DNA of 64,000 nt. It comes from Trichuris trichiura. Its lineage: Eukaryota; Nematoda; Enoplea; Trichinellida; Trichuridae. The first letter of the stretch is position 1, and each line of letters starts with the position of its first letter. The stretch spans positions 2,046,001-2,110,000 of the forward strand of contig JBAJFE010000038.1 of NCBI GenBank assembly GCA_037903355.1, given 5' to 3'. The notes below the pieces were generated by a model. The model was not told where the DNA came from. It made no database searches and saw nothing but the letters and a program-made list of their open reading frames with translations. This document shows, one piece after another, positions 1-64,000 of the stretch. The translations under genes were made by a program, and so were the position numbers.

Positions 1-374
1 GTCAAAGAAATCCGGTTAGTTTGCAGCAACTTGCTGACTATCACATTTGTTCAAATAGTTCCAAGCGAACGTGGGAGAGCAACTGTTTGCGCAAACGCAT
101 AGCAAAAGTTTACTGAGGATCTTATTTTTGCATTCAAAGAATGAGAAACCGGTTTTGCCAGACTGTGCTGATAACATTGAAGCTACTTAGCCTCAGATGG
201 GAGTGCAACTTTCAGAGGAAGTCGCCGACATGTTCACTACGCTAAATGTTGAATGAAGTTTTAAAAAATTAACTTTTAGAATAGGTGGCAAGGTGAGCGT
301 TTCAAGCTGCCATACGGAAAGAGCACAGCTGTGCTGTTTAACGCGAATGTGCAAAACAATTCAACTGTGAATAT
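1..374. other. Flank 3' of Kunitz gene
   Basis: No coding exon or repeat is recognisable here. It is AT-rich sequence lying downstream of the minus-strand Kunitz gene and probably includes its 3' UTR. Confidence 0.4.
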
Positions 375-1524
375 TTATGTGTATCTTCTCCTGTTATGGT
401 CATGGTGATGGTGATGGTGGTCGAATTTTCTCTGCCCAGGCTGAATGTTCAGCTTTTGTCCTCGGATACATATGGTTTCGCAGTCCTCCTTGTATCGTAT
501 CGAAGGGTCTGTCTCAATACTGTCTATTCCATTGCAGTAACCGTAAGGATAGGAAATGCACTCGCCATTGTAAAGGTGCCAACGAAGAGTGAATTGTGTA
601 GCCAATCCAGTTGAGCACTTTTCGCGATATGGCAGCCTTTCACAACTGTAAGTCACGCTCTTTCCTTTGAAAGCTTAAAACCGCCATGAGAATTACTTAA
701 GGTGAAGCTACACATGTTTATTACACTGAGAGGGCCTTGATCCTGGTCCTCGACTTTCAAACGCATTAGTTGGCTTATATCTTCCTTTCTCTGGATGTGC
801 AACATGCGGAGGTATTTCTGGCCCAAGAATTTCTAGCTTTGTGTCACTGTCTGAACCTCTTCCTCCATTAGCGGGGTGTTCAAATGAAAAATGTCCTGGA
901 GGCGACGGTCCTGCGCTGGGACCAGCAAATCCTATGAAATTAATTCAGCCAGATATTTCGGAAGCAAATATGAGCAGTATACCTCCATATCCACCAGCTG
1001 AAGGCTCTTCTGCTGCGTAATTATCTCGGTCGCTACCAGCTCGAGGTGAAAATCGGTTTCTCGCCCGTCTGGTGAACTCTTCAAACTGATTTCGAGCGGC
1101 TTAAACAATCTATTTTGAACAAATGGCTTGAAGGCAAGCACTATGCAGCACACTTTTCGTATGCTCGCGATTTTTCGCGACAACCTTCTCGTGTCTTATG
1201 CAATAGGTCTCACAGTCTTCCTGATATCGGAGGGCTTGATCTACGCCTACGTCATCTTCTCCGACGCAGTATCCATACGGATAGGTTCGGCATTCTCCGT
1301 CTTCCAGGTACCACCGCCAAACGAACTGACTTTTTAAACCTGTAGCGCAAACTTCTTTGTACAACTGACGTCTGCAAGTATAATGCGCGCCAGAGGTTGC
1401 TTTTTGTGTTGATGCTGAAACTTAAAATTTAGCAATGGTTTATGTATTCGAAAAGACGCATACCTTCGTTGACCAAAAGAAAGACTAGCAGCAAAGTAAG
1501 GGTAGTCACAATATTTCGACTCAT
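375..1524 (-). CDS. Secreted double Kunitz-domain protein with His-rich tail
   Basis: Probable secreted serine-protease inhibitor. I join four minus-strand exons: 1464-1524, 1154-1414, 727-931 and 375-645. All phases agree and give 265 aa. Exon 1 encodes a signal peptide (MSRNIVTTLTLLLVFLLVNE). Exon 2 holds Kunitz domain A, with six Cys at C-8-C-18-C-7-C and C-3-C. Exon 3 is a Pro/Gly-rich linker. Exon 4 holds Kunitz domain B with the same cysteine plan, then a tail with six consecutive His before DHN. The gaps before the third and fifth Cys are wider than the classical C-8-C-15-C-7-C-12-C-3-C plan. The exon 2 donor (AAAA/GTGTGC) and exon 3 donor (CA/GTGTAA) are weak, so two separate one-domain genes remain possible. 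Inhibitory activity is inferred from the family. Confidence 0.7.
399..425 (-). repeat. His-codon microsatellite
   Basis: A CAY-CAY run on the minus strand (ATGGTG units on plus) encodes the His tract in the tail of the Kunitz protein. It is a short trinucleotide-type repeat inside coding sequence. Confidence 0.6.
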
Positions 1525-4500
1525 TGATAGATACATTTTTGCGAATTCTATGCCCACTTGCGAGTTTTATTTATTGGAATTCGAGGTTGATTGCAGGTGA
1601 CACGGTTTATTATGGAGAAATGCTGACCAATGATCAGTCCAGTGGTCAAGTTTTCGTAAAGACAGGTCACCCATATTTTTCTCTCCCGTCACAATATCAT
1701 TATTAGTAGTTTTAGTAGGCCATCGTTTGGCATGGCCTCCTTGGACACCGGAAATCGCCTTCCATTTCGCCCACAGCATTTCTTAACGAGTAGATGGGCA
1801 CAAAATATATAATGATGTAGCTGAAGATGTAATAGATGCACTTCATTAGATCGTACGTAAGTGAATATGCGCTTAAAACAACTTTCTGTTCCTGCCCTTC
1901 CTTGTGACAAAGCAGGGAACGGTGAGTATACTTACTATCCCATCTTGAGACATAAGTCACTGTAAACTGTAAGATAAGTTGGGATTGGGTGCGAGAATTA
2001 CGCAAAATATAGCAGAACAATCTGGTAACAAACTGAAAAATCAGGTTAGTCTGTAAACAAGTTGCGCTCTGTTTCAACGTAAAATTATTGTAAGATGCTC
2101 TTATCAGTGGCGAATTGCACCTTTCTAAAAAACATAAGCGATTGCATCCCGATAGACCACACGGCAATTACTTTTTGACATTCTTTGTAACAGTTACGAA
2201 TGAAGCTGTATGCCTAGATACTGCACAAACATGTTCACGGTGTGTCCACACTAAGTCACTGTGTTGATTGAAGATCATGATATTAGAACGTTTGAACATC
2301 TAAGCTAGGAACCTAACTGTCACCAGTTCATGTTAAACAAAATTTACAGACAGATATTTTCGTCAGTCTTGCTTCCCGTACGGCCTTTACGAAAAAACAC
2401 ACTGAATCAGTCACATCTGTGGCTATGATTAACTTGGAAGAGCGCAGAGTCATCAAAGGTAAAAATAGAAAAATGAGTTGGTCGCTAAGAAGGACAGTAT
2501 GACGGCTAGCTTAGACAAATATAAATAAGGTCGCCAAGCCCGCTCTTTGCTGAATGTTGGAACAACTGATTAGGGTGCATCGCATAGCGTTAAGAAATAC
2601 GACAACAACAAGAAGGCTCTGACGAACTAGAAGAAATTTCCATTATGAAGCGTACGCTTTAAGTTTCCCAAAAATTTCTCCATTCTCTCTATGCAAACAG
2701 TGAAGCAGTTGTCAGTAGGGAAATGACGCATTAAGCTCCACTGAAAATCTGCCGAATAGCACTGCCATATCCGACCGTAAATTCATGCAATTCTAACTGA
2801 AACCCACAGTAGCTGATGAACCTGTTTATTAAATCATACAAACAGGCTTATAGGCGGAAACTTCGTAGCTCAATCTCAACTGGCTTGCCGAGAATAGTTG
2901 TTAATCAGTATCTAGCTCGGCTTTTCCTTTTCTTTTTTCTCACTTTAGTTATCTTGAATACTGGGTGCTTCGTAACGGGATTGGTTATCCACTTTAGTTA
3001 TCCAACATTTACTTCCGCCGAGATCAGAAGAACCCTGCTAGTCAACATCTATCCTTAGTGGCTGTCACGCTTTAGTCATTAACCACTCAAGCAGCCCTTT
3101 TAACACACAGTCTTTGCTTTATGCAAACATATTAATTCCTTTGGTCCTTTTTTTATTTGTTTCACGTTTCAGCAATGCCGCTAATCATGAGTTCATTGTC
3201 TGAAAACGATTTTCCCTTGGCCCGTCAACAAGCAGACGTCAGTCGCTTTGGCCTACTGCTGTTTCCTCAACTCTAATATAAGTTATAAACGGACACCTGG
3301 GACAAAGTGAGCTTCAATGACGTTAGCATATGAAAGTTTCGATTTCAGATTTTTTTTCAGGTATGAAGGTACTATAGCCTTTCTTACTGACAGCGCGTAA
3401 CAGATGCGGTTCCAGTAGAACGTCAAGATGAGCTTCCGTTAAATGCCGCTAAGCATATGCAGCCCTTTAAAAGGCCGAACAGACTGAGGTCATTTCTCCT
3501 CGTCTGTAAGGCTCAAAGTTATGCTGAGATAGCAAACGGTCGTGATAGCAAGCGGCTGAGTAATTTGCTTGCAGTTACCATCGCTTCCCTTAGTTTCTGA
3601 ACGCTGAAACTGCCTAAATCTGCAGCAGTCCCTAACTGCACTATAGAACCAGGCAACCATGTCAGACTTGTCGTACTTACAGCGAGCCGAACGGTATTCT
3701 CGTTCTCCCAGCTATACAGTGTGGCCTGGAATTGGAATTATTCAATTAAGTCGATTAGCATTGGTCGCTACTGTTGAGGAAGCTGTCGAAAGTATAGCAA
3801 GCACTCTCTTTCTCTCTACATGTAGCATCTGGTTGTCGGAAAAACTGACTATACATTTTTTTAAAAAATGAACTAGTCACTTTCTCGACATACTAACATT
3901 CCAGCGAGACGGACAATATAGTATATGGCGAAAACGTTCGATGTAGGAAGGGAATCAGTGAACAACATTGCTGGTACACTTTGGTTTAGCGCAGAAAGAA
4001 CAGTGCGTGTGAATAAAAGATGCTTAGCAGCAGGCATAAGAACAGGCTGTACAACTTTCTTTAAATGAACAGTTGAAAAGTATAACATTGCGCTTGTTAC
4101 AGCAAACGCATTACGAACATTCGTCCATTTCAACAGAAGCGCTTTTCTATCAAACTATCGCACATGGAAAATTTTGTCCTGCTTTTCCATGCCTCATTTT
4201 ATTGTTGCTAGCAGCGCCGTGCCTGTTTAGCGACAGCATGCCATCTTTAATCGGTACTTTATAGTAGTTCTATATCAAGTCTAACCTGCATATCACAAAA
4301 AAAGTGTTTTTGTATGCTGGAGCTGAATGTCTCTCACTTTTAAGGAAAGTCTTGCAAAAAAATGGTCAGCTCCTAATGGGAAGTCCGTTGTCGCTATTAC
4401 TAGCTGGGGCATATATGGAACATAACAAGTTTTTTGAACCAACCATTCAGTGCTGCATCTACGCTTCAGAAGCGATACGCAGATGGCACCTTTGCAACTT

Positions 4501-7500
4501 TTAAGCATAGGGAAGAAGACTGATTTTTCAGAAATTTGAATAACCAGTTTTTAAATTAGACTGCATTTATGACTGGAAAAAAACGCGTTAGGTAAAACTG
4601 CCTTTTTTGAGCACTCCAATTTTTCGAGATCTATTTAATATAAAAAAAATACAGTTTAGCGAAAAACTGCACAGTCTGACAAATATACAAATTTTACGTC
4701 ACGTCAGCCGACGCTGGGAGTACTGCTAAGAATGACTGATCATGCGCTAGCGTATGCGAGTTATCTTATTAATTTAGTAATTCGCTGCAGACTAAAGGAA
4801 AAAGTAAAAACCAAGTCGTAGAAAGATTAAAAATAGAAAGTATAAAGGATGAAAAAGACATCTTCGTTGTGCATATCTGAAAGGAGAACTTTTTCAACAA
4901 CAGCAAGCTTGATTGCTTTTACTTCATAACCTTTTCCTACACTGGAAAGGTGAAGCGCGCCACCGTATGTATAGCAAATAGTTCACTCGACTTTCCAAAT
5001 CGATTTTTACAATCAGTACTGCTATCATTTGTTCAAGAGGTAACGTTTTCGCTAAGAACGTGAGCTACAGAGATTCGTGGTTGCATGTGCAGTTGAATTT
5101 TTTTGGAAGGCTGAAACATTTTGCAAACCAGCTGACGTATAGTTTATTGACCGCAAACTCTTCGCCTTTATTAATGACCTGATTGGCGCATGTGTCAACG
5201 GAAGGCTTCTTTGATCCTCTGCCGCCGGTAGTTCATTTTTGCACGAACCGTTGAGATGTCCCTGCCGCCATCTACACTTAGTTATTGCTACCAAATTTCA
5301 GCTGTGGTGAATGCCTTCATGACCTCACCCATGACCTTACTTGGTTCTAGTCGTTGCTTTTTTGTCACACACTCCTGGCTTAGTTATTCCCAGGCTTTCT
5401 TCTTTTCGGCCATATTCTGTCGAGCAACGAACTTCCTGCGTTTCTTGAGAATATGAGACATGGATTCCTGCTGCACCCATGTAAGTTCAGGAAGGCTCAC
5501 CGCACGTAGCAATTGAGCACGCTTGTTTCCGGGCAGGTATCTTCGTTTAGGCAGTTTAGAGCATAGGACCCAAATAGCTTTGAAACCAGCTCTTATGGGG
5601 ATTAAACATTTTGCCTTGTACTGCCAACAGGACCTTCAATTTCACTACGCAAAAAGTTACTAAAAGTGAATACTGAAAATGACAGTGTTCTATGTGCCAC
5701 TTAATGGGCGCTCAGGTGGAGGGCTATCATTACTGGGGTTGTCAAGTCAGCGAACGGTACAGATCGCTAGCTGCATTAATTTTCAAAATGCAATCAACCT
5801 TGAAGTTGGCTAGTGAACTCGGTAACCAGTTTTGCGTAATGGTTAGCAAACCGTTTTAGGAATGCACGCAAAGAAAGGCTACGTTACGCATTATTAGTAA
5901 TATTAAGAATTTCTCAGACGCTGCATAGAAAGCACACTTTCAGAAAGAGCAGATGGATTCTCCAGTTTTTTATTTAGCTTATGCGACAGAATTGCTTACT
6001 TTTGGCTTCGTAGGCTTTGCAACATTTAGCACAGAAAGACAAAGTGAACACCGCCATTGCATGAATATGATATATTGTTCAAAGTCGGGATCAGGCAGTT
6101 CGTGAGCAGTATTCAATATCAAGCCAAATTAAAACTGCACTCACCTAAGTCACACCACGCAGAATTTTTCCCGTATAGCATTTCGTATTACAATTAGATT
6201 GTAAAGATGATTTTTGATGGGATGTATAACGTCTTCCATTGGCTGCAAAGTAACAAACTCAGCGTGGAGGCGTTAAAGATAATCCTGAAAATATGGCTCT
6301 CTTTAACGATGCTTTCGAATTTTATTGCACTAGCACAGGATAAAACCGTTTGTTGAAGATTTTCAAAAAATTAATACCACAGGAAAAACACCTTCCCGTC
6401 ATCAGTACTAATAAAATAACCAGTTTTTGTCGCTTTTGATTATTGAATTCCCACTGATGACGTGGAAGCAGCCTGAAAGTCCTGCTTTCTGAAAACTTTA
6501 ATAAACGCTATATCCTATAGTAGTAAACCTATTGAAAGACACCCAGTCTTTCGGAACGCTATATCCTGTATTAATATTATGAAAACTGCACGCATAAAAG
6601 CTTTTTTCGGGGGCTTGCCTTTGAACCCAAAACAAGTTGCAATGAAGCTCTTATGACACTGAAATGCTAAAGATTTTACGAAGGACAGAATGGTGACAGT
6701 TATTTTTTCTTAAAGTTCTGAAACTTCAACCTTGTCGTTATTTTATTATCAAAGTAATGAAACTGTTACCTAAGAGCAGAAACAGTCGCTCCTAGAAAGG
6801 TCTCAAGCATGAATAGAGGGACCTTTCTGAAGAGCAAATTTTAACGCGACACATGGTGGCATCGATTTTGCAGGCAGATTTTTGTTTTGGGCAACTTACA
6901 GTTCAACCTTTCATTAGCTCCCTGGAACGAAACATGATCCGCAGCACAGCAAAAGCAACATGGTCGCTGTGATCTGACGTAATTCATTTGCATTTGTGAC
7001 ACTTATCTCTTCCTGTTTTGAGTGCCGACGTGTCTGTCCTTTTTGAAATTTTGTCAGCTACCTTTTCCACTTTACGCAACAATGAATTTAATCGATCTCC
7101 GGAAAGGCAATTACTTGAAGCTTTTGCAAGCGGAAGACGCAACATTTTCTCGTTTTTAAACAACGTGAACAGTATAGGTAGTCTACCACTGCAGATGCAT
7201 AGATTAGGTAAATTTTTACGAGTTTCAGAACACGATTATGCACAGCTGATCTGTTTGCTGCCCAAGTAGTTTGACAACAGCAACAAATTTAAAAGCGACT
7301 ACACTGCTGTCACTCTGATTTTCGTGTACCTCCTACAGATGGCTCTATACTATCCGCCTACCTGTAATTGGATGCTGCCTTTGAAATTTGCGTTCGCTTC
7401 ATCCGTGGGGGGAACTACCAACAAGTCAATGTACTTGAGTGAGCTACGTTGTAGCCTTAACCTAGCCTAAAAATGTTGAAAATGCGCGAGGCAACAAAAC

Positions 7501-10500
7501 CGTTGCATTGCCAAAACACCACGTAGTACTGCTTTTGCTTGAGAATGTATGTAAGACAATTCAGCTGCTTTATTTTTAGCTGCACTACTACGAAGCTTAG
7601 CTGGCGTTGAACGCTTCAGTCTTTCAGCACGCGCACAGGATACGGGGCACTATAAGCGTGCCCGCTTTGCCGCAGCAAAGAGCAGCTGAACCTTTTTGCA
7701 GGATGACAAAGAGAGGAGACTGAATTCACCTCACCATTTAAAAGGTAAAATTGTAAATACTTTAGTGAGCTTAGAAGCATTAAAGGCATGTGATTTCCAA
7801 CAACCATTCTCCGTTTGCATACAGCAGATGGCATGCTGCGTGTATCAGGTGAATCGCACGAATTATAAGAGCGCACTTTGACTTCATTAAAACTTTTCTT
7901 CATCGTGCTAGAGCTCTCTCTCCTAAACAGTTGGATCTGATATACGAGCAGAATAACCAAGAAAAATACTAAACAATTTTTTTTCTAAAATGTCGTAAAC
8001 GTGAAATCACCTTAACGTTTATGGGCACGGGCCTCAGAACGTTTTCTTAGCGGCTTATTACTACCCAAAAGTGAGAGGAAACAGACCGCCTCATTAGCTA
8101 GAAAACGTTGGTAGACGAGAGCGCTAGTCTGTTATTTTCCAGTCCCATTTTGATTTTAATCTGTGATTCTGGAGTAGCTTCATCGATTAGTTAAGCTTAG
8201 TTCCTAGTATATACATAATTTTTTACTCACCTATTCAGCACTATGCTAGATCGTGGCATATTTCAGAACGGCTAAAGGCAACAATTTTTTCCATAATAAC
8301 GACCTTCCTCGGTGACACGTGTCTAAGCATTATTTACCGGAATCAATTGAAGTCATGAGAACGCCCGTGAGCGTAGTAGTTTTTATGAAGTTGCTTGGCG
8401 GTTTCCACGAGAACAAACTTTTTTTTGTTGGTAAATGAATGGCATACTGACGCTGGAATCATAGCTGGACATTTTAAAAGTAGCTCTCATGTGCTTATTT
8501 GAACAATTCTTATATGATATGAGTACCGTTGAGCTCAGCCTTCTCTTACAACACCAAGGGCATCGTTTCAGGAACAACAGTTCGTAATGGCAAAAAATAG
8601 ACCGCAATACGCTACAGAAGATACCTGCAGTGATGATGATGGTGAACTCTTTCAAGCGATTGGATATCGCTTTTCTCTTGCCTCTTCGCACGGCAAGACA
8701 ATGGCACTAAGGGCTTACTTGTCAATGCCTTCTGAAATTTTATACCCTTGTCATGCTGTTAATCCAGACTAATCAGTTACAATGTTAGTGGAAAAACAAA
8801 TTTCCTTAAATAGCCTTTAACGTTGTTAACAAAACCGAACAAGTAGCCGTCCAAATAACCTCTTACTACATTCAACCATATCCTTCCTTCAAGCAGCGGA
8901 TGTCGTCACAAATGTACCCCCAGAAGCAGCATCATCTTAAGGAAGCACTTAATGTCAAGAAAGCAATTCAACCATAATGAATCTCTTGGTAACGGTCCGC
9001 AGGCTAGAAATGCTGCTGATGTTGGCTGAGACTTGGACAGCAAGATTTGACAGGATCCTAGAGAGAGTTCCAGCCGGTCAGCATTCACGCAAGTGTCCAC
9101 CCACGCGGTTGGCACGTATATCCAGATTTCAGCGATTGGAGCTCCAATCGTTGCCTTTTATTAATAAATGATTTCCTTTGCAGTTCATCGATGTGACTGA
9201 CGCGTGAAGCTAATAATGCTTCCTGCGTTGCTAATTACATTTTTCAACTGAGCCAACTGGCGTCCAGCTGGGAAAGCAGCTTTTCAAGGTGCGCAGTAAC
9301 AACTGCCAGACGTTGCGGTCCATTTTTGTGCAACTCTTTAGCACTGCTCAGCTTTTTCCTGGCCTCTAAACTGCGAAAGGATGGACATAAGCTTCAGAGC
9401 TTCAGTCCAGAAAGGCGGGACATGACTGATCAGCGTGAGAAATTGATTTCCCAACGGTATCCCCAGTAGGCAGTCTCCCTAATCAGGCTGTTGCTGAAAA
9501 GGCGTTGGTCCACCTATGGCGAGAGTCATTTGACATAATACAGGAATCACGCAATGAAACAATGATCAGGTGCCACTCTCGCTGGCCACTTTACATTGTA
9601 CGTACTAACCATTTTCTCTGAGCTGGCAAAACCGGAACAGGAAAATCTTTCGGTAAGTACACAATAAACTCCCTATAGATTGAAGAACTCCTGCATGTTA
9701 CATCGAGGACATCAGCGTCGGCAGTAGATGTCACTTTCCCCTCCAAAAAACACTTGTTAGAGACAATAGGTGCATTGCAAGATCAGACATGACAGTCGCT
9801 AGGCAAAAATTTTTTTTTGAGAGTAGAGGGTGATGAAGTGGTAAGATTAGTGTATGGGCACGCTTGTGTGCGCAACGACCCACCAGCCGTTTTTGACATT
9901 TGCATGATGACAGAAGTTTCGCCTGAGTAGCTCTCACGGCGTCATGGGCTGACGGCCGCCGTTTTTGGGCGCCGATAACCAGCGCCCAGATCGAACTGCA
10001 ACGGGACTCTCCGCGATGCTAGCACATAAGGCTAATTGAAATAATGATTCAATCCGTATTGTTGTTGCGCTTTAGTCGGTTGCTGTTGTACTCAGACAAT
10101 GTTATATTACTACTCAAAGGAACTGTTAACTATCCGCTTATTCACATTCCTACAGTGAGCATTGAAGAAGGAAAACAGTGCACAAAGAGGTCTGTTAGGA
10201 ACTGAAGTGCCCCGTTAGACAGTAGTTGGTCAGCTTAGTCAGATGCTGTATCGATCAATAGGCACTATGAATGGCGCTTTCCTATCTACGACTGAAGTCC
10301 TTAACGGCCTGCGAAGAGACATTGATCTGAGTGGCGCCTTTTTTCAGCAATTAAGCTTTATCTTTCAATAGCTTCTCTCATGCTAGACGAATACTACTGA
10401 CCGCTGGACAGTGGCGACAAAGTGATTGCATAAGGGGATCCTAAAGACCTCCTTCCGCCAGACTGCTCGCTTTTTGTCTGTTGGACACGCACTTACAGCC

Positions 10501-10892
10501 AGCTGGCTGATCGGTAACGTCTGCGACCACCTTCGACGGTAGTTTCCGGACGATAGTCGCCACTCGGCCAGCCCATTTGGAAGCCCCATTTGGTTCATTT
10601 GTCAGCGACTGGCTGATGATAACTGAATCGTCGTCAAGCCAGCATACCACATATTGGCAACGCGCGAAGGCTCCCGCCGCAAAGATATGAAGCTATTAAT
10701 TATTCAGTGCCGGTGGATGAATTATTCATGCTACAACATGTCGAAAGATATTGCCGAACTATTGATGGAGGGGCACTACCTTTGTCGTCGGATGGCCAAG
10801 TTCATGTTCCGCAGGTGAAAAGGTTACATATAATAAGCTGACATATCGCTGCTGGTCAGCTAAGGCGCACGCCTACTGCTGAATATGATGGG
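1525..10892. other. Long gene-poor interval
   Basis: About 9.4 kb without a gene I can support. A minus-strand stretch at 1710-1848 begins with Met and a strongly hydrophobic segment (MKCIYYIFSYIIIYFVPIY) and could be a stray signal-peptide exon, but I found no partner exon. Frames near 2816-3058, 7018-7269 and 10383-10650 stay open for 70-80 codons without recognisable domains or good splice sites. The sequence becomes GC-rich around 9940-10010 and 10480-10680. I saw no RNA gene. Confidence 0.4.
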
Positions 10893-12462
10893 ATGCAGGC
10901 CGGTAAAGTTCAAACAAATATCCCGCCTTTCTGCTGCGCCAGCACCTTGAATAACCATTCCAGCGACCAAGCGTATCATTGTCTCCATTATAACCTCTAT
11001 TGCCTGCGTGAACTTAGCCAGCCAGACAGGAAGACTGAAGCTGCCTGTTCCCTGGCGCCAAGGCTGCTAATGTGCCTGGCAAGGAATATACGCGCAGCGT
11101 ACATCCTAATGACCATGGAAAAGATTGACGTCCGACGCCAGTCCATTCTAAGGACCAGGAACCCGTGGGGCAAATGGGTAAGCGAACCAGAGCTGCGCAT
11201 CGGGCTTTTCTCCTTTCTACGTATTGGCGAGGAGAACATTCGCATGGTTCTTCTGGCCATACTGCTAGTCATCTACCTGTCGCTTGGAGCAATGCTTTTT
11301 TCGGTTATCGAGCGCGAGCAGGAGGCCATGGAACGTCATACTTATTTGGAAAAGTTGGAACGCTTCAAGAAGCTTCATTGCGGCGGCGTCGGCTTCCTTG
11401 GTCACCCTCTGAACTGTTCCGAGCTAGACGAATTGCTCGACCTGCGAGGCAACATGTCGGCAACCGGTTTGTCCGAGCACAAAAGCAGCTGGGACTTCTT
11501 CGGCTCTTTCTACTTTGTCAGCACCATTGTTACCACTATAGGTAGCGTTCTTTTTTGCTCTTGAGCAATCGCTTTACCTTTACGCTTAAGGCTTTGGTAT
11601 GACAACGCCAAGAACGTCTCTTGGAAAAGGATTGGTCATTGTTTACGGCTTTGTTGGCTGCTCGAGTTCAGTTCTGTTCTTCAATCTTTTCCTTGAGCGG
11701 ATACTCACTTTCCTATCCTATTTGTGCCGGGTTGGCAGGTCGGCATGGCGCCGTAGAAGACGTCTGGGCTCATTCCCTTCGAAGCAAACGAGCGAGTCCG
11801 TCGAGAAAGACGAAGACGACGACACTAGGTCGTACGTTTCCGACTGGAGACCAAATCTCTACTTTTTCTGGGTAGGCTTACTGCTGCTCTCCTGTACGAT
11901 GATCACGCTGGCAGCCTTGTTGTACACGTACGCTGAGGAATGGTCATATCTTGAGGCAGTGTACTTTTGCTTCGTCAGTTTTGCTACAATTGGTTTCGGC
12001 GATTTGATCTCGAGTCAACAGGCCAGTGAGATCAGCACGTACAAAATATATCGAATTTTAAACTTTATCGTTCTCTTCTTTGGCTGCTGTTGTATATACA
12101 GTCTGCTCAACGTTACATCTATTGTCATAAGGACCGTCGTGAATCGTATAATAGCGAGCCTGAACTGTCACTGCCACGCTTTGCAGCATCTCAGACATGC
12201 AGCAGGTCAGCGAGGCAAGGACAGCCTAAGGACGTTGGACTCGATAACCTACGTAAGTGCCAATCAAACCGGCCCCACTTCCGGTGGGGGTGGCTTGCTA
12301 TCGCTCAGAGAATTCTTGGATGCCACTCAGGATGATTTAATGCTGGCGCAAGACCAACTACTATACCCGCAGGAGCAGGATAATCGAAAAACTTCTGTAT
12401 CCGCATCATCCGTCGGCCCAATGGCCATTGTCAACGAAATGCTCGGTGGCGGCGAACCGTAG
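10893..12462 (+). CDS. Two-pore-domain K+ channel, THIK (KCNK12/13) type
   Basis: Background (leak) potassium channel of the plasma membrane. Exons 10893-11541 and 11591-12462 are joined across a 49-nt intron (G/GTAGCG...CTTAAG/GC), giving up to 506 aa. M1 is at about residues 117-138. The extracellular loop carries two N-glycosylation sequons (NCS, NMS). P1 contains TIGFG split by the intron. M2 follows (VYGFVGCSSSVLFFNLFLER). M3 lies around LYFFWVGLLLLS, P2 carries SFATIGFGD, and M4 is FIVLFFGCCCIYSLLN. Both filters and the GCSS-LFFNLFLER and YFCFV-ATIGFGDL stretches match THIK channels best. A charged loop lies between M2 and M3. The true start is uncertain: Met60 (11070) or Met75 (11115) would give an N-terminus nearer THIK length. 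It is one of many TWK-type channels expected in nematodes. Confidence 0.88.
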
Positions 12463-14939
12463 CCAGGTACCGGTGCACACCTTTTCCCTTTTTGCTGTTG
12501 ATCCCATCTGATTTGAATTAAAACTTTCCGTCGCTAATCGCTGATCGAGCAAAGAAGGGTACTGTGTTTCCGTCTTTGGCAAAACGCCACGGTAGCATCT
12601 GGTTGCATTTCGGATACGTAGTCGTGACGGCCAGAATCGATATGTCGACGAATGTTCCGATGTCCGGAGTTGAGTGACGGCGTATCTCCCCGCCTCTCTA
12701 CCTGGCTTGACGACGTGGACAAACTAATTAAGCAATCGATTTGATTGCTCACGATTCCGGTGTGAGCAAATAAGAATAATAAGAAATTAATTTCTGTATG
12801 CCTAATAGATCAAATGGTCAGTATTCGCTGGACTGCTGCGGAAAATTGAGTAGCGATGAATGCTTGCAGACCCATTTCTTAGCAGGCTCCTGCTGTCCCG
12901 GTTGGCAAAGGTGAATTGCTTCTCGTTGAGCTTTCGATTGTCACGAAAAACAATTCAGTGGAGTTTCCAGTATGTATTCTCTGCCGACCAATACGGATGG
13001 GAACAGGAAGGCCTTCCAGTGCTCATCGCCTCCCCTGCTGAACCTCCGGTTCGTGTGAAAAAATTTTCGACTGTTATTTAAATTCATTTCTTCCCTGACC
13101 TTCAGGGCGGAAATGCACAGAAGACGATCGATCCACATCAGGCGGCGCCTCATAAATGGCAAGAAGCTCAATCAGGTAACGACGACGCTAAGGTGCCAGA
13201 ACGGCAGTGAATGTGACAGAATCCATTCAGCCAATTTGGCCAAATGAAAACTGGCAACAAAACCTGGTCGCGCGATTCATATTTTTAAGAGTAGCCGATT
13301 TAAGCGTTCATTGAACCGCATTTCATTCATCATAATTGTTAACTGAACCGCTTGATCACCAGCATTGCAGCCTACCTTAGGGTGCCTTGCAATTGATTTC
13401 TTTGGTCGCACGTACAAGTTCAAATTTACGTTACCGTAGATAACCTGATTATTCTTAATTCAATTGTTTAATAATTGCAAGTTCGTTGCCTTCTGGCCGT
13501 TTGCGCCTTTCCTTGCGGAATAGCAAATTCTTTTAACTCCCTGCTAGCTTTGAAATCCAAGTATGGCATTTCGCACGCGCTTGAAAGTGGACCAAACCAC
13601 GTGTTTGTCCTTCAATTTCATGCCATAGCAAACGTGTCTACTCCTTTGACTAACCAGGTGCCAGGACTAACAGACTAACGAATAAGTAGAGCATTACCCA
13701 ACAGCGTTTTTCTGTTAGGAAAACTAGCTTCTTGACTGCCCAACTTAGTTCAGCCTCCTCTTATTGCTGATACTTATTTTATTAGACAACTTTCGTAATG
13801 CACTTTCTTGCAGCACGTCATTTGTATGAAACCAACTTAGTTTAACGCTCAACAAACTAGTGCTTAGCCAAATATTATTCGTAAACACCGATGTGCAGTT
13901 ATTCAGCCTCCCGCCCCAAAGGCACAGTTATACTTTGATAGCCAGGAGGAGCACATGATGAATATCATTTTGCTTTCAGTGGCATGAAAACAACTGCAAA
14001 GCAACAAGGTCGCTGTTTGAAAAAACTTTTCTCATTTTGATGTCCCTTTTCAAAGCATAAAAGCTAGTTCAAGGCAGGTTTTTGTCTCCAATCAGCGACC
14101 TTGGTCTGCACTTCTCTCGCATTCAAATTTAAATTCTTGCTCGCCACCCAAGCCATCTCTTCAGTATCTCCAATTTTGCCGTCGTACAGTCTGCAGATTC
14201 GTCAGGTAAACCGGTGCTAGCTACTATTCGATTAGCTTAAGTTAATATTGATTAATCGCTGAAAAAGTGGTTCAATTTCCAGAGTAGCCTGTCTCGCGTG
14301 CTGGTGACGATTTCCGTTTAGACAGTGCTAATGCAACAGTTTCAACAACTGTTTTACTTTGACTTCTCGTTTCTCCCTTTGCAGTACTTCAGCTGCTACT
14401 GTGGTTCAAGTAAAGCAAGTGTACAACTAGACCGTATGTTAGCAACCTTCACTGGCCTAATGAAAGATAGATTACAGCGTTCCTTCAATTCACAAAACTG
14501 AACTAATTTTTCGAGTAACCTATGATCCTTTACCGAAACCAGCGTCTGGACAAAACATTGTGAAAACGTAATATTTTCCATTTTTCTAACGGTTAAAGTT
14601 GATAAGGACTAGCTGAGGCATTCTTTCAAAAAAATTTTAAGTGAATATTTTAGGCATTTCACGGTTTCAGATTAACCAATTGCATAAAGTTTCAACAGTT
14701 AACGGCCTAAGGCTAAGCAAACTCTTTGGAGTATTTCCCTTTCACATTGGAGGCAGTGAATTCAACGCTATCCGAAGCTTTGCATACTTTTTACATGTAA
14801 GATAACCCGTGGAAAACCGCACTGTGCTGGACTAGACATTTAATCAAATAAATGCTACTATTTCAAAGTTGAACCGGCAGTCTACCCTGCGAACATAACT
14901 AAAAACAGTGCATGGGGGATTAGGCTCACCGGCAAAGAC
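12463..14939. other. Convergent intergenic interval
   Basis: Lies between the ends of the K+ channel (+) and the dicarboxylate carrier (-), so both 3' UTRs are expected here. I found no supported gene or repeat. Confidence 0.45.
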
Positions 14940-16274
14940 CTATTTGTGTTCAACTTTCTTTGGCTGGTCATGATGGGCGAAATAGCCGAAATTCATGCGC
15001 AACTGCTCGAAAAAGACGAACGTCAAAATCGTCTGCGGTGCCAAGCGTACAAACGCTGGTATGTAACCCTATACGAGCCGAATGATACAAAAAAAATGCT
15101 GCTCATTTCTACCTTGAAAAATCCCATTGGACCCATTCTTGCCGTATATAAAAAGCAATCTAGTATTCCCTTAAATTCGCCCGGCTTTGCATTCATCATT
15201 CGCGTTTTCATCACGTCCATTGGTTGGGTAATCGTAGTAGCTACGCCGCTCTGAAATACTAAAAAACTGAACGGAAGATTAGAAAAAAAAGTTTTGAGCC
15301 AAACCGCCATCAAACTGGCAGAGAAATGAGTAACTAGGTTGTCCTCGAACATTTTTGTCGACAGCAGCATCTGCTTGAACTGATCGTAGAAGGCAAGCTA
15401 AAACTCAAAAGATTATTCGTAGAAAACAACCACCGTGCTAAAAAACGTCCTATAGTGCAATGATTATGCATACCGGCGTTAAACATGTAAAACTCAGTAC
15501 TGCGCTTGCAACTTCGCTTTTTGAAATACAAAACTAAATAATTTACCTGACCAACTGTCATCAGGATGGCACGACATGTAGCCATAGTCGCGCCAGAAAA
15601 CAAACGCGTAACACCCTCCTCACGTAAAACGCGAAATACACCATCTATAGCATTCTTATAGCTGAAAGCATGTTCTCAAAAATTAAAGCAAAACTTAGCA
15701 TCTTACTTTCTACGCTGCTCAGGAGGTAGCTTCATATCATTCTGCATACGAACATTAACCATATCACCAGGAGTGCCGACTAAGCCACCGCAACCACCGG
15801 AAATAGATGCCATAAGTACCTTTTGATAAAACGGCGGCGGACCTTGCTCTAAAAAAAATAGAGCAACCTAATACGTCAATCCGAAGAAAACGTCAAGCTT
15901 ATACACCAGCGCACAAGGAGAATAGTAGAATATTTACCCTGGGGAACGTTCGCCTTCAACGTTTCGTACATACCAAATCTAGTCAATGAGTAAGTCATCT
16001 AGTGACACAAAGTGACATTTAAAACAGTAGGGAACTTAAGTTCACTCACTTGGCGTAACAGACTTGCAGAAAGACCATTGTACAGCCCTAGAATGCCATC
16101 CGTTTGAAACACCTTTACACCCATACGAATAAGTCCAATTTTCCCCTCCTGTTGCGTTTGGAGGTGGACTTTCAAAAGGTCCAAAGGATGCGTACAACAA
16201 GCGGCCCCAGCGGAAGCCAGCCCACCGAAATACCATCGCGCCTGTCGCTTGGTTTTGTCGAGAGCTAAAGACAT
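14940..16274 (-). CDS. SLC25A10: Mitochondrial dicarboxylate carrier
   Basis: Inner-membrane exchanger of malate or succinate for phosphate or sulfur oxyanions. Seven exons: 16050-16274, 15938-15998, 15707-15848, 15547-15661, 15305-15397, 15113-15250 and 14940-15068. All have GT-AG borders and consistent phases, giving 300 aa (family about 287). Three mitochondrial-carrier repeats carry signature motifs at about P30-LD-K35, P122-GDMVN and P222-MD-K227. The second motif ends in Asn, as is usual for this subfamily. Diagnostic stretches include WYFGGLASAGAACCTHPLDL, SGATMATCRAILMTVGQ and APQTILTFVFFEQLR. The ATG at 16274 fits the family N-terminus; an acceptor-like CAG sits just before it, so a 5' UTR intron is possible. 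Identification is very secure. Confidence 0.95.
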
Positions 16275-17681
16275 ACCTGAAGCATTGGTACATCATTAGA
16301 AAACGAGTTTAATCGCTTGGAAACCGTGAACGTTCTGCTAAAAAAGATACCACGAAGAAACTCATGCGCGTATAGCATCAACGGCACAAAGCACAGAAAA
16401 CACAATCCATCATTCCCACCCTGATAGCACCTATCGCATACAAACTTTTACTGGAATAGCCTACCCTTCCAGCAGCAAGTAAACAAGATTAAGACTAGTT
16501 TAACAAATCTGGCAGTTCAAAGCAATGTTAGAAGTGGAAGCAAACGGTATGAAAAGAAAACGTCAGTGCAAAACCACCCAAGACACACGTTAAATGTCAC
16601 ATATTTACCATATTAACTGGAAACCAATTTAAATCATTACGCTAAAATTACCTTTAAAACGAAGCACACAAACAACAACGTGAAGAAACAAGGAATAACG
16701 TCTACTTCACTCAAACGCTTTCCACCCAACGAACAACCAACTTCTGCGTCCCACAGTACTATTAAAGAAAATTAGGTACAATAATAGTAGGAAAATGAGT
16801 GTAAGTTGCGCTGCTAGTAACTCAAGTTCAACCTGAAAATAGTTAAAACTTTTTCCTTCACCTGTAAAAGCAGTGTGGCATGTCTGTTTTACCAATAGGA
16901 AAGAATGAATGATGAGACTGAGCAGCTAGAATTGCCCAAGCGAAGCTGACTGTTGCTTTAAAAAGAGCATTGCTCTTTCAAACAACTTTTGTTCGTCTGG
17001 GTTGAAAATCACGTGCTTGCTGTGGTGTGACGGAGACAAGCAACAGAAGCGCTAGAACTTCAATTTTGTTGAATCTTTTTTGCACGTGCTATTCACTGAG
17101 CAGCGAAACGTCATTATTCACTGCTCCATCTCGAACATGAACTACTCAACGCGGGAGGTTCGACGCTGCTGTTTTGAGACGACGAACCACTGAGCTTGCT
17201 GTTACCTGTGACAGATCAGTCAGTTGCCCTGGTCACACCTTCCTTGTATTCCTGTCGGTTAAGCAGCTAGCTGTGATCGCATTTTAGAATCTCTTGCGCT
17301 TCTGGCACTGCTTCGTAGTCTGCGTGTCTAATAGCAGTTACTTTTTTTGGTTATTGCCACCTATTCAGAATAAAAATTTTTGCGGCTTTGCAACCCGTTC
17401 GTTAAAATAACGTTTATTTCTAAACGTTAACCCGCGGAGCTTTCAGGCCTCACCGCGGCCCGTCATCAGCGCTATGTGCGCTGCCCGCCGGGTCGGTCAT
17501 TATGTTAGCAAGCCGCTCCGTCCGACCGACCTTGGCGGGGACCTCAGCCGTCAGGTCCATTCTGACCCGTCAGGCCTTGGTCCCACCTAGTCAGTCAGAC
17601 TTTGCGGCGAGCACCCAACCGACCTTCCACAACGGCTAAAGCGAATATAAAGGCGATTTAGGCTACTTACCTATGAATATA
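16275..17681. other. Upstream region of SLC25A10
   Basis: Holds the promoter side of the carrier gene. No coding exon seen. A hammerhead-like core is listed separately at 17430-17475, inside a GC-rich patch at about 17430-17640 that contrasts with the AT-rich surroundings. Confidence 0.4.
17430..17475 (-). ncRNA. Hammerhead-ribozyme-like core (isolated)
   Basis: Read on minus: CTGATGA, one base, GGGCC, a loop, GGCCT, GAAA, then GCTCCGCGGG. The five-base-pair stem II (one G-T pair) and both conserved boxes are present. Compared with the canonical hammerhead there is one extra base between CTGATGA and stem II, as in every other copy in this window. No inverted-repeat PLE was delimited around it, so it is probably a solo remnant. 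Confidence 0.5.
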
Positions 17682-18300
17682 CAACGGGCCCTCGTTATCC
17701 GCGGTTGTTGGTTCCAGGACTTTCCGCGTATAGTCAGGTGCCTTGCGCAAAATATAGAATCGTTTGGCAACAACCTGCACGTTTTCTCTTGTACACTACA
17801 AACAGGCATGAAATTGCTTATAGTTACTGATATCAATTAGTGCTAAGTTGACAGTCTGACGAAGAACATATTAAAGAAAGTGATGACATACAATGATTCC
17901 AGCGAGGTATACAGGCTTTTGTTGTTACAGTGTTGCCCCATTATTTCAGTAAAAACAGAGTTTGTGCCAAGCTACGGATAACACCGTAACAATAAAAACT
18001 GCATACTCCACATAAACTACCAAAGTCTCGTACAAAGAAACTACGTTTCAATGCTGTAAGCGAAAGGTAAAAGCGCTGAACCTCAGCTGAACACCATTGA
18101 TTCCAGTTCGTCTTTAACAACAACTATTGTCTGTGCAATACATTCACATCAGCTAAGATATCTTTTACTTTAATGTTGGTCAGATAGAAGATCGTCCCGA
18201 CTTTACGGCCCACTTCAGCACATGGCATGTCACCGTTCAAAAGATCCAAGATCTTTATTTTCTCAAAGAGAGACAGTGCCCTAAGGTCACCCTCTTGGGA
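17682..18300 (-). mobile_element. pogo/Tigger transposon remnant
   Basis: The left end starts after TA with CAACGGGCCCTCGTTATCCG, resembling the other Tigger ends in this window. On the minus strand, 18145-18294 encodes a CENP-B/psq-type DNA-binding segment (LRALSLFEKIKILDLLNGD, then CAEVGRKVG). The distance to the terminus is too short for a full transposase, so the copy is internally deleted. The opposite terminus was not located; a compatible Tigger end at 21851-21878 may belong to it if later insertions split the element. Confidence 0.55.
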
Positions 18301-18489
18301 CGCGAAGAACTGCTTCGACTACTCACGTCCTTTCTGTCGGTTATCTCGTAAAAATAACGCATGAAAATGATCAAATGTGTCAATTTTCCTATTAGCGATA
18401 AACTGAACTGCTCACGAAGCTTTTAGAACACGTTCTCATTGTCTGTGATAGCCTGCCAAAAGCGGGCTACTACTACCAATGGTCTAATA

Positions 18490-18906
18490 CAGTCATTCTC
18501 AACGTGGGGCTTGGGGCCCCCAGGGGGGGGGGGCTGAGAGGCCTTATTGGAACAGGCGTAGTTAGGTAGATCAGAAGAGTGAGAATTTATGCCAATCCTC
18601 TATAGAGGATTGGTTAACCGTTAGCAACATCGCTCTATAGAGGACTCGAATAAATTCACACTCGGCTCGACGAAGTGGTTTCATTATTAGTTTCGAAAAA
18701 CCCCAAGTGCCCTTTTCAAATGATTTTACGACTGTGTATTCGCATTGTATCAGTGCGTTAACTTGAACCTAGGACGTTGCCATTGAAAGCTGATTGGCTG
18801 CTATACAAAAAACGCAAAAATTAATCAGCCAATAGAAAAAGGGGGATCTGGCACCTGAGGACACCCTCCAAGGGGGGTCCAGCGCAGAAAAGGTTGAGAA
18901 TGGCTG
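18490..18906. mobile_element. hAT-family MITE
   Basis: A 417-bp non-coding element. Terminal inverted repeats begin CAGTCATTCTCAAC on the left and CAGCCATTCTCAAC (reverse complement) on the right. It is flanked by a perfect 8-bp target-site duplication, GTCTAATA (18482-18489 and 18907-18914). Both are hallmarks of the hAT superfamily. It contains a G homopolymer near 18525 and no transposase. Confidence 0.85.
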
Positions 18907-18914
18907 GTCTAATA

Positions 18915-20477
18915 TAAAGGCTGTTCAATCAGTCAAAGACATCCCGTCTTCAGAAAAAGGCTGCTCAGTAAGTTAATGAGCTAATGCGTCGCAGCTGTTT
19001 TATTAGTAACTAATCAGAGCACTTCACAGTACACTGAGGTCAGCAAATTCGTTACCACTGCATGCGAAACTACGGTGGCGGTGAGAAATCTTTCGTCGTA
19101 GGTCAAGAGAGCGCTGAGAGAAATGCTCTTCTTAAGTTAACCTTCCAACGGAATTATTGTCCCTTGTCTTCTGCGGATCCATTACTATTTCTTCCTCAGC
19201 TTCATCACTAGCCCCTGCTGAATCTTTGTTTAGCATTCTTGCATCGGGTCATTCGTTGACATGTGCTCGTGGACGTGGGAAACAATGCCTATGTCTGTTA
19301 CGTAGCAGGCATTGTAAGCACATTCTGTTGACCAAATGACGCTTGGTTGACCGTATAGTGGTATCGTGGTTCAACTATTCCTCAAAATAGACTTCAAATG
19401 GACGCAGATCTGAATAGATCCAGGAATTTAGTATTCATTGTTCACTGATAACCGAGATTTGAAGAAGAAGGCAGGTAACAGGTACTTTCGTGGTAGCGTC
19501 AGGCGTAAAGGCTCCGCGGATTTTGCCAATGCTCACTCGACCTTTGGCTAAAGATAAGTTGTTGCAAGAAACTGTTCGACGTACGGAACCTTGGTAAGGC
19601 ACCTTATGTTCACTTTGAACCAGGTCGGTAAAGCGAGAAATGCTCTAATGCAGTGTTTCTCACGGCCGAGCTCGCCCCTGCCCGCCTGTTCGCGCTCTGA
19701 GCTCTCCGCTACTCCCTGCGTATAACCGTTCTACCGGCTCTTGCTGTGACGGAGAGAAAAAGATGGAACGATGAAGAAGGGCATTTTTTGGCGAGCTTCA
19801 TGTCAGCTTGGCATTCTTCGCAGCTTTCACGCCATTTTCAGTTTCATTAGCCACATGTTCATGACAGCGCTGTGCCATGACCGCCGAGTGCATTAATATG
19901 TGTATAGGAATTCCTGCAGGTGTGAAGTGGCGAGGGTAATATGCGTACCAGGAATTAAGGCAGCGGTATCTTCAAATACGCAACACCTTTGTCCCAGTTT
20001 ATTTAAGGATTATGGCATATCAAGCCACCTCAGGTTTTTCATAGGGTAACATGCTCCCATGGCATATGATTTTCAGTGGGAGGACGAGAGAACATTGAGA
20101 CAAAGATGCAGATGCGTCAAGTTCAGTGGAACGCGAGCTGTTCTGATCAGTAAAACCGGGAACAGCCCATTAACCCCTTCGTCTTTATCTTGCTCATAAA
20201 GACAGCTACAGGCAACCAGATGTTACGTGTTTTCAATGAACTTCTGCTGGTGACAGAACCAGAGGCGTTCCGAAAGCTTTGAGGCAACCATCTTCTGTTG
20301 TCACCTAAGCATAAAATTCTTCCCTCAGCCTTCTCAATTTTCAACAACCAACATTCAGGTCGTTAAGCAGTTGTCAGCAATGGGCAATGACTATCTTGGA
20401 TGAACTTGATAGGGTGACGGTTCTGATAGCGATTTGCACTTTTTACTAATATAACTGATTAAACTATGCTGTAAATT
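18915..20477. other. Interval without recognised gene
   Basis: Short open frames only. Probably part of the older transposon cluster around 17.7-21.9 kb, but no domain could be read. Confidence 0.35.
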
Positions 20478-21039
20478 CTTGAAAATGTGGTTTCTTGGTA
20501 CGGGAGCGTATGTTTTCATGATGCAAAAGTTTTAACCTCTGGCCAGGTCTCTGCCGTGGCAGAACATGCCACACAATGTAACCAAACGCTCAACCCAAAA
20601 GTCTTATGTTATGAAAAGAACCTACGATTAAGAAGAATCAAAGAAGCCCTTTACATAAGACACAACTTCACATACAACCGCGACCAAGGAGCAGATGTAA
20701 GTGAAATTTGGACAAATATAGTGACGCGTTACGACTGCTGCTCCATAATTGGACGTGATAGAAGAGCACATGGAGCAAGTGAAAAGAGAAATAATCACCG
20801 CACATGAGAAAAAAATGCGAAAAAACGGACAAATCACATACCATACAAACAGAAAAACCACCAACAGAGAACTTTAAAACATCCGCTTTAAACCATGAAA
20901 ACGACAGAAGACTCAAGTCACGCGCACAAGTTACATCCATAACTCACAACCGCTGAAGACGGGTCTCGGTCGACCCGAAAGCTCCGGAGTTTTTTAACAC
21001 ATTAAACGGGAATAATTCCGTAATAAAACTTTTGCATGG
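20478..21039 (+). mobile_element. Penelope-like element fragment with inverted terminal piece
   Basis: Starts with the PLE terminal segment in reverse orientation (TTTCTTGGTACGGGA). It then carries the end of the GIY-YIG ORF on plus at about 20545-20715 (LNPKVLCYEKNLRLRRIKEA, YNRDQGADVS). A hammerhead-like core follows, and a short arm (TAATAAAACTTTTGCAT) pairs with ATGCAAAAGTTTTAA near the left end. Direct repeats TGTAAATT flank it (20470-20477, 21040-21047). It is 5'-truncated and non-autonomous. Confidence 0.75.
20948..20992 (+). ncRNA. Hammerhead-ribozyme-like core
   Basis: CTGAAGA at 20953-20959, one extra C, GGGTC, a six-base loop, GACCC, GAAA at 20977-20980, then GCTCCGGAG. The self-complementary CTCCGGAG would make stem III very short in a monomer but well paired in a dimer. 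Activity is untested. Confidence 0.6.
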
Positions 21040-21047
21040 TGTAAATT

Positions 21048-22960
21048 GCATTTTTTTCTGCTTACAATTATTGCACACCAAACGACATTTCAACTTCAGT
21101 AGACTAAGCTGTGCTGTTACCTTATTAAACTTTTGCTGTTGTTGAGCGACTTCCTTATCTATCGAACAGGCAATTAGCTCAGGTAATATTATAATTTTGC
21201 TGCATTAAGCGATCTTACAGAAACCTTATGCAGCCTTTCTGAGACAGCCAATATTCAAACTGAACTGCTTCTATGGATAACTGCTTCTATCGCCATTCTT
21301 ATGCCATTATGACTTGAAAAATTGACATACATTAGCATGAGGTGTCTGTACCCCAATTCGGGGAAGTGAAAAACTAAAAGCAACAGGTGAATGATGGCTC
21401 ATCTGTTGAGGAATGCAAACTGGCACGTCAATATAAGCGTATTAAATATGTCAGGACGACACAAGTTTGGCGGATTGCCAACTACGTGACATGCCGTTCG
21501 CTGCCTAGCTGCTCGTGCTCACTTTCTTTTCGCTGTAGCTGGTTGTATTTTCTTTCGTTCGCTATTCAGTGCGCTTAGTAAAGGGATTTTATTGTTGTGG
21601 TTCTCACTGTTGCTACAGTTCTCAAGTCAGCTCTGAACACCACAACATCATTATAGTAACGCTAGGTATTAGTATTATGCGCAAGTTGAGAAGCCATAAG
21701 GACAGAATAAACCATTTTCTGTGGTCACACGGTAGAATCCTACCACTATACACAAAAAAAGAATACTGCGCCGTTGCTATATTCAGCAGCGGTTCGTCGA
21801 TCTCTGCTGTAAATAACGCTGCTGTTTTCTAAAGACAAACCGCATTGGGTTAAATCCGCGGATAAAGAGGGCCTACTGTATCGTCTACTAGATGCGATGA
21901 AGAATGGCAGCAGTTTAGATAGTTTATTTAATTCAGATTAGTCAACTGACAAATGCAATAAAGTAAACAAGAACGGTCCGTTGTATTGCTACACTGCATC
22001 TGCATTGTTGCTTTGGTAGTCGGACGAAGAAATTCTTTGCTGAATGCAACCTTTACCTACTTTCCCTAAAAGTTTCAAATCTGCAAAAGCAATAAAATTA
22101 GGAAGATTTGTGCAGTCATCAGTCAGCTCAATAAACTGCGTAATGGTAATGCAAAGACATTTTTTCTTCTGAATATCAGAAGGGATTCAACCATGCAAAT
22201 CTGTGAGTTCGAAATTGTTCAGAAGTTAAAGTCATGAAAAAGTACGTTTGCTATTGTGAAAAAAAGAACAAACAAAATAGCGAACGGCCTGTTTGCTGCT
22301 TCCACTGCAAAAATAAGTCTTAGCTTGACGTGAACGTTGTAGACCATCTTTAAGCTCTCGAGAAGTAGAAGAAAAACTGGAAGTTACTATGGGGCACAGA
22401 GGTTGAACTAAAAACGTTCCCGTTTCTTCCATTCGTGTTTCCTTTTTAGTGAATTCTCAGAAGGGGAGCAAATGCAATTCACGTGAAAGATTGCGTTGAG
22501 CCATTACCAATGTATGGGAAGTGGTACTTGAGCTACATTTCTCTTTGAAATATACTGTCAATGCAAATTAAATTCGTTTGCTTTACTAGCCAGGGGAAAA
22601 CTTATCGCTCTTCTTTGGTGTCGCTGTTCATCCTGAGCTCGCCGCTGTTTGCTGTTTAAATGAATATCCTTATTACTTTGTTCGCGTTGAAGTATTATAA
22701 GGCGTACCGTTAAATTGTTGAATGACGTTCCTGTATGCTCGCTTAAAACTTGTTCACCTTAAATGGATAGTGTCTAAGTAATGTTTCGTTAATTAGTGCG
22801 CCTTGTTTCTCTTTCCTACTTGGGGTAGGTTACACGGTTTCGTCTTCAGTAGCTGCAACTTCATGTCGTCATTGAAAGTTTGACTAGCAGAATAGAAAGG
22901 CGCTACAAGTATTCGCTTTTGTCAACTGTTGCTGTTTTAGCCTTGCCAAGAGCACTTTTA
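21048..22960. other. Upstream region of EVI5
   Basis: Contains one Tigger-type terminus at 21851-21878 and otherwise nothing recognised. The 5' UTR and promoter of EVI5 should lie in its right part; the frame is open from about 22866 before the first Met. Confidence 0.4.
21851..21878. repeat. Tigger-type terminal inverted repeat
   Basis: AATCCGCGGATAAAGAGGGC followed by CTACTG and then TA closely matches the right end of the Tigger element at 57352. It is a lone or unpaired terminus. Confidence 0.5.
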
Positions 22961-25900
22961 ATGAATACTGGCGGTTCTTCCGCCTCAACCAGTCAGTCAT
23001 CCACAAGCAGCGACGCAAATCATTATAAGACATGCGCAGACGATTCCGTCGATGTGTTTGAAGTTTGGTCATACCTAGTAAAAAACTGGTCTGCAGAATT
23101 AAAAAAGAACCCTCAGAAAATAAAGGTAGCTTTTGGTTTTTTTTGCGCGTTTTAAAAATAAATAAACGTTGCTTGTCGAATAGGTGTTTTTCATATGCTT
23201 ATCCGTTGGGCTTCGCTAGCTTAAGGTCTTTTTTTCCGCCAACAGTTCTGCAGATTTTAAAATCGCCATTTTAGCAATTAGTTCGCCAAGGCATTCCGGG
23301 TCCAGTGAGAGCATTGGTTTGGCAGCTGTTATCTTCTGCTGACCATGACAATGCCCGCTGTCTGTACGCCGAGTTCATTCGTGCCAGCTCACCTCACGAA
23401 AAGGCCATTCGTCGTGACGTGACCAGAACGTTTCCTGATCACAAGTTTTTCGACGAAAGTGGTCGCGGACAGCACAGCTTGTTCAATGTCATGAAGGTGT
23501 GCTACAAGTTTTCTGTTTGTCCTCTTTACGCGGCGTGTTCTCAGCGCACAATGCGACCTTTGTTTGAGATGATGATTTTTCTTTCAGGCTTACAGCTTAT
23601 ATGATCGCGAAGTAGGCTATTGTCAGGGAAGCGCCTTTGTTGTTGGAATGTTATTGTTATTGGTATATGTCAGTAAAGTGTTTACTGGTTGCAAAAAGGC
23701 TGTTTAATTCAGATGCCGGAAGAAGAAGCCTTTGCTGTTTTATTGAAATTGATGGAAGACTATCGGCTTCGTGAACTCTACAAACCATCGATGAGTGAAT
23801 TGGGTCTCTGCTTGTTCCAGCTTGAATGTGCCGTTCAGGTGAGTATCTATTGAAGGCTAAGCAGTCGCTAGGCAACATGAACACCGTCGCTGAGTCATAT
23901 GAAACCTGAATCTTAGCATCACTGCGATAGTGTAAAAACAGGTCAGCAAGCGGCTTTGTAGCGTTGACGTGATTAGTTCTCCGTTGCGCAGTTAACCCAT
24001 GGCTGATTTTTGCGTTTACTAAGAAAAACTCGTTTTCTTCTTTTAAGCCAGTGATCGATAACTGTTAAAATTTCACTTGTAATGGGCTTAAGGTCATAGG
24101 TTCAACGAACATACGAGCAGTAATCTTCCTAAGAAGCACATGTAACGTACGTTCAAAACTCGTTCAAAGCTAAGTTTCGAAGTTTTGTGTACGCCTTTTA
24201 CTATAGCGATTATTCAAGTAGTCGGCCATTGATTCACTCCTGACGGTGATGCAGTCTAAGATGCGAAGTGAAATACGATAGGAACGTCTTTTGGCAAACG
24301 AGCGCTAGGTTGATTCTTAGAAGTTGCGTACAAGTACTACGCAAATAAACAGTCTGCTACTTTTTGCGTTGTATTGCATTTTTAGACAGCAGCAATCAAA
24401 AGATGCAAACGCATGTATGCAGGCATTGTTTTGAGAGTTGAAAGTCACTTGTCACTTTTCCGTAAACGTCAGTGAAATCGAGTCTTAATTAGTACTATCC
24501 TTGATTGATTAGACGAATTTGTAAAAGTTTTGTAAGTGCGCCTTCCTTTCTTCCACTCATTCATTTCTCAAATTTCTTTCAACAGAAATTCTCAGTCGCT
24601 CGTATGTTGGGTTTTTAGCTTTGCCAGTCTCAGTTAAACAGATTCGTGCTTTAATTTTTTTCATTTTTTCGCATGTTTCCACGTAAGCTAAAGACTTAAC
24701 GGGATTGCCAGTGAATCCTTTGTTTATTCTCTTCCGTTACAAATTGTCGTGAGAACGTCTGCTGATAAATGTTCCTCTTAAGCTTTCATTTTATAGTGCT
24801 ATCCTTTTGTTGAATTTGTCAGATACTGTTGACACACTAGAACGTTATGAATAAATTGTTTATTGCGTTTAACCCACACGTTTTTGCCGTGTTTGTAATG
24901 TTTACAATGTCTTTATCCATCTTGTGACGAAACAGAAAAATGTGAGCGTAGCAAGTGCTTAAGTACAATTAGAACAAAGAACTTACCTGCTATTACAGCA
25001 CAATCCAATTAGTAAATGTATTAAAATGCTAAAATTCTGACACCAACAATCCAAAAAGCAAAGATTTTGAGAGCCAAAAATCCTGAACCACCAATCTTGG
25101 CTGCTTCCGTCGCGCTTATGGTTTCCAAAGAGTTCTGAACATTATTTCGAATATATATGTTTTCTGGAAGACGGAGTGTCTTGTAACAGACTTCGGTAAT
25201 TTAATAGTTGATCTTCGGTTTATGGCTTTGGCCTATTTGGTGTATCAATAAGTAAACTTTAAGAAACCCTACCAGCGAATGGACGAGCAAGTTGTAAGAG
25301 AATAAGTACAGAACAACCAATAAGGTATCGATTGTTACGAAGCCCCACTTTACGAAGTTTCAATATTACGAGGAAGCTGAATTTATACCTGTTTTAACTT
25401 TACTGAGGATTTGACCGAGTCTTATTCGCAGTTACGACGAAAGGGTACGATAACTTCTATAAAATTTATAACATTTTTGAAGCGGTCAGTTTCGATCGAA
25501 GCGGACGATTAGTCGCAGCTTTGTACGTCCAAGCACGTAGGAATTAGTTAATCGTCTGTCCTGAAGACTCTGCAGCGTCGTACCAATAAATGGACTACCT
25601 GTGTTGTCGCGGTCACTGTCCTCAGTTCGTTGTCTTTCTAATTACATTAACTGAAACAACAATGCAGTTACGCCTTTTCCACCCTATATGTTGCCCTTTC
25701 AAAACTTTTACGGCTCTCTGTATGTTATAGGACTCTTAACATCATGTCTCATTTTGCGTTCACCGCGCTGCCGAATAGTTTTCTTCCGGACTTTGCGTAA
25801 ACTCGTCTGACACGTTAGATAGTAGTAATCGCTGGCCCAGTTTAAGATGATTTCACATAACGAACAAGTTTTCCAGTCCTATCAACCTTCCTAAAGCAGG

Positions 25901-28900
25901 CGTACTTATCTGTTTATCTATCTATCCATCCATCTTGCTTGACGGGTCAGAGTCTGGTGCCTCCAATAAACTCAGTCTCTCATACATCTCAGAAGTTTCT
26001 TTGATTGGGGCTTAGACTACTTTGCGGCTGTTTCCATAATGGTATCACGGAATTCGACTGGTGAAGCTTATTTTGCGAAGCTGTTTTCCAAATTTCACTA
26101 ATCGAATTTCCATTGCGCGTTTTCACGCGCCCGTTAGAAAGAGCTTTGTTCTCAATGCAATGCGCAGTTATTTGCTGAATATTTAATGTATACTCGCACA
26201 TCAGTGGATCATCGATAAGGAAACATCCGATACCACTAGCTTGTCACTGTTCAGCAACATGGAATTGCTCTTGTCTGACGGCTACGCTCCCTTGACTACA
26301 GAGGACAGCAGTCGTTGTAATAAAACATCTGGGCAAATCTATAATAACAAAACAGATAAGATTATTTCTAATGATTAGTTCGATTCGCGTATACGAAAAC
26401 GGTAAGAACCGCTTTCACTTCTTATGCAAGTAGCACACTGTGCAATATTAAAATTTACGGGCGGCCTAGACAAAAATCGCGGATACAGACGTCTTAGTGC
26501 ATCCATGTTGCAATGAATGTTACTGGCATTGCCCAGGCAATGAGTAAAACGATTAGGGACCCTATGTAATTCTGAAAATCTTTAAGCATTGAACTGTGCC
26601 TTACGGAATGTATGTCCCGTTGAATGTACAGTAAACTTTAATTTCCGGAGCTTCTGGGCTGACGGTGAACCGTCGGCCCGCGGTCTTAAAATTAATGTAA
26701 TTTGCGAGTGCGTTTCAATCGTTTTTAACGGTTTATAACGAGTGTTTTAAAGTCTTCTGCTGAAGGTTTCTTCTCTGTCTGTCAGCTGTCTGCTTCTCTT
26801 GTTCCGCATATCTTGTAACATTTTTGCGTGTTGATTTATTTTGAAATTTTCTTCCATTGTTCACGTTTCTCATCCATTTTTCCATTTGTATTCCATTTTT
26901 GTCAATTCGTTTCTTGTTTGTTCCATGTACAGTGTAATTTTATTCATTTCCTATTTGTTCCATATTTTTTAAAGACTTGTTTCTTCACTTGCTCCAAGCG
27001 CTCTTGTATGTCATCCATTTAGTGTGCAGCATGTGTAGCTCGTAACAATATTTGTTCATAGTTTACTTATATCCGCTCTCTGATCGCGGTTGTAAGTCAC
27101 ATTGTGTTTAATATAAAGGGATTCTTTAAGTCTTCGTAAGCGTAGACTACTTTCATAGCATAAGACTTTCGGTTGCAGAGGCTTATTGCAGTGAGCCGCA
27201 TCTTCCACTACAGCGGACGCTTGTATCGCTTTTTCCATGGTAACTCTTGGATTCAACATTGGTCTTCCACGATGTGCTATTGGAGTGCCATTTTTGTAGA
27301 GATTGTTTTTTGCGTTGTTGTAACTGGTAAGCATCTTTATATGTTCGTTGAATCTGTGTTGTAGTGTATTGCTTGTTTCTCCAATGTAAACTCCTGAACA
27401 AGTGCATTCGATGGCGTAGACTACCACTGTCTGTTTGGTAGTCGGCATTTTCGTTTTGTCAGTACGAAGAATTGATCTGAGGTTGGGGAAACTGTTGAGA
27501 AAGACGCTGAAACCTAATTTTCTTCCCAACTGGACAATCTTTTCGCTTCGTCTTATCACATAGGGAATAACTAAACATAGATTGTGCGGTGTATTTAATT
27601 CAGGAAAGACACGTTTGCAAAGCTTGTACTCGAACACTTGGTCAGTAAAAGATTTTGAGTAATCGTTTTGTAGAAGATCTTTCTAATGTAGTTAAGTTCT
27701 GACTGAATATATTCAGGGCTGCACAAATTACTTGCTCTGTCAATTATTCCAGAGAAAATTCCACGCATTATCGAACGTGGATGGTGTGAGGAAAATTTGA
27801 GACATTGGTGTGTGCTTGTTGGTTTTCTATGAACTCTGGTTTCAAGCCCTTCGTTTGTGCGGACAATTAAGGCGTCTGGAAAAGGAAAGATTTTATTTTC
27901 TTCTTTTTCCATCGTGAAGACAGTTTGGTTTGGACGGATGGTGTTAAGGAAGTGTAGAAATTGTTCTTCTTTTCCAACTTTAATAATTACGAAGATGTCA
28001 TCTACATGCCTTTTGTAAAGTCGTAATATGATAGTGGAGTTGGACAGTGTCAAAGGTATGTAAATGACGTCTTCCTAATTGTTAAAGTTGGAAGAAAAGA
28101 ACAATTTCTACACTTCCTTAACAACATCCGTCCAAACCAAACTGTCTTCACGATGGAAAAAGAAGAAAATAAAACCTTTCCCTTTCTAGACGCCTTAATT
28201 GTTCGCACAAACGAAGGGCTTAAAACCAGAGTTTATGGAAAACCAACACGCACAGACCAATATCTCAAATTTTCCTTACACCATCCACGTTCGATAATGC
28301 TTGGAATCCTCTCTGGAATGACTGATGGAGCAATTAATTTGTGCAACCCTGAATATCTTCAGTCAGAACTTAAGTACATTAGATAGATCTTCTACAAAAC
28401 GCCTACTCAAAATCTTTTACTGACTAAGTGTTCAAGTACAAGCTTTGCAAACGTGTATCTCCTGAATCAAATACACCGCACAATCCATGTTTAGTTATTC
28501 CCTGTGTGGTAAGACTAAGCGAAAAGATTGTCTAGTTAGGAAGAAAATTAGGTTTCAGCGTCTTTCTCAACAGTTTCCCCAACCTCAGATCGATTCTTCG
28601 TACTGACAAAACGAAAATGCCGACTACCAAACAGACAGTGGTAGTCTACGCCATCGAATGCACTGGTTCAAGAGTTTACATTGGAGAAACGGGCAATACT
28701 CTACAACACAGATTCAACGAATATATAAAGAAGCCTACCAGTTAGAACAACGCAAAAAACAGTCTCTACAATAATGGCACTCCAATAGCGCATCGTGGAA
28801 GACCAATATTGAATCCAAGAGTTACCATGGAAAAAGCGATACAAGCGTCCGCTGTAGTGGAAGATGCGGCTCACTGCAATAAGCTTCTGCAACCGAAAGT

Positions 28901-31900
28901 CTTATGCTATGAAAGTAATCTACGCTTACGAAGACTTAAAGAATCCCTTTACATTAGACACAATGTGACTTACAACCGCGATCAGAGAGCGGATATAAGT
29001 TAACTATGAACAAATATTGTTACGAGCTACACATGCTGTACACTAAATGGATGACATACAAGAGCGTTCGGAGCAAGTAAAGAAACAAGTCTTTAAAAAA
29101 TATGGAACAAATAGGAAATGAATAAAATTACACAGTACATGGAACAAACAAGAAACGAACTGACAAAAATGGAACACAAATAGAAAAATGGATAAGAAAC
29201 GTGAACAATGGAAGAAAATTTCAAAATAAATCAACACACAAAAATGCTGCAAGATATACGGAACAAGAGAAGCAGACAGCTGACAGACAGAGAAGAAACC
29301 TCCAGCAGAAGACTTTAAAACACTCGTTTTAAACCTTTAAAAACGATTGAAGATTGACTTCGCACTCGCTAATTACTTTCATTTTAAGGCCGCTTAAGAC
29401 GGGTCACCGTTGGCCCGAAAGCTCCGGAGGTTAAAGTTTACTGTACATTTAACGGGACATACATTACGTAAAAGACTCAGTTCACTATGAAAACTTACAG
29501 TCCCGTACCAAGAAACCATGTCTTTAAAATCTTTAAGCAACATACAAATACTTAATGCTAACTACGCTTCCTAAGCACAAACTGAGGAACTATTAAGTCG
29601 TGTTTTTTCGCCTGTGCTTTTGCAATCCCGCGGCGGTGACGCCTGCAGGACAAAGTTAGCTGTTTTCTCACTACTTTGCAAGCTATATTTTCCCCATGCC
29701 TTGGCTCAGACGTAGGCTGGTGCTAGACAAGATAGCCGACAAGAATAAGAGAGAAATCAGGCCTTTTGGTCGTGGAACCTTGCTGGCTATAGCTTTCTGC
29801 TCTAGCCTAAGCCCTAGCCAAAACATAAGGAGAGCGCAGGCACAACGTAGCGAGAAAGTAGCACATTGCACCGCGGGTGTTACCACTGTAGGTTTGGAGG
29901 GGCGTGGGTGTAAACACTATTAAAGTCTGTCTCTCTTGCCAAGTTGCTATTCATCCTTTGCATGAATCTTATATTTCCTTCTATACGGGGCCACGCAAAA
30001 TATGTGGCAAACTGAAATACAGACATTTCATAGCTTGTCTAAAAACGCATGCATTCTCTAAGACCGCCACATTGCCTGTAACGTACAACAAAATGTTCCG
30101 TTTTCTCGCTTCTGCGCTGCTATTTGTTATTTATATTTTCTCTCAGGCTTACGCTATGCTAGGCCAGAATACGATAGCAGCAACGTTCTGCCACCAATGT
30201 GCCTAATTTTTTTTCGCGTACTTGTCGGTTATCGTGTTTCACCTTAGCCTAAGCCTAGGCCAAGACATGAGGAAGGTGTAGCCGGAAAAGTAGCGAAAAA
30301 CAACCCACTTGGTCCCGTACACGTCTCTGCCGGACGCATGCAGTGGCGAAATCAAAGAGCGTCGATTTAATGTTTTGGTGATTTGTCATTAGGTATTGTA
30401 AAGAATGCTTAGAAAATGACATTTGTTAATTGAAATGAAATGAAATAAAGTTTGGGCATTTTTAAAATTGCATAGATATTCAACAGAGTGCCCAATATTC
30501 TACATTGCTTGTAACACTCGTTTGAAACATGCGTGTCTTCGATCATACTGGGGTTCTCTATCATAGTACGCTCATGCTCATGACAAGTTCTGTGATTTTA
30601 AGCGTTCGTCGTACAGGCATACCTCGTTTTATAGTGGGATTGGTGCTGGAGCAGCGCGATAAAACGAGTAATCGCAATAAAACAGGGCTATTGTTTGTTT
30701 TCCCAGTGCATTAGAAGTTGTTTTCATTAACATCCTATGATCAGTAACGGCCTGTTTAGTCTGCATTGACATCACATCAAAGAAGTTTGCTGACAACACT
30801 TTAAACATTTTTGTTGCTGAGATATGCTAATGATCAGCCATGCGTTCAGTGACTCGTAATATTTTTGCTAGTAGAGCTTCCTGCTTAGACGTTGATGGTT
30901 GCTCAATGTTTCAGGCTGTGATTACTGAAGGATTTTGTGACTGATGCGATTCAGTTAAATTAGGCAACAGTGAAGCTTGCTGCACTGACTGACTTCTGTT
31001 TTCATGAAAGATTTCTCTGTAGCACGCGGTGCTGTTTGACAGAACGTTTCCCACAGCGGAACTTCTTTCGAATTAGGTGTCGATCTTCTCCGACCCTTCC
31101 GCCGCTTTATCAATCAGATTTACATAATACTGTAAGCCCTTTGTTGTCATTTCAGCAGTGTTTACTGCGTTTTCTTTAGTCGCAGATTCCATCTTATAAA
31201 ATGATCTTCTCTGTTTGTCAGTAAGAAGCAAGCTAGTCCTCGTCTGTAAAAGCTATATCATTGGATTGGAGCAGCTCATTCACATCCTCGTGTTTCAGTT
31301 GCAATTCCAGTTGTCCACCTATTTGTACCATGTCTGCAGTCACTTCCTCTACCGACCCTTCTGATCTCTCAGATTCATCTATAAGCGTGGGGATTAACTT
31401 CTTCCAAACACCTTTTAATGTTGGCATTTTAACTTCCTCTGACGAATCACGAATGTTATTAACGGCGTCCAAAATTGGTGAATCCTTTCCAGAAGGTTTT
31501 CAGTTTACTTTGTCCGGAGCCACCTGTGGAATCCCTAACTATTGCCAGTATGGCCTTACGGAATGTATTTCTTACATAGAAAGACTTAAAAGTCGAGAAT
31601 ATTCCCTGATCCATCGATTTTGTGTGCGCTGGTGAGTAAAGAACAGTAATTTGGCTGCACGTATCCACCAGAACTTTTAGGTAACAAGGTGCACTGTCTA
31701 CGATCAGTTATATTTCGAAAGGAATTTTTTTCTGTACGGTAATTCTAAGCAGCAGGTTTAAAATAATCAGTAGAAAAAATTTAAAAAAGGATATCCGGTC
31801 ACCCAGGGAGTCTGGCTCCATTTGTAAGGCACAGGAATGATAGATGTTGCATAATTCCTAAATGCTCAAAAGATTTCCGAATAGTAAATGAGCATTGGCT

Positions 31901-34900
31901 TCAACTTAAAGTCGCTAGCCGTATTGGCTCCTAACGAAAGACTCCGCCCGTCTTTCGAAGCTTTAAAGCCACGCACTGGTGTTTCCTTTCTGACTATGAA
32001 AGTCCTATTAGGCATCTTCCCAAACAGTGCTGCTTCGTCTACATTGAAAATCTGCTGTTCAGTTTTGCCAGTTTCGTTGATTATCTTAGCCAGATTTTCT
32101 GTAAACCTTGCTGCAGCTTCTGTATTAGCATTTGCTGTTTCATCTAGCAGTTTTGTATTGTGCAGATGGGTTCTTTTTTTAAACCTTATGAACCAACCTC
32201 TGCTGAGTTCAAATCGTTATTCTGCATTTTCGTCACCTATTTCAGCCTTCATGGAACTGAAGAGATGTAGGGCATTGCTGTGAGTTATACTTTGACGCAA
32301 AGGAACGTTGTGTCTAGTTTGATCTTCTAGCCATACTAGCAGGGCCTTTTCCATATCAGCCATAAGGCTATTTCGTATTCTTATTGTACGTGTGTTCATC
32401 GGAATAGCACTTTTAGTTTCACCCAAAAATCTCTCTTTTGATTTGACCACTTGACTAACTATTTGGCGCATGAAGTACTGACCTTCAGCCTACCTCGGCG
32501 TTCGATATGCCCTTCTCGCTAAGCTTGATCATTTCCAACTATTGATTTAAGGTGAGGCATGTGCGATAACTTGTTTCGCTTGAAGGCCTAGGGGCCATTA
32601 TGGTCGCTATAATTGAAATGTCTTCAATTCCTACATAAAGTGAATCATTCTCGTTGACGGAAAACGGCAACTGTAATGAAAGAAGACGTGACTAACCAAG
32701 AAACTTGTCGATGGGCAGCTATCAGTAAAATTCGAGAATACTAATTATGTCTGCCTTAATGACTGATACTCTTGGAAAACAACTATTTTGCCTTCGTCAA
32801 ACTGTTGACCTCTAGGGCACAACGGTATAAAGTATAAACAGAAATAGATAGATGCTGCGTTTCTCCGAATGAACGACCCATATTATGACGGTTGCACAGC
32901 GATAGCGCTTCATCCATTGCCTCTTATCGTACAAAAGCAGCCAGAAGAAACTGCACTGCACGATGAAGCCGAAGACCTGTCGCTGATAAATTAGGCTTTT
33001 CTCACATTAGAGAGCCTACGTTACCCAGCACTGCCAAAAGTGGGAGTGGAGGCTCGGATCACGCATCTACAGCTGGTTTTCGGCTGCGCAGTGAAACGAG
33101 GTGTATCTGTATTTATTTTGATAGGTTAAACGAGTATATGGTAGCAAAGATGAGAGCGTTTCTGTATGATGACTGTTTACCATTCACTAAATGGAAGTGA
33201 ATCGTCGTGATTGTTTTCCTGTTCAGTAGGCTGAGAAAGTGAGAATAGTGTATCTTTGCCGCCTCAGTAGTGGGAAAACCTAAGTAAATGGAAAGAGAAG
33301 TGGGCGCACTCGGAGCAACTTCTGAGGAATGCTGGCCGATTTGCTTTTTTATTTCTCTGAAAATGCTTCCGTATATATCACCAACCCATATAAAACAATA
33401 TGGATCCGCGCTGCATGTTTACTTTTGTCCACATTTCTGTCTTCCGTGGACGCGGTGCTTTGCATAGCCATAATGAATTTGTGTGCTCATACCTTTAAGA
33501 ATAATATTTTTAAGGTATTGATAGCTTCTATGCGATCTTTCAGTATTGAATGATAAAACATTAAAAACTAACGTGTACACATACTTTATGCTTTTATGAC
33601 AAGTTTAAGTTGCGTTCGACCAACCCACTCAGTTTTACGCGCGTGTATGTTTTTGTTGTTCAACCCCGCGTTGAGCAAGGCGTTGCTGAAGTCAGCGAAG
33701 ATGTAGCACACCGGTTTATTACTTGAATGCAACGTATATCTGCATAAGTTTACTTTTACATTCCCCTTGTGCGTTTCTCGACTGCCAAATAAGCAATTGC
33801 GAAACGTTTTACTGGTCTCTGTGAGTAGTTTGCTCGATATTGAACCCATTAGCAATAACTGTTCATTGGCTACTTTCTTCAGGATCAAATGCCCGATTTG
33901 GGTATGCACTTTCGAAACGTTGGTATAGATACAACAATGTACGCTTCATCCTGGTTTTTGACTATGTTTTCTTCGACCCTGCCTTTGGACATTGCCTTTC
34001 GCACGATGGACGTGTTCTTATCCGAAGTAAGCGCTAGGCAATTGTTAGCCGTGCTAACGCTATTAAGGCGAAACGTTCCTTGTAGGGAATGGAAATAGTG
34101 TTCCGAATCGCCTTAGCCATACTGCAGCTTTGTCGGGTTGATCTGTTTTCCTTAGACATGGAAGGAATACTCAGGGTGAGACTTCTTCTCGTCTACCTCC
34201 CTTGTGCTCATGTGCTATCGTTTCAGTACCTTCAACACGACTTGGCCGAACAATTTGACCAAGATCATGAACGATTGTTTTCCGTTGCTTTTGAGGTGCG
34301 TTACAACAAGAAAAAAATGCAAAAGTAAGCTATCCTTAGTGTTTTCAACGCGTTTGTCAAATTTTGTAAATTGAAAACGTGGTTTCTTGGTACGGGACAA
34401 TATGTTTTCATAATAGAGAAATTTATTACGGATATGTCCTGTTTGTTTTGTATATAAAAAGACTCCGGAGCTTTCGGGTCATTCGAGACCCGTCATCAGC
34501 GGTCTTTTTATATACAAAACAAACGGGACATATCCGTAATAAATTTCTTCATTATGAAATTCTGTAAATTTGCTTTTTATTTTTGTTAATCCATTTGGAT
34601 CTTCTCTTAAGGTTCGAAAAGGACTACATAGTCAAGCGAAGCAAGGACCAAGAAGAAGCAGCTGAACTTCGAGTAAGTCATTGTTTTCTTTCATCAGATG
34701 GCCTGCGAGACTGCAATGCTAAGTAATTATCCCATGCAGTCGTCTGATTTTGTCCAACGTACCGATGGCTCGCTGTTGATTATATTAGAAAGGGCAGCGT
34801 ATTCGTCAGCTAGCAGCGTAGTTTTCTGTTAAGCTCTCATTTTTTAAAATTTGGTGACTTCATCTATATTCTCGCTACATAGGTAAGCTATTAACTTTTC

Positions 34901-36660
34901 TTTAGGGCATAAAGGCGGAAAATCGATTGCTCCGACAACGGCTTGAGTATTTGGAACAGGTCTGACTGAACAACTTTTTATCACCCTTCATCGTCCTCTG
35001 CTCAATTTCATTTTTGCTTCCTTAGGAAAGCGGTTCGTTGGCGGATCGTTTGATCGACAAGCAGGTGTCGCTCGCTCAGGGAGCTGAGGACTTGGTCACT
35101 TTGAGTCACGAGATGGCACATCTTCGAAGGTTACACTCAGGCGTTAAAGAGCAATTGGAAGAGGCCTATGATACTATTCGCAGCCTACTGACGAAGGTAT
35201 TAGTCGTTTAGCGAGTCGAAGAAACGTTGTGAACGATGACCGCTTCTCAGAAGGACGACCACGTTGACGTGGGCGTTCAGATTGACGATACAACCATGAT
35301 AGAGCACATCCAGGCTCTTCAGGAAGAGCTGGTCCATTCGCAGGGACGAGAGACTTCCTTACGTTCGAACGTCAAAGATCTAAGTCGCAGGGTCGACGAG
35401 CTGGAAACAGTCAGTTAGCCAAATTATATTAGCGTTGTTAACTGCACGTGTCTAATGTTAAGGCGTATAAGCGGCTCAAGGAGCTTCCCCCGGAAAACTC
35501 AATAGCAAACATACAGGAAGAATTGATTGCAGTCAAGATGCGCGAAGCGGAAGCGAACCTGTCGCTCAAGGAAGTTCGTCAGAAGTTTGCCGAACTGAGC
35601 AACGAATGGAAGGTACCTCTTTTCTATCTTGACTATTTCCAAAGCGTCTTGCCTCTAAGGAACAAAAGAATATTTAACTAATTGCTTTCCATTCCATGTC
35701 GTTCCTGTCAATCGCACAGCTTACCAACGGCAGTCGTTCAGCTTTATCAGTATTGTGCTTACTGAGCTCTGAAACCTGCGTTTAATAATAACACTGAATG
35801 GTTATCATCTTTATGACAATTTAACAAGAATTTTTTGCAAAAGCTAAATTTAAAAATCCATCCTATGTCAGTGATATTTTTTAATCATTTGTTTGAGTTG
35901 AACTTCGCGTAGGCATGCACCTCGCGAACATTGTCACCAGTAGGTGAAGGAGCAAATGATTCTGCTTACTCAAGAAGAATTAACGTGAAGGACGCCGCTG
36001 CCGCTTCCGGTCGAATCCAGGAGCTCGAAGATCTCTTGACCGGAGTACGCATACGAGAAGCGAGCATGATGGTCGAACTGAAAGAAATGCGTCAGCGAGT
36101 GATGGAACTTGAAACGCAAAACCACATGTGTTGCAACCAAATTAGACGTCAAGATGAGGAGTTGAAGAAGTTGGCAGCCGAACATGAGAAGTGCAGTAAT
36201 ACGGAAAAGGATTATCAATTGCAATTGTTGGAAGAACGGGTCAGAGCTAATGATCTTGAATCGCAGGTATCTTTTTTTTTAATTTAAAGCTAACATGATG
36301 TATCACCATGTAGTAATTGTTTTTTCAGCTGAAAGAGCTTACAGTTCTATCCAAGCTTGACGAAGCGGAACTGCTGCACGTAAATGGAGAACTTAAGAAC
36401 AAAATATGCGAGCTTGAAAGTCGACTAGTGGAATGTTGGACACGCGAAGAATTGGACCGTAGCGGCGTAATCGAGGAGGATACTGAGGACGATGAAGAAC
36501 ACATCTCTCATGTATTTTCATGAAATTTCTGTTGAGTTCACATTTTTCCTTTTATTTCCATTAGGTCCCCGCGTCATCAGATGCAAACGCAGCGGTAAAT
36601 GCTCTGTTGGACCAAGAAGTTTTTTGCAGCGACGACGAACTCGTCGTAGGTATAAAATGA
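22961..36660 (+). CDS. EVI5: EVI5-family RabGAP (TBC domain plus coiled coils)
   Basis: GTPase-activating protein for Rab GTPases in endosomal traffic and cytokinesis. Exons: 22961-23125, 23275-23496, 23588-23662, 23713-23838, 33883-34026, 34086-34175, 34227-34324, 34612-34672, 34906-34959, 35026-35196, 35251-35409, 35463-35612, 35913-36266, 36329-36511, 36565-36660. Phases agree and give 715 aa. The TBC domain covers about residues 55-320 and keeps both catalytic fingers: IRRDVTR (Arg106) and GYCQG (Gln142). Family-specific stretches include KAYSLYDREVGYCQGSAF, MPEEEAF, YRLRELYKPSMSELGL and MYASSWFLTMF. Coiled coils (about 330-690) carry the EVI5 repeats IQEELIAVKMREAEANLSL and METQN-like LETQNHMCCNQIRR, and the acidic end resembles the EVI5 tail. 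Most introns are 50-300 nt, but intron 4 is 10,044 nt and transposon-filled. The start at the first in-frame Met is chosen; upstream exons cannot be excluded. Confidence 0.93.
25985..26499. mobile_element. Decayed Tigger 3' segment
   Basis: About 500 bp aligns by eye with 56795-57352. Shared blocks include GCTATTTCCATAATGGTATT-like, AATGCAATGCGCAG, CATCGATAAGGAA and GTCGTTGTAATAAAACATCT. It ends with a degenerate terminus (AATCGCGGATACAGACGTCT). No coding capacity remains. It lies in EVI5 intron 4. Confidence 0.6.
26643..26690 (-). ncRNA. Decayed hammerhead-like core (left arm)
   Basis: Counterpart of the core at 29391-29430. On minus the GCTCCGGA stem III and part of the stem II pairing remain (GGGC/GCCC), but the CTGANGA box is lost and GAAA reads AGAA. 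Probably inactive. Confidence 0.4.
27056..28053 (-). pseudogene. PLE reverse transcriptase-GIY-YIG fragment (left arm)
   Basis: Two overlapping frames: 28053-27595 (RT C-terminal part, active-site KRHVDD in place of YVDD, then thumb-like HHPRSIMRGI) and 27637-27056 (linker, then GIY-YIG with VYIGETSNTLQHRFNEHI and the NRDQRADIS end). A frameshift near 27600-27640 separates them. The RT fingers and most of the palm are missing. This is the better-preserved arm of the dimer and is not functional as an intact protein. Confidence 0.8.
28062..29002 (+). pseudogene. PLE reverse transcriptase-GIY-YIG fragment (right arm)
   Basis: Plus-strand counterpart of the left arm. It begins at the RT active site as RYVNDVF, so the second Asp environment reads VND instead of VDD. 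It is open to a stop at 28386, then degenerate through the GIY-YIG region (IECTGSRVYIGETGN), and recovers in frame at 28809-29003 (VLCYESNLRLRRLKESLY). Frameshifts and stops make it a pseudogene. Confidence 0.75.
29391..29430 (+). ncRNA. Hammerhead-like core with mutated box (right arm)
   Basis: CTTAAGA stands in place of CTGAAGA. The stem II strands GGGTC/GGCCC and GAAA, then GCTCCGGAG, are intact. The changed G5-equivalent base predicts loss of cleavage. Confidence 0.5.
29802..29834. repeat. GCCTAA (telomere-like) dispersed motif, copy 1
   Basis: CTAGCCTAAGCCCTAGCC followed by AAAACATAAGG. Matches copies at 30243 and 39296, including the sequence beyond the telomere-like units. Confidence 0.45.
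30243..30275. repeat. GCCTAA (telomere-like) dispersed motif, copy 2
   Basis: CTTAGCCTAAGCCTAGGCC followed by AAGACATGAGG. Same arrangement as the copy at 29802, 440 bp away. Confidence 0.45.
30614..33109 (-). mobile_element. Tigger1-like pogo transposon
   Basis: About 2.5 kb, flanked by TA. The left terminus CAGGCATACCTCGTTTTAT and the right terminus (reverse complement CAGATACACCTCGTTTCAC) form inverted repeats. The transposase lies on minus between about 32471 and 31233: CENP-B-type DNA-binding segment (NSLMADMEKALLVWLEDQT), DDE segment (GKTEQQIFNVDEAALFGKMP, GFKASKDGRSL), then SMDQGIFSTFKSFYVRNTF and an acidic end. Stops and frameshifts interrupt it. The whole copy sits in EVI5 intron 4, opposite to the gene. 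Confidence 0.78.
31233..32471 (-). pseudogene. Tigger transposase, broken
   Basis: Pieces of one DDE transposase in order on minus: 32471-32217 (second helix-turn-helix of the CENP-B domain), about 32090-31880 (first catalytic Asp in FNVDEAALFG, then GANTASDFKLKPML), 31668-31459 (SPAHTKSMDQGIFSTFKSFY) and 31472-31233 (C-terminal acidic part). Frame changes between pieces rule out an intact protein. Close in sequence to the Tigger1/Jerky lineage. Confidence 0.75.
34373..34562 (-). mobile_element. 190-bp PLE-derived hairpin element with ribozyme core
   Basis: In EVI5 intron 7, flanked by TGTAAATT (34365-34372, 34563-34570). A near-perfect inverted repeat of about 48 bp has outer arms ATTTATTACGGATATGTCC and GGACATATCCGTAATAAAT. 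It surrounds a hammerhead-like core read on minus. The left side adds the PLE terminal tail (GGTTTCTTGGTACGGGACA). No coding capacity. The arms would pair to extend ribozyme stem I. Confidence 0.82.
34463..34503 (-). ncRNA. Hammerhead-ribozyme-like core inside hairpin element
   Basis: On minus: CTGATGA, C, GGGTC, a six-base loop, GACCC, GAAA, GCTCCGGAG. It sits exactly at the centre of the inverted repeat, so GAC before the core and GTC after it begin the paired arms. Both conserved boxes are intact. Confidence 0.62.
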
Positions 36661-37561
36661 TACTACATTGTCTATAGCCAAAAAAGCTTGCTGGCGTGGC
36701 CGGTAGCCGACGACTGCTGCATGCCATTCGTACCATTTCCAACGAGTCATTTCTTTTCACCTCGTCGTTTTTTATCCAGTCCGCTTCGGGTGATTTCGGT
36801 TGTGGCAGACGAAATTGTTGCTTTTGACCGCTTTTGCTTTCACCGGTTATTCTTAATAATGGCATTTTAGTTTTGGAATTTTGCTCAGATCAGTATTGTA
36901 AAAACATCAGTCAAATACACGTCCTTCTTCACCTCTGTGACTGGGATGGCTGCTTTTCAGATTATTCTCGCAAATGCAACCGACGCAGACGTTTATTTGT
37001 TTTGAAAGGTTGTGCCGAAAATGCAGCTCAGTTTATAACAAAAAAATAAAACTTCAAAAAGGTAAGGTTTCACTAGAAGGAAGATTATATGGCTTGTTGC
37101 AAAAAATGAGCGGAAAAGTCAACTGTTCACTCACTGATACTGTAATTGCTTGCTCGAAAGTAAGATTGAAAACCTTCACTTAAGTGAATGCCATAGGAAA
37201 ATAGTTAACTATGAGGCGGCGAAAATCGTGCTAGTGTATGCATTATTTTTGTAACACAGAAACATGTAGGTCTCACCTACAGTAATCTAACTAAATGACT
37301 TAGCTGCATCCTGGATACTTCTGCGGTCAGGTCACGTTGGTTAGGTCAACTTGAAGCGCACTGCACAAGTTTAAGTTGGATAGCGAAAGAAGATGAGGTA
37401 CTTACTTCGTTGCTAGCATTTTAGCTACAGTACCAAGATCTGGTCATTTTTTCCTACAAACCAGACGTTCCCATTGGACTGTTTTTTATTTCTGCAATTA
37501 TAGTAACAAAGAATTAACACTACGATACGGATAAGCTACCCGTTCAACGTTTTATTAATTT

Positions 37562-37602
37562 TGCGAAGCTTTCGGGAAACTCCGGTCCCTGTTTTCAGCG
37601 CA
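37562..37602 (-). ncRNA. Decayed hammerhead-like core (isolated)
   Basis: On minus: CGCTGAAAA, then GGGA, loop, TCCC, GAAA, GCTTCGC. G8-equivalent is A, and stem III no longer has the CTCCGGAG palindrome. A remnant. Confidence 0.4.
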
Positions 37603-37723
37603 TGAAAATCACAGAGAGAATCCTGGCATGGCATTATGTAAGGCAAATGCTTTAAACCGCGGAGAACTAACAAAGAATTACGTAAATTTTGCTCTTTTAA
37701 GAAAAGCCCCAATTTCAGTTCTT

Positions 37724-37972
37724 TTGAAGGTATAACTTTTTAGTATGGGCCCCTAGGTTTTCATGTTTGAACTGTTTTTTCGTACGGAGTATGTTCGGTT
37801 GAAAAATGCAACGAATTTTTAATGGAAGGCTGTAGCTTTTTGGCCGCGCGTGACCCACTCCTCAGCGGTATTAACATTAATTTTAATACCGCTGAGAACC
37901 AGTCAAGCTACGGAACTTCATTAAAAATTTCGTACTTCAAACGAGACATACTCCGTGCCAAAAAAGAATTCA
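37724..37972 (-). mobile_element. PLE-derived inverted-repeat insertion (older)
   Basis: 249 bp flanked by the 13-bp duplication AATTTCAGTTCTT (37711-37723, 37973-37985). Arms pair around a centre at about 37875 (ACCGCTGAG against CTCAGCGGT; TAATACCGCTGAG is the inner part of the right arm). The left end retains a degraded PLE tail (TTAGTATGGGCCCC, TTTTCAT). A ribozyme-like core is only vestigial. Confidence 0.7.
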
Positions 37973-39295
37973 AATTTCAGTTCTTATCAGTTTAATAGAG
38001 CTCAGGTTCATTGCATGAATCCAGAAACGACAACAGCCGCGTTGGTTTAGTCCTGAGCGAAAACGCAATTGCTCATGTGAATCATTTTTTCTGATCATTA
38101 GTTAACTAATATGTTTCGACGGATATGCTACTTTCAACTGTAATTGCCGGGCTAGAGAAACCTCAAAAGTTCTGAAGACTTTTCGCTTATCAGAGGTGCA
38201 AAACGTAACAGTCAGGTTTTGAATATGAAAACCTATTCGCCCGTTAGACGATATCTCATATTTCGTCAAAACGCACCTCTTTCATTGCATAAGATGGCAG
38301 TAAGCAGCGAAAAATGCCAGTTTAAATGAACTGATTGTGGAAAAGGCTAACTGCCGACAATAAATACTGTTACTGCACTTTCGTGAGTTATGACATGTGC
38401 GTTGGTTCAGGAGAATACTTGCCCGAAGAACGAAGGCTTCGATAAACTGAACTGTTTACTGATGTAAGCGAGCAGCGTCGAACTTTACCTTTTGATAGTG
38501 CCGCACTTCCGGGGGAAGGGGGATCGGTGAAATATGCAGCGAGTATACAATAAAAGAAAGAGTCATTTTGGAAAAAACAATGTCTCCTTATATATATAAG
38601 GCATGATGTTCCCATTAGCGGAGTCCCTGACTTCGCTTTGGCTTGACCTTATTATCGGTTCGTATTTGAGGGACCACATGCCACGGTCGGTCTCACCCTA
38701 GATGCTGATCATTGCACCCACTAAGACGTGACCGCAATTGGATCACACTCGTGTGACTATTCAGGTCGGTCTTCATGCTGAGCATTTTCGCTTTGTGCTC
38801 CGCGAAAATTTCATCCTCCCGCTGGCACTGCTTAATGATCAATGGCTTCAACGATGGAATATACAGCAGCTAAAGTGCAAGGTTAAATAAAGCACAGCTG
38901 AGTTCAGATACGATTTTTTAGAGTTAGGTTACGCGAACTAGGTGAGCAGATTTATTGCAACATACAGGAAATTACAAAAGATTAATTTTTGAAAAGCTTG
39001 AAGATTCGCCAAACTTTCGTAGGTTGAAGGAAAAACTCCAATGCAGCTAAAAATAGATTATTCTTTCATTGGCAGACCGAGTTGAACAGCCTCCCTGCAG
39101 AAAAAGTATCCGCGTAGACACCAACTTAAAAGCGCCTGGAAAAAATGACTCATATGAGCTATTACTGTTTTCGGATCTTTTCGCAACTGTTCCTCCCAGA
39201 AATGCGGGCGACGGTATCAACGGGAAATGCGCGACGAAGTGGAACGATGAGCACAATGGAGCATCAGTGGCACATACAGGAGCTTATTGACCCAT

Positions 39296-39330
39296 AAACC
39301 TTATGTCTAGGCTTAGGCTTAGGCTAGGGC
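39296..39330. repeat. TTAGGC (nematode telomere-like) tract, copy 3
   Basis: About three TTAGGC units (TCTAGGCTTAGGCTTAGGCT), preceded by CCTTATG. It is the reverse complement of the motif at 29802 and 30243. Confidence 0.5.
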
Positions 39331-41464
39331 AGGAGAAGATGGCTGGCACACCTATTGTTCCATTGTTCCTTTCCCACTTGACCTCATTTGAAGTTGCCGC
39401 CACTACTTCCGGGGGGAAAAGTTGCAAAAAGACGCCAGTTTTCCTCTGGCTGGAATTGTCGTGACTGTAGTCCTACTAGCTTCAACCAGTGAACCTGAGA
39501 ACTATTAAATACATTCCAACTGAAATAGCGGCTTTTTCTGACAAGAGGGGAAAGCTATATAACCATTTACTACTGAAGGGACCCCGCTATTGCGAGACGG
39601 AGACACCTTGCAAAGGGAAGCACTGTTTTATAGGAGAAAATAATTAAATCTTAGTATTGTAGTCAACACGCTAACCAGGCAATGAACAACCCCTAAGCTT
39701 CCGGATCCGATAATGCTATACTGTGGGACTTTCCATTTAGTGCATTAACATGACGGTCAGCAGATTATACAGTCCATTAGAATTAGCTTAAAATGTCCAC
39801 CTGTTATTTCAATTATGCTTTAAGTGCACAATCATTCAGAATCCCAACGCAAGCACTCCGTGAGACTACGGTACATGCTACCTGCAGGTTCCCACTGCTA
39901 ACTGATCAGCAGGTACATTTCTTTAAACGTCGCACCATTTTCTAAATACCAGAGCTGCCCGTTGCGGTTATTACTTGATTGTGGTAGGCCAACGCAGATA
40001 AGTGAATCCGCACGGACAACCCACTATCAGCGTTAAGATTTTGCCTGGGAGTACTTACAAAGTGCCAGTGTTCAAGTAACCATCCACTCGTTTACCGTTT
40101 TCCAAGACTCGTACGGACTTATCAAGCCAAGAAACAAGGCTGCGGTACAAGCAGAAATTTCTGTTGCTCTGAAACTGTGCAGCTAGGTTAGTGATACAAT
40201 TTATAAAGATATACAATGATAATTAGCGTTGACTTAATTTTCCAGTGAAGCAAGAAGGTTGCAGACGCGTCTAGACTTTTAATATTTCTATCTAGCCAAG
40301 TAGGCCTTTTGGTACCTTAAGCATCAATATGTTCCTTACCGCTGAGTTACTGTTAGTTAAAATAGTCTACGCTGTGGCATTTAGAATTACGAATCAGAAA
40401 TTTTGACGCAATAGAAAAATAAGCGTCTGAAACACTGTTGCAAAAGCTTCCCTGAGCGTATGTTATATTTAATTTTTTCTTTAATTTGAATTGCCATATT
40501 TCTGCCGAAACCAGGTGGTAGTTAAACTAAAAATATTAAAGATATTCGTTTCGACGGGTAACTAGAACTTTAAAATGGATCAGTAAAGAGAACTGATGAA
40601 GTCAAGGTTACGGTAGTAAACAAACCTGCACGATCTTCAAACGGATAGTAAGCAACTTCTTGTTGACGGTTAGTTTTCTTAAATTACAAAAGTTGAGAGC
40701 GGTGGGTTTGGCGAAGATTAGCAAATTTAAAAAATAATTTTGAGATTCAACGCCCTCGTGTCTTAATTTTGGCATACTGCTGGTCTGCGCACATTGTAGG
40801 TTTGCAGGTTCTGCGTCCTGCCTTTTTGTAGGAGCCACAGTTTTCTGACCTGTGACGGTTCAAAATAACGTTTGTCTTCACATGTCTATGCTTATTTTTG
40901 GAAACCACCTCTAATACATGCTTTCCCATAAGCCCTATTTGGGGAGTTGCTATTGCTAACCTGCGAATCAAAGTTGTACGCCATTGAGAAGTCGCTTAGG
41001 AGACGGTAGCATTTCGCGTCCGCTCTGCCGGGTCGTTAAACGGACGTTTTATTCAGCTTCTCGTATGGTTGGACTGCGTATAGGGTTCCCGGATGTTTTT
41101 TTAAGCAATAATGATTTGAGCTTTATGTCAGCGCTTTTACGAGCGCTTCGTTTTACCGCTCGCGTATTCTACGTTCCATGATCGTTTTTCGAAAATCGTC
41201 ACGGTACATACGATATTTCTAGCAAAACTGTGCGTGATTTGTCTTCAAGATAAATAATAAGTAATTAATTTGCCTTGCAAGCGACGCGGACGTGCGATTC
41301 ACGATTATCATATGCTGTGTGCGTTCGGTCTGCATGAACGGCCTTTCTACCGTTTTCACTTGTAACCTTGGACCCAATCGCTTTTTACCTCAATTCTCTT
41401 TTTCGCCAACGTTTTATATTGTATTTAAACCATTTGAGCTTTCATGGTCAAGTAAGCGGCAACT

Positions 41465-44400
41465 ATGAACGGCGATAGCACGGTTACTACGTCTACATGC
41501 TTTGGCAACGGTCCAGAGACAGAGTTGTTGGCGGTGAATTCTGTCGAAGCCACGGAGACTACGTGTAACGTTTCGACCGAGAACGATCTATCAGTGCATG
41601 GCAATGAAACGGATAGCACGGATGAGGTTGAAGACGAGACTCCATACGAATCTGTTGCTCCAAGCACAAGTGCTGAAAATTCTTGGGAATCTCCCCGTAT
41701 CGAACCGGTCAATGGCATTGTTCAACCTCGGGTCTTTCCTCCACCTGGAAAACCAACGAGAAACACGAATCAGTTGGAATATCTACAGAAGGAGGTGTTG
41801 CGTGCGGTATTAAAGCACAAGCATTCGTGGCCGTTCGCTAAACCCGTTGATGCCAAAAAGTTGAATCTGACGGTAAGTTCGCTTTTGAATGCCACACCGT
41901 TTCATTGGCTGAATTTCGGATGTGTGAAAAAAATGTTTTGTTCAAGAGGCTCATCTTTTTTTATTTTACAAATTGGCCAAGCGTTTAACAACTCTCTTAT
42001 ACAGTGTGCGTTTGTTTTGGCATTTCAAATGTCTGTTTAAACTGATTACGCAGTTGGGCAGCGAAGTTATTGTTCGTTTTGTAAAATTAACGCCGTTTCA
42101 AATTACTGTTTCAACGTTCCCGCATTTTCCGTTCAAATTTTACGTTTGCAGGACTACCATGACATCATCAAAAGGCCGATGGACTTAGGGACAATAGAAA
42201 AACGTTTAAAAAATTGCTATTATTACGAAGCTCCACAATGCCTACAGGTGTGATGAAATCTGTGTTCGTTGCACCTTCATCTTCTTGCATTGTTGCAGGA
42301 CTTCATGACCATGTTTAACAACTGCTATACCTACAATCCCTCTGACTCTGATATTGTTTACATGGCTCAGGCTCTTGAGAAAGTTTTTCTTGAAAGGATT
42401 GCCCACTTGCCAGAGCAGGTCGTATTGCGGCTAATGTTAGCTGCTTCCGTAAATGCTTTTTTTCTTCTACAGGAAATAGAAATACCTCGACCCTCCAATC
42501 AAAAGCGCGGCAGGCATAAGAAGGGGAAATCTTTGGCTGCTGCAAGAGGTACAGTAACTTTCTCAGTTCATTTATATTTCTTGTTTCTGTTGCATTTATC
42601 TCGCTTATTCGGCGGCGCGAAGTCTTTGAGCTATTCAGCTTTTACTAAGTTGCAATTATAGAAGTCACTAGCTGAATTTAGGCGCTACTTCAGAATAATT
42701 ATGCAATAATTGGTTGCATGAATTAGCATTTTACCGCTCTGTCGTAAATTGGTGCATTATTTGTACGACTGACGCGATCTTTGTTTGCGACGATGGTTTA
42801 AACAGATAAAAATTATAGGGCTACTGTAAATTGCTAGAGGATACAGGTAAGATTGTTTAAACCGCGTGGATGGTCAAGTACTATTAACCAGTATTTTGTT
42901 CTATCATTGGCATATTCAGTTTGCTGAATCGATTTTGTTGTCGCTTAAAGGTAGACAAAAATGTTCATTCTTTGTGGTCGTTTATTTTCCCTCTATTCAA
43001 AAGATGCTCAGGATGGACTTGTGTGTTCAGTAGTTTTGCATTTTTGCTTAATAACTAAATGCGTTTTGGCATTATGTCTCTGATTAGTACGTCACCGCGC
43101 GTATTAACCCCTAGTTTATTCGTTTTTGCGTGCAGAATATTGATTTAAAACTATTGCTGTGTTACAAAATGTGGTTAGGTTGCGAATAATTGCTCCAGAG
43201 CCGCTTTAAAGTTCGAGTGCGTTGACTAACGTAGGGCGTGCAGATTGCGCGCAGTTTTCTATAAACGGATAGGAGAAAACAATCTAAAAATTTTCGAGCT
43301 GTAAACAGTATCTCTTCGTGAAATGTAATTCATTGAGTTCGTCGAATCTGTATTCAAATGTGTTTTCCCGCTTAAAACGGCGAAAAAATTTGAATTTTTA
43401 AATCATAGTTTCGCGGAAGCTGCCGAAATATTCTTTCTTCCATTTCGGTTTTTTAAAAAAGTCAACTGTTGACCTGTCCCGCTGGTTACGGCTTGTTTTT
43501 TCCCATAATTACAGAGCCAACCGGTAGTGCGAATAGGATCACCAATCGTTCTGTGTCGTATAATACCAAGTAAAAATTTCATTCAAAAGTAGGCAGCGAG
43601 TTAAGCGTAAAAACAGCCGCTATTTTTTAAACCATTTTGTGCTTGGAAAGCAAGGTGACGCTGTTCACGCAGTGATAGATCTGTTAGCCACTGTCAGCTT
43701 ATACAGCGGAATCGGCTTGTGTACAAAAACTTCTTGGAGTCTCGTACTCGTTTAAATCAAGTTCTGCTTAGCTTAGGTTGGCCATTTCTCTGAGGAGATG
43801 TTTATTGAAAAAGCTGCACGTGAAACTACTGAAAGTTTTTTTTTACCATCTTTATCTTAATACGACTGAAAGCTGTTCCAATCGTTAGTGGTTTCCAGGT
43901 CCTTTCTTGCGAACATAACCGTACTTATCGTATATTTACAGTCCAAGCAAAAAATGATTTCAACCGAAATATTGTTTACTGTTTATTTTGTTTTAACTGC
44001 CTTCAGCTGGTTTTATTCCCAAAGTGAGTGTTTTAACTTAAATTTAAAAGAAATCTCGTTGTGCGCCCTACGGAAGGTTCATTGCTGCTAGTGTAGGCTG
44101 AATTGGTCTTAAGTTTCTCCAATAAGGTGGCCGTACGATCGAGAACATTTTTTTCTATATGCTTTTCTGAGAAATTTCGAAATCGTTATCGTAAAGTTTA
44201 AGCTATTGTACAACCTGCGTACTGCAGGCCTGCGAACGGTTACTTTACAAGCCAGTTGGCGCTTTACAAATTCGCCTTGCTTTGCGACTCGATAGGGCAT
44301 TGAATAAGCATTAACCAATGTCTTTACTATCGACTCGTTGTAACGAGCCCAAGTCGAAAAACTTGATTCCAATACATGGTTTGATCTTGCTATTCAAATG

Positions 44401-47400
44401 TTTTTTGAAAAAGACAATTTTGTGCGTCAGCTTCTATTGACAATTTTTGCGTTGTTCAAATCGGCCGAAGAAGAATAGGTGCAACAGTAATGCGGTGGCA
44501 CCTTTTCCACCAATTTTAGTTATTATTAGTCGAATCAACATTGACGTATTACAGGTCGTACGAGGGTACTCTCTAGCTGTCTGCGTGTAATCTTTACGCT
44601 TAGCGGCGAATAAGTACGCTCGAATTGTTTCATTTTCAAGTAGTCATGTGCAGCATGCGAGCATGGCCATTTGCCTTGCTTGCTACATGTTAGTCTGCCC
44701 ACTCGTTGATGCATAAATTTGCTAATGCACAAAGGAGCCTTACTGACGAGCGTTGTTTTCTCTTGGCGCGTGCTGGTAGTCTGGCAGCCTTGTTTATTGA
44801 CTTATTTAGTCTTCCGAGCTATTGAATGTCAGGTTAGACGTACACTTTTCAAAACTATCCCAGTTTTTCGAAAAAGAGCAATTAAACATCCCTTGCCGGT
44901 TGTTCTTATGCAATCTATAAGTGCCTGCCATTTTTAAGCTCTTTCAAATGACTGTTTGATTTGCTTGGCGTTTTTCTTCTTAACCAACGAGTCAAGGGTG
45001 AAAGTTTGCCAACGTTATGAGACGAGTAGCTGTCGTCATTAACTACACTTCTTCACTCTTTTCCTTTTAAAACTTCATACCGTCTATTGAACGATGGCAC
45101 GTTGCGTAGTCGATTTGTCGGCTTAAGCTGACGTGAGTAGGCTATCTTCGTGGAATAGATGCGCTGCGTCAACGAGCAGTTGCGCGCAGAACGTTCGTAA
45201 CTTTTTATTTGGAAAAGATGGCTTTCGATCTTCTTCCCTCCGCTTTTGCTGGGAGCTTTTTGAAACAGTTAGAACGCCATTAGCCTTACGTGGTAAATGT
45301 CGTTTCGATCGTTCCTGCTGCTCAAAGATTTAAAATTTTCCAGCTTTGTTGCTACTTAAAGTAAGAACGTGCGCACCTGCCTGACGCGCTGCTGCTACTA
45401 CTATTACTACTTTGCCTAACAGGACGTCATAGGCGTTTCCAAGTTCAAACTGTAAAGCTGTTTAACTTGCCACTACCTTCCGTTGACGGTTTGGGCGAAA
45501 AAATGATCCTCCAACGCGTAGAGGTTATCATTAACGCAGTGCAAAGGCAACCATGAAGCCTGTACGAAGTGCCTGAGCGTCATTATGCAAATTACCGTCT
45601 GCTTCCATTTTGAGACTGGTTATTTCAGCAGCTCAAGCGACACGGGCCACCAATGCTTTCATAGCATCACAAAAGCAATTCGCGGACAGTTCAAGCAGTA
45701 TGCCAGATGTTGCAGCTTCAATGTCTTTGGAAATGGACGACACAGCGTCTACGCCGTTGGCTGCTAAAGCAACCGGCGTTAATGACGTTTCCGCCAGCGA
45801 AGGCCATTCGTTGGCATCCCTTTCATCTCCGATGATCAGCCCCGCATCGGTGTTACCTGCCAAGGTTCGTTTTTCGATGCTGTTACCATTACTTTTCGCG
45901 TAATAAAGTCCGTATTCTCAGACTCAGAAGGGCGTTAAACGCAAAGCGGACACAACGACTCCGTTCGAAGACCAGCCGGCCAAGGTGTTAACTCGCAGAG
46001 AAAGTAGTCGACCAATCAAAAAACCGGCTCGAGACGTTTTCTTCATCGAAAATCAGGTTGGCCTTTCGTGCTATGTAGTCGTCCTTGTTCATCTCCGACA
46101 CTATAATCTTCAATCCAAATGGTGCACTTTTGCCCGTTTCAACAACACCTTAACTGTTCGTTGGCCCAATGCTCTCGCACCCTATCCAACAAGATCCGGT
46201 TGGGTGCCACGATTCAACTTGCAGCAACATTTTCGACTTGTTTCCAAAACTTTTCACTTTTAACGCGGCTCGAGTTTACGCACCAAGCGATTTGCACAAG
46301 CGAAATAATTTTCGGAATTCATCTTCGATTTCTTGTAATGAGCGCGTAGCCGTAACTAAACTGGGATGGATTTCCGTTGGTCACCCTTCAATGAGTTGAG
46401 AGCAAAGCAGGCAGAAAGCTCGACCGACCATTCAACGCCCCCCCCCTCTCCCGCGCAATGTAAGGAGGCAAAAAGATAAATTCGACGGAATCTGCTTCTG
46501 CCGTAGGTCGCTGCTGCGAGCGACTAAAAAATTTTGTCAAAGCAACTTTTCGCCAAAGCATTCGCAAGCCGTAGATGATTGTAGAATATACTCAGTTTGG
46601 TCAAAATACGCGTAGCGGAAAAATATATTACCTGTGTCTATTTTGCAGAACCAAGCGGTCAAGCAGAAATACAAAGGAAAGCTGAACGAGCAGATGAAAT
46701 TTTGTCATAGTATTATAAAGGAGCTATTGTCGAAACGTCACGCGGTACGTGCGTAGTCGCCAACGTTGCGTAATGATTGAACTTCATCAAAATGTGCGTT
46801 AGGATTACGCGTGGCCTTTCTACAAGCCCGTTGACGTCGAAGGGCTCGGCTTGCACGACTACTACGACGTGGTGGAAGTTCCAATGGATCTTGGCACAGT
46901 GAAGGTAAAAAAAAAAAAGAAATGAACAATGTTGAAATGACTTGATCGATTCATACGTTCTGTTCTTGACAACAGAGGAAGCTCGATAATCGTGAATACG
47001 GCGACCCATCGGAATTTGCAGCCGACGTTCGGTTGGTGTTCACCAATTGCTACAAGTACAACCCGCCGGATCACGAAGTTGTAGAGATGGGTAGGAAGCT
47101 TTCGGTAAGCATCAGAGAGAGAGAGGGGTCAAAAAGTCTTATAAGCCGATCGCAAAACTACGTTGACTCTTTTAAGGACGTGTTTGAAGCGAAATTTGCT
47201 CAATTGCCTGATGACTTTGGCTCCAATACTATAAGTCCTTCGGCCTTCAGCGAAGGTCCCGGATCGATGTTTTTAAGCTCCAGGTCTCGCGGTCAGCTGA
47301 AAAGCGAAGCATCAATTCCGGAAGAGGAAATGGACGAGGACGCGGTCGACCGCCGTCTTGAAGAGTTGCAAGTTCAGGTTGAATTTTCGCCGCGGCGTAT

Positions 47401-50400
47401 CCCATTGTTGATTGCTTCCATTGGGCCGTTACATTTTTTTGCAGCTTTCCGACATATCGAACGAAATCTCCCGTCTCATCACTTTGAAGAATCGCTTGAA
47501 GGAATCGAGATTCTCTCGCAACGCGGCGCATGCCGCGGCAGCTTCGTCACTTCCGGCGCCCGCCAAAAAGCGTGCTCCGGCCAGGCATAAGGCGGAGGCA
47601 AAGGTGTCGCCATCAGCTCCCCAAGCTTCCAGTCAAAATCAGCATGCGACAACGTCGTCAAGCAATGTCGCTTCGGTGTCGAATGCTCAGTCTACGCCGA
47701 CGGCAGCAGCTACAGTGGCGCCGGGTGCGACCACTACCGAAAAAGGCAATAGTATAGCTTTCGCCTTGTTGTGTTTTGAATTTAAACTTTTTTCAGCAGC
47801 CGCGCAGCAACCGCGCAAGAGAGCAAGTATATCAGCCAGGTGAGCTAGTTAACTGTACTTTTCCTCCCAAACACGCGTAAACTAAATTATAATGCCTAAT
47901 TCTTCTTTTTCAATTATTCCTACTTTTCCATAGCAGCGTGACAACACCTAATGTGTTGATACATCGAGATGTGTTCAAGGTCAAGGAAACGTAAAAGAAT
48001 GTACACTTAAAAAGGCATAACCTTTGCATGGTAACCTTTGGTGCATCTACTAAAGTTAGCCTTTCGGGCACTTAGGGTACAATAAACGCTCGCGCGAGCA
48101 TCTCGCTCATACAACGATTCATTCTGTTATAATTATTATAATCGCGCACGAGTCCGTGCACCCGTAGGACTTGTCGTTAGGTGCATTTACCGTATAGACG
48201 CCGATTTTCTTTGCCCAGTGGTGACGTATCGCGATCCCGTAATGACTGCTAGTCGCGGCTGACGGACTAAATTGACTTTTCATTGCGCATTGGTAAACTG
48301 CGCCTTATATGGCCAATTTTGAGCAATCAAGAGGGTTTTCAAAGTTTGGTAATTCGACACGTCAGCGAACCAATTTTTACTGACAACCTGTTTCCTTCGT
48401 TTCGAAATGGTCACCGGCGTTGAAGTAATAGCAGCGCGACGATTTCAAACTTTACCTTAGTCTCGAATGTCCCCCAAAGTTGTCGAACGCTCCGTAGATG
48501 GGATGAGTCGTAAACTAAGAAACTGAAGGAGAGCAGCTGACCACGAGTTACAGTGAAATGGAGATGTTCCAAAATTAATGCGCGCTCAAAGCGTGACAGA
48601 CCTAAAACTGCGTTCATTAAATTTTACAATTGTAAAACAGGCTATTTCCGCGTACGTAATGACGAGAAGACTGCTGCATGCGGTTTAAAAAAAAAGATGA
48701 AATTTTCATAAAACGTTTGAACAGGTCGAAGATGAAAAAGGGAGGCTACTATTTCGACAGCGAGGATGAGGACAACGCGAAGCCTACAACGTACGACGAG
48801 AAGCGCCAACTATCTCTTGATATTAACAAGTTGCCAGGTGAGCTATTTATAATTTGACATTTTAAAAACCATCCGGTTGTAACATTTTTCAGGTGACAAG
48901 CTTGGTCGAGTCGTTCAAATAATTCAAGCTCGCGAACCGTCTTTAAAAGTGTCCAATCCCGATGAAATCGAGATCGACTTTGAAACTTTGAAGCCAGCGA
49001 CGCTGCGAGAATTGGAAGCTTACGTTGCCTCCTGTTTGAAAAAGAAGGCTCGCAAACCGTACAGTAAGTGTGCGCGCTGTTGTTCGGGTGAAAAGTGTGA
49101 CTGTCGAGCGTATTGCAGCTGCCAAAACTCCAAAAGACTTGGAGCAACGAAAGAAGGAGTTGGAAAAGCAAATTCAGGACCTGGGCGGGCAAGTGGTGCC
49201 TACGAAGAAGCTTCCCAAAAAAGGTAACTGTCCATTAATTTGGCTGGAGTTGGAAAAAACACTTATATACGCACGTATGCATACTTGCCTTTTTTCTGCA
49301 GAAGTGCCAAGTTATGAGCAAAGTAAAAGTAGGCGCCAAGGACCGGAGAACGCTGATGCAGCTGCCGTTTCAAGTAGTTCGACCAGCAGTGGAAGCTCCA
49401 GCTCGAGCGAGTCCAGTTCTAGCGATTCAAGCGATTCAGAATCAGGTTAGCTAGCCCGCGCACGCTGTTCTTGAAAAAAACTATATCGGGCGAACAGTGG
49501 CGCCAAAGCTTATCGCTGAACCCAGGACGCTATTTTTGTTTCCCTGTCCATTGTAACTATCCCAATACTACCAGTACAGTGTTATGTTAAAGACGGCCTT
49601 TTACGCAGTCTGTTTTCTTACATTTCAATTCGTACAATTTATCCGCGTAGCATAGACGTCGTCGGTTGCAACAGAAAGTGCAACGCCTAATTGTGCGTGT
49701 CGCGGGGTGCGTGCGGTGTTTGTCCTAAACGGTCCTTAGTGTTACTACTACACCTTTTGGCTGCTACTGTCTGCGACAGTGGGTGAACATCTCACCTCTA
49801 TCGTAATTCTAAGGACTGCACGCTGTACAGAAAAAGAGATATATATATATACACACACATATACATATATGTAGTATGTAAAAAAATGTCGTTTACTCAC
49901 TTTGCTGCCTGCTCCCGTTGTTGTTTATTACTTCACGCTGCAATGTTTATCCATAGTAAAAGCCGAGCCGCTGTTTACCTTTTTTTTGTTTCACGCTTTC
50001 CCCCTTCATTATTGTCATTGCCTTGCAGGAGTTGTTTGTTCACGCCCAGGCATACTTGAATTTAATTAAAAAATTTTAAAAAGTTGCATACACTATAGAG
50101 TGTACGCGTTGTGATTGTTCAGCTGATCGCTGTTTAGGCACGCCAGCCGGAAAGAGCCAGCCACTTTGCAGACCGGCGGGTGGTGCTCAGGCTAAGGTGT
50201 CGACTAGGGTCAGTCCGAGATGTTCTTCTCGTGGCGGTATTTTAATCAAAGTTGTTTCATTGTTACAGGCCGAACAAGACGCCCACTCCCTTAGTCCCCT
50301 CGCGTCGAACATGAGCAGTTCAAAAATGCTGCCCATCTCCACCCCCGCATCGGCAGCAGTAGCCGCTACGCCAGTGGACGTGATGGGCAGTGAACATCCG

Positions 50401-51517
50401 TACCGCCTACCGGAGCAGGGCTATCCGGCATCCGGTAAGGATAATGACAATAGCGGTGGTGGCATCTTTATGCCCCAATCACTGCCGCCGTTAGCAACGG
50501 CATCGTCGTCCGCAAACGTTGACGATCATGTCACTTTGGCAAAGACAGCTTTACCTGGTTGCTCACAGGGTGTGTATTGTACTTTTACCACTTTCCTCCT
50601 TAAGATCTAACGTGTTAAACTTTACTAATCGAATAACGCCCTATCGGGTGTCACCTGCGGGGTAACTAGTAATTGCCATTGTACTAGCGAGAAGGAAAAT
50701 AATTTTAAAAATCTCCTGACCTAATCTAATGTGACCTGTCAGCGTCACCGCCTTATTTGGCTGCAGAAGAAATTGACGAATTGGAAAAGAGCCGCTCGTC
50801 AGACGCGCTGATCACGGACGGAGATGATAAATTGTTGGCAAACAGCCGACCAAGTTGGTCCTCCCTGTCGACGACGTCCAAAGGACCGGAATCTAGTTCG
50901 AATTCAAATCTGGTGGCCAGCGCTTTGGGAAGCTTCCATTCGTTTAAAAGACAAGCTATTGAAAAGGAGGAACGAGTGAGAGACCGTCCCTTTACTCTGC
51001 TTGCTTATAGTTTTAAAATTTTAATTTTCAAACGGCCTAACCGCCATTAGCGCGGCTATAACTTTTGCATTTCGTCTAACGATTGGCCGATCACCTTGCA
51101 GCGCATTATTCTACAAAAGCAAGAAGAGGAACGACGTAAGGTGCGCGAATACGAGGAACGTGTTCGCGTTGAACATTTGGCCATGGTGGAACAGGAGGAA
51201 AAAGAGGCAGCTATGCTGGAAAATGCCCGCTTGCAAGCCGAGAAGCAGCGCTATTATCAAAATAATAAAGTCCCCACCGCCGCTTCGCCCAAGCAAGAAG
51301 AAATACCAACGGAGATGAGCTTCTCTTCGGCGAGAGACGTGGCGCGGATGCGTGAACAGGAGCGCCGCCGCAAGGAGGCGGTAAGTTTTAAAACTCTTAA
51401 AAAGGGAGCCTTCCCGCCGTCCGTGAACATTTTTACTTACGTCCCTTTTAGATGGAAAACCCAATTGATATTATGATGCAGATGGATCTAATGACCCGCT
51501 TTGAGCAAGAATTTTGA
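41465..51517 (+). CDS. BET protein, long BRD4/Fs(1)h type
   Basis: Chromatin reader binding acetylated histones and recruiting P-TEFb. Exons: 41465-41872, 42152-42247, 42299-42418, 42473-42548, 45629-45864, 45922-46056, 46650-46744, 46803-46904, 46976-47104, 47177-47377, 47445-47745, 47797-47839, 48725-48837, 48893-49063, 49119-49223, 49302-49445, 50138-50208, 50269-50569, 50743-50975, 51102-51380, 51452-51517; about 1,141 aa. BD1 (about 95-210) has WPF at 122 and the acetyl-lysine Asn in NCYTYN (181). BD2 has [10 protein letters not shown] and NCYKYN. Between them are [11 protein letters not shown] and [14 protein letters not shown] (about 660-740) has SYEEKRQL-like [18 protein letters not shown] Ser-rich SEED follows. 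The C-terminus [12 protein letters not shown]...FEQEF matches the BRD4 C-terminal motif. Phases agree except between the exons ending at 46056 and starting at 46650, where a small exon or another donor must exist. One intron (47746-47796) is GC-AG or retained. Confidence 0.93.
47746..47796 (+). other. Probable GC-AG intron in BET gene
   Basis: 51 nt with donor AAG/GCAATA and acceptor TTTTTTCAG. Its length is a multiple of three with no in-frame stop, so reading through would add 17 mostly hydrophobic residues ([14 protein letters not shown]) to an otherwise basic linker just before the NET region. Confidence 0.6.
49838..49880. repeat. AT/AC microsatellite
   Basis: Runs of AT then AC then AT dinucleotides in the BET intron between the SEED exon and the next exon. 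Confidence 0.7.
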
Positions 51518-51788
51518 AGCCAAGGATGGCTGATCATTTTCTTTCAATCGTCTGCCGCGCGTCGCATTAGCACATACAGGAGAAACTGTTGCATTATACG
51601 CAAATCGAGTCAAAATCGACAAAGCGTATGCACACACACTGAGACAAGCGTTAATGTTGGTTTTCACCTTATGCTATTTTGCTGACAATACTTCTAGCGT
51701 GTTTAGGATTAAAGGTAACTTATTTTTCATTATTTTACTCATTACAATTACTTGAAAACTGGGTGTTTTGTAACGAGCTGTATTTTCA

Positions 51789-51976
51789 TGGTTGTAAGGT
51801 CTTCTACGGCTTTTCCCGTTTTTCGTTGTGCTGTTATCTGTAATTAAACTAAAACAACTGCTCTACTAACGGATGGATGAGGCTCATCCATCCGTTGGTA
51901 GAGCAGTTGTTTTAGTTTAATTACAGATAACAGCACAACGAAAAACGGGAAAAGCCGTAGAAGACTTTACAACCAC
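51789..51976. repeat. 188-bp near-perfect palindrome
   Basis: Two arms of about 90 bp meet at GGATGAGGCTCATCC (about 51880-51894). Outer ends are TGGTTGTAAGGTCTTCTACG and its complement, with very few mismatches. It lies 270 bp after the BET stop, probably inside the 3' UTR, where the RNA would fold into one long hairpin. It shares no sequence with the PLE elements and contains no ORF; likely a young foldback or MITE-type insertion. A target duplication is not obvious. Confidence 0.75.
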
Positions 51977-54184
51977 ATTGCAATTACTGCAATTGGACGA
52001 AAAAGCGCAAGCGTTACGTTCAACTTTCCAAACCGTAACTCGAAAAAGCGAAGCCGCAGACAAACAGTGTGATTGACTGCTGTTAGTTGCAGTGTCTTTA
52101 TGCTACGTGATTTGCAAGTTTTGAAGCAGCATATTTTTTGAGCAATTCACGCTGCAAAGTTTTGTAAGGCATAAAAAGAAAAGTAAACGCGCCAGCAGCG
52201 ACTGCATTTTGCCTTTGATGAACCGTTAGGTTGATTCAAAACGATTTCAGGGGACGCGGCAGACAAGCTAACCAAACAATCGCACGGGAATTCATGCTGT
52301 AAACTGTACCTGAGGGCAACTAGACGGACAAAACTAAAACGCAGCGATATGCATGACGGATTTTCAGGCATTTTTTAAAGGTGAACGCAAAAGCAAAATA
52401 ACGTGCAACAGATCGAGACAAATTTAACAAAACAAATTGGATGTTTCAAGTCGAGGCGTCAAGCAGGAGTTATTCGAGCGAGAAAAGACTTTTATCACGG
52501 AATTCAAAACGCGCAATAAGTATTTAGAAATCTTAGCAACACTTACCCGCCCACGGACATCCTCTTTTCCAGCTGCTGCACCCAATGTTGGGCTAAGCGT
52601 CGACAACGGAACGAAAATGCTTGATTGCGGCAACTACGCATTCGCACAGTTGCTTTAGGTAGAAGTTTGGAAATGAACAGTTGAAATGAGCATATCAGAA
52701 GCGCTAACCTGTGAACATAGAGTGCAACGCGAGCTGCCATACTTTCTCTGCTGCAGCCGATCGGATTACTGTGCTTACCTGCGAACGGTTTAGTAGTTGC
52801 TGTGCAAAACAAGTTCAACATAAACAATAATACTTGGCGCTACGGCAACCAGCAGACATAATTTAAACGTTTTAACTAGAGTTTGTTTTCTTTTCCAATT
52901 TTCCATTTTGGAATAGTGATTGGAAATAGCGGAGTTAATGCGTAAATTTTAAATTTAGACGAGATAGCAGCAATCCGATGGATGCAACACTTTTATGTCC
53001 GTCCATTATTGTTTTAATGGGAAAAGTTAACCACATTTTTCTGTCCAAAAAGTCATGCCAAATAAATGGCCTTTGTAGGTATTATTGCTGCCGCTGCTAC
53101 AACATGCTGATTTACTAGCTGAGTCGCGTTTACTATTTTTAAGGCGGTGATTTTTTTAAAATTCATTTGCAACGGCTGTATGGAAAAACGAAATGTTGCC
53201 AGCAGGGCTTTATACGTGCCTAGTCGTTTACCAGCGGCTGATCCGTCTGCTGTTCCATGTTTTAAAAACGTATGCGTGTTTATTCAATCAACGACTATTC
53301 GCTTTTGCGGATTCAATTGAATTAAGCCGTCCGCTTCCTCTCATACGCGCAAGTTAAACACGGAAGCTTCGATATTTGCTTTGCTGCCCATGGATTTCAT
53401 TTTTGAACGTGGTATAAACTTGAGCATCACAGTTTGCACTGTTGTTTTGCTTTTTGCGTTGTTATAGTTGGCTCGCTAGTATTGTGTAGTGTAAGATGGA
53501 TGGCGTTTTTCCATTTTGGTTTATTAGTCTTTGGTCGTTAGCTCTGCTCAGCTAAGGCATAGGCATTACGTTGCCGAGTAGTCGAGTTTTCCCTCGCTTG
53601 TCACGTTTGATCGATGGCAATTTTGTTGGCAGGCACCAGCGCGCTGTCAGTTTAACGGAATGCCATCTTAGAGAGCATTTGCTAGCGCGATATGTAATCT
53701 TTTTTTTTTCCAACTATATTGGACTTCGCTTATGCACTCTATTAGCACCACTTTCTTTTGGTTCTTTTATGGCCGTTTGATCGATAAATTGCAGTGCAGA
53801 ACTTTTGCAACCGATTGCCATTTGTCACTTGGGAAACTTAGGTGATCGAATGTAATAAGCCCCTTGAAATCCAACCCTACCTTTCCGTTCGCATTGGTAA
53901 CTTGCGGTAATCTTATTTGGGCACAGGTTTAAAGGCGATGCCGGCATTCTTGGATTGCCACGTTTGGCGACAAGTGCCGTCGGTGTTGCTAGCGCACTGA
54001 GACGTGTTACCAAGCAATAGTTTCAACGAAAAGCTGGAATGAATGTTTTTCAATCGCGTCATTTCCAGTTCAAGTCAATTCTGGTCCTTTCGAGTGAGAG
54101 TCGATCAATTCCAAAGTGAATCCATTTGACCAGCGCTTTTTGAACCACCATTCCGTGCTCTTCAAAGAGGACACGGTTGACATA

Positions 54185-54287
54185 ATGACGAATGGCGCTA
54201 GAGGAGCGAACTTTGATCACGGAAGCAGCAAACATTCTCTGAAACAATCGCTAGAAACATTACTGGCGTACGTCGGCAAGAATGCAG
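54185..54287 (+). CDS. Possible exon of unrecognised gene
   Basis: Starts at Met and runs MTNGARGANFDHGSSKHSLK then QSLETLLAYVGKNA before a good donor (GCAG/GTAACA). Composition looks coding. No family recognised, and no downstream partner in matching phase was established, so it may be spurious. Confidence 0.25.
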
Positions 54288-54885
54288 GTAACAAAATGTT
54301 TGCTCACTCTATGAAATGAGCTACGAGATTCAATTGCTAATTTGCGTAGTTTCTTTGGCGCCGTCTTTTGTCATCTTAAGCATCAGTGTTTTGCTTTGAT
54401 TCAGTATTTTGAAACGCATTTTTCATCTTTTACCACTTTACCGGTTGTTGCTGGTCTTGTTTATTTCAGAATGCCTATATGCTCACGGCGAACTCTTAGC
54501 GGCAATAGTAATCACGTGCATTAATTTGTTCGCTGTTTTTCCCGCCATTTTTTTTATAAACTACCCGTGATGCCAGCACGCGCGCGCTGCACCTTTTGAG
54601 ACAATATGGGCAATTGCGCATTTTGCCTTTTGACCTGTTTTGGTGTGGAAATTGTCGAACGATGCAATAATCATTCTTGGCCTTTTAAATTGAAGCAGCA
54701 ATGACCTAAATTTACCGTACGGCTAATTGCTTGTTTTCCAAGTAAGGCAGCGTATATGTATCAATTGTTTAAACGAGTTTTCACGAAACTCATTGTTTCG
54801 AAGCGTAGTCTTTCGTCATACTTGTCTGAGTGAAGTCTTGCTTTCGCCTTCGTTACTGACATCGAGGGTTATTTGCTCTTTCTAG

Positions 54886-54940
54886 GATGTCAGCAAAGTT
54901 TCTCAACTCCAACTGATTGGTGAACAGCGAAAAAATATAG
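54886..54940 (+). CDS. Possible short exon of unrecognised gene
   Basis: Bounded by TTTCTAG and G/GTACGT, it reads DVSKVSQLQLIGEQRKNI in frame 1. The phase does not match the exon-like segment at 54185. Weak evidence. Confidence 0.2.
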
Positions 54941-55621
54941 GTACGTTTGCTGAGCATAAGCTTTTTCTTAGCTGTGAATAGGCTTCCCTTTCTCTATTAG
55001 CCCTTTGAGGACATGTGTGCTCTTTAAGGACGTTCTTAGTGGCACCGCACGGTTAGGCTTTTCGTTTCTCAAAAATAGTTGCAGCTTTCTTTGACATATA
55101 ATAAAGTTGACTTACCGTTACATTCGTTTAATTTTGCATACAAGTAACAATATATGTTTTGGTCTTTGATATTAAAAGTTTAAGCTCTTGCGAAGCCCCT
55201 TGAAATGCCAGTATTAAGCGGAAAAGCCTGCGTACATGGACGCGTCTCCAGCTAAATTTGGATATGCTCATTTTCTCGATTTGGTTCTCGGCATTTAACC
55301 CGGAACGGGTCGCCAGGACAGTCTCATTTTTGGTTCTGCTCAATTTTTGCCGACCTTAGTGGTAGAAGCACTTTTAAAATAATCAACTGTTTGAATGAAC
55401 AGCTTTTTCTGCAAGTTAGCAGTTTAGAAACATTTGAAGCAACTTTTCGTTGTTGTAGTGTAAAGTTGTTTTACAATAGAAGCATAAGTACGATAAAACC
55501 TCCATATCCGCGGGAAATACGTTCCAGGGTTGACCGCGGATAGCAGTGAATGTTCTATGAACGCGTACATAGCGTGACTTTGAGCGTTGCCTGCTAAAAA
55601 TAAGTCCTTGAATGGAAAGCC

Positions 55622-56478
55622 TTATTCTTGCAGGTATTTTTTCGTCTCTGGGATAAAACACTGGTGGAACCATTCCGTGAATAACAATGCCGTAACCCAC
55701 GCATTACGATTGTGTAGCCACAATACGGATAGACGCTTTTGGTTTTTGTTCTTGACGGCGTGAGGGGTTCTCGCTCGATAAACCAGTGCAGGCTTTGTCA
55801 TATGTTCGTCCATGTTGCAACATAATACCAGTGCGACTCTATTTTTGAAAGTTCTAAAGCCTGCTGCTCGCTTTGCACTTTTATGGACATAGGTTCTGTT
55901 GGGCATTCTTTTCCAAAATAGCGCTGTCTCGTCGCAGTTAAAAACTTGTTTCGGATGGTGAGACCCATCGGAATTGGTCGTCTTTAACTCATCCGAAAAG
56001 TTGGCAGCTACGGAATAATCCGCTGATGCGGATTCGCCCGTAATTTTTACGCTTTTTGATTTGAGACGATTTTTGATCACATACAACCACCCTCTGCCTG
56101 CTGTAAACGGTCTTGCTTCTTTTTGTGTGCCTTCTTTGTCTTATTTTTTACGCACATGTTCAAATAAGCTCAATGGTTTTCGCCTCAACGATTGTCCATT
56201 AACAGATATACTTTTCTTATTCATATCTTCGACCTAAAAATTTAACGCCTTTTGCATTTTTACTAATATCTTGTCACGCGATATAGAAGTTACTTTTGTT
56301 GTTTGCGGCGCAGAATTGAAACTATCGCGAATTTTATCTTTGTTCCATACAATCTCCCATATATCATAGCCATCACCGCATATGATTTGCCCTTTTTCTC
56401 TACCAAGTCGAGAATTTTCACTTTTTCACTTATAGAAAGTGTCACAGCTTCCGTTAAGCTTTTCGTCAGTAGCAGCAC
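55622..56478 (-). pseudogene. Tigger transposase, broken
   Basis: N-terminal helix-turn-helix and part of the DDE catalytic core, including the first catalytic Asp in NCDETALFW, in two separated frames. The C-terminal part is missing or unreadable. No intact protein. Confidence 0.72.
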
Positions 56479-57285
56479 TACTGATCTTTCGTTTCGGCAC
56501 CGGTATTACGGTAAACAGAGGCTTGGAGACCAGATTGCGAAAAACGGGCACTAACTAGAAAAGCGGACACCAACTAACAAATTGACTGCTTACCAATCAA
56601 GATTTCGATGAAACGAGTTGATAGGTGTCTGAAGCAAGCGCGTCTAAGATCGGCAAGTCGTAGCTTCCTTACTTAGCAAAAGCGCGATAGTACAGAGAAT
56701 ACGATTGGCGGTAGGATAAAGTCCGAGTGCTTGGACGGTTCAGGCTCTGATGCTTCCAGCTGAAACAGTCTCTCGCAAGCTATTTCAGAAATTTTTTCAA
56801 TGGGGCTCATAATACTGCGTGGCTATTTCCATAATGGTATTACGGAAATTCGATCCGTGGAATTAATTTTGCGAAGCTTTCAGGAAGCAATCGTTATCAA
56901 AATTTCACGGGTCAAATCTCCATGAAACCACTACGCATGTTCCCACACCTGTTAGAAAGAGCTTCGTTCCCAATGCAATGCGCAGCCAGCTATTTACCGA
57001 TTGTTAAATGTGCACCCGCAGATCAGTGAATCATCGATAAGGAAGCCAACGACGCCACTGGCTTGTCACTGTTGAGCAATATGGAATTGCTCTGTGCTGT
57101 CGGCTACGCTTGCTTGACCATAGAGGAAAGCAGTCGTTGTAATAAAACATCTGGGCAAATGTATAAGAACAAAACAAATAAGATTCTTTTTAATGATTAG
57201 TTCAATTCGCGCTTGCAGAAACGCTAAAAACCGCTTTCACTTTTCACGCCAACAGCGAATAGCGTAATATTAAATGCGTGGGCGG

Positions 57286-57313
57286 GCGAGAGAGAGAGAG
57301 AGAGAGAGAGAGA
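57286..57313. repeat. (GA)n microsatellite
   Basis: About 13 consecutive GA units near the right end of the Tigger element. Confidence 0.85.
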
Positions 57314-57352
57314 ACGTGGATAACTGAATCCGCGGATAAAGAGGTCTTACTG

Positions 57353-60300
57353 TATGTTGCAATTGAACGACTCACTGCGCGCTGACCGTGTTTATTCTTC
57401 CAGCACTCTTATCGTGAATACATGGGAATATAGGAAAATTCCTTCCGTCAAAACGCCGTGTAACCGAAGCGCGTTAGTTCCGCGCCTCTTTTGAATATCT
57501 TTCTGGCAGAACAGCCTTCGTTCATTTGCGTATTATGAATTGATTTATTCAGCCTTCCAAAGGGGCACACAATGGCTGAGTAAATTTCTAGTCCTTTCAC
57601 AACACGTAATTTATTAAGTAAGCAATTTTTCGAAATAGTAGTTAGCATGTTATGCATGTTTTTGCACATTTGGTACTCCGATAGTGTCGTGAGCAATTGA
57701 GCATGGAGCCGATAATGTCAGTTTTTAAATAGCATGAGCGGCGGCCTGAAGGACGAATACGTTCCTATCAAAAGGCAGGAGAGAGCTATACAGGTTTTTT
57801 GTTAAGAAACGAGCTTTTACTACGTCATTGCGTGTCGGTGCTTTCTTACCTATAAATGCATTCTGATTACGAGACTTTTTTAGATTTTCATTCAGTGATG
57901 CTGCCTTAAAAGGTTTAACAGCTTTGTGCAACGGCTGTATTTGTCACGAGTGAATTGGCCAATTGTTCCCTTATGTAACGTGCTGATAGTATGTAAATAA
58001 CCCATAGGCGCTCCTTCGCTTTGCAAAAATTGTTACATAAAGGCTACTTCATCAGAGTAACTGTTTCTTGGACTGATCGTTTGGATGGGAAATGCGCAAC
58101 CGTTGTAAACCGGCTCATAAATCTTTGAGTATGCTTAGCGTAAGTGTGCCCATATCAGGTATGACCATCAGTCACAGGGCGTCTTTTCTGACAACTACCA
58201 CTATATGTTTTTGTCATTAGGGTTTTAAGCTTAGCCTTGGAGTTGAGCTGAAATTTTAAGTCCCTTTTATCTGTCGTGGTCATTTTTTAAATGTTGACAT
58301 TGGCATTCTGCCAAAGACGTGGTTTCTAGTAGCTATTGTGAAGAATGATTGGATGCTGTCAAGTATATTGGTGGCTTGGAACTTTTTGACTGACTGTTGA
58401 CGATAACTTGTTTGCTCCGTTACATCTGCAAGGGTGCCTACCATGTTTCGATAGTAATTTTTCAAATTCACCGTCTGGGCTTCTTGACTGGTTAGCTACA
58501 AAGAGGACAATGTCTTTCCGTCATAGTGAATGGCAAACCGGAGACTTACCCTTATTTTTGTTCCATGTAGCAGTCACAAGAATCAACTAGTGTTCGGTGA
58601 CTTTTCGGTATTGAAAAATGAGTTGGGCATAAAACTTGGAATTGCTGACAGGTTCTACAGCATTTGTGGCGTCAGGGAAGACTTTGCCAGTTCCTTAAAG
58701 GCATGCAAATACTTTAAAGTGTTTGTGTTTCTTTCTCCTTAAAAGTGACATCTCGTTTGCCTCCATAAACTTGTTGTACCGTTTGCGTCAGGTAGATAAG
58801 GAGATACAGTAAAGAAAGTTTTTTTGTAGCAAGCGTATTGCATATAATTAAACTTACCAAGAAGAAACATTTTTTGTTTCGTAGTCAGCGGTGTAAGGGA
58901 GTTAATGTTTCGACCTAACAAGAGCAGTTTCGAAACGTGTACGGCATTGAAATGTTCTGTAGATCCTGTAACAATTTGCTTATCCATTCGTTGGTAGGGC
59001 ATTTTGAAGTTTGCTAACAGATATACCAAAACAGGCCAAAGCCGTGAACCAAGGATCAACTTTAAAAAACTAAAGCCTGCTGAAAGACACCCAGTTTTCC
59101 GTACTAAGAAGAAAGTCTTAACTTTAAGCTGATTAGATGAATAAATTAATGTTGATTTGACTCTTTTGGGTAAAGATGAAAACGGGATTTTTTATTATCA
59201 TTAAACGGAGGAGCGTCCATTAGGTAGCAGTGTTCGATGTTACATGCAGTGCTCTATCGATTCTTCTCTTTGCTGAAATGTTTACAGTTTGCGAAGTAGG
59301 ATTTTGTGAGAATAGTGTAGCATTTTCAGTTGTCCACGTTGTAGATATGGTCATTCGTGATGTAATCTTTTTGGCAGTCAGAGACAACGTTCACATGAAT
59401 AAGTGATTTAACCTTCCTTTCGTATGACGTTTGAATGCTGGATAAGCAACCAATTTAAAAGATGGCATATTCTTAGTTACTTGTGCATATTTTTGTAAAT
59501 TAAGTTGAATTTGAATTCCACGTGTTGGGCTCGCCCACTGTCTTAACTTCCTGTACGTTTATACTTGTTCACTTAAGTTCGCTGAACTTCGATTAGTAAT
59601 CTTGCGTTGCACGTCACGGTTTCGGCCAATTCTTACGCTGTATGTCAACAACCTGAAATTGCATTGATTTTCTTTTAAAAATGTCTGACCCGAAATCCGT
59701 TTGTTTGTTTTACTTTGGAAAAGGATCGATAGATCAGTTGCAAGGCGCAGCGCAGAGCATGCTGGCAGGCGGCACAAGTCTGCGTTTCTTGGATGAAACT
59801 ATAGGAACGTATCCGCAATTGCCATGTTTGTCCTTTCGGTCCCCCATAGAGCAAAGTAGATCATTTTGACCTTTGCGGTTTTTGCAATTCCATCTTTGAG
59901 CAGAAGGAATGGAGCTTTCTTTGCTAACTTTGAGCTGCTTAAAGTTTCATGGCATTTTTGCCGACTGAAATAAAATGTTTTTTTGCGGCATTTAAGTTGC
60001 GTTGGAGGTTCACAGTTAATCTCTTTTTGTGCAGTAGACGCCAAAGGCAAGAGTGATGCTCAAAGGCCACATTTTTACTTTCAGCTCAAATCATTGGTTC
60101 AACATGTCATCATGTGGAGGTAACTTAGTGACTATTACTTGGTTAGGTGAAAAGTCAAGTTTCACTTTGTGACTGAGAGTTCTAGCTTGCGAACCGCTGT
60201 TGTGCTTATAGCTTGGTTCTGATCTTGTTTGGCACATCAATGAACTTCATACTGTGACGTCAGGGATTTTATTTCTCGTGTTTTCGTTGCGATGTGCAGA

Positions 60301-60849
60301 ACGCAGTTGATATATTAATTTCGGGACTAAACGAATGAAACAAAACTGGTCCGCTACGAAGAAAATCCAGTATTCCACGACCTCAGCTTTTAAGCGTATT
60401 ACTTCTTTTCTTTCTTAATAGTGACGTTGCTTGCCAATTCCAGATTCCTTGACCTGTTGATTAACTTTCCAGCGCGTGCCTTATGCGTACGTGTGCTTAG
60501 TACAATCAAATTCGCCGAACGTTTTCCCAAGCTGACAAATGCTTCGTACAAAAGTTTTTAACGCTTATGCGTCGCTGCTTTATTAGCTAAATTGGTTTTG
60601 CTACCTTTTCTTACGAATGCTTTCACTGATTGAGTCCACTGATTTATTGATTGTTTTCTGCGTAACCTTTGCAGCATTTAACATTTTTCGTGATAGCAAC
60701 CGAAAGACACGACGCGTAGATTTAGAATTTTGTCGGAAGAGGCTATGGGAACGTTCGCGAACTTGCGTCACGTATGTTTCATTTATGTGGCATTGAACTT
60801 TTCCACAAACTGACGAGACTGCTTCTTGCGTTCTGCAAGACTTCTCATT
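57353..60849. other. Interval without recognised gene
   Basis: An open frame from 59681 (MSDPKSVCLFYFGKGSIDQL, then GGTSLRFLDETIG) and a segment at 60421-60560 (LLANSRFLDLLINFPARALC, then IKFAERFPKLTNASYKS) have coding-like composition. They have no recognised domain and no consistent splice model. Otherwise nothing seen. Confidence 0.3.
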
Positions 60850-60940
60850 GAAAATGTGATGTTTTAGTACGGGACAGTATGTTTTCATATTTTAATGTCT
60901 TTATTACGGTAGCAGTGTCCCGTGAAAATGAAAAAACTAT

Positions 60941-60979
60941 CTCCGGAGCTTTCGGGTCTTTCGCGACCCGTCTTCAGCG
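60941..60979 (-). ncRNA. Hammerhead-ribozyme-like core (left arm)
   Basis: On minus: CTGAAGA, C, GGGTC, loop, GACCC, GAAA, GCTCCGGAG, then ATAG. AUA is a possible cleavage triplet after stem III. Confidence 0.6.
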
Positions 60980-61023
60980 GTGAGATTATGTGTAGACTAC
61001 TTGTAGACTACACATAATCTCAC

Positions 61024-61062
61024 CGCTGAAGACGGGTTGCGAAAGACCCGAAAGCTCCGGAG
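61024..61062 (+). ncRNA. Hammerhead-ribozyme-like core (right arm)
   Basis: CTGAAGA at 61026-61032, C, GGGTT, loop, GACCC, GAAA, GCTCCGGAG, ATAG. It differs from the left arm by one stem II base that still pairs (T-G). Confidence 0.6.
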
Positions 61063-61118
61063 ATAGTTTTTTCATTTTCACGGGACACTGCTACCGTAAT
61101 AAAGACATTGAAATATGA

Positions 61119-62810
61119 AAGACTTCTCATTCGCCTTGCAAAGGTTTGGCGCCGTAGGGCAGGACATCTGCGATTTATCGCGCCAATTCTTAGTTTAAAA
61201 AATCAGCGAAGCTCTGATTACCTTATTTGGGGGATTATGGCGTACGATTGCAGCTGCTGAAGGATTGTTCGAATAGTTTTGGCTGCTTTCCCACTTTAAA
61301 AATGGTAATTTTTCGTCGTCAGTTGGTGTTCCTCAAAACATTACTTACCTGTGCTGCCAATTTGAAAAATGAAGTCCGTACTGTCTCCAGCAACTTCCTT
61401 ATTTTGCGTGGAGCCGTTTTAAAGGCTGAAGCTTTCGTAATACATCGTTTGAGTAGGGGATCACATTACCGCAGAAGAAAGCTTCTTAAGCTGCGCAAAT
61501 TGATTATTGCTTTATGTTACGAACTGGAAATGTTCTTTTACTATAAACTTATTTTTTCTTTCGAAAAGAATTTGAACCTTGACTCGCTGGCAGACAAATG
61601 TGGCCGTTTGCTGTGCGTTTGAACATTTCTAAGATGTGCAGCCGCTAATGAAGCAACTTTGATAGGAGAGAACTCGTTTCACGCATTTAGTTCCGCGAGA
61701 TTGGCCCCTTTTTGAAAATGAAACCATAAGCGAGCTTGAGCACTCCACCTTTCGTATCATAATTTCATCCTACTTTTCCCACCGTCAGCGTTGTAGCCTA
61801 ACTTGATCGTTTGAAGCTGAAACTTTCCTTAATGAAATTCCAAGACCGATTGTCTCTTTAGACAACTGTAGCTTCTAGAGTAATTCAGGAAGGTGATTTG
61901 CAGGTTAGTGTATCTATGAATTTATATTTTGAAATACTTCCGCCGTGAATAGTCCGCATCCTTCCTACATTCACCCTTTTTCGGGTGGTTTGATGCGTGC
62001 TCGTAGACCAGCTCGACTGAATCTCTAAATATAATTGCCAATAATCTTTTCAATATTGATCATCTATTGATCTTGTCCGCGTATGATCGGTTAAAGCATA
62101 AATTGACTGCGAAGTGTTTAGTGCTTTCTGGTCCCCGCGCTGCACGAAGCCCAATGAAGTTTTCATTGACAGCTGTAGTCCAAATGAGCGCTATTCAAAA
62201 GGATACTCGCCAACTTTGCTCTGCGTTCTCACGGAACGTGGTGTATTGATTTCTTCATTCTCTTAACCGTAAATGGTGAGCAAGAATTTATGAAGATGGC
62301 GAAGTTAGTTTCACAAAAGTTGGCAACGACTCAGTGATGACGCCAAGTAGAGGCAATCTAACATTTGTTAAGTAGTCCGACTTTAATGCTCATCAGTTGG
62401 CTGAGCCCCAAACAGATTCAAATTAGTAGTCGAGTAGAATGGTCACTCTGCTCTTCCTTTCTCTCCATATATGAATAAATCCATTTATCACTGTACATCA
62501 TCTTTGTTGCTCGTATATGTCAAGTTTTTTTTTGAAAAAGTAATGTTAAACTTCTTAGCTACTGCGCCATCTATAAAATCTTTTACAGCCAATGTTGTTG
62601 GTCCACTTGCTTGACTCATGTTTCTGTTCGTCTGGTTGTTAAAATGCATTGTCTGAGCGGCGACCGAAGCTATTCGTTTCCGTTAATTATAATTAAACGA
62701 ACACTTAATTTCTAATTTTTCAGCTTCAGCATTTGATGTATGGGGTTGTATTTTTCCGTATCTTGTTTTTAGGGTTCCGTTGACATGGTAACACTGAGCA
62801 CATAGGGAGC
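61119..62810. other. Upstream region of TBC1D24-like gene, possible exons
   Basis: A frame open over 61227-61622 contains a basic helical stretch (FLILRGAVLKAEAFVIHRLS, then HYRRRKLLKLRKLI). A 14-codon segment at 61862-61903 is bounded by TTTAG and CAG/GTTAGT. I do not recognise either and cannot join them. They may mark an unrecognised plus-strand gene. Confidence 0.3.
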
Positions 62811-63872
62811 ATGATTGAAGCAGACGACGGCAGTTTCCGGTGGCGGGACGTTGACTTTTTTGTTAAAAAGTACCGTTCCGAAGACGACGATCTGTTGTTG
62901 GATGGTCTGCGCGATGACCACGCTGAAAGTGGTCCAGATGGAACGAGCACAGGTGAACGTTCGTCCGAAGAACATGCGTCAGAGTCGACGGCAGCAGCTA
63001 ATCAATCTGATCAGACTTCAAACAAGCCGCCCCTATCTACTCAGACATCTGATTCACGGCAGACTCCAAAGTTTGCCGTGTTACCTAAGACGCTTTTGTA
63101 CTTTTCGGAATTTGCCTCGGTAAAAATTGAGGCAGCCGATAAAGCGGATCCTCGATTGGGAACGCTGAGTGAACTGTCTTCATTGAAGCGTCTTCATCAA
63201 TGGAAACAAGTGAGTACGCATTAAAGCTTGTCGTTTCTTTATGTGTACGCTGCAATTTGACGACCTGTTTTTCATACTTTTGCCTATGAGAAGCATCATT
63301 TCGTTTTTTTCAGCTAAAATTATTTCTTCGCACGAATAATTGGAGCAGCGGACACCGTATAAGGGCGGACTTGTGGAAAGAGATATGTAGCAATCCGAGC
63401 ACGGGTGCCCAAGGGCTCGTTTACAGCGACATCGTAGAAGCATTCAAAGGAAGTGAGCGGATAAAAGTGCTTCCTTTGCTTCGTTAATTGGTGACCAAGC
63501 AAATTTAGGGTGCAGCGTTACGCCTGTATTTTTAACCGCTCCTGGCGTTTTGTTGTGCGATTATCAATTGAATGAGACGGGGCGATTGACGCTGATTCAA
63601 CTTTTGACCGCAATTGAGCACGCTCGACCTGATTTCACTTACATACCGGTAGATTTTTTTAACCTCGAACTTGTTTCTGTTGTGTAAATGAAATTTACGA
63701 ATTTCAGATTCTGTATCCTCTTTGCGCCTTATTTTTGCACTACATGTCCGATCGGGACGCCTTTGTTTGCACAATGAGCCTGCTTTCGCAAAGCCAGAAA
63801 TTTCTTATTCAAACCGACATTTCCGTCTCCGCAGCACGGAGAACTTTGCTCATTTTATTGAGAAAGCATGCG
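62811..63872 (+). CDS. TBC1D24/Skywalker-like TBC protein, 5' part
   Basis: Presynaptic vesicle-traffic protein family (TBC plus TLDc domains). The gene continues beyond the window. Exons: 62811-63209, 63314-63452, 63509-63648 and 63708-63872, phases consistent, 281 aa so far. An acidic, Ser/Thr-rich leader (residues 1-90) precedes the TBC region (WSSGHRIRADLWKEICSN, YQLNETGRLTLIQLLTAIEH, ILYPLCALFLHYMSDRDAFV). The catalytic motifs IxxDxxR and YxQ of active RabGAPs are not seen at the expected places, which fits TBC1D24/Skywalker rather than classical GAPs. The TLDc domain would lie outside the window, so subfamily assignment is probable, not certain. Confidence 0.78.
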
Positions 63873-64000
63873 GTAAGTGGGGTGTTTCAGTCGTGAAGTT
63901 TAGTGTTTGCGTTTTGTTTTGGTAAGTCAAACGATTTTATCACAGCCTTTATTTCACAGCACTGGCAGGCAAAATGTAGCTTTCGCCCTTTGTAAAACAA

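Follow-up and report, generated by a model that had tools for sequence, protein, structure and literature searches.

Penelope-like elements (PLEs) generate target duplications of about 9–15 bp. For Penelope of Drosophila virilis, Evgen'ev reportedly described in 1997 terminal repeats that vary, stand in direct or inverted orientation and may carry a tail. In LINE-1 twin priming, a cDNA primed by the second target end starts within the RNA, and an inversion with one duplication results. Among PLEs, Pen2a_Av of Adineta vaga was reported with inverted terminal-repeat copies in one insert, a single 9-bp duplication and one inverted pLTR bearing a tail of 31 bp, and the same account gives head-to-head copies as the most frequent inverted form of Penelope elements in this species (PMC3846280). 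For PAc, a Poseidon PLE of Anolis carolinensis, cutting and extension of both target strands in vitro and two internal start sites bounding the tail are described in PMC11167929.

The window (the whole stretch of 64,000 nt that was analysed) carries at 26589–29525 an old, degraded Penelope-type element consisting of two mirror-image copies from a single landing. In agreement with the original prediction, a single exact target duplication of 14 bp (AAAATCTTTAAGCA; direct repeat, plus strand, 26575–26588 and 29526–29539) was found to enclose two 5'-truncated GIY-YIG Penelope-like copies in head-to-head orientation. Self-comparison gave one inverted repeat spanning the insert (26590 to 29484; 91.7 % over 2913 columns), and the arms 26714–28013 and 28052–29351 are 94 % complementary. 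The tail-less arm (26589–28023, minus strand; upstream limit by alignment to L013 and other copies) ends at a putative start site, S2. The tailed arm (28052–29484, plus strand; delimited by the inverted repeat and family alignment) is followed, at this end only, by a 41-nt tail (29485–29525, plus strand), which had no partner in the self-comparison and was alignable to the tails of other copies. The centre holds 38 unpaired bases in about 2690. Between the 5' ends of the arms lies a filler of about 28 nt (28024–28051), in which no family homology was seen by eye; a genome search at up to 3 mismatches returned this single match and no second one, and the source was not found. Truncation of both copies at the RT active site, as first proposed, is not a rule: the arms are cut at different bases (the right arm starts at 28052, and family homology of the left arm reaches ∼28023), truncation near the RT motif is common to one arm of one relative (L011/L012), and other dimers are cut elsewhere.

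GIY-YIG-containing PLEs have their endonuclease downstream of the RT. The GIY-YIG domain of the left copy (PF01541; 27305–27424, minus strand; E 1.6e-5; residues 87–126 of the 27059–27682 frame) lies downstream, in the sense of the element, of a YVDD-like motif that was read by eye. The frame of this copy is broken into two overlapping open frames, the RT survives as its 3' part only, and the 27598–28074 frame gave no Pfam match; relatives of the endonuclease-side frame are Trichuris suis proteins (best 60 %). The terminal repeats are of the PLE type, inverted and with a tail of the 30–40 nt class at one end, and the 14-bp duplication corresponds to the short duplications in AT-rich DNA that are a trait of PLEs.

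The core of the hammerhead ribozyme is CTGANGA. The tailed arm contains a decayed hammerhead-like motif (CTTAAGA; 29390–29429, plus strand); the related pattern occurs in 349 places and the reversed pattern in none. Rfam reported no hammerhead at the gathering threshold in the window. Ranked by E-value, its matches were microRNA models only for the focal element, and microRNA, snoRNA and one sRNA model, with no hammerhead, for L042; the palindrome is the most likely cause of these matches. Folds predicted for the tip RNA were no better than those of shuffles (z −0.54, −0.24, −0.23), including the fold of L042 (z −0.54), although its stems I and II were as expected. Hammerhead cleavage was considered as the cause of the arm end and was rejected, as the right arm of 34373–34556 starts some bases downstream of the presumed site. 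A putative stem enclosing S2 (ACGGGAC/GUCCCGU) has 91.6 % of cells paired in 29 copies, a value reached by 0 of 500 shuffles; changes on both sides occur in only two of its seven pairs, a number that 89 of 500 shuffles attain, and the stem is weakly supported.

Judged from sequence, and with a probability of about 80 %, the focal dimer arose through a single round of two-sided target-primed reverse transcription carried out by a GIY-YIG PLE. The endonuclease would make a staggered cut of about 14 bp and leave 3' overhangs, as suggested by the duplication length and the orientation of the arms, and both 3' target ends would prime cDNA on element RNA. Two internal start sites would flank the tail: cDNA from S1 would become the tailed arm, and cDNA from S2, about 40 nt upstream of S1, the tail-less arm. 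Each cDNA would extend toward the 5' end of the RNA and stop, the cDNA ends would be joined through filler or overlap into a head-to-head dimer, and filling of the overhangs would yield one target duplication. Priming on both strands is here deduced from the structure of the ends and is analogous to the extension of both strands by another PLE in vitro, as described in PMC11167929.

In all five delimited insertions in the window (20478–21035, 26589–29525, 34373–34556, 51753–51975 and 60850–61118) the arms are paired, a single tail is present and the target duplication is single, so that the originally noted asymmetric plan applies to each of them; two of the duplications are exact and three have one mismatch. 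Including its duplications (11/12 bases), the first sibling covers 20466–21047; its left, tailed arm consists of the tail plus some 14 nt, and its long tail-less arm lies at the right. The other siblings carry the tail at the left: 34359–34570 (13/14 bases), 51740–51988 (12/13 bases; divergent subfamily) and 60837–61131 (exact 13-bp duplication).

In the 72.7-Mb genome the same plan was recovered widely, with exactly one tailed end in 65 of 66 inverted insertions scored. Minus/plus pairs in the set L039–L078 had one tail in 34/34 cases (32 by script; L045 and L076 by reading). A survey based on coordinates only gave 38/38 (36 by rule; L044 and L080, probably one locus assembled twice, by reading), and 25 of its 38 pairs also lie within the first set. 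Besides these surveys, one-tailed insertions comprised the five in the window and 14 others. Whole-genome pattern counts for one subfamily were 311 tips and 157 tails. The lone exception (C1 6865861–6868336) has no tail, no target duplication and inverted flanks. Two apparent tail/tail pairs were rejected, since in each the inner tail runs on into the interior of the element: L035 ends tail-less further on, with an exact 14-bp duplication, and C7 2955563/2956225 has a tail-less far end with 7 matching bases. Left unscored were insertions whose second end lies outside the analysed DNA (e.g., L016, L022, L024, L025 and L028), two single-motif loci (L052 and L054) for which a second end was searched and none found, and the close pairs C1 5159422, C5 105405, C11 1791403 and C32 106088. 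L046, L047 and L078 appear to be single-armed; either two-sided priming is therefore dispensable, or one of the cDNAs may be lost.

The one-tail rule bears on the source of the second arm. In fold-back copying, one cDNA, or an antisense-templated one, would fold on itself and prime its own complement, and one arm would be copied from the other. The idea is akin to the self-priming on an antisense template that was proposed for Adineta vaga on the basis of palindromes at inverted junctions (PMC3846280), and would account for common variants in the arms and for several long arms with a short unpaired centre. A copied arm should also bear a tail, but S2 is the position of the second end in 65/66 insertions. 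Moreover, the tail-less arm is the longer one in eight cases (L032, L035, L040, L055, L063, L070, L081/L019 and window 20478–21035), so in these neither arm can be a copy of the other; as a general rule fold-back is refuted, and it is improbable for the focal dimer, although some equal-armed dimers may have formed in this way. Another alternative, in which two-sided priming takes place on a separate RNA molecule for each half of a protein dimer, is compatible with the predicted dimer of the lizard PLE protein (PMC11167929). Random choice of start sites on such molecules predicts tail/tail or none/none in about half of the pairs, whereas 0/38 were found in the coordinate survey, and unrelated molecules would share neither variants nor near-identical 5' ends. 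A pair of RNAs transcribed from the same locus may have served if an asymmetry was enforced; overall, a two-molecule origin is considered rather unlikely.

One duplication only, 10 bp or longer (mode 14), was present in 46 of 53 one-tailed insertions read as sequence, as expected for dimers taken up in one event; a clean 10-bp duplication was missing in seven (L013/L079, L019/L081, L020, L036, L063, L066 and L077). Lengths range from 10 to 21 bp, with 13–14 bp in 25 of 40 sites tabulated, and the ends mirror each other (first base A in 22/40, last base T in 27/40). In L033, the duplication as scored (21 bases with one mismatch) possibly extends into tail letters. Paralogous empty sites were found for four other dimers (L029, L045, L049 and L056) and fit uptake as one unit; a search for a paralogous empty site of the focal insertion gave none. 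Two independent nested insertions, or a fold-back artefact of sequencing or assembly, might be suspected from the palindrome at C1 6865861–6868336, which continues into its flanks, and from one insertion present twice in the assembly (C1 3563121 and C39 1421700). Single duplications with unlike flanks, the tail at one end and empty sites with one copy make such an origin extremely improbable.

The proposal that the dimer itself is the integrated form stands as regards one event with one duplication, to which the four empty sites are added. It fails as regards a ready-made palindrome: a mobile dimer copied as such, perhaps through a hairpin RNA transcribed from an existing dimer, would also leave one duplication per dimer, but its daughters would have the parent's centre. 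All 34 centres compared differ, also as 40-mers with reverse complements counted as equal. Dimers thus appear to be assembled afresh at the target, and copying as a unit is very improbable.

Two-sided priming is further constrained by the arms. In 26 dimers, arms differed at a mean of 1.08 positions within a dimer and 5.61 between dimers (0 of 20,000 permutations); the mate was tied for nearest relative in 42/52 arms, and a non-mate was nearer in 10/52. Gene conversion between the palindromic arms may account for part of this identity. Often both arms end near the same RNA position. Long arms reaching about 435, 246, 150 and 122 bases beyond the motif have centres of only 11, 14, 12 and 7 unpaired bases, so that in these, as in the focal element, arm lengths differ by no more than that. 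Unequal arms are also frequent (L029, L030, L032, L034, L035, L040, L065 and window 20478–21035). Either arm may be the longer, and no rule for the order of priming was obtained from arm length. The use of S1 once and S2 once, the common variants and the often nearly equal 5' ends indicate that both cDNAs probably derive from one source transcript, perhaps from one RNA molecule. Tentatively, and at somewhat less than even odds, we suggest that a single RNA molecule is used twice per paired insertion, one strand starting from S1 and the other from S2, which would leave a single tail on the insertion, make the arms alike and often give them the same 5' end; in short dimers, start sites in the 5' leader would be used, and synthesis of both cDNAs would continue up to the 5' end of the RNA, immediately upstream of the hammerhead-like motif.

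The hundreds of element ends in one genome document the reaction statistically, from start sites and cut stagger to joining and template use, and the one-tail rule, if general, would make the puzzling tails and inverted terminal repeats the subject of one testable prediction. In LINE-1 twin priming the product is a single copy whose 5' piece is inverted, and not a head-to-head pair of 3'-complete copies; here the inverted segment repeats the 3' segment instead of adjoining it, as both arms contain the same 3' part. PAc resembles the Trichuris element in its GIY-YIG domain and AT-rich targets, and its two start sites correspond to the two proposed here; PAc also has an RT and a hammerhead motif, and the Trichuris element a partial RT and a hammerhead-like motif. 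The start sites of PAc seem equal between the strands, and the available text of PMC11167929 states no one-of-each rule and follows no integrated dimer. Adineta vaga likewise has inverted copies in one insert with a single duplication and a one-sided tail, and its inverted pLTR adjoins a pLTR-ORF-pLTR unit, a plan that L035 and L081/L019 also show. There the tail is described as optional, whereas one per insertion is nearly strict here, and the authors propose self-priming (PMC3846280, as far as its available text goes). Many of the present dimers consist of two short or long arms alone. The odd inverted plan itself, as the original prediction had recognised, is hence a published PLE feature: other PLEs have been described with inverted copies inside one duplication, with tails, with two start sites and with extension of both strands. 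New from the Trichuris genome are the near-strict one-tail rule and the tentative reading of both arms as products of one RNA.

The focal element (26589-29525) is a head-to-head dimer of a Penelope-like element (PLE) with 5'-truncated arms, 2937 bases long and enclosed by an exact 14-bp direct repeat (26575 to 29539). In a self-comparison the inverted repeat spanned 26590 to 29484 (91.7% over 2913 columns) and was followed at the right end by 41 unpaired bases, the tail; the right (plus) copy is referred to as the tailed arm and the left (minus) copy as the tail-less arm. A GIY-YIG endonuclease (PF01541) is encoded by the minus-strand half, preceded by a YVDD-like motif recognised by eye. Protein relatives at E ≤ 0.001 numbered three, all labelled Trichuris suis (best 60%). 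The frame of the left copy is broken into two overlapping open frames, no open frame of 150 aa was found in the right copy, and the hammerhead-like motif is decayed; the element is an old copy.

Elsewhere in the window, two open frames at 10842-12459 match an ion-channel domain (PF07885, the first just below the cut-off) and are probably exons of a gene for a potassium channel. A DDE_1 transposase fragment (PF03184; 55625-56140, minus strand) and a partial bromodomain (PF00439; 46970-47587, plus strand) were also matched. A repeat pair of about 520 bases, 75% identical, lies outside the PLE insertions (25936-26452 and 56728-57274), and two more imperfect palindromes occur at 18577-18663 (81%) and 37766-37974 (67%).

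With one arm plus tail as query, at least 56 places in the genome were matched, 40 of 1298 candidates being scored. A hammerhead-like pattern was found at 349 places and the reversed pattern at none; many of the first 100 of the 349 matches listed form minus/plus pairs. Forty places were fetched from the hammerhead-like list, and 30 loci from the arm-plus-tail search were used (handles beginning with L; C1, C6, C7 and C39 are contigs). Loci L039-L078 hold 34 minus/plus pairs with a motif spacing of 16 to 882 bases.

Exactly one tail was found by script in 32 of these 34 pairs and, on reading, also in L045, a member of another family that is 45 bases longer at one end, and in L076, where a partial tandem is added at one end. 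This extra tandem (L076:81-158) lies at the tail-less end, as if the enzyme, while inside the hammerhead-like motif, had switched to a second tail. One tail was likewise present in 5/5 window insertions and in 14/14 further insertions. A coordinate survey of 38 pairs of one subfamily gave one tail in 36, two tails in none and no tail in two (L044 and L080), in which the tail was recognised on reading with a 2-base deletion. L044 (C1:3563121) and L080 (C39:1421700, contig end) hold the same insertion in the same target sequence and differ at one base or more. The two are probably a single locus that entered the assembly twice, through redundancy or as two haplotypes. The shortest survey pair (C6:647780-647863) has tip matches only 21 bases apart. 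The survey shares 25 of its 38 pairs with the 34, and distinct one-tailed insertions number 65 (34 + 12 + 5 + 14).

The exception is L017/L018 (C1:6865861-6868336), a 96% PLE-arm palindrome with no tail and mutually inverted flanks, at which a duplication was sought and none found; we regard it as a structure of another kind than the other dimers, either an inverted duplication or a fold-back of the assembly. Two candidate tail/tail pairs, L035 and C7 2955563/2956225, were rejected because the sequence beyond them showed both to be 5' portions of longer insertions with a tail-less end. Of the 157 tail places 100 were listed, and among these no tail/tail pair within 3 kb was seen by eye. Genome-wide, tails were about half as numerous as subfamily tips (157 and 311, a rough comparison of patterns of differing breadth), as expected if one end in two is tailed. 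Apparent single-arm insertions were noted at L046, L047 and L078; L046 (no tail) and L047 (tail) both have a duplication, and the 5' junction of L047 carries about 15 bases resembling the target.

A target-site duplication of at least 10 bases was found by script in 31/34 L039-L078 pairs. Those of L066 and L077 measure 8 and 9 bases, and the dimer at L063:65-520, without a scripted duplication of this length, sits in an AAT microsatellite whose repeat extends for about 80 bases or more on either side. All five window insertions have one duplication, as have, by script, eight of the 14 further insertions (L029, L030, L032, L033, L011/L012, L014/L015, L035 and L037). On reading, L040 matched at 12/13 bases; the duplication of L034 comprises 12 exact bases, those of L036 and L019/L081 are short (9 and 7), and no clear duplication was found at L013/L079 and L020. 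Among 40 tabulated duplications the modal length was 14, with 13-14 in 25. For 40 dimers the two flanks were joined and matched against the DNA fetched in this analysis; paralogous empty sites, with continuous flanks and one copy of the target sequence, were recovered for L029, L045, L049 and L056. The original prediction that the dimer inserted as one unit is supported by single duplications (at least 10 bases in 46/53 insertions) and by empty sites at these four other dimers. That a palindromic dimer, ready-made, is the mobile form is not supported: no two centres (junctions of the arms' 5' ends) of the 34 L039-L078 pairs are alike, with 0 to 380 bases unpaired, so the dimer does not breed true and dimers appear to be built anew.

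In 26 dimers, mainly of one subfamily, the arms differed on average at 1.08 positions within dimers versus 5.61 between dimers, a within-dimer value reached in 0/20,000 shuffles. Arms were identical in 18 of the 26 (those of L063 differ at 16 positions, partly through deletion), the mate was tied for nearest relative in 42/52 arms, and L043, L051 and L062 carry variants present in both own arms and absent from the other dimers compared. Gene conversion between arms could be a partial source of this identity. Fold-back copying would make one arm a simple copy of the other; the tail-less arm exceeds the tailed one in length in eight dimers (L032, L035, L040, L055, L063, L070, L081/L019 and window 20478-21035), so neither arm there is such a copy. 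Very unequal arms were seen in L029, L030, L032, L034, L035, L040, L065 and window 20478-21035. The arms of L051, L075, L041 and L064 extend about 435, 246, 150 and 122 bases past the motif, with 11, 14, 12 and 7 unpaired central bases; with these small numbers, and 38 in the focal centre, the arms of each end at nearly one position. The focal palindrome reaches 28013, left-arm family homology continues to about 28023 and the right arm starts at 28052, so that both arms end at most about 15 family positions apart; for the remaining 28 central bases no second genome match was found at up to 3 mismatches. In the L011/L012 dimer, 300 kb away, the tail-less arm is cut at about the focal truncation place, and the cut of the tailed arm lies about 90 bases further inward. 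In 16/34 pairs, the short dimers, the palindrome arms end 18-25 bases upstream of GACGGG; two of the 16 have 24-26 central bases without explanation. Such ends would be expected if the RNAs shared a 5' end close upstream of the hammerhead-like motif and reverse transcription began in the 5' leader.

Overhangs at the 3' ends, some 14 bases long, are implied by the orientation of the arms and the duplication. The two duplication ends show mirrored base preferences (A first in 22/40, T last in 27/40). Both overhang ends would prime cDNA, and the structure seen here would arise if each of two internal RNA start sites bounding the tail (S1 for the tailed arm, S2 for the tail-less arm) were used once per insertion. 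The near-full-length insertions L035:76-2916 and L081/L019 (C7:2955560-2959220) consist of an inverted tailed arm, then a tailed terminal repeat leading into the interior, and a tail-less end, the classic inverted-pLTR (PLE terminal repeat) plan of PLEs; they fit this scheme too, with one cDNA made from a longer (tandem) RNA.

The inverted, single-duplication, one-sided-tail plan is already known. In Arkhipova et al. 2013 (PMC3846280), one insert combines inverted pLTRs with a single 9-bp duplication, and one of its pLTRs bears a 31-bp tail; head-to-head is given there as the arrangement seen most often, and the authors put forward self-priming on an antisense template as its origin. Inverted pLTRs with short 3' extensions are mentioned in part of a curation guide, and the Penelope passages of two other papers yielded nothing on the plan. 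Neither a one-tail rule nor the double use of one RNA was found stated in the PLE literature searched, a coverage that takes in neither Craig et al. 2021 nor Evgen'ev et al. 1997 and says little about priority. Frangieh et al. 2024 (PMC11167929) report for the PLE protein of a lizard that it cleaves both target strands and extends them, with two internal start sites on either side of the tail. The dimers described here would be the expected remnant of such a lizard-type reaction if each start site were used once.
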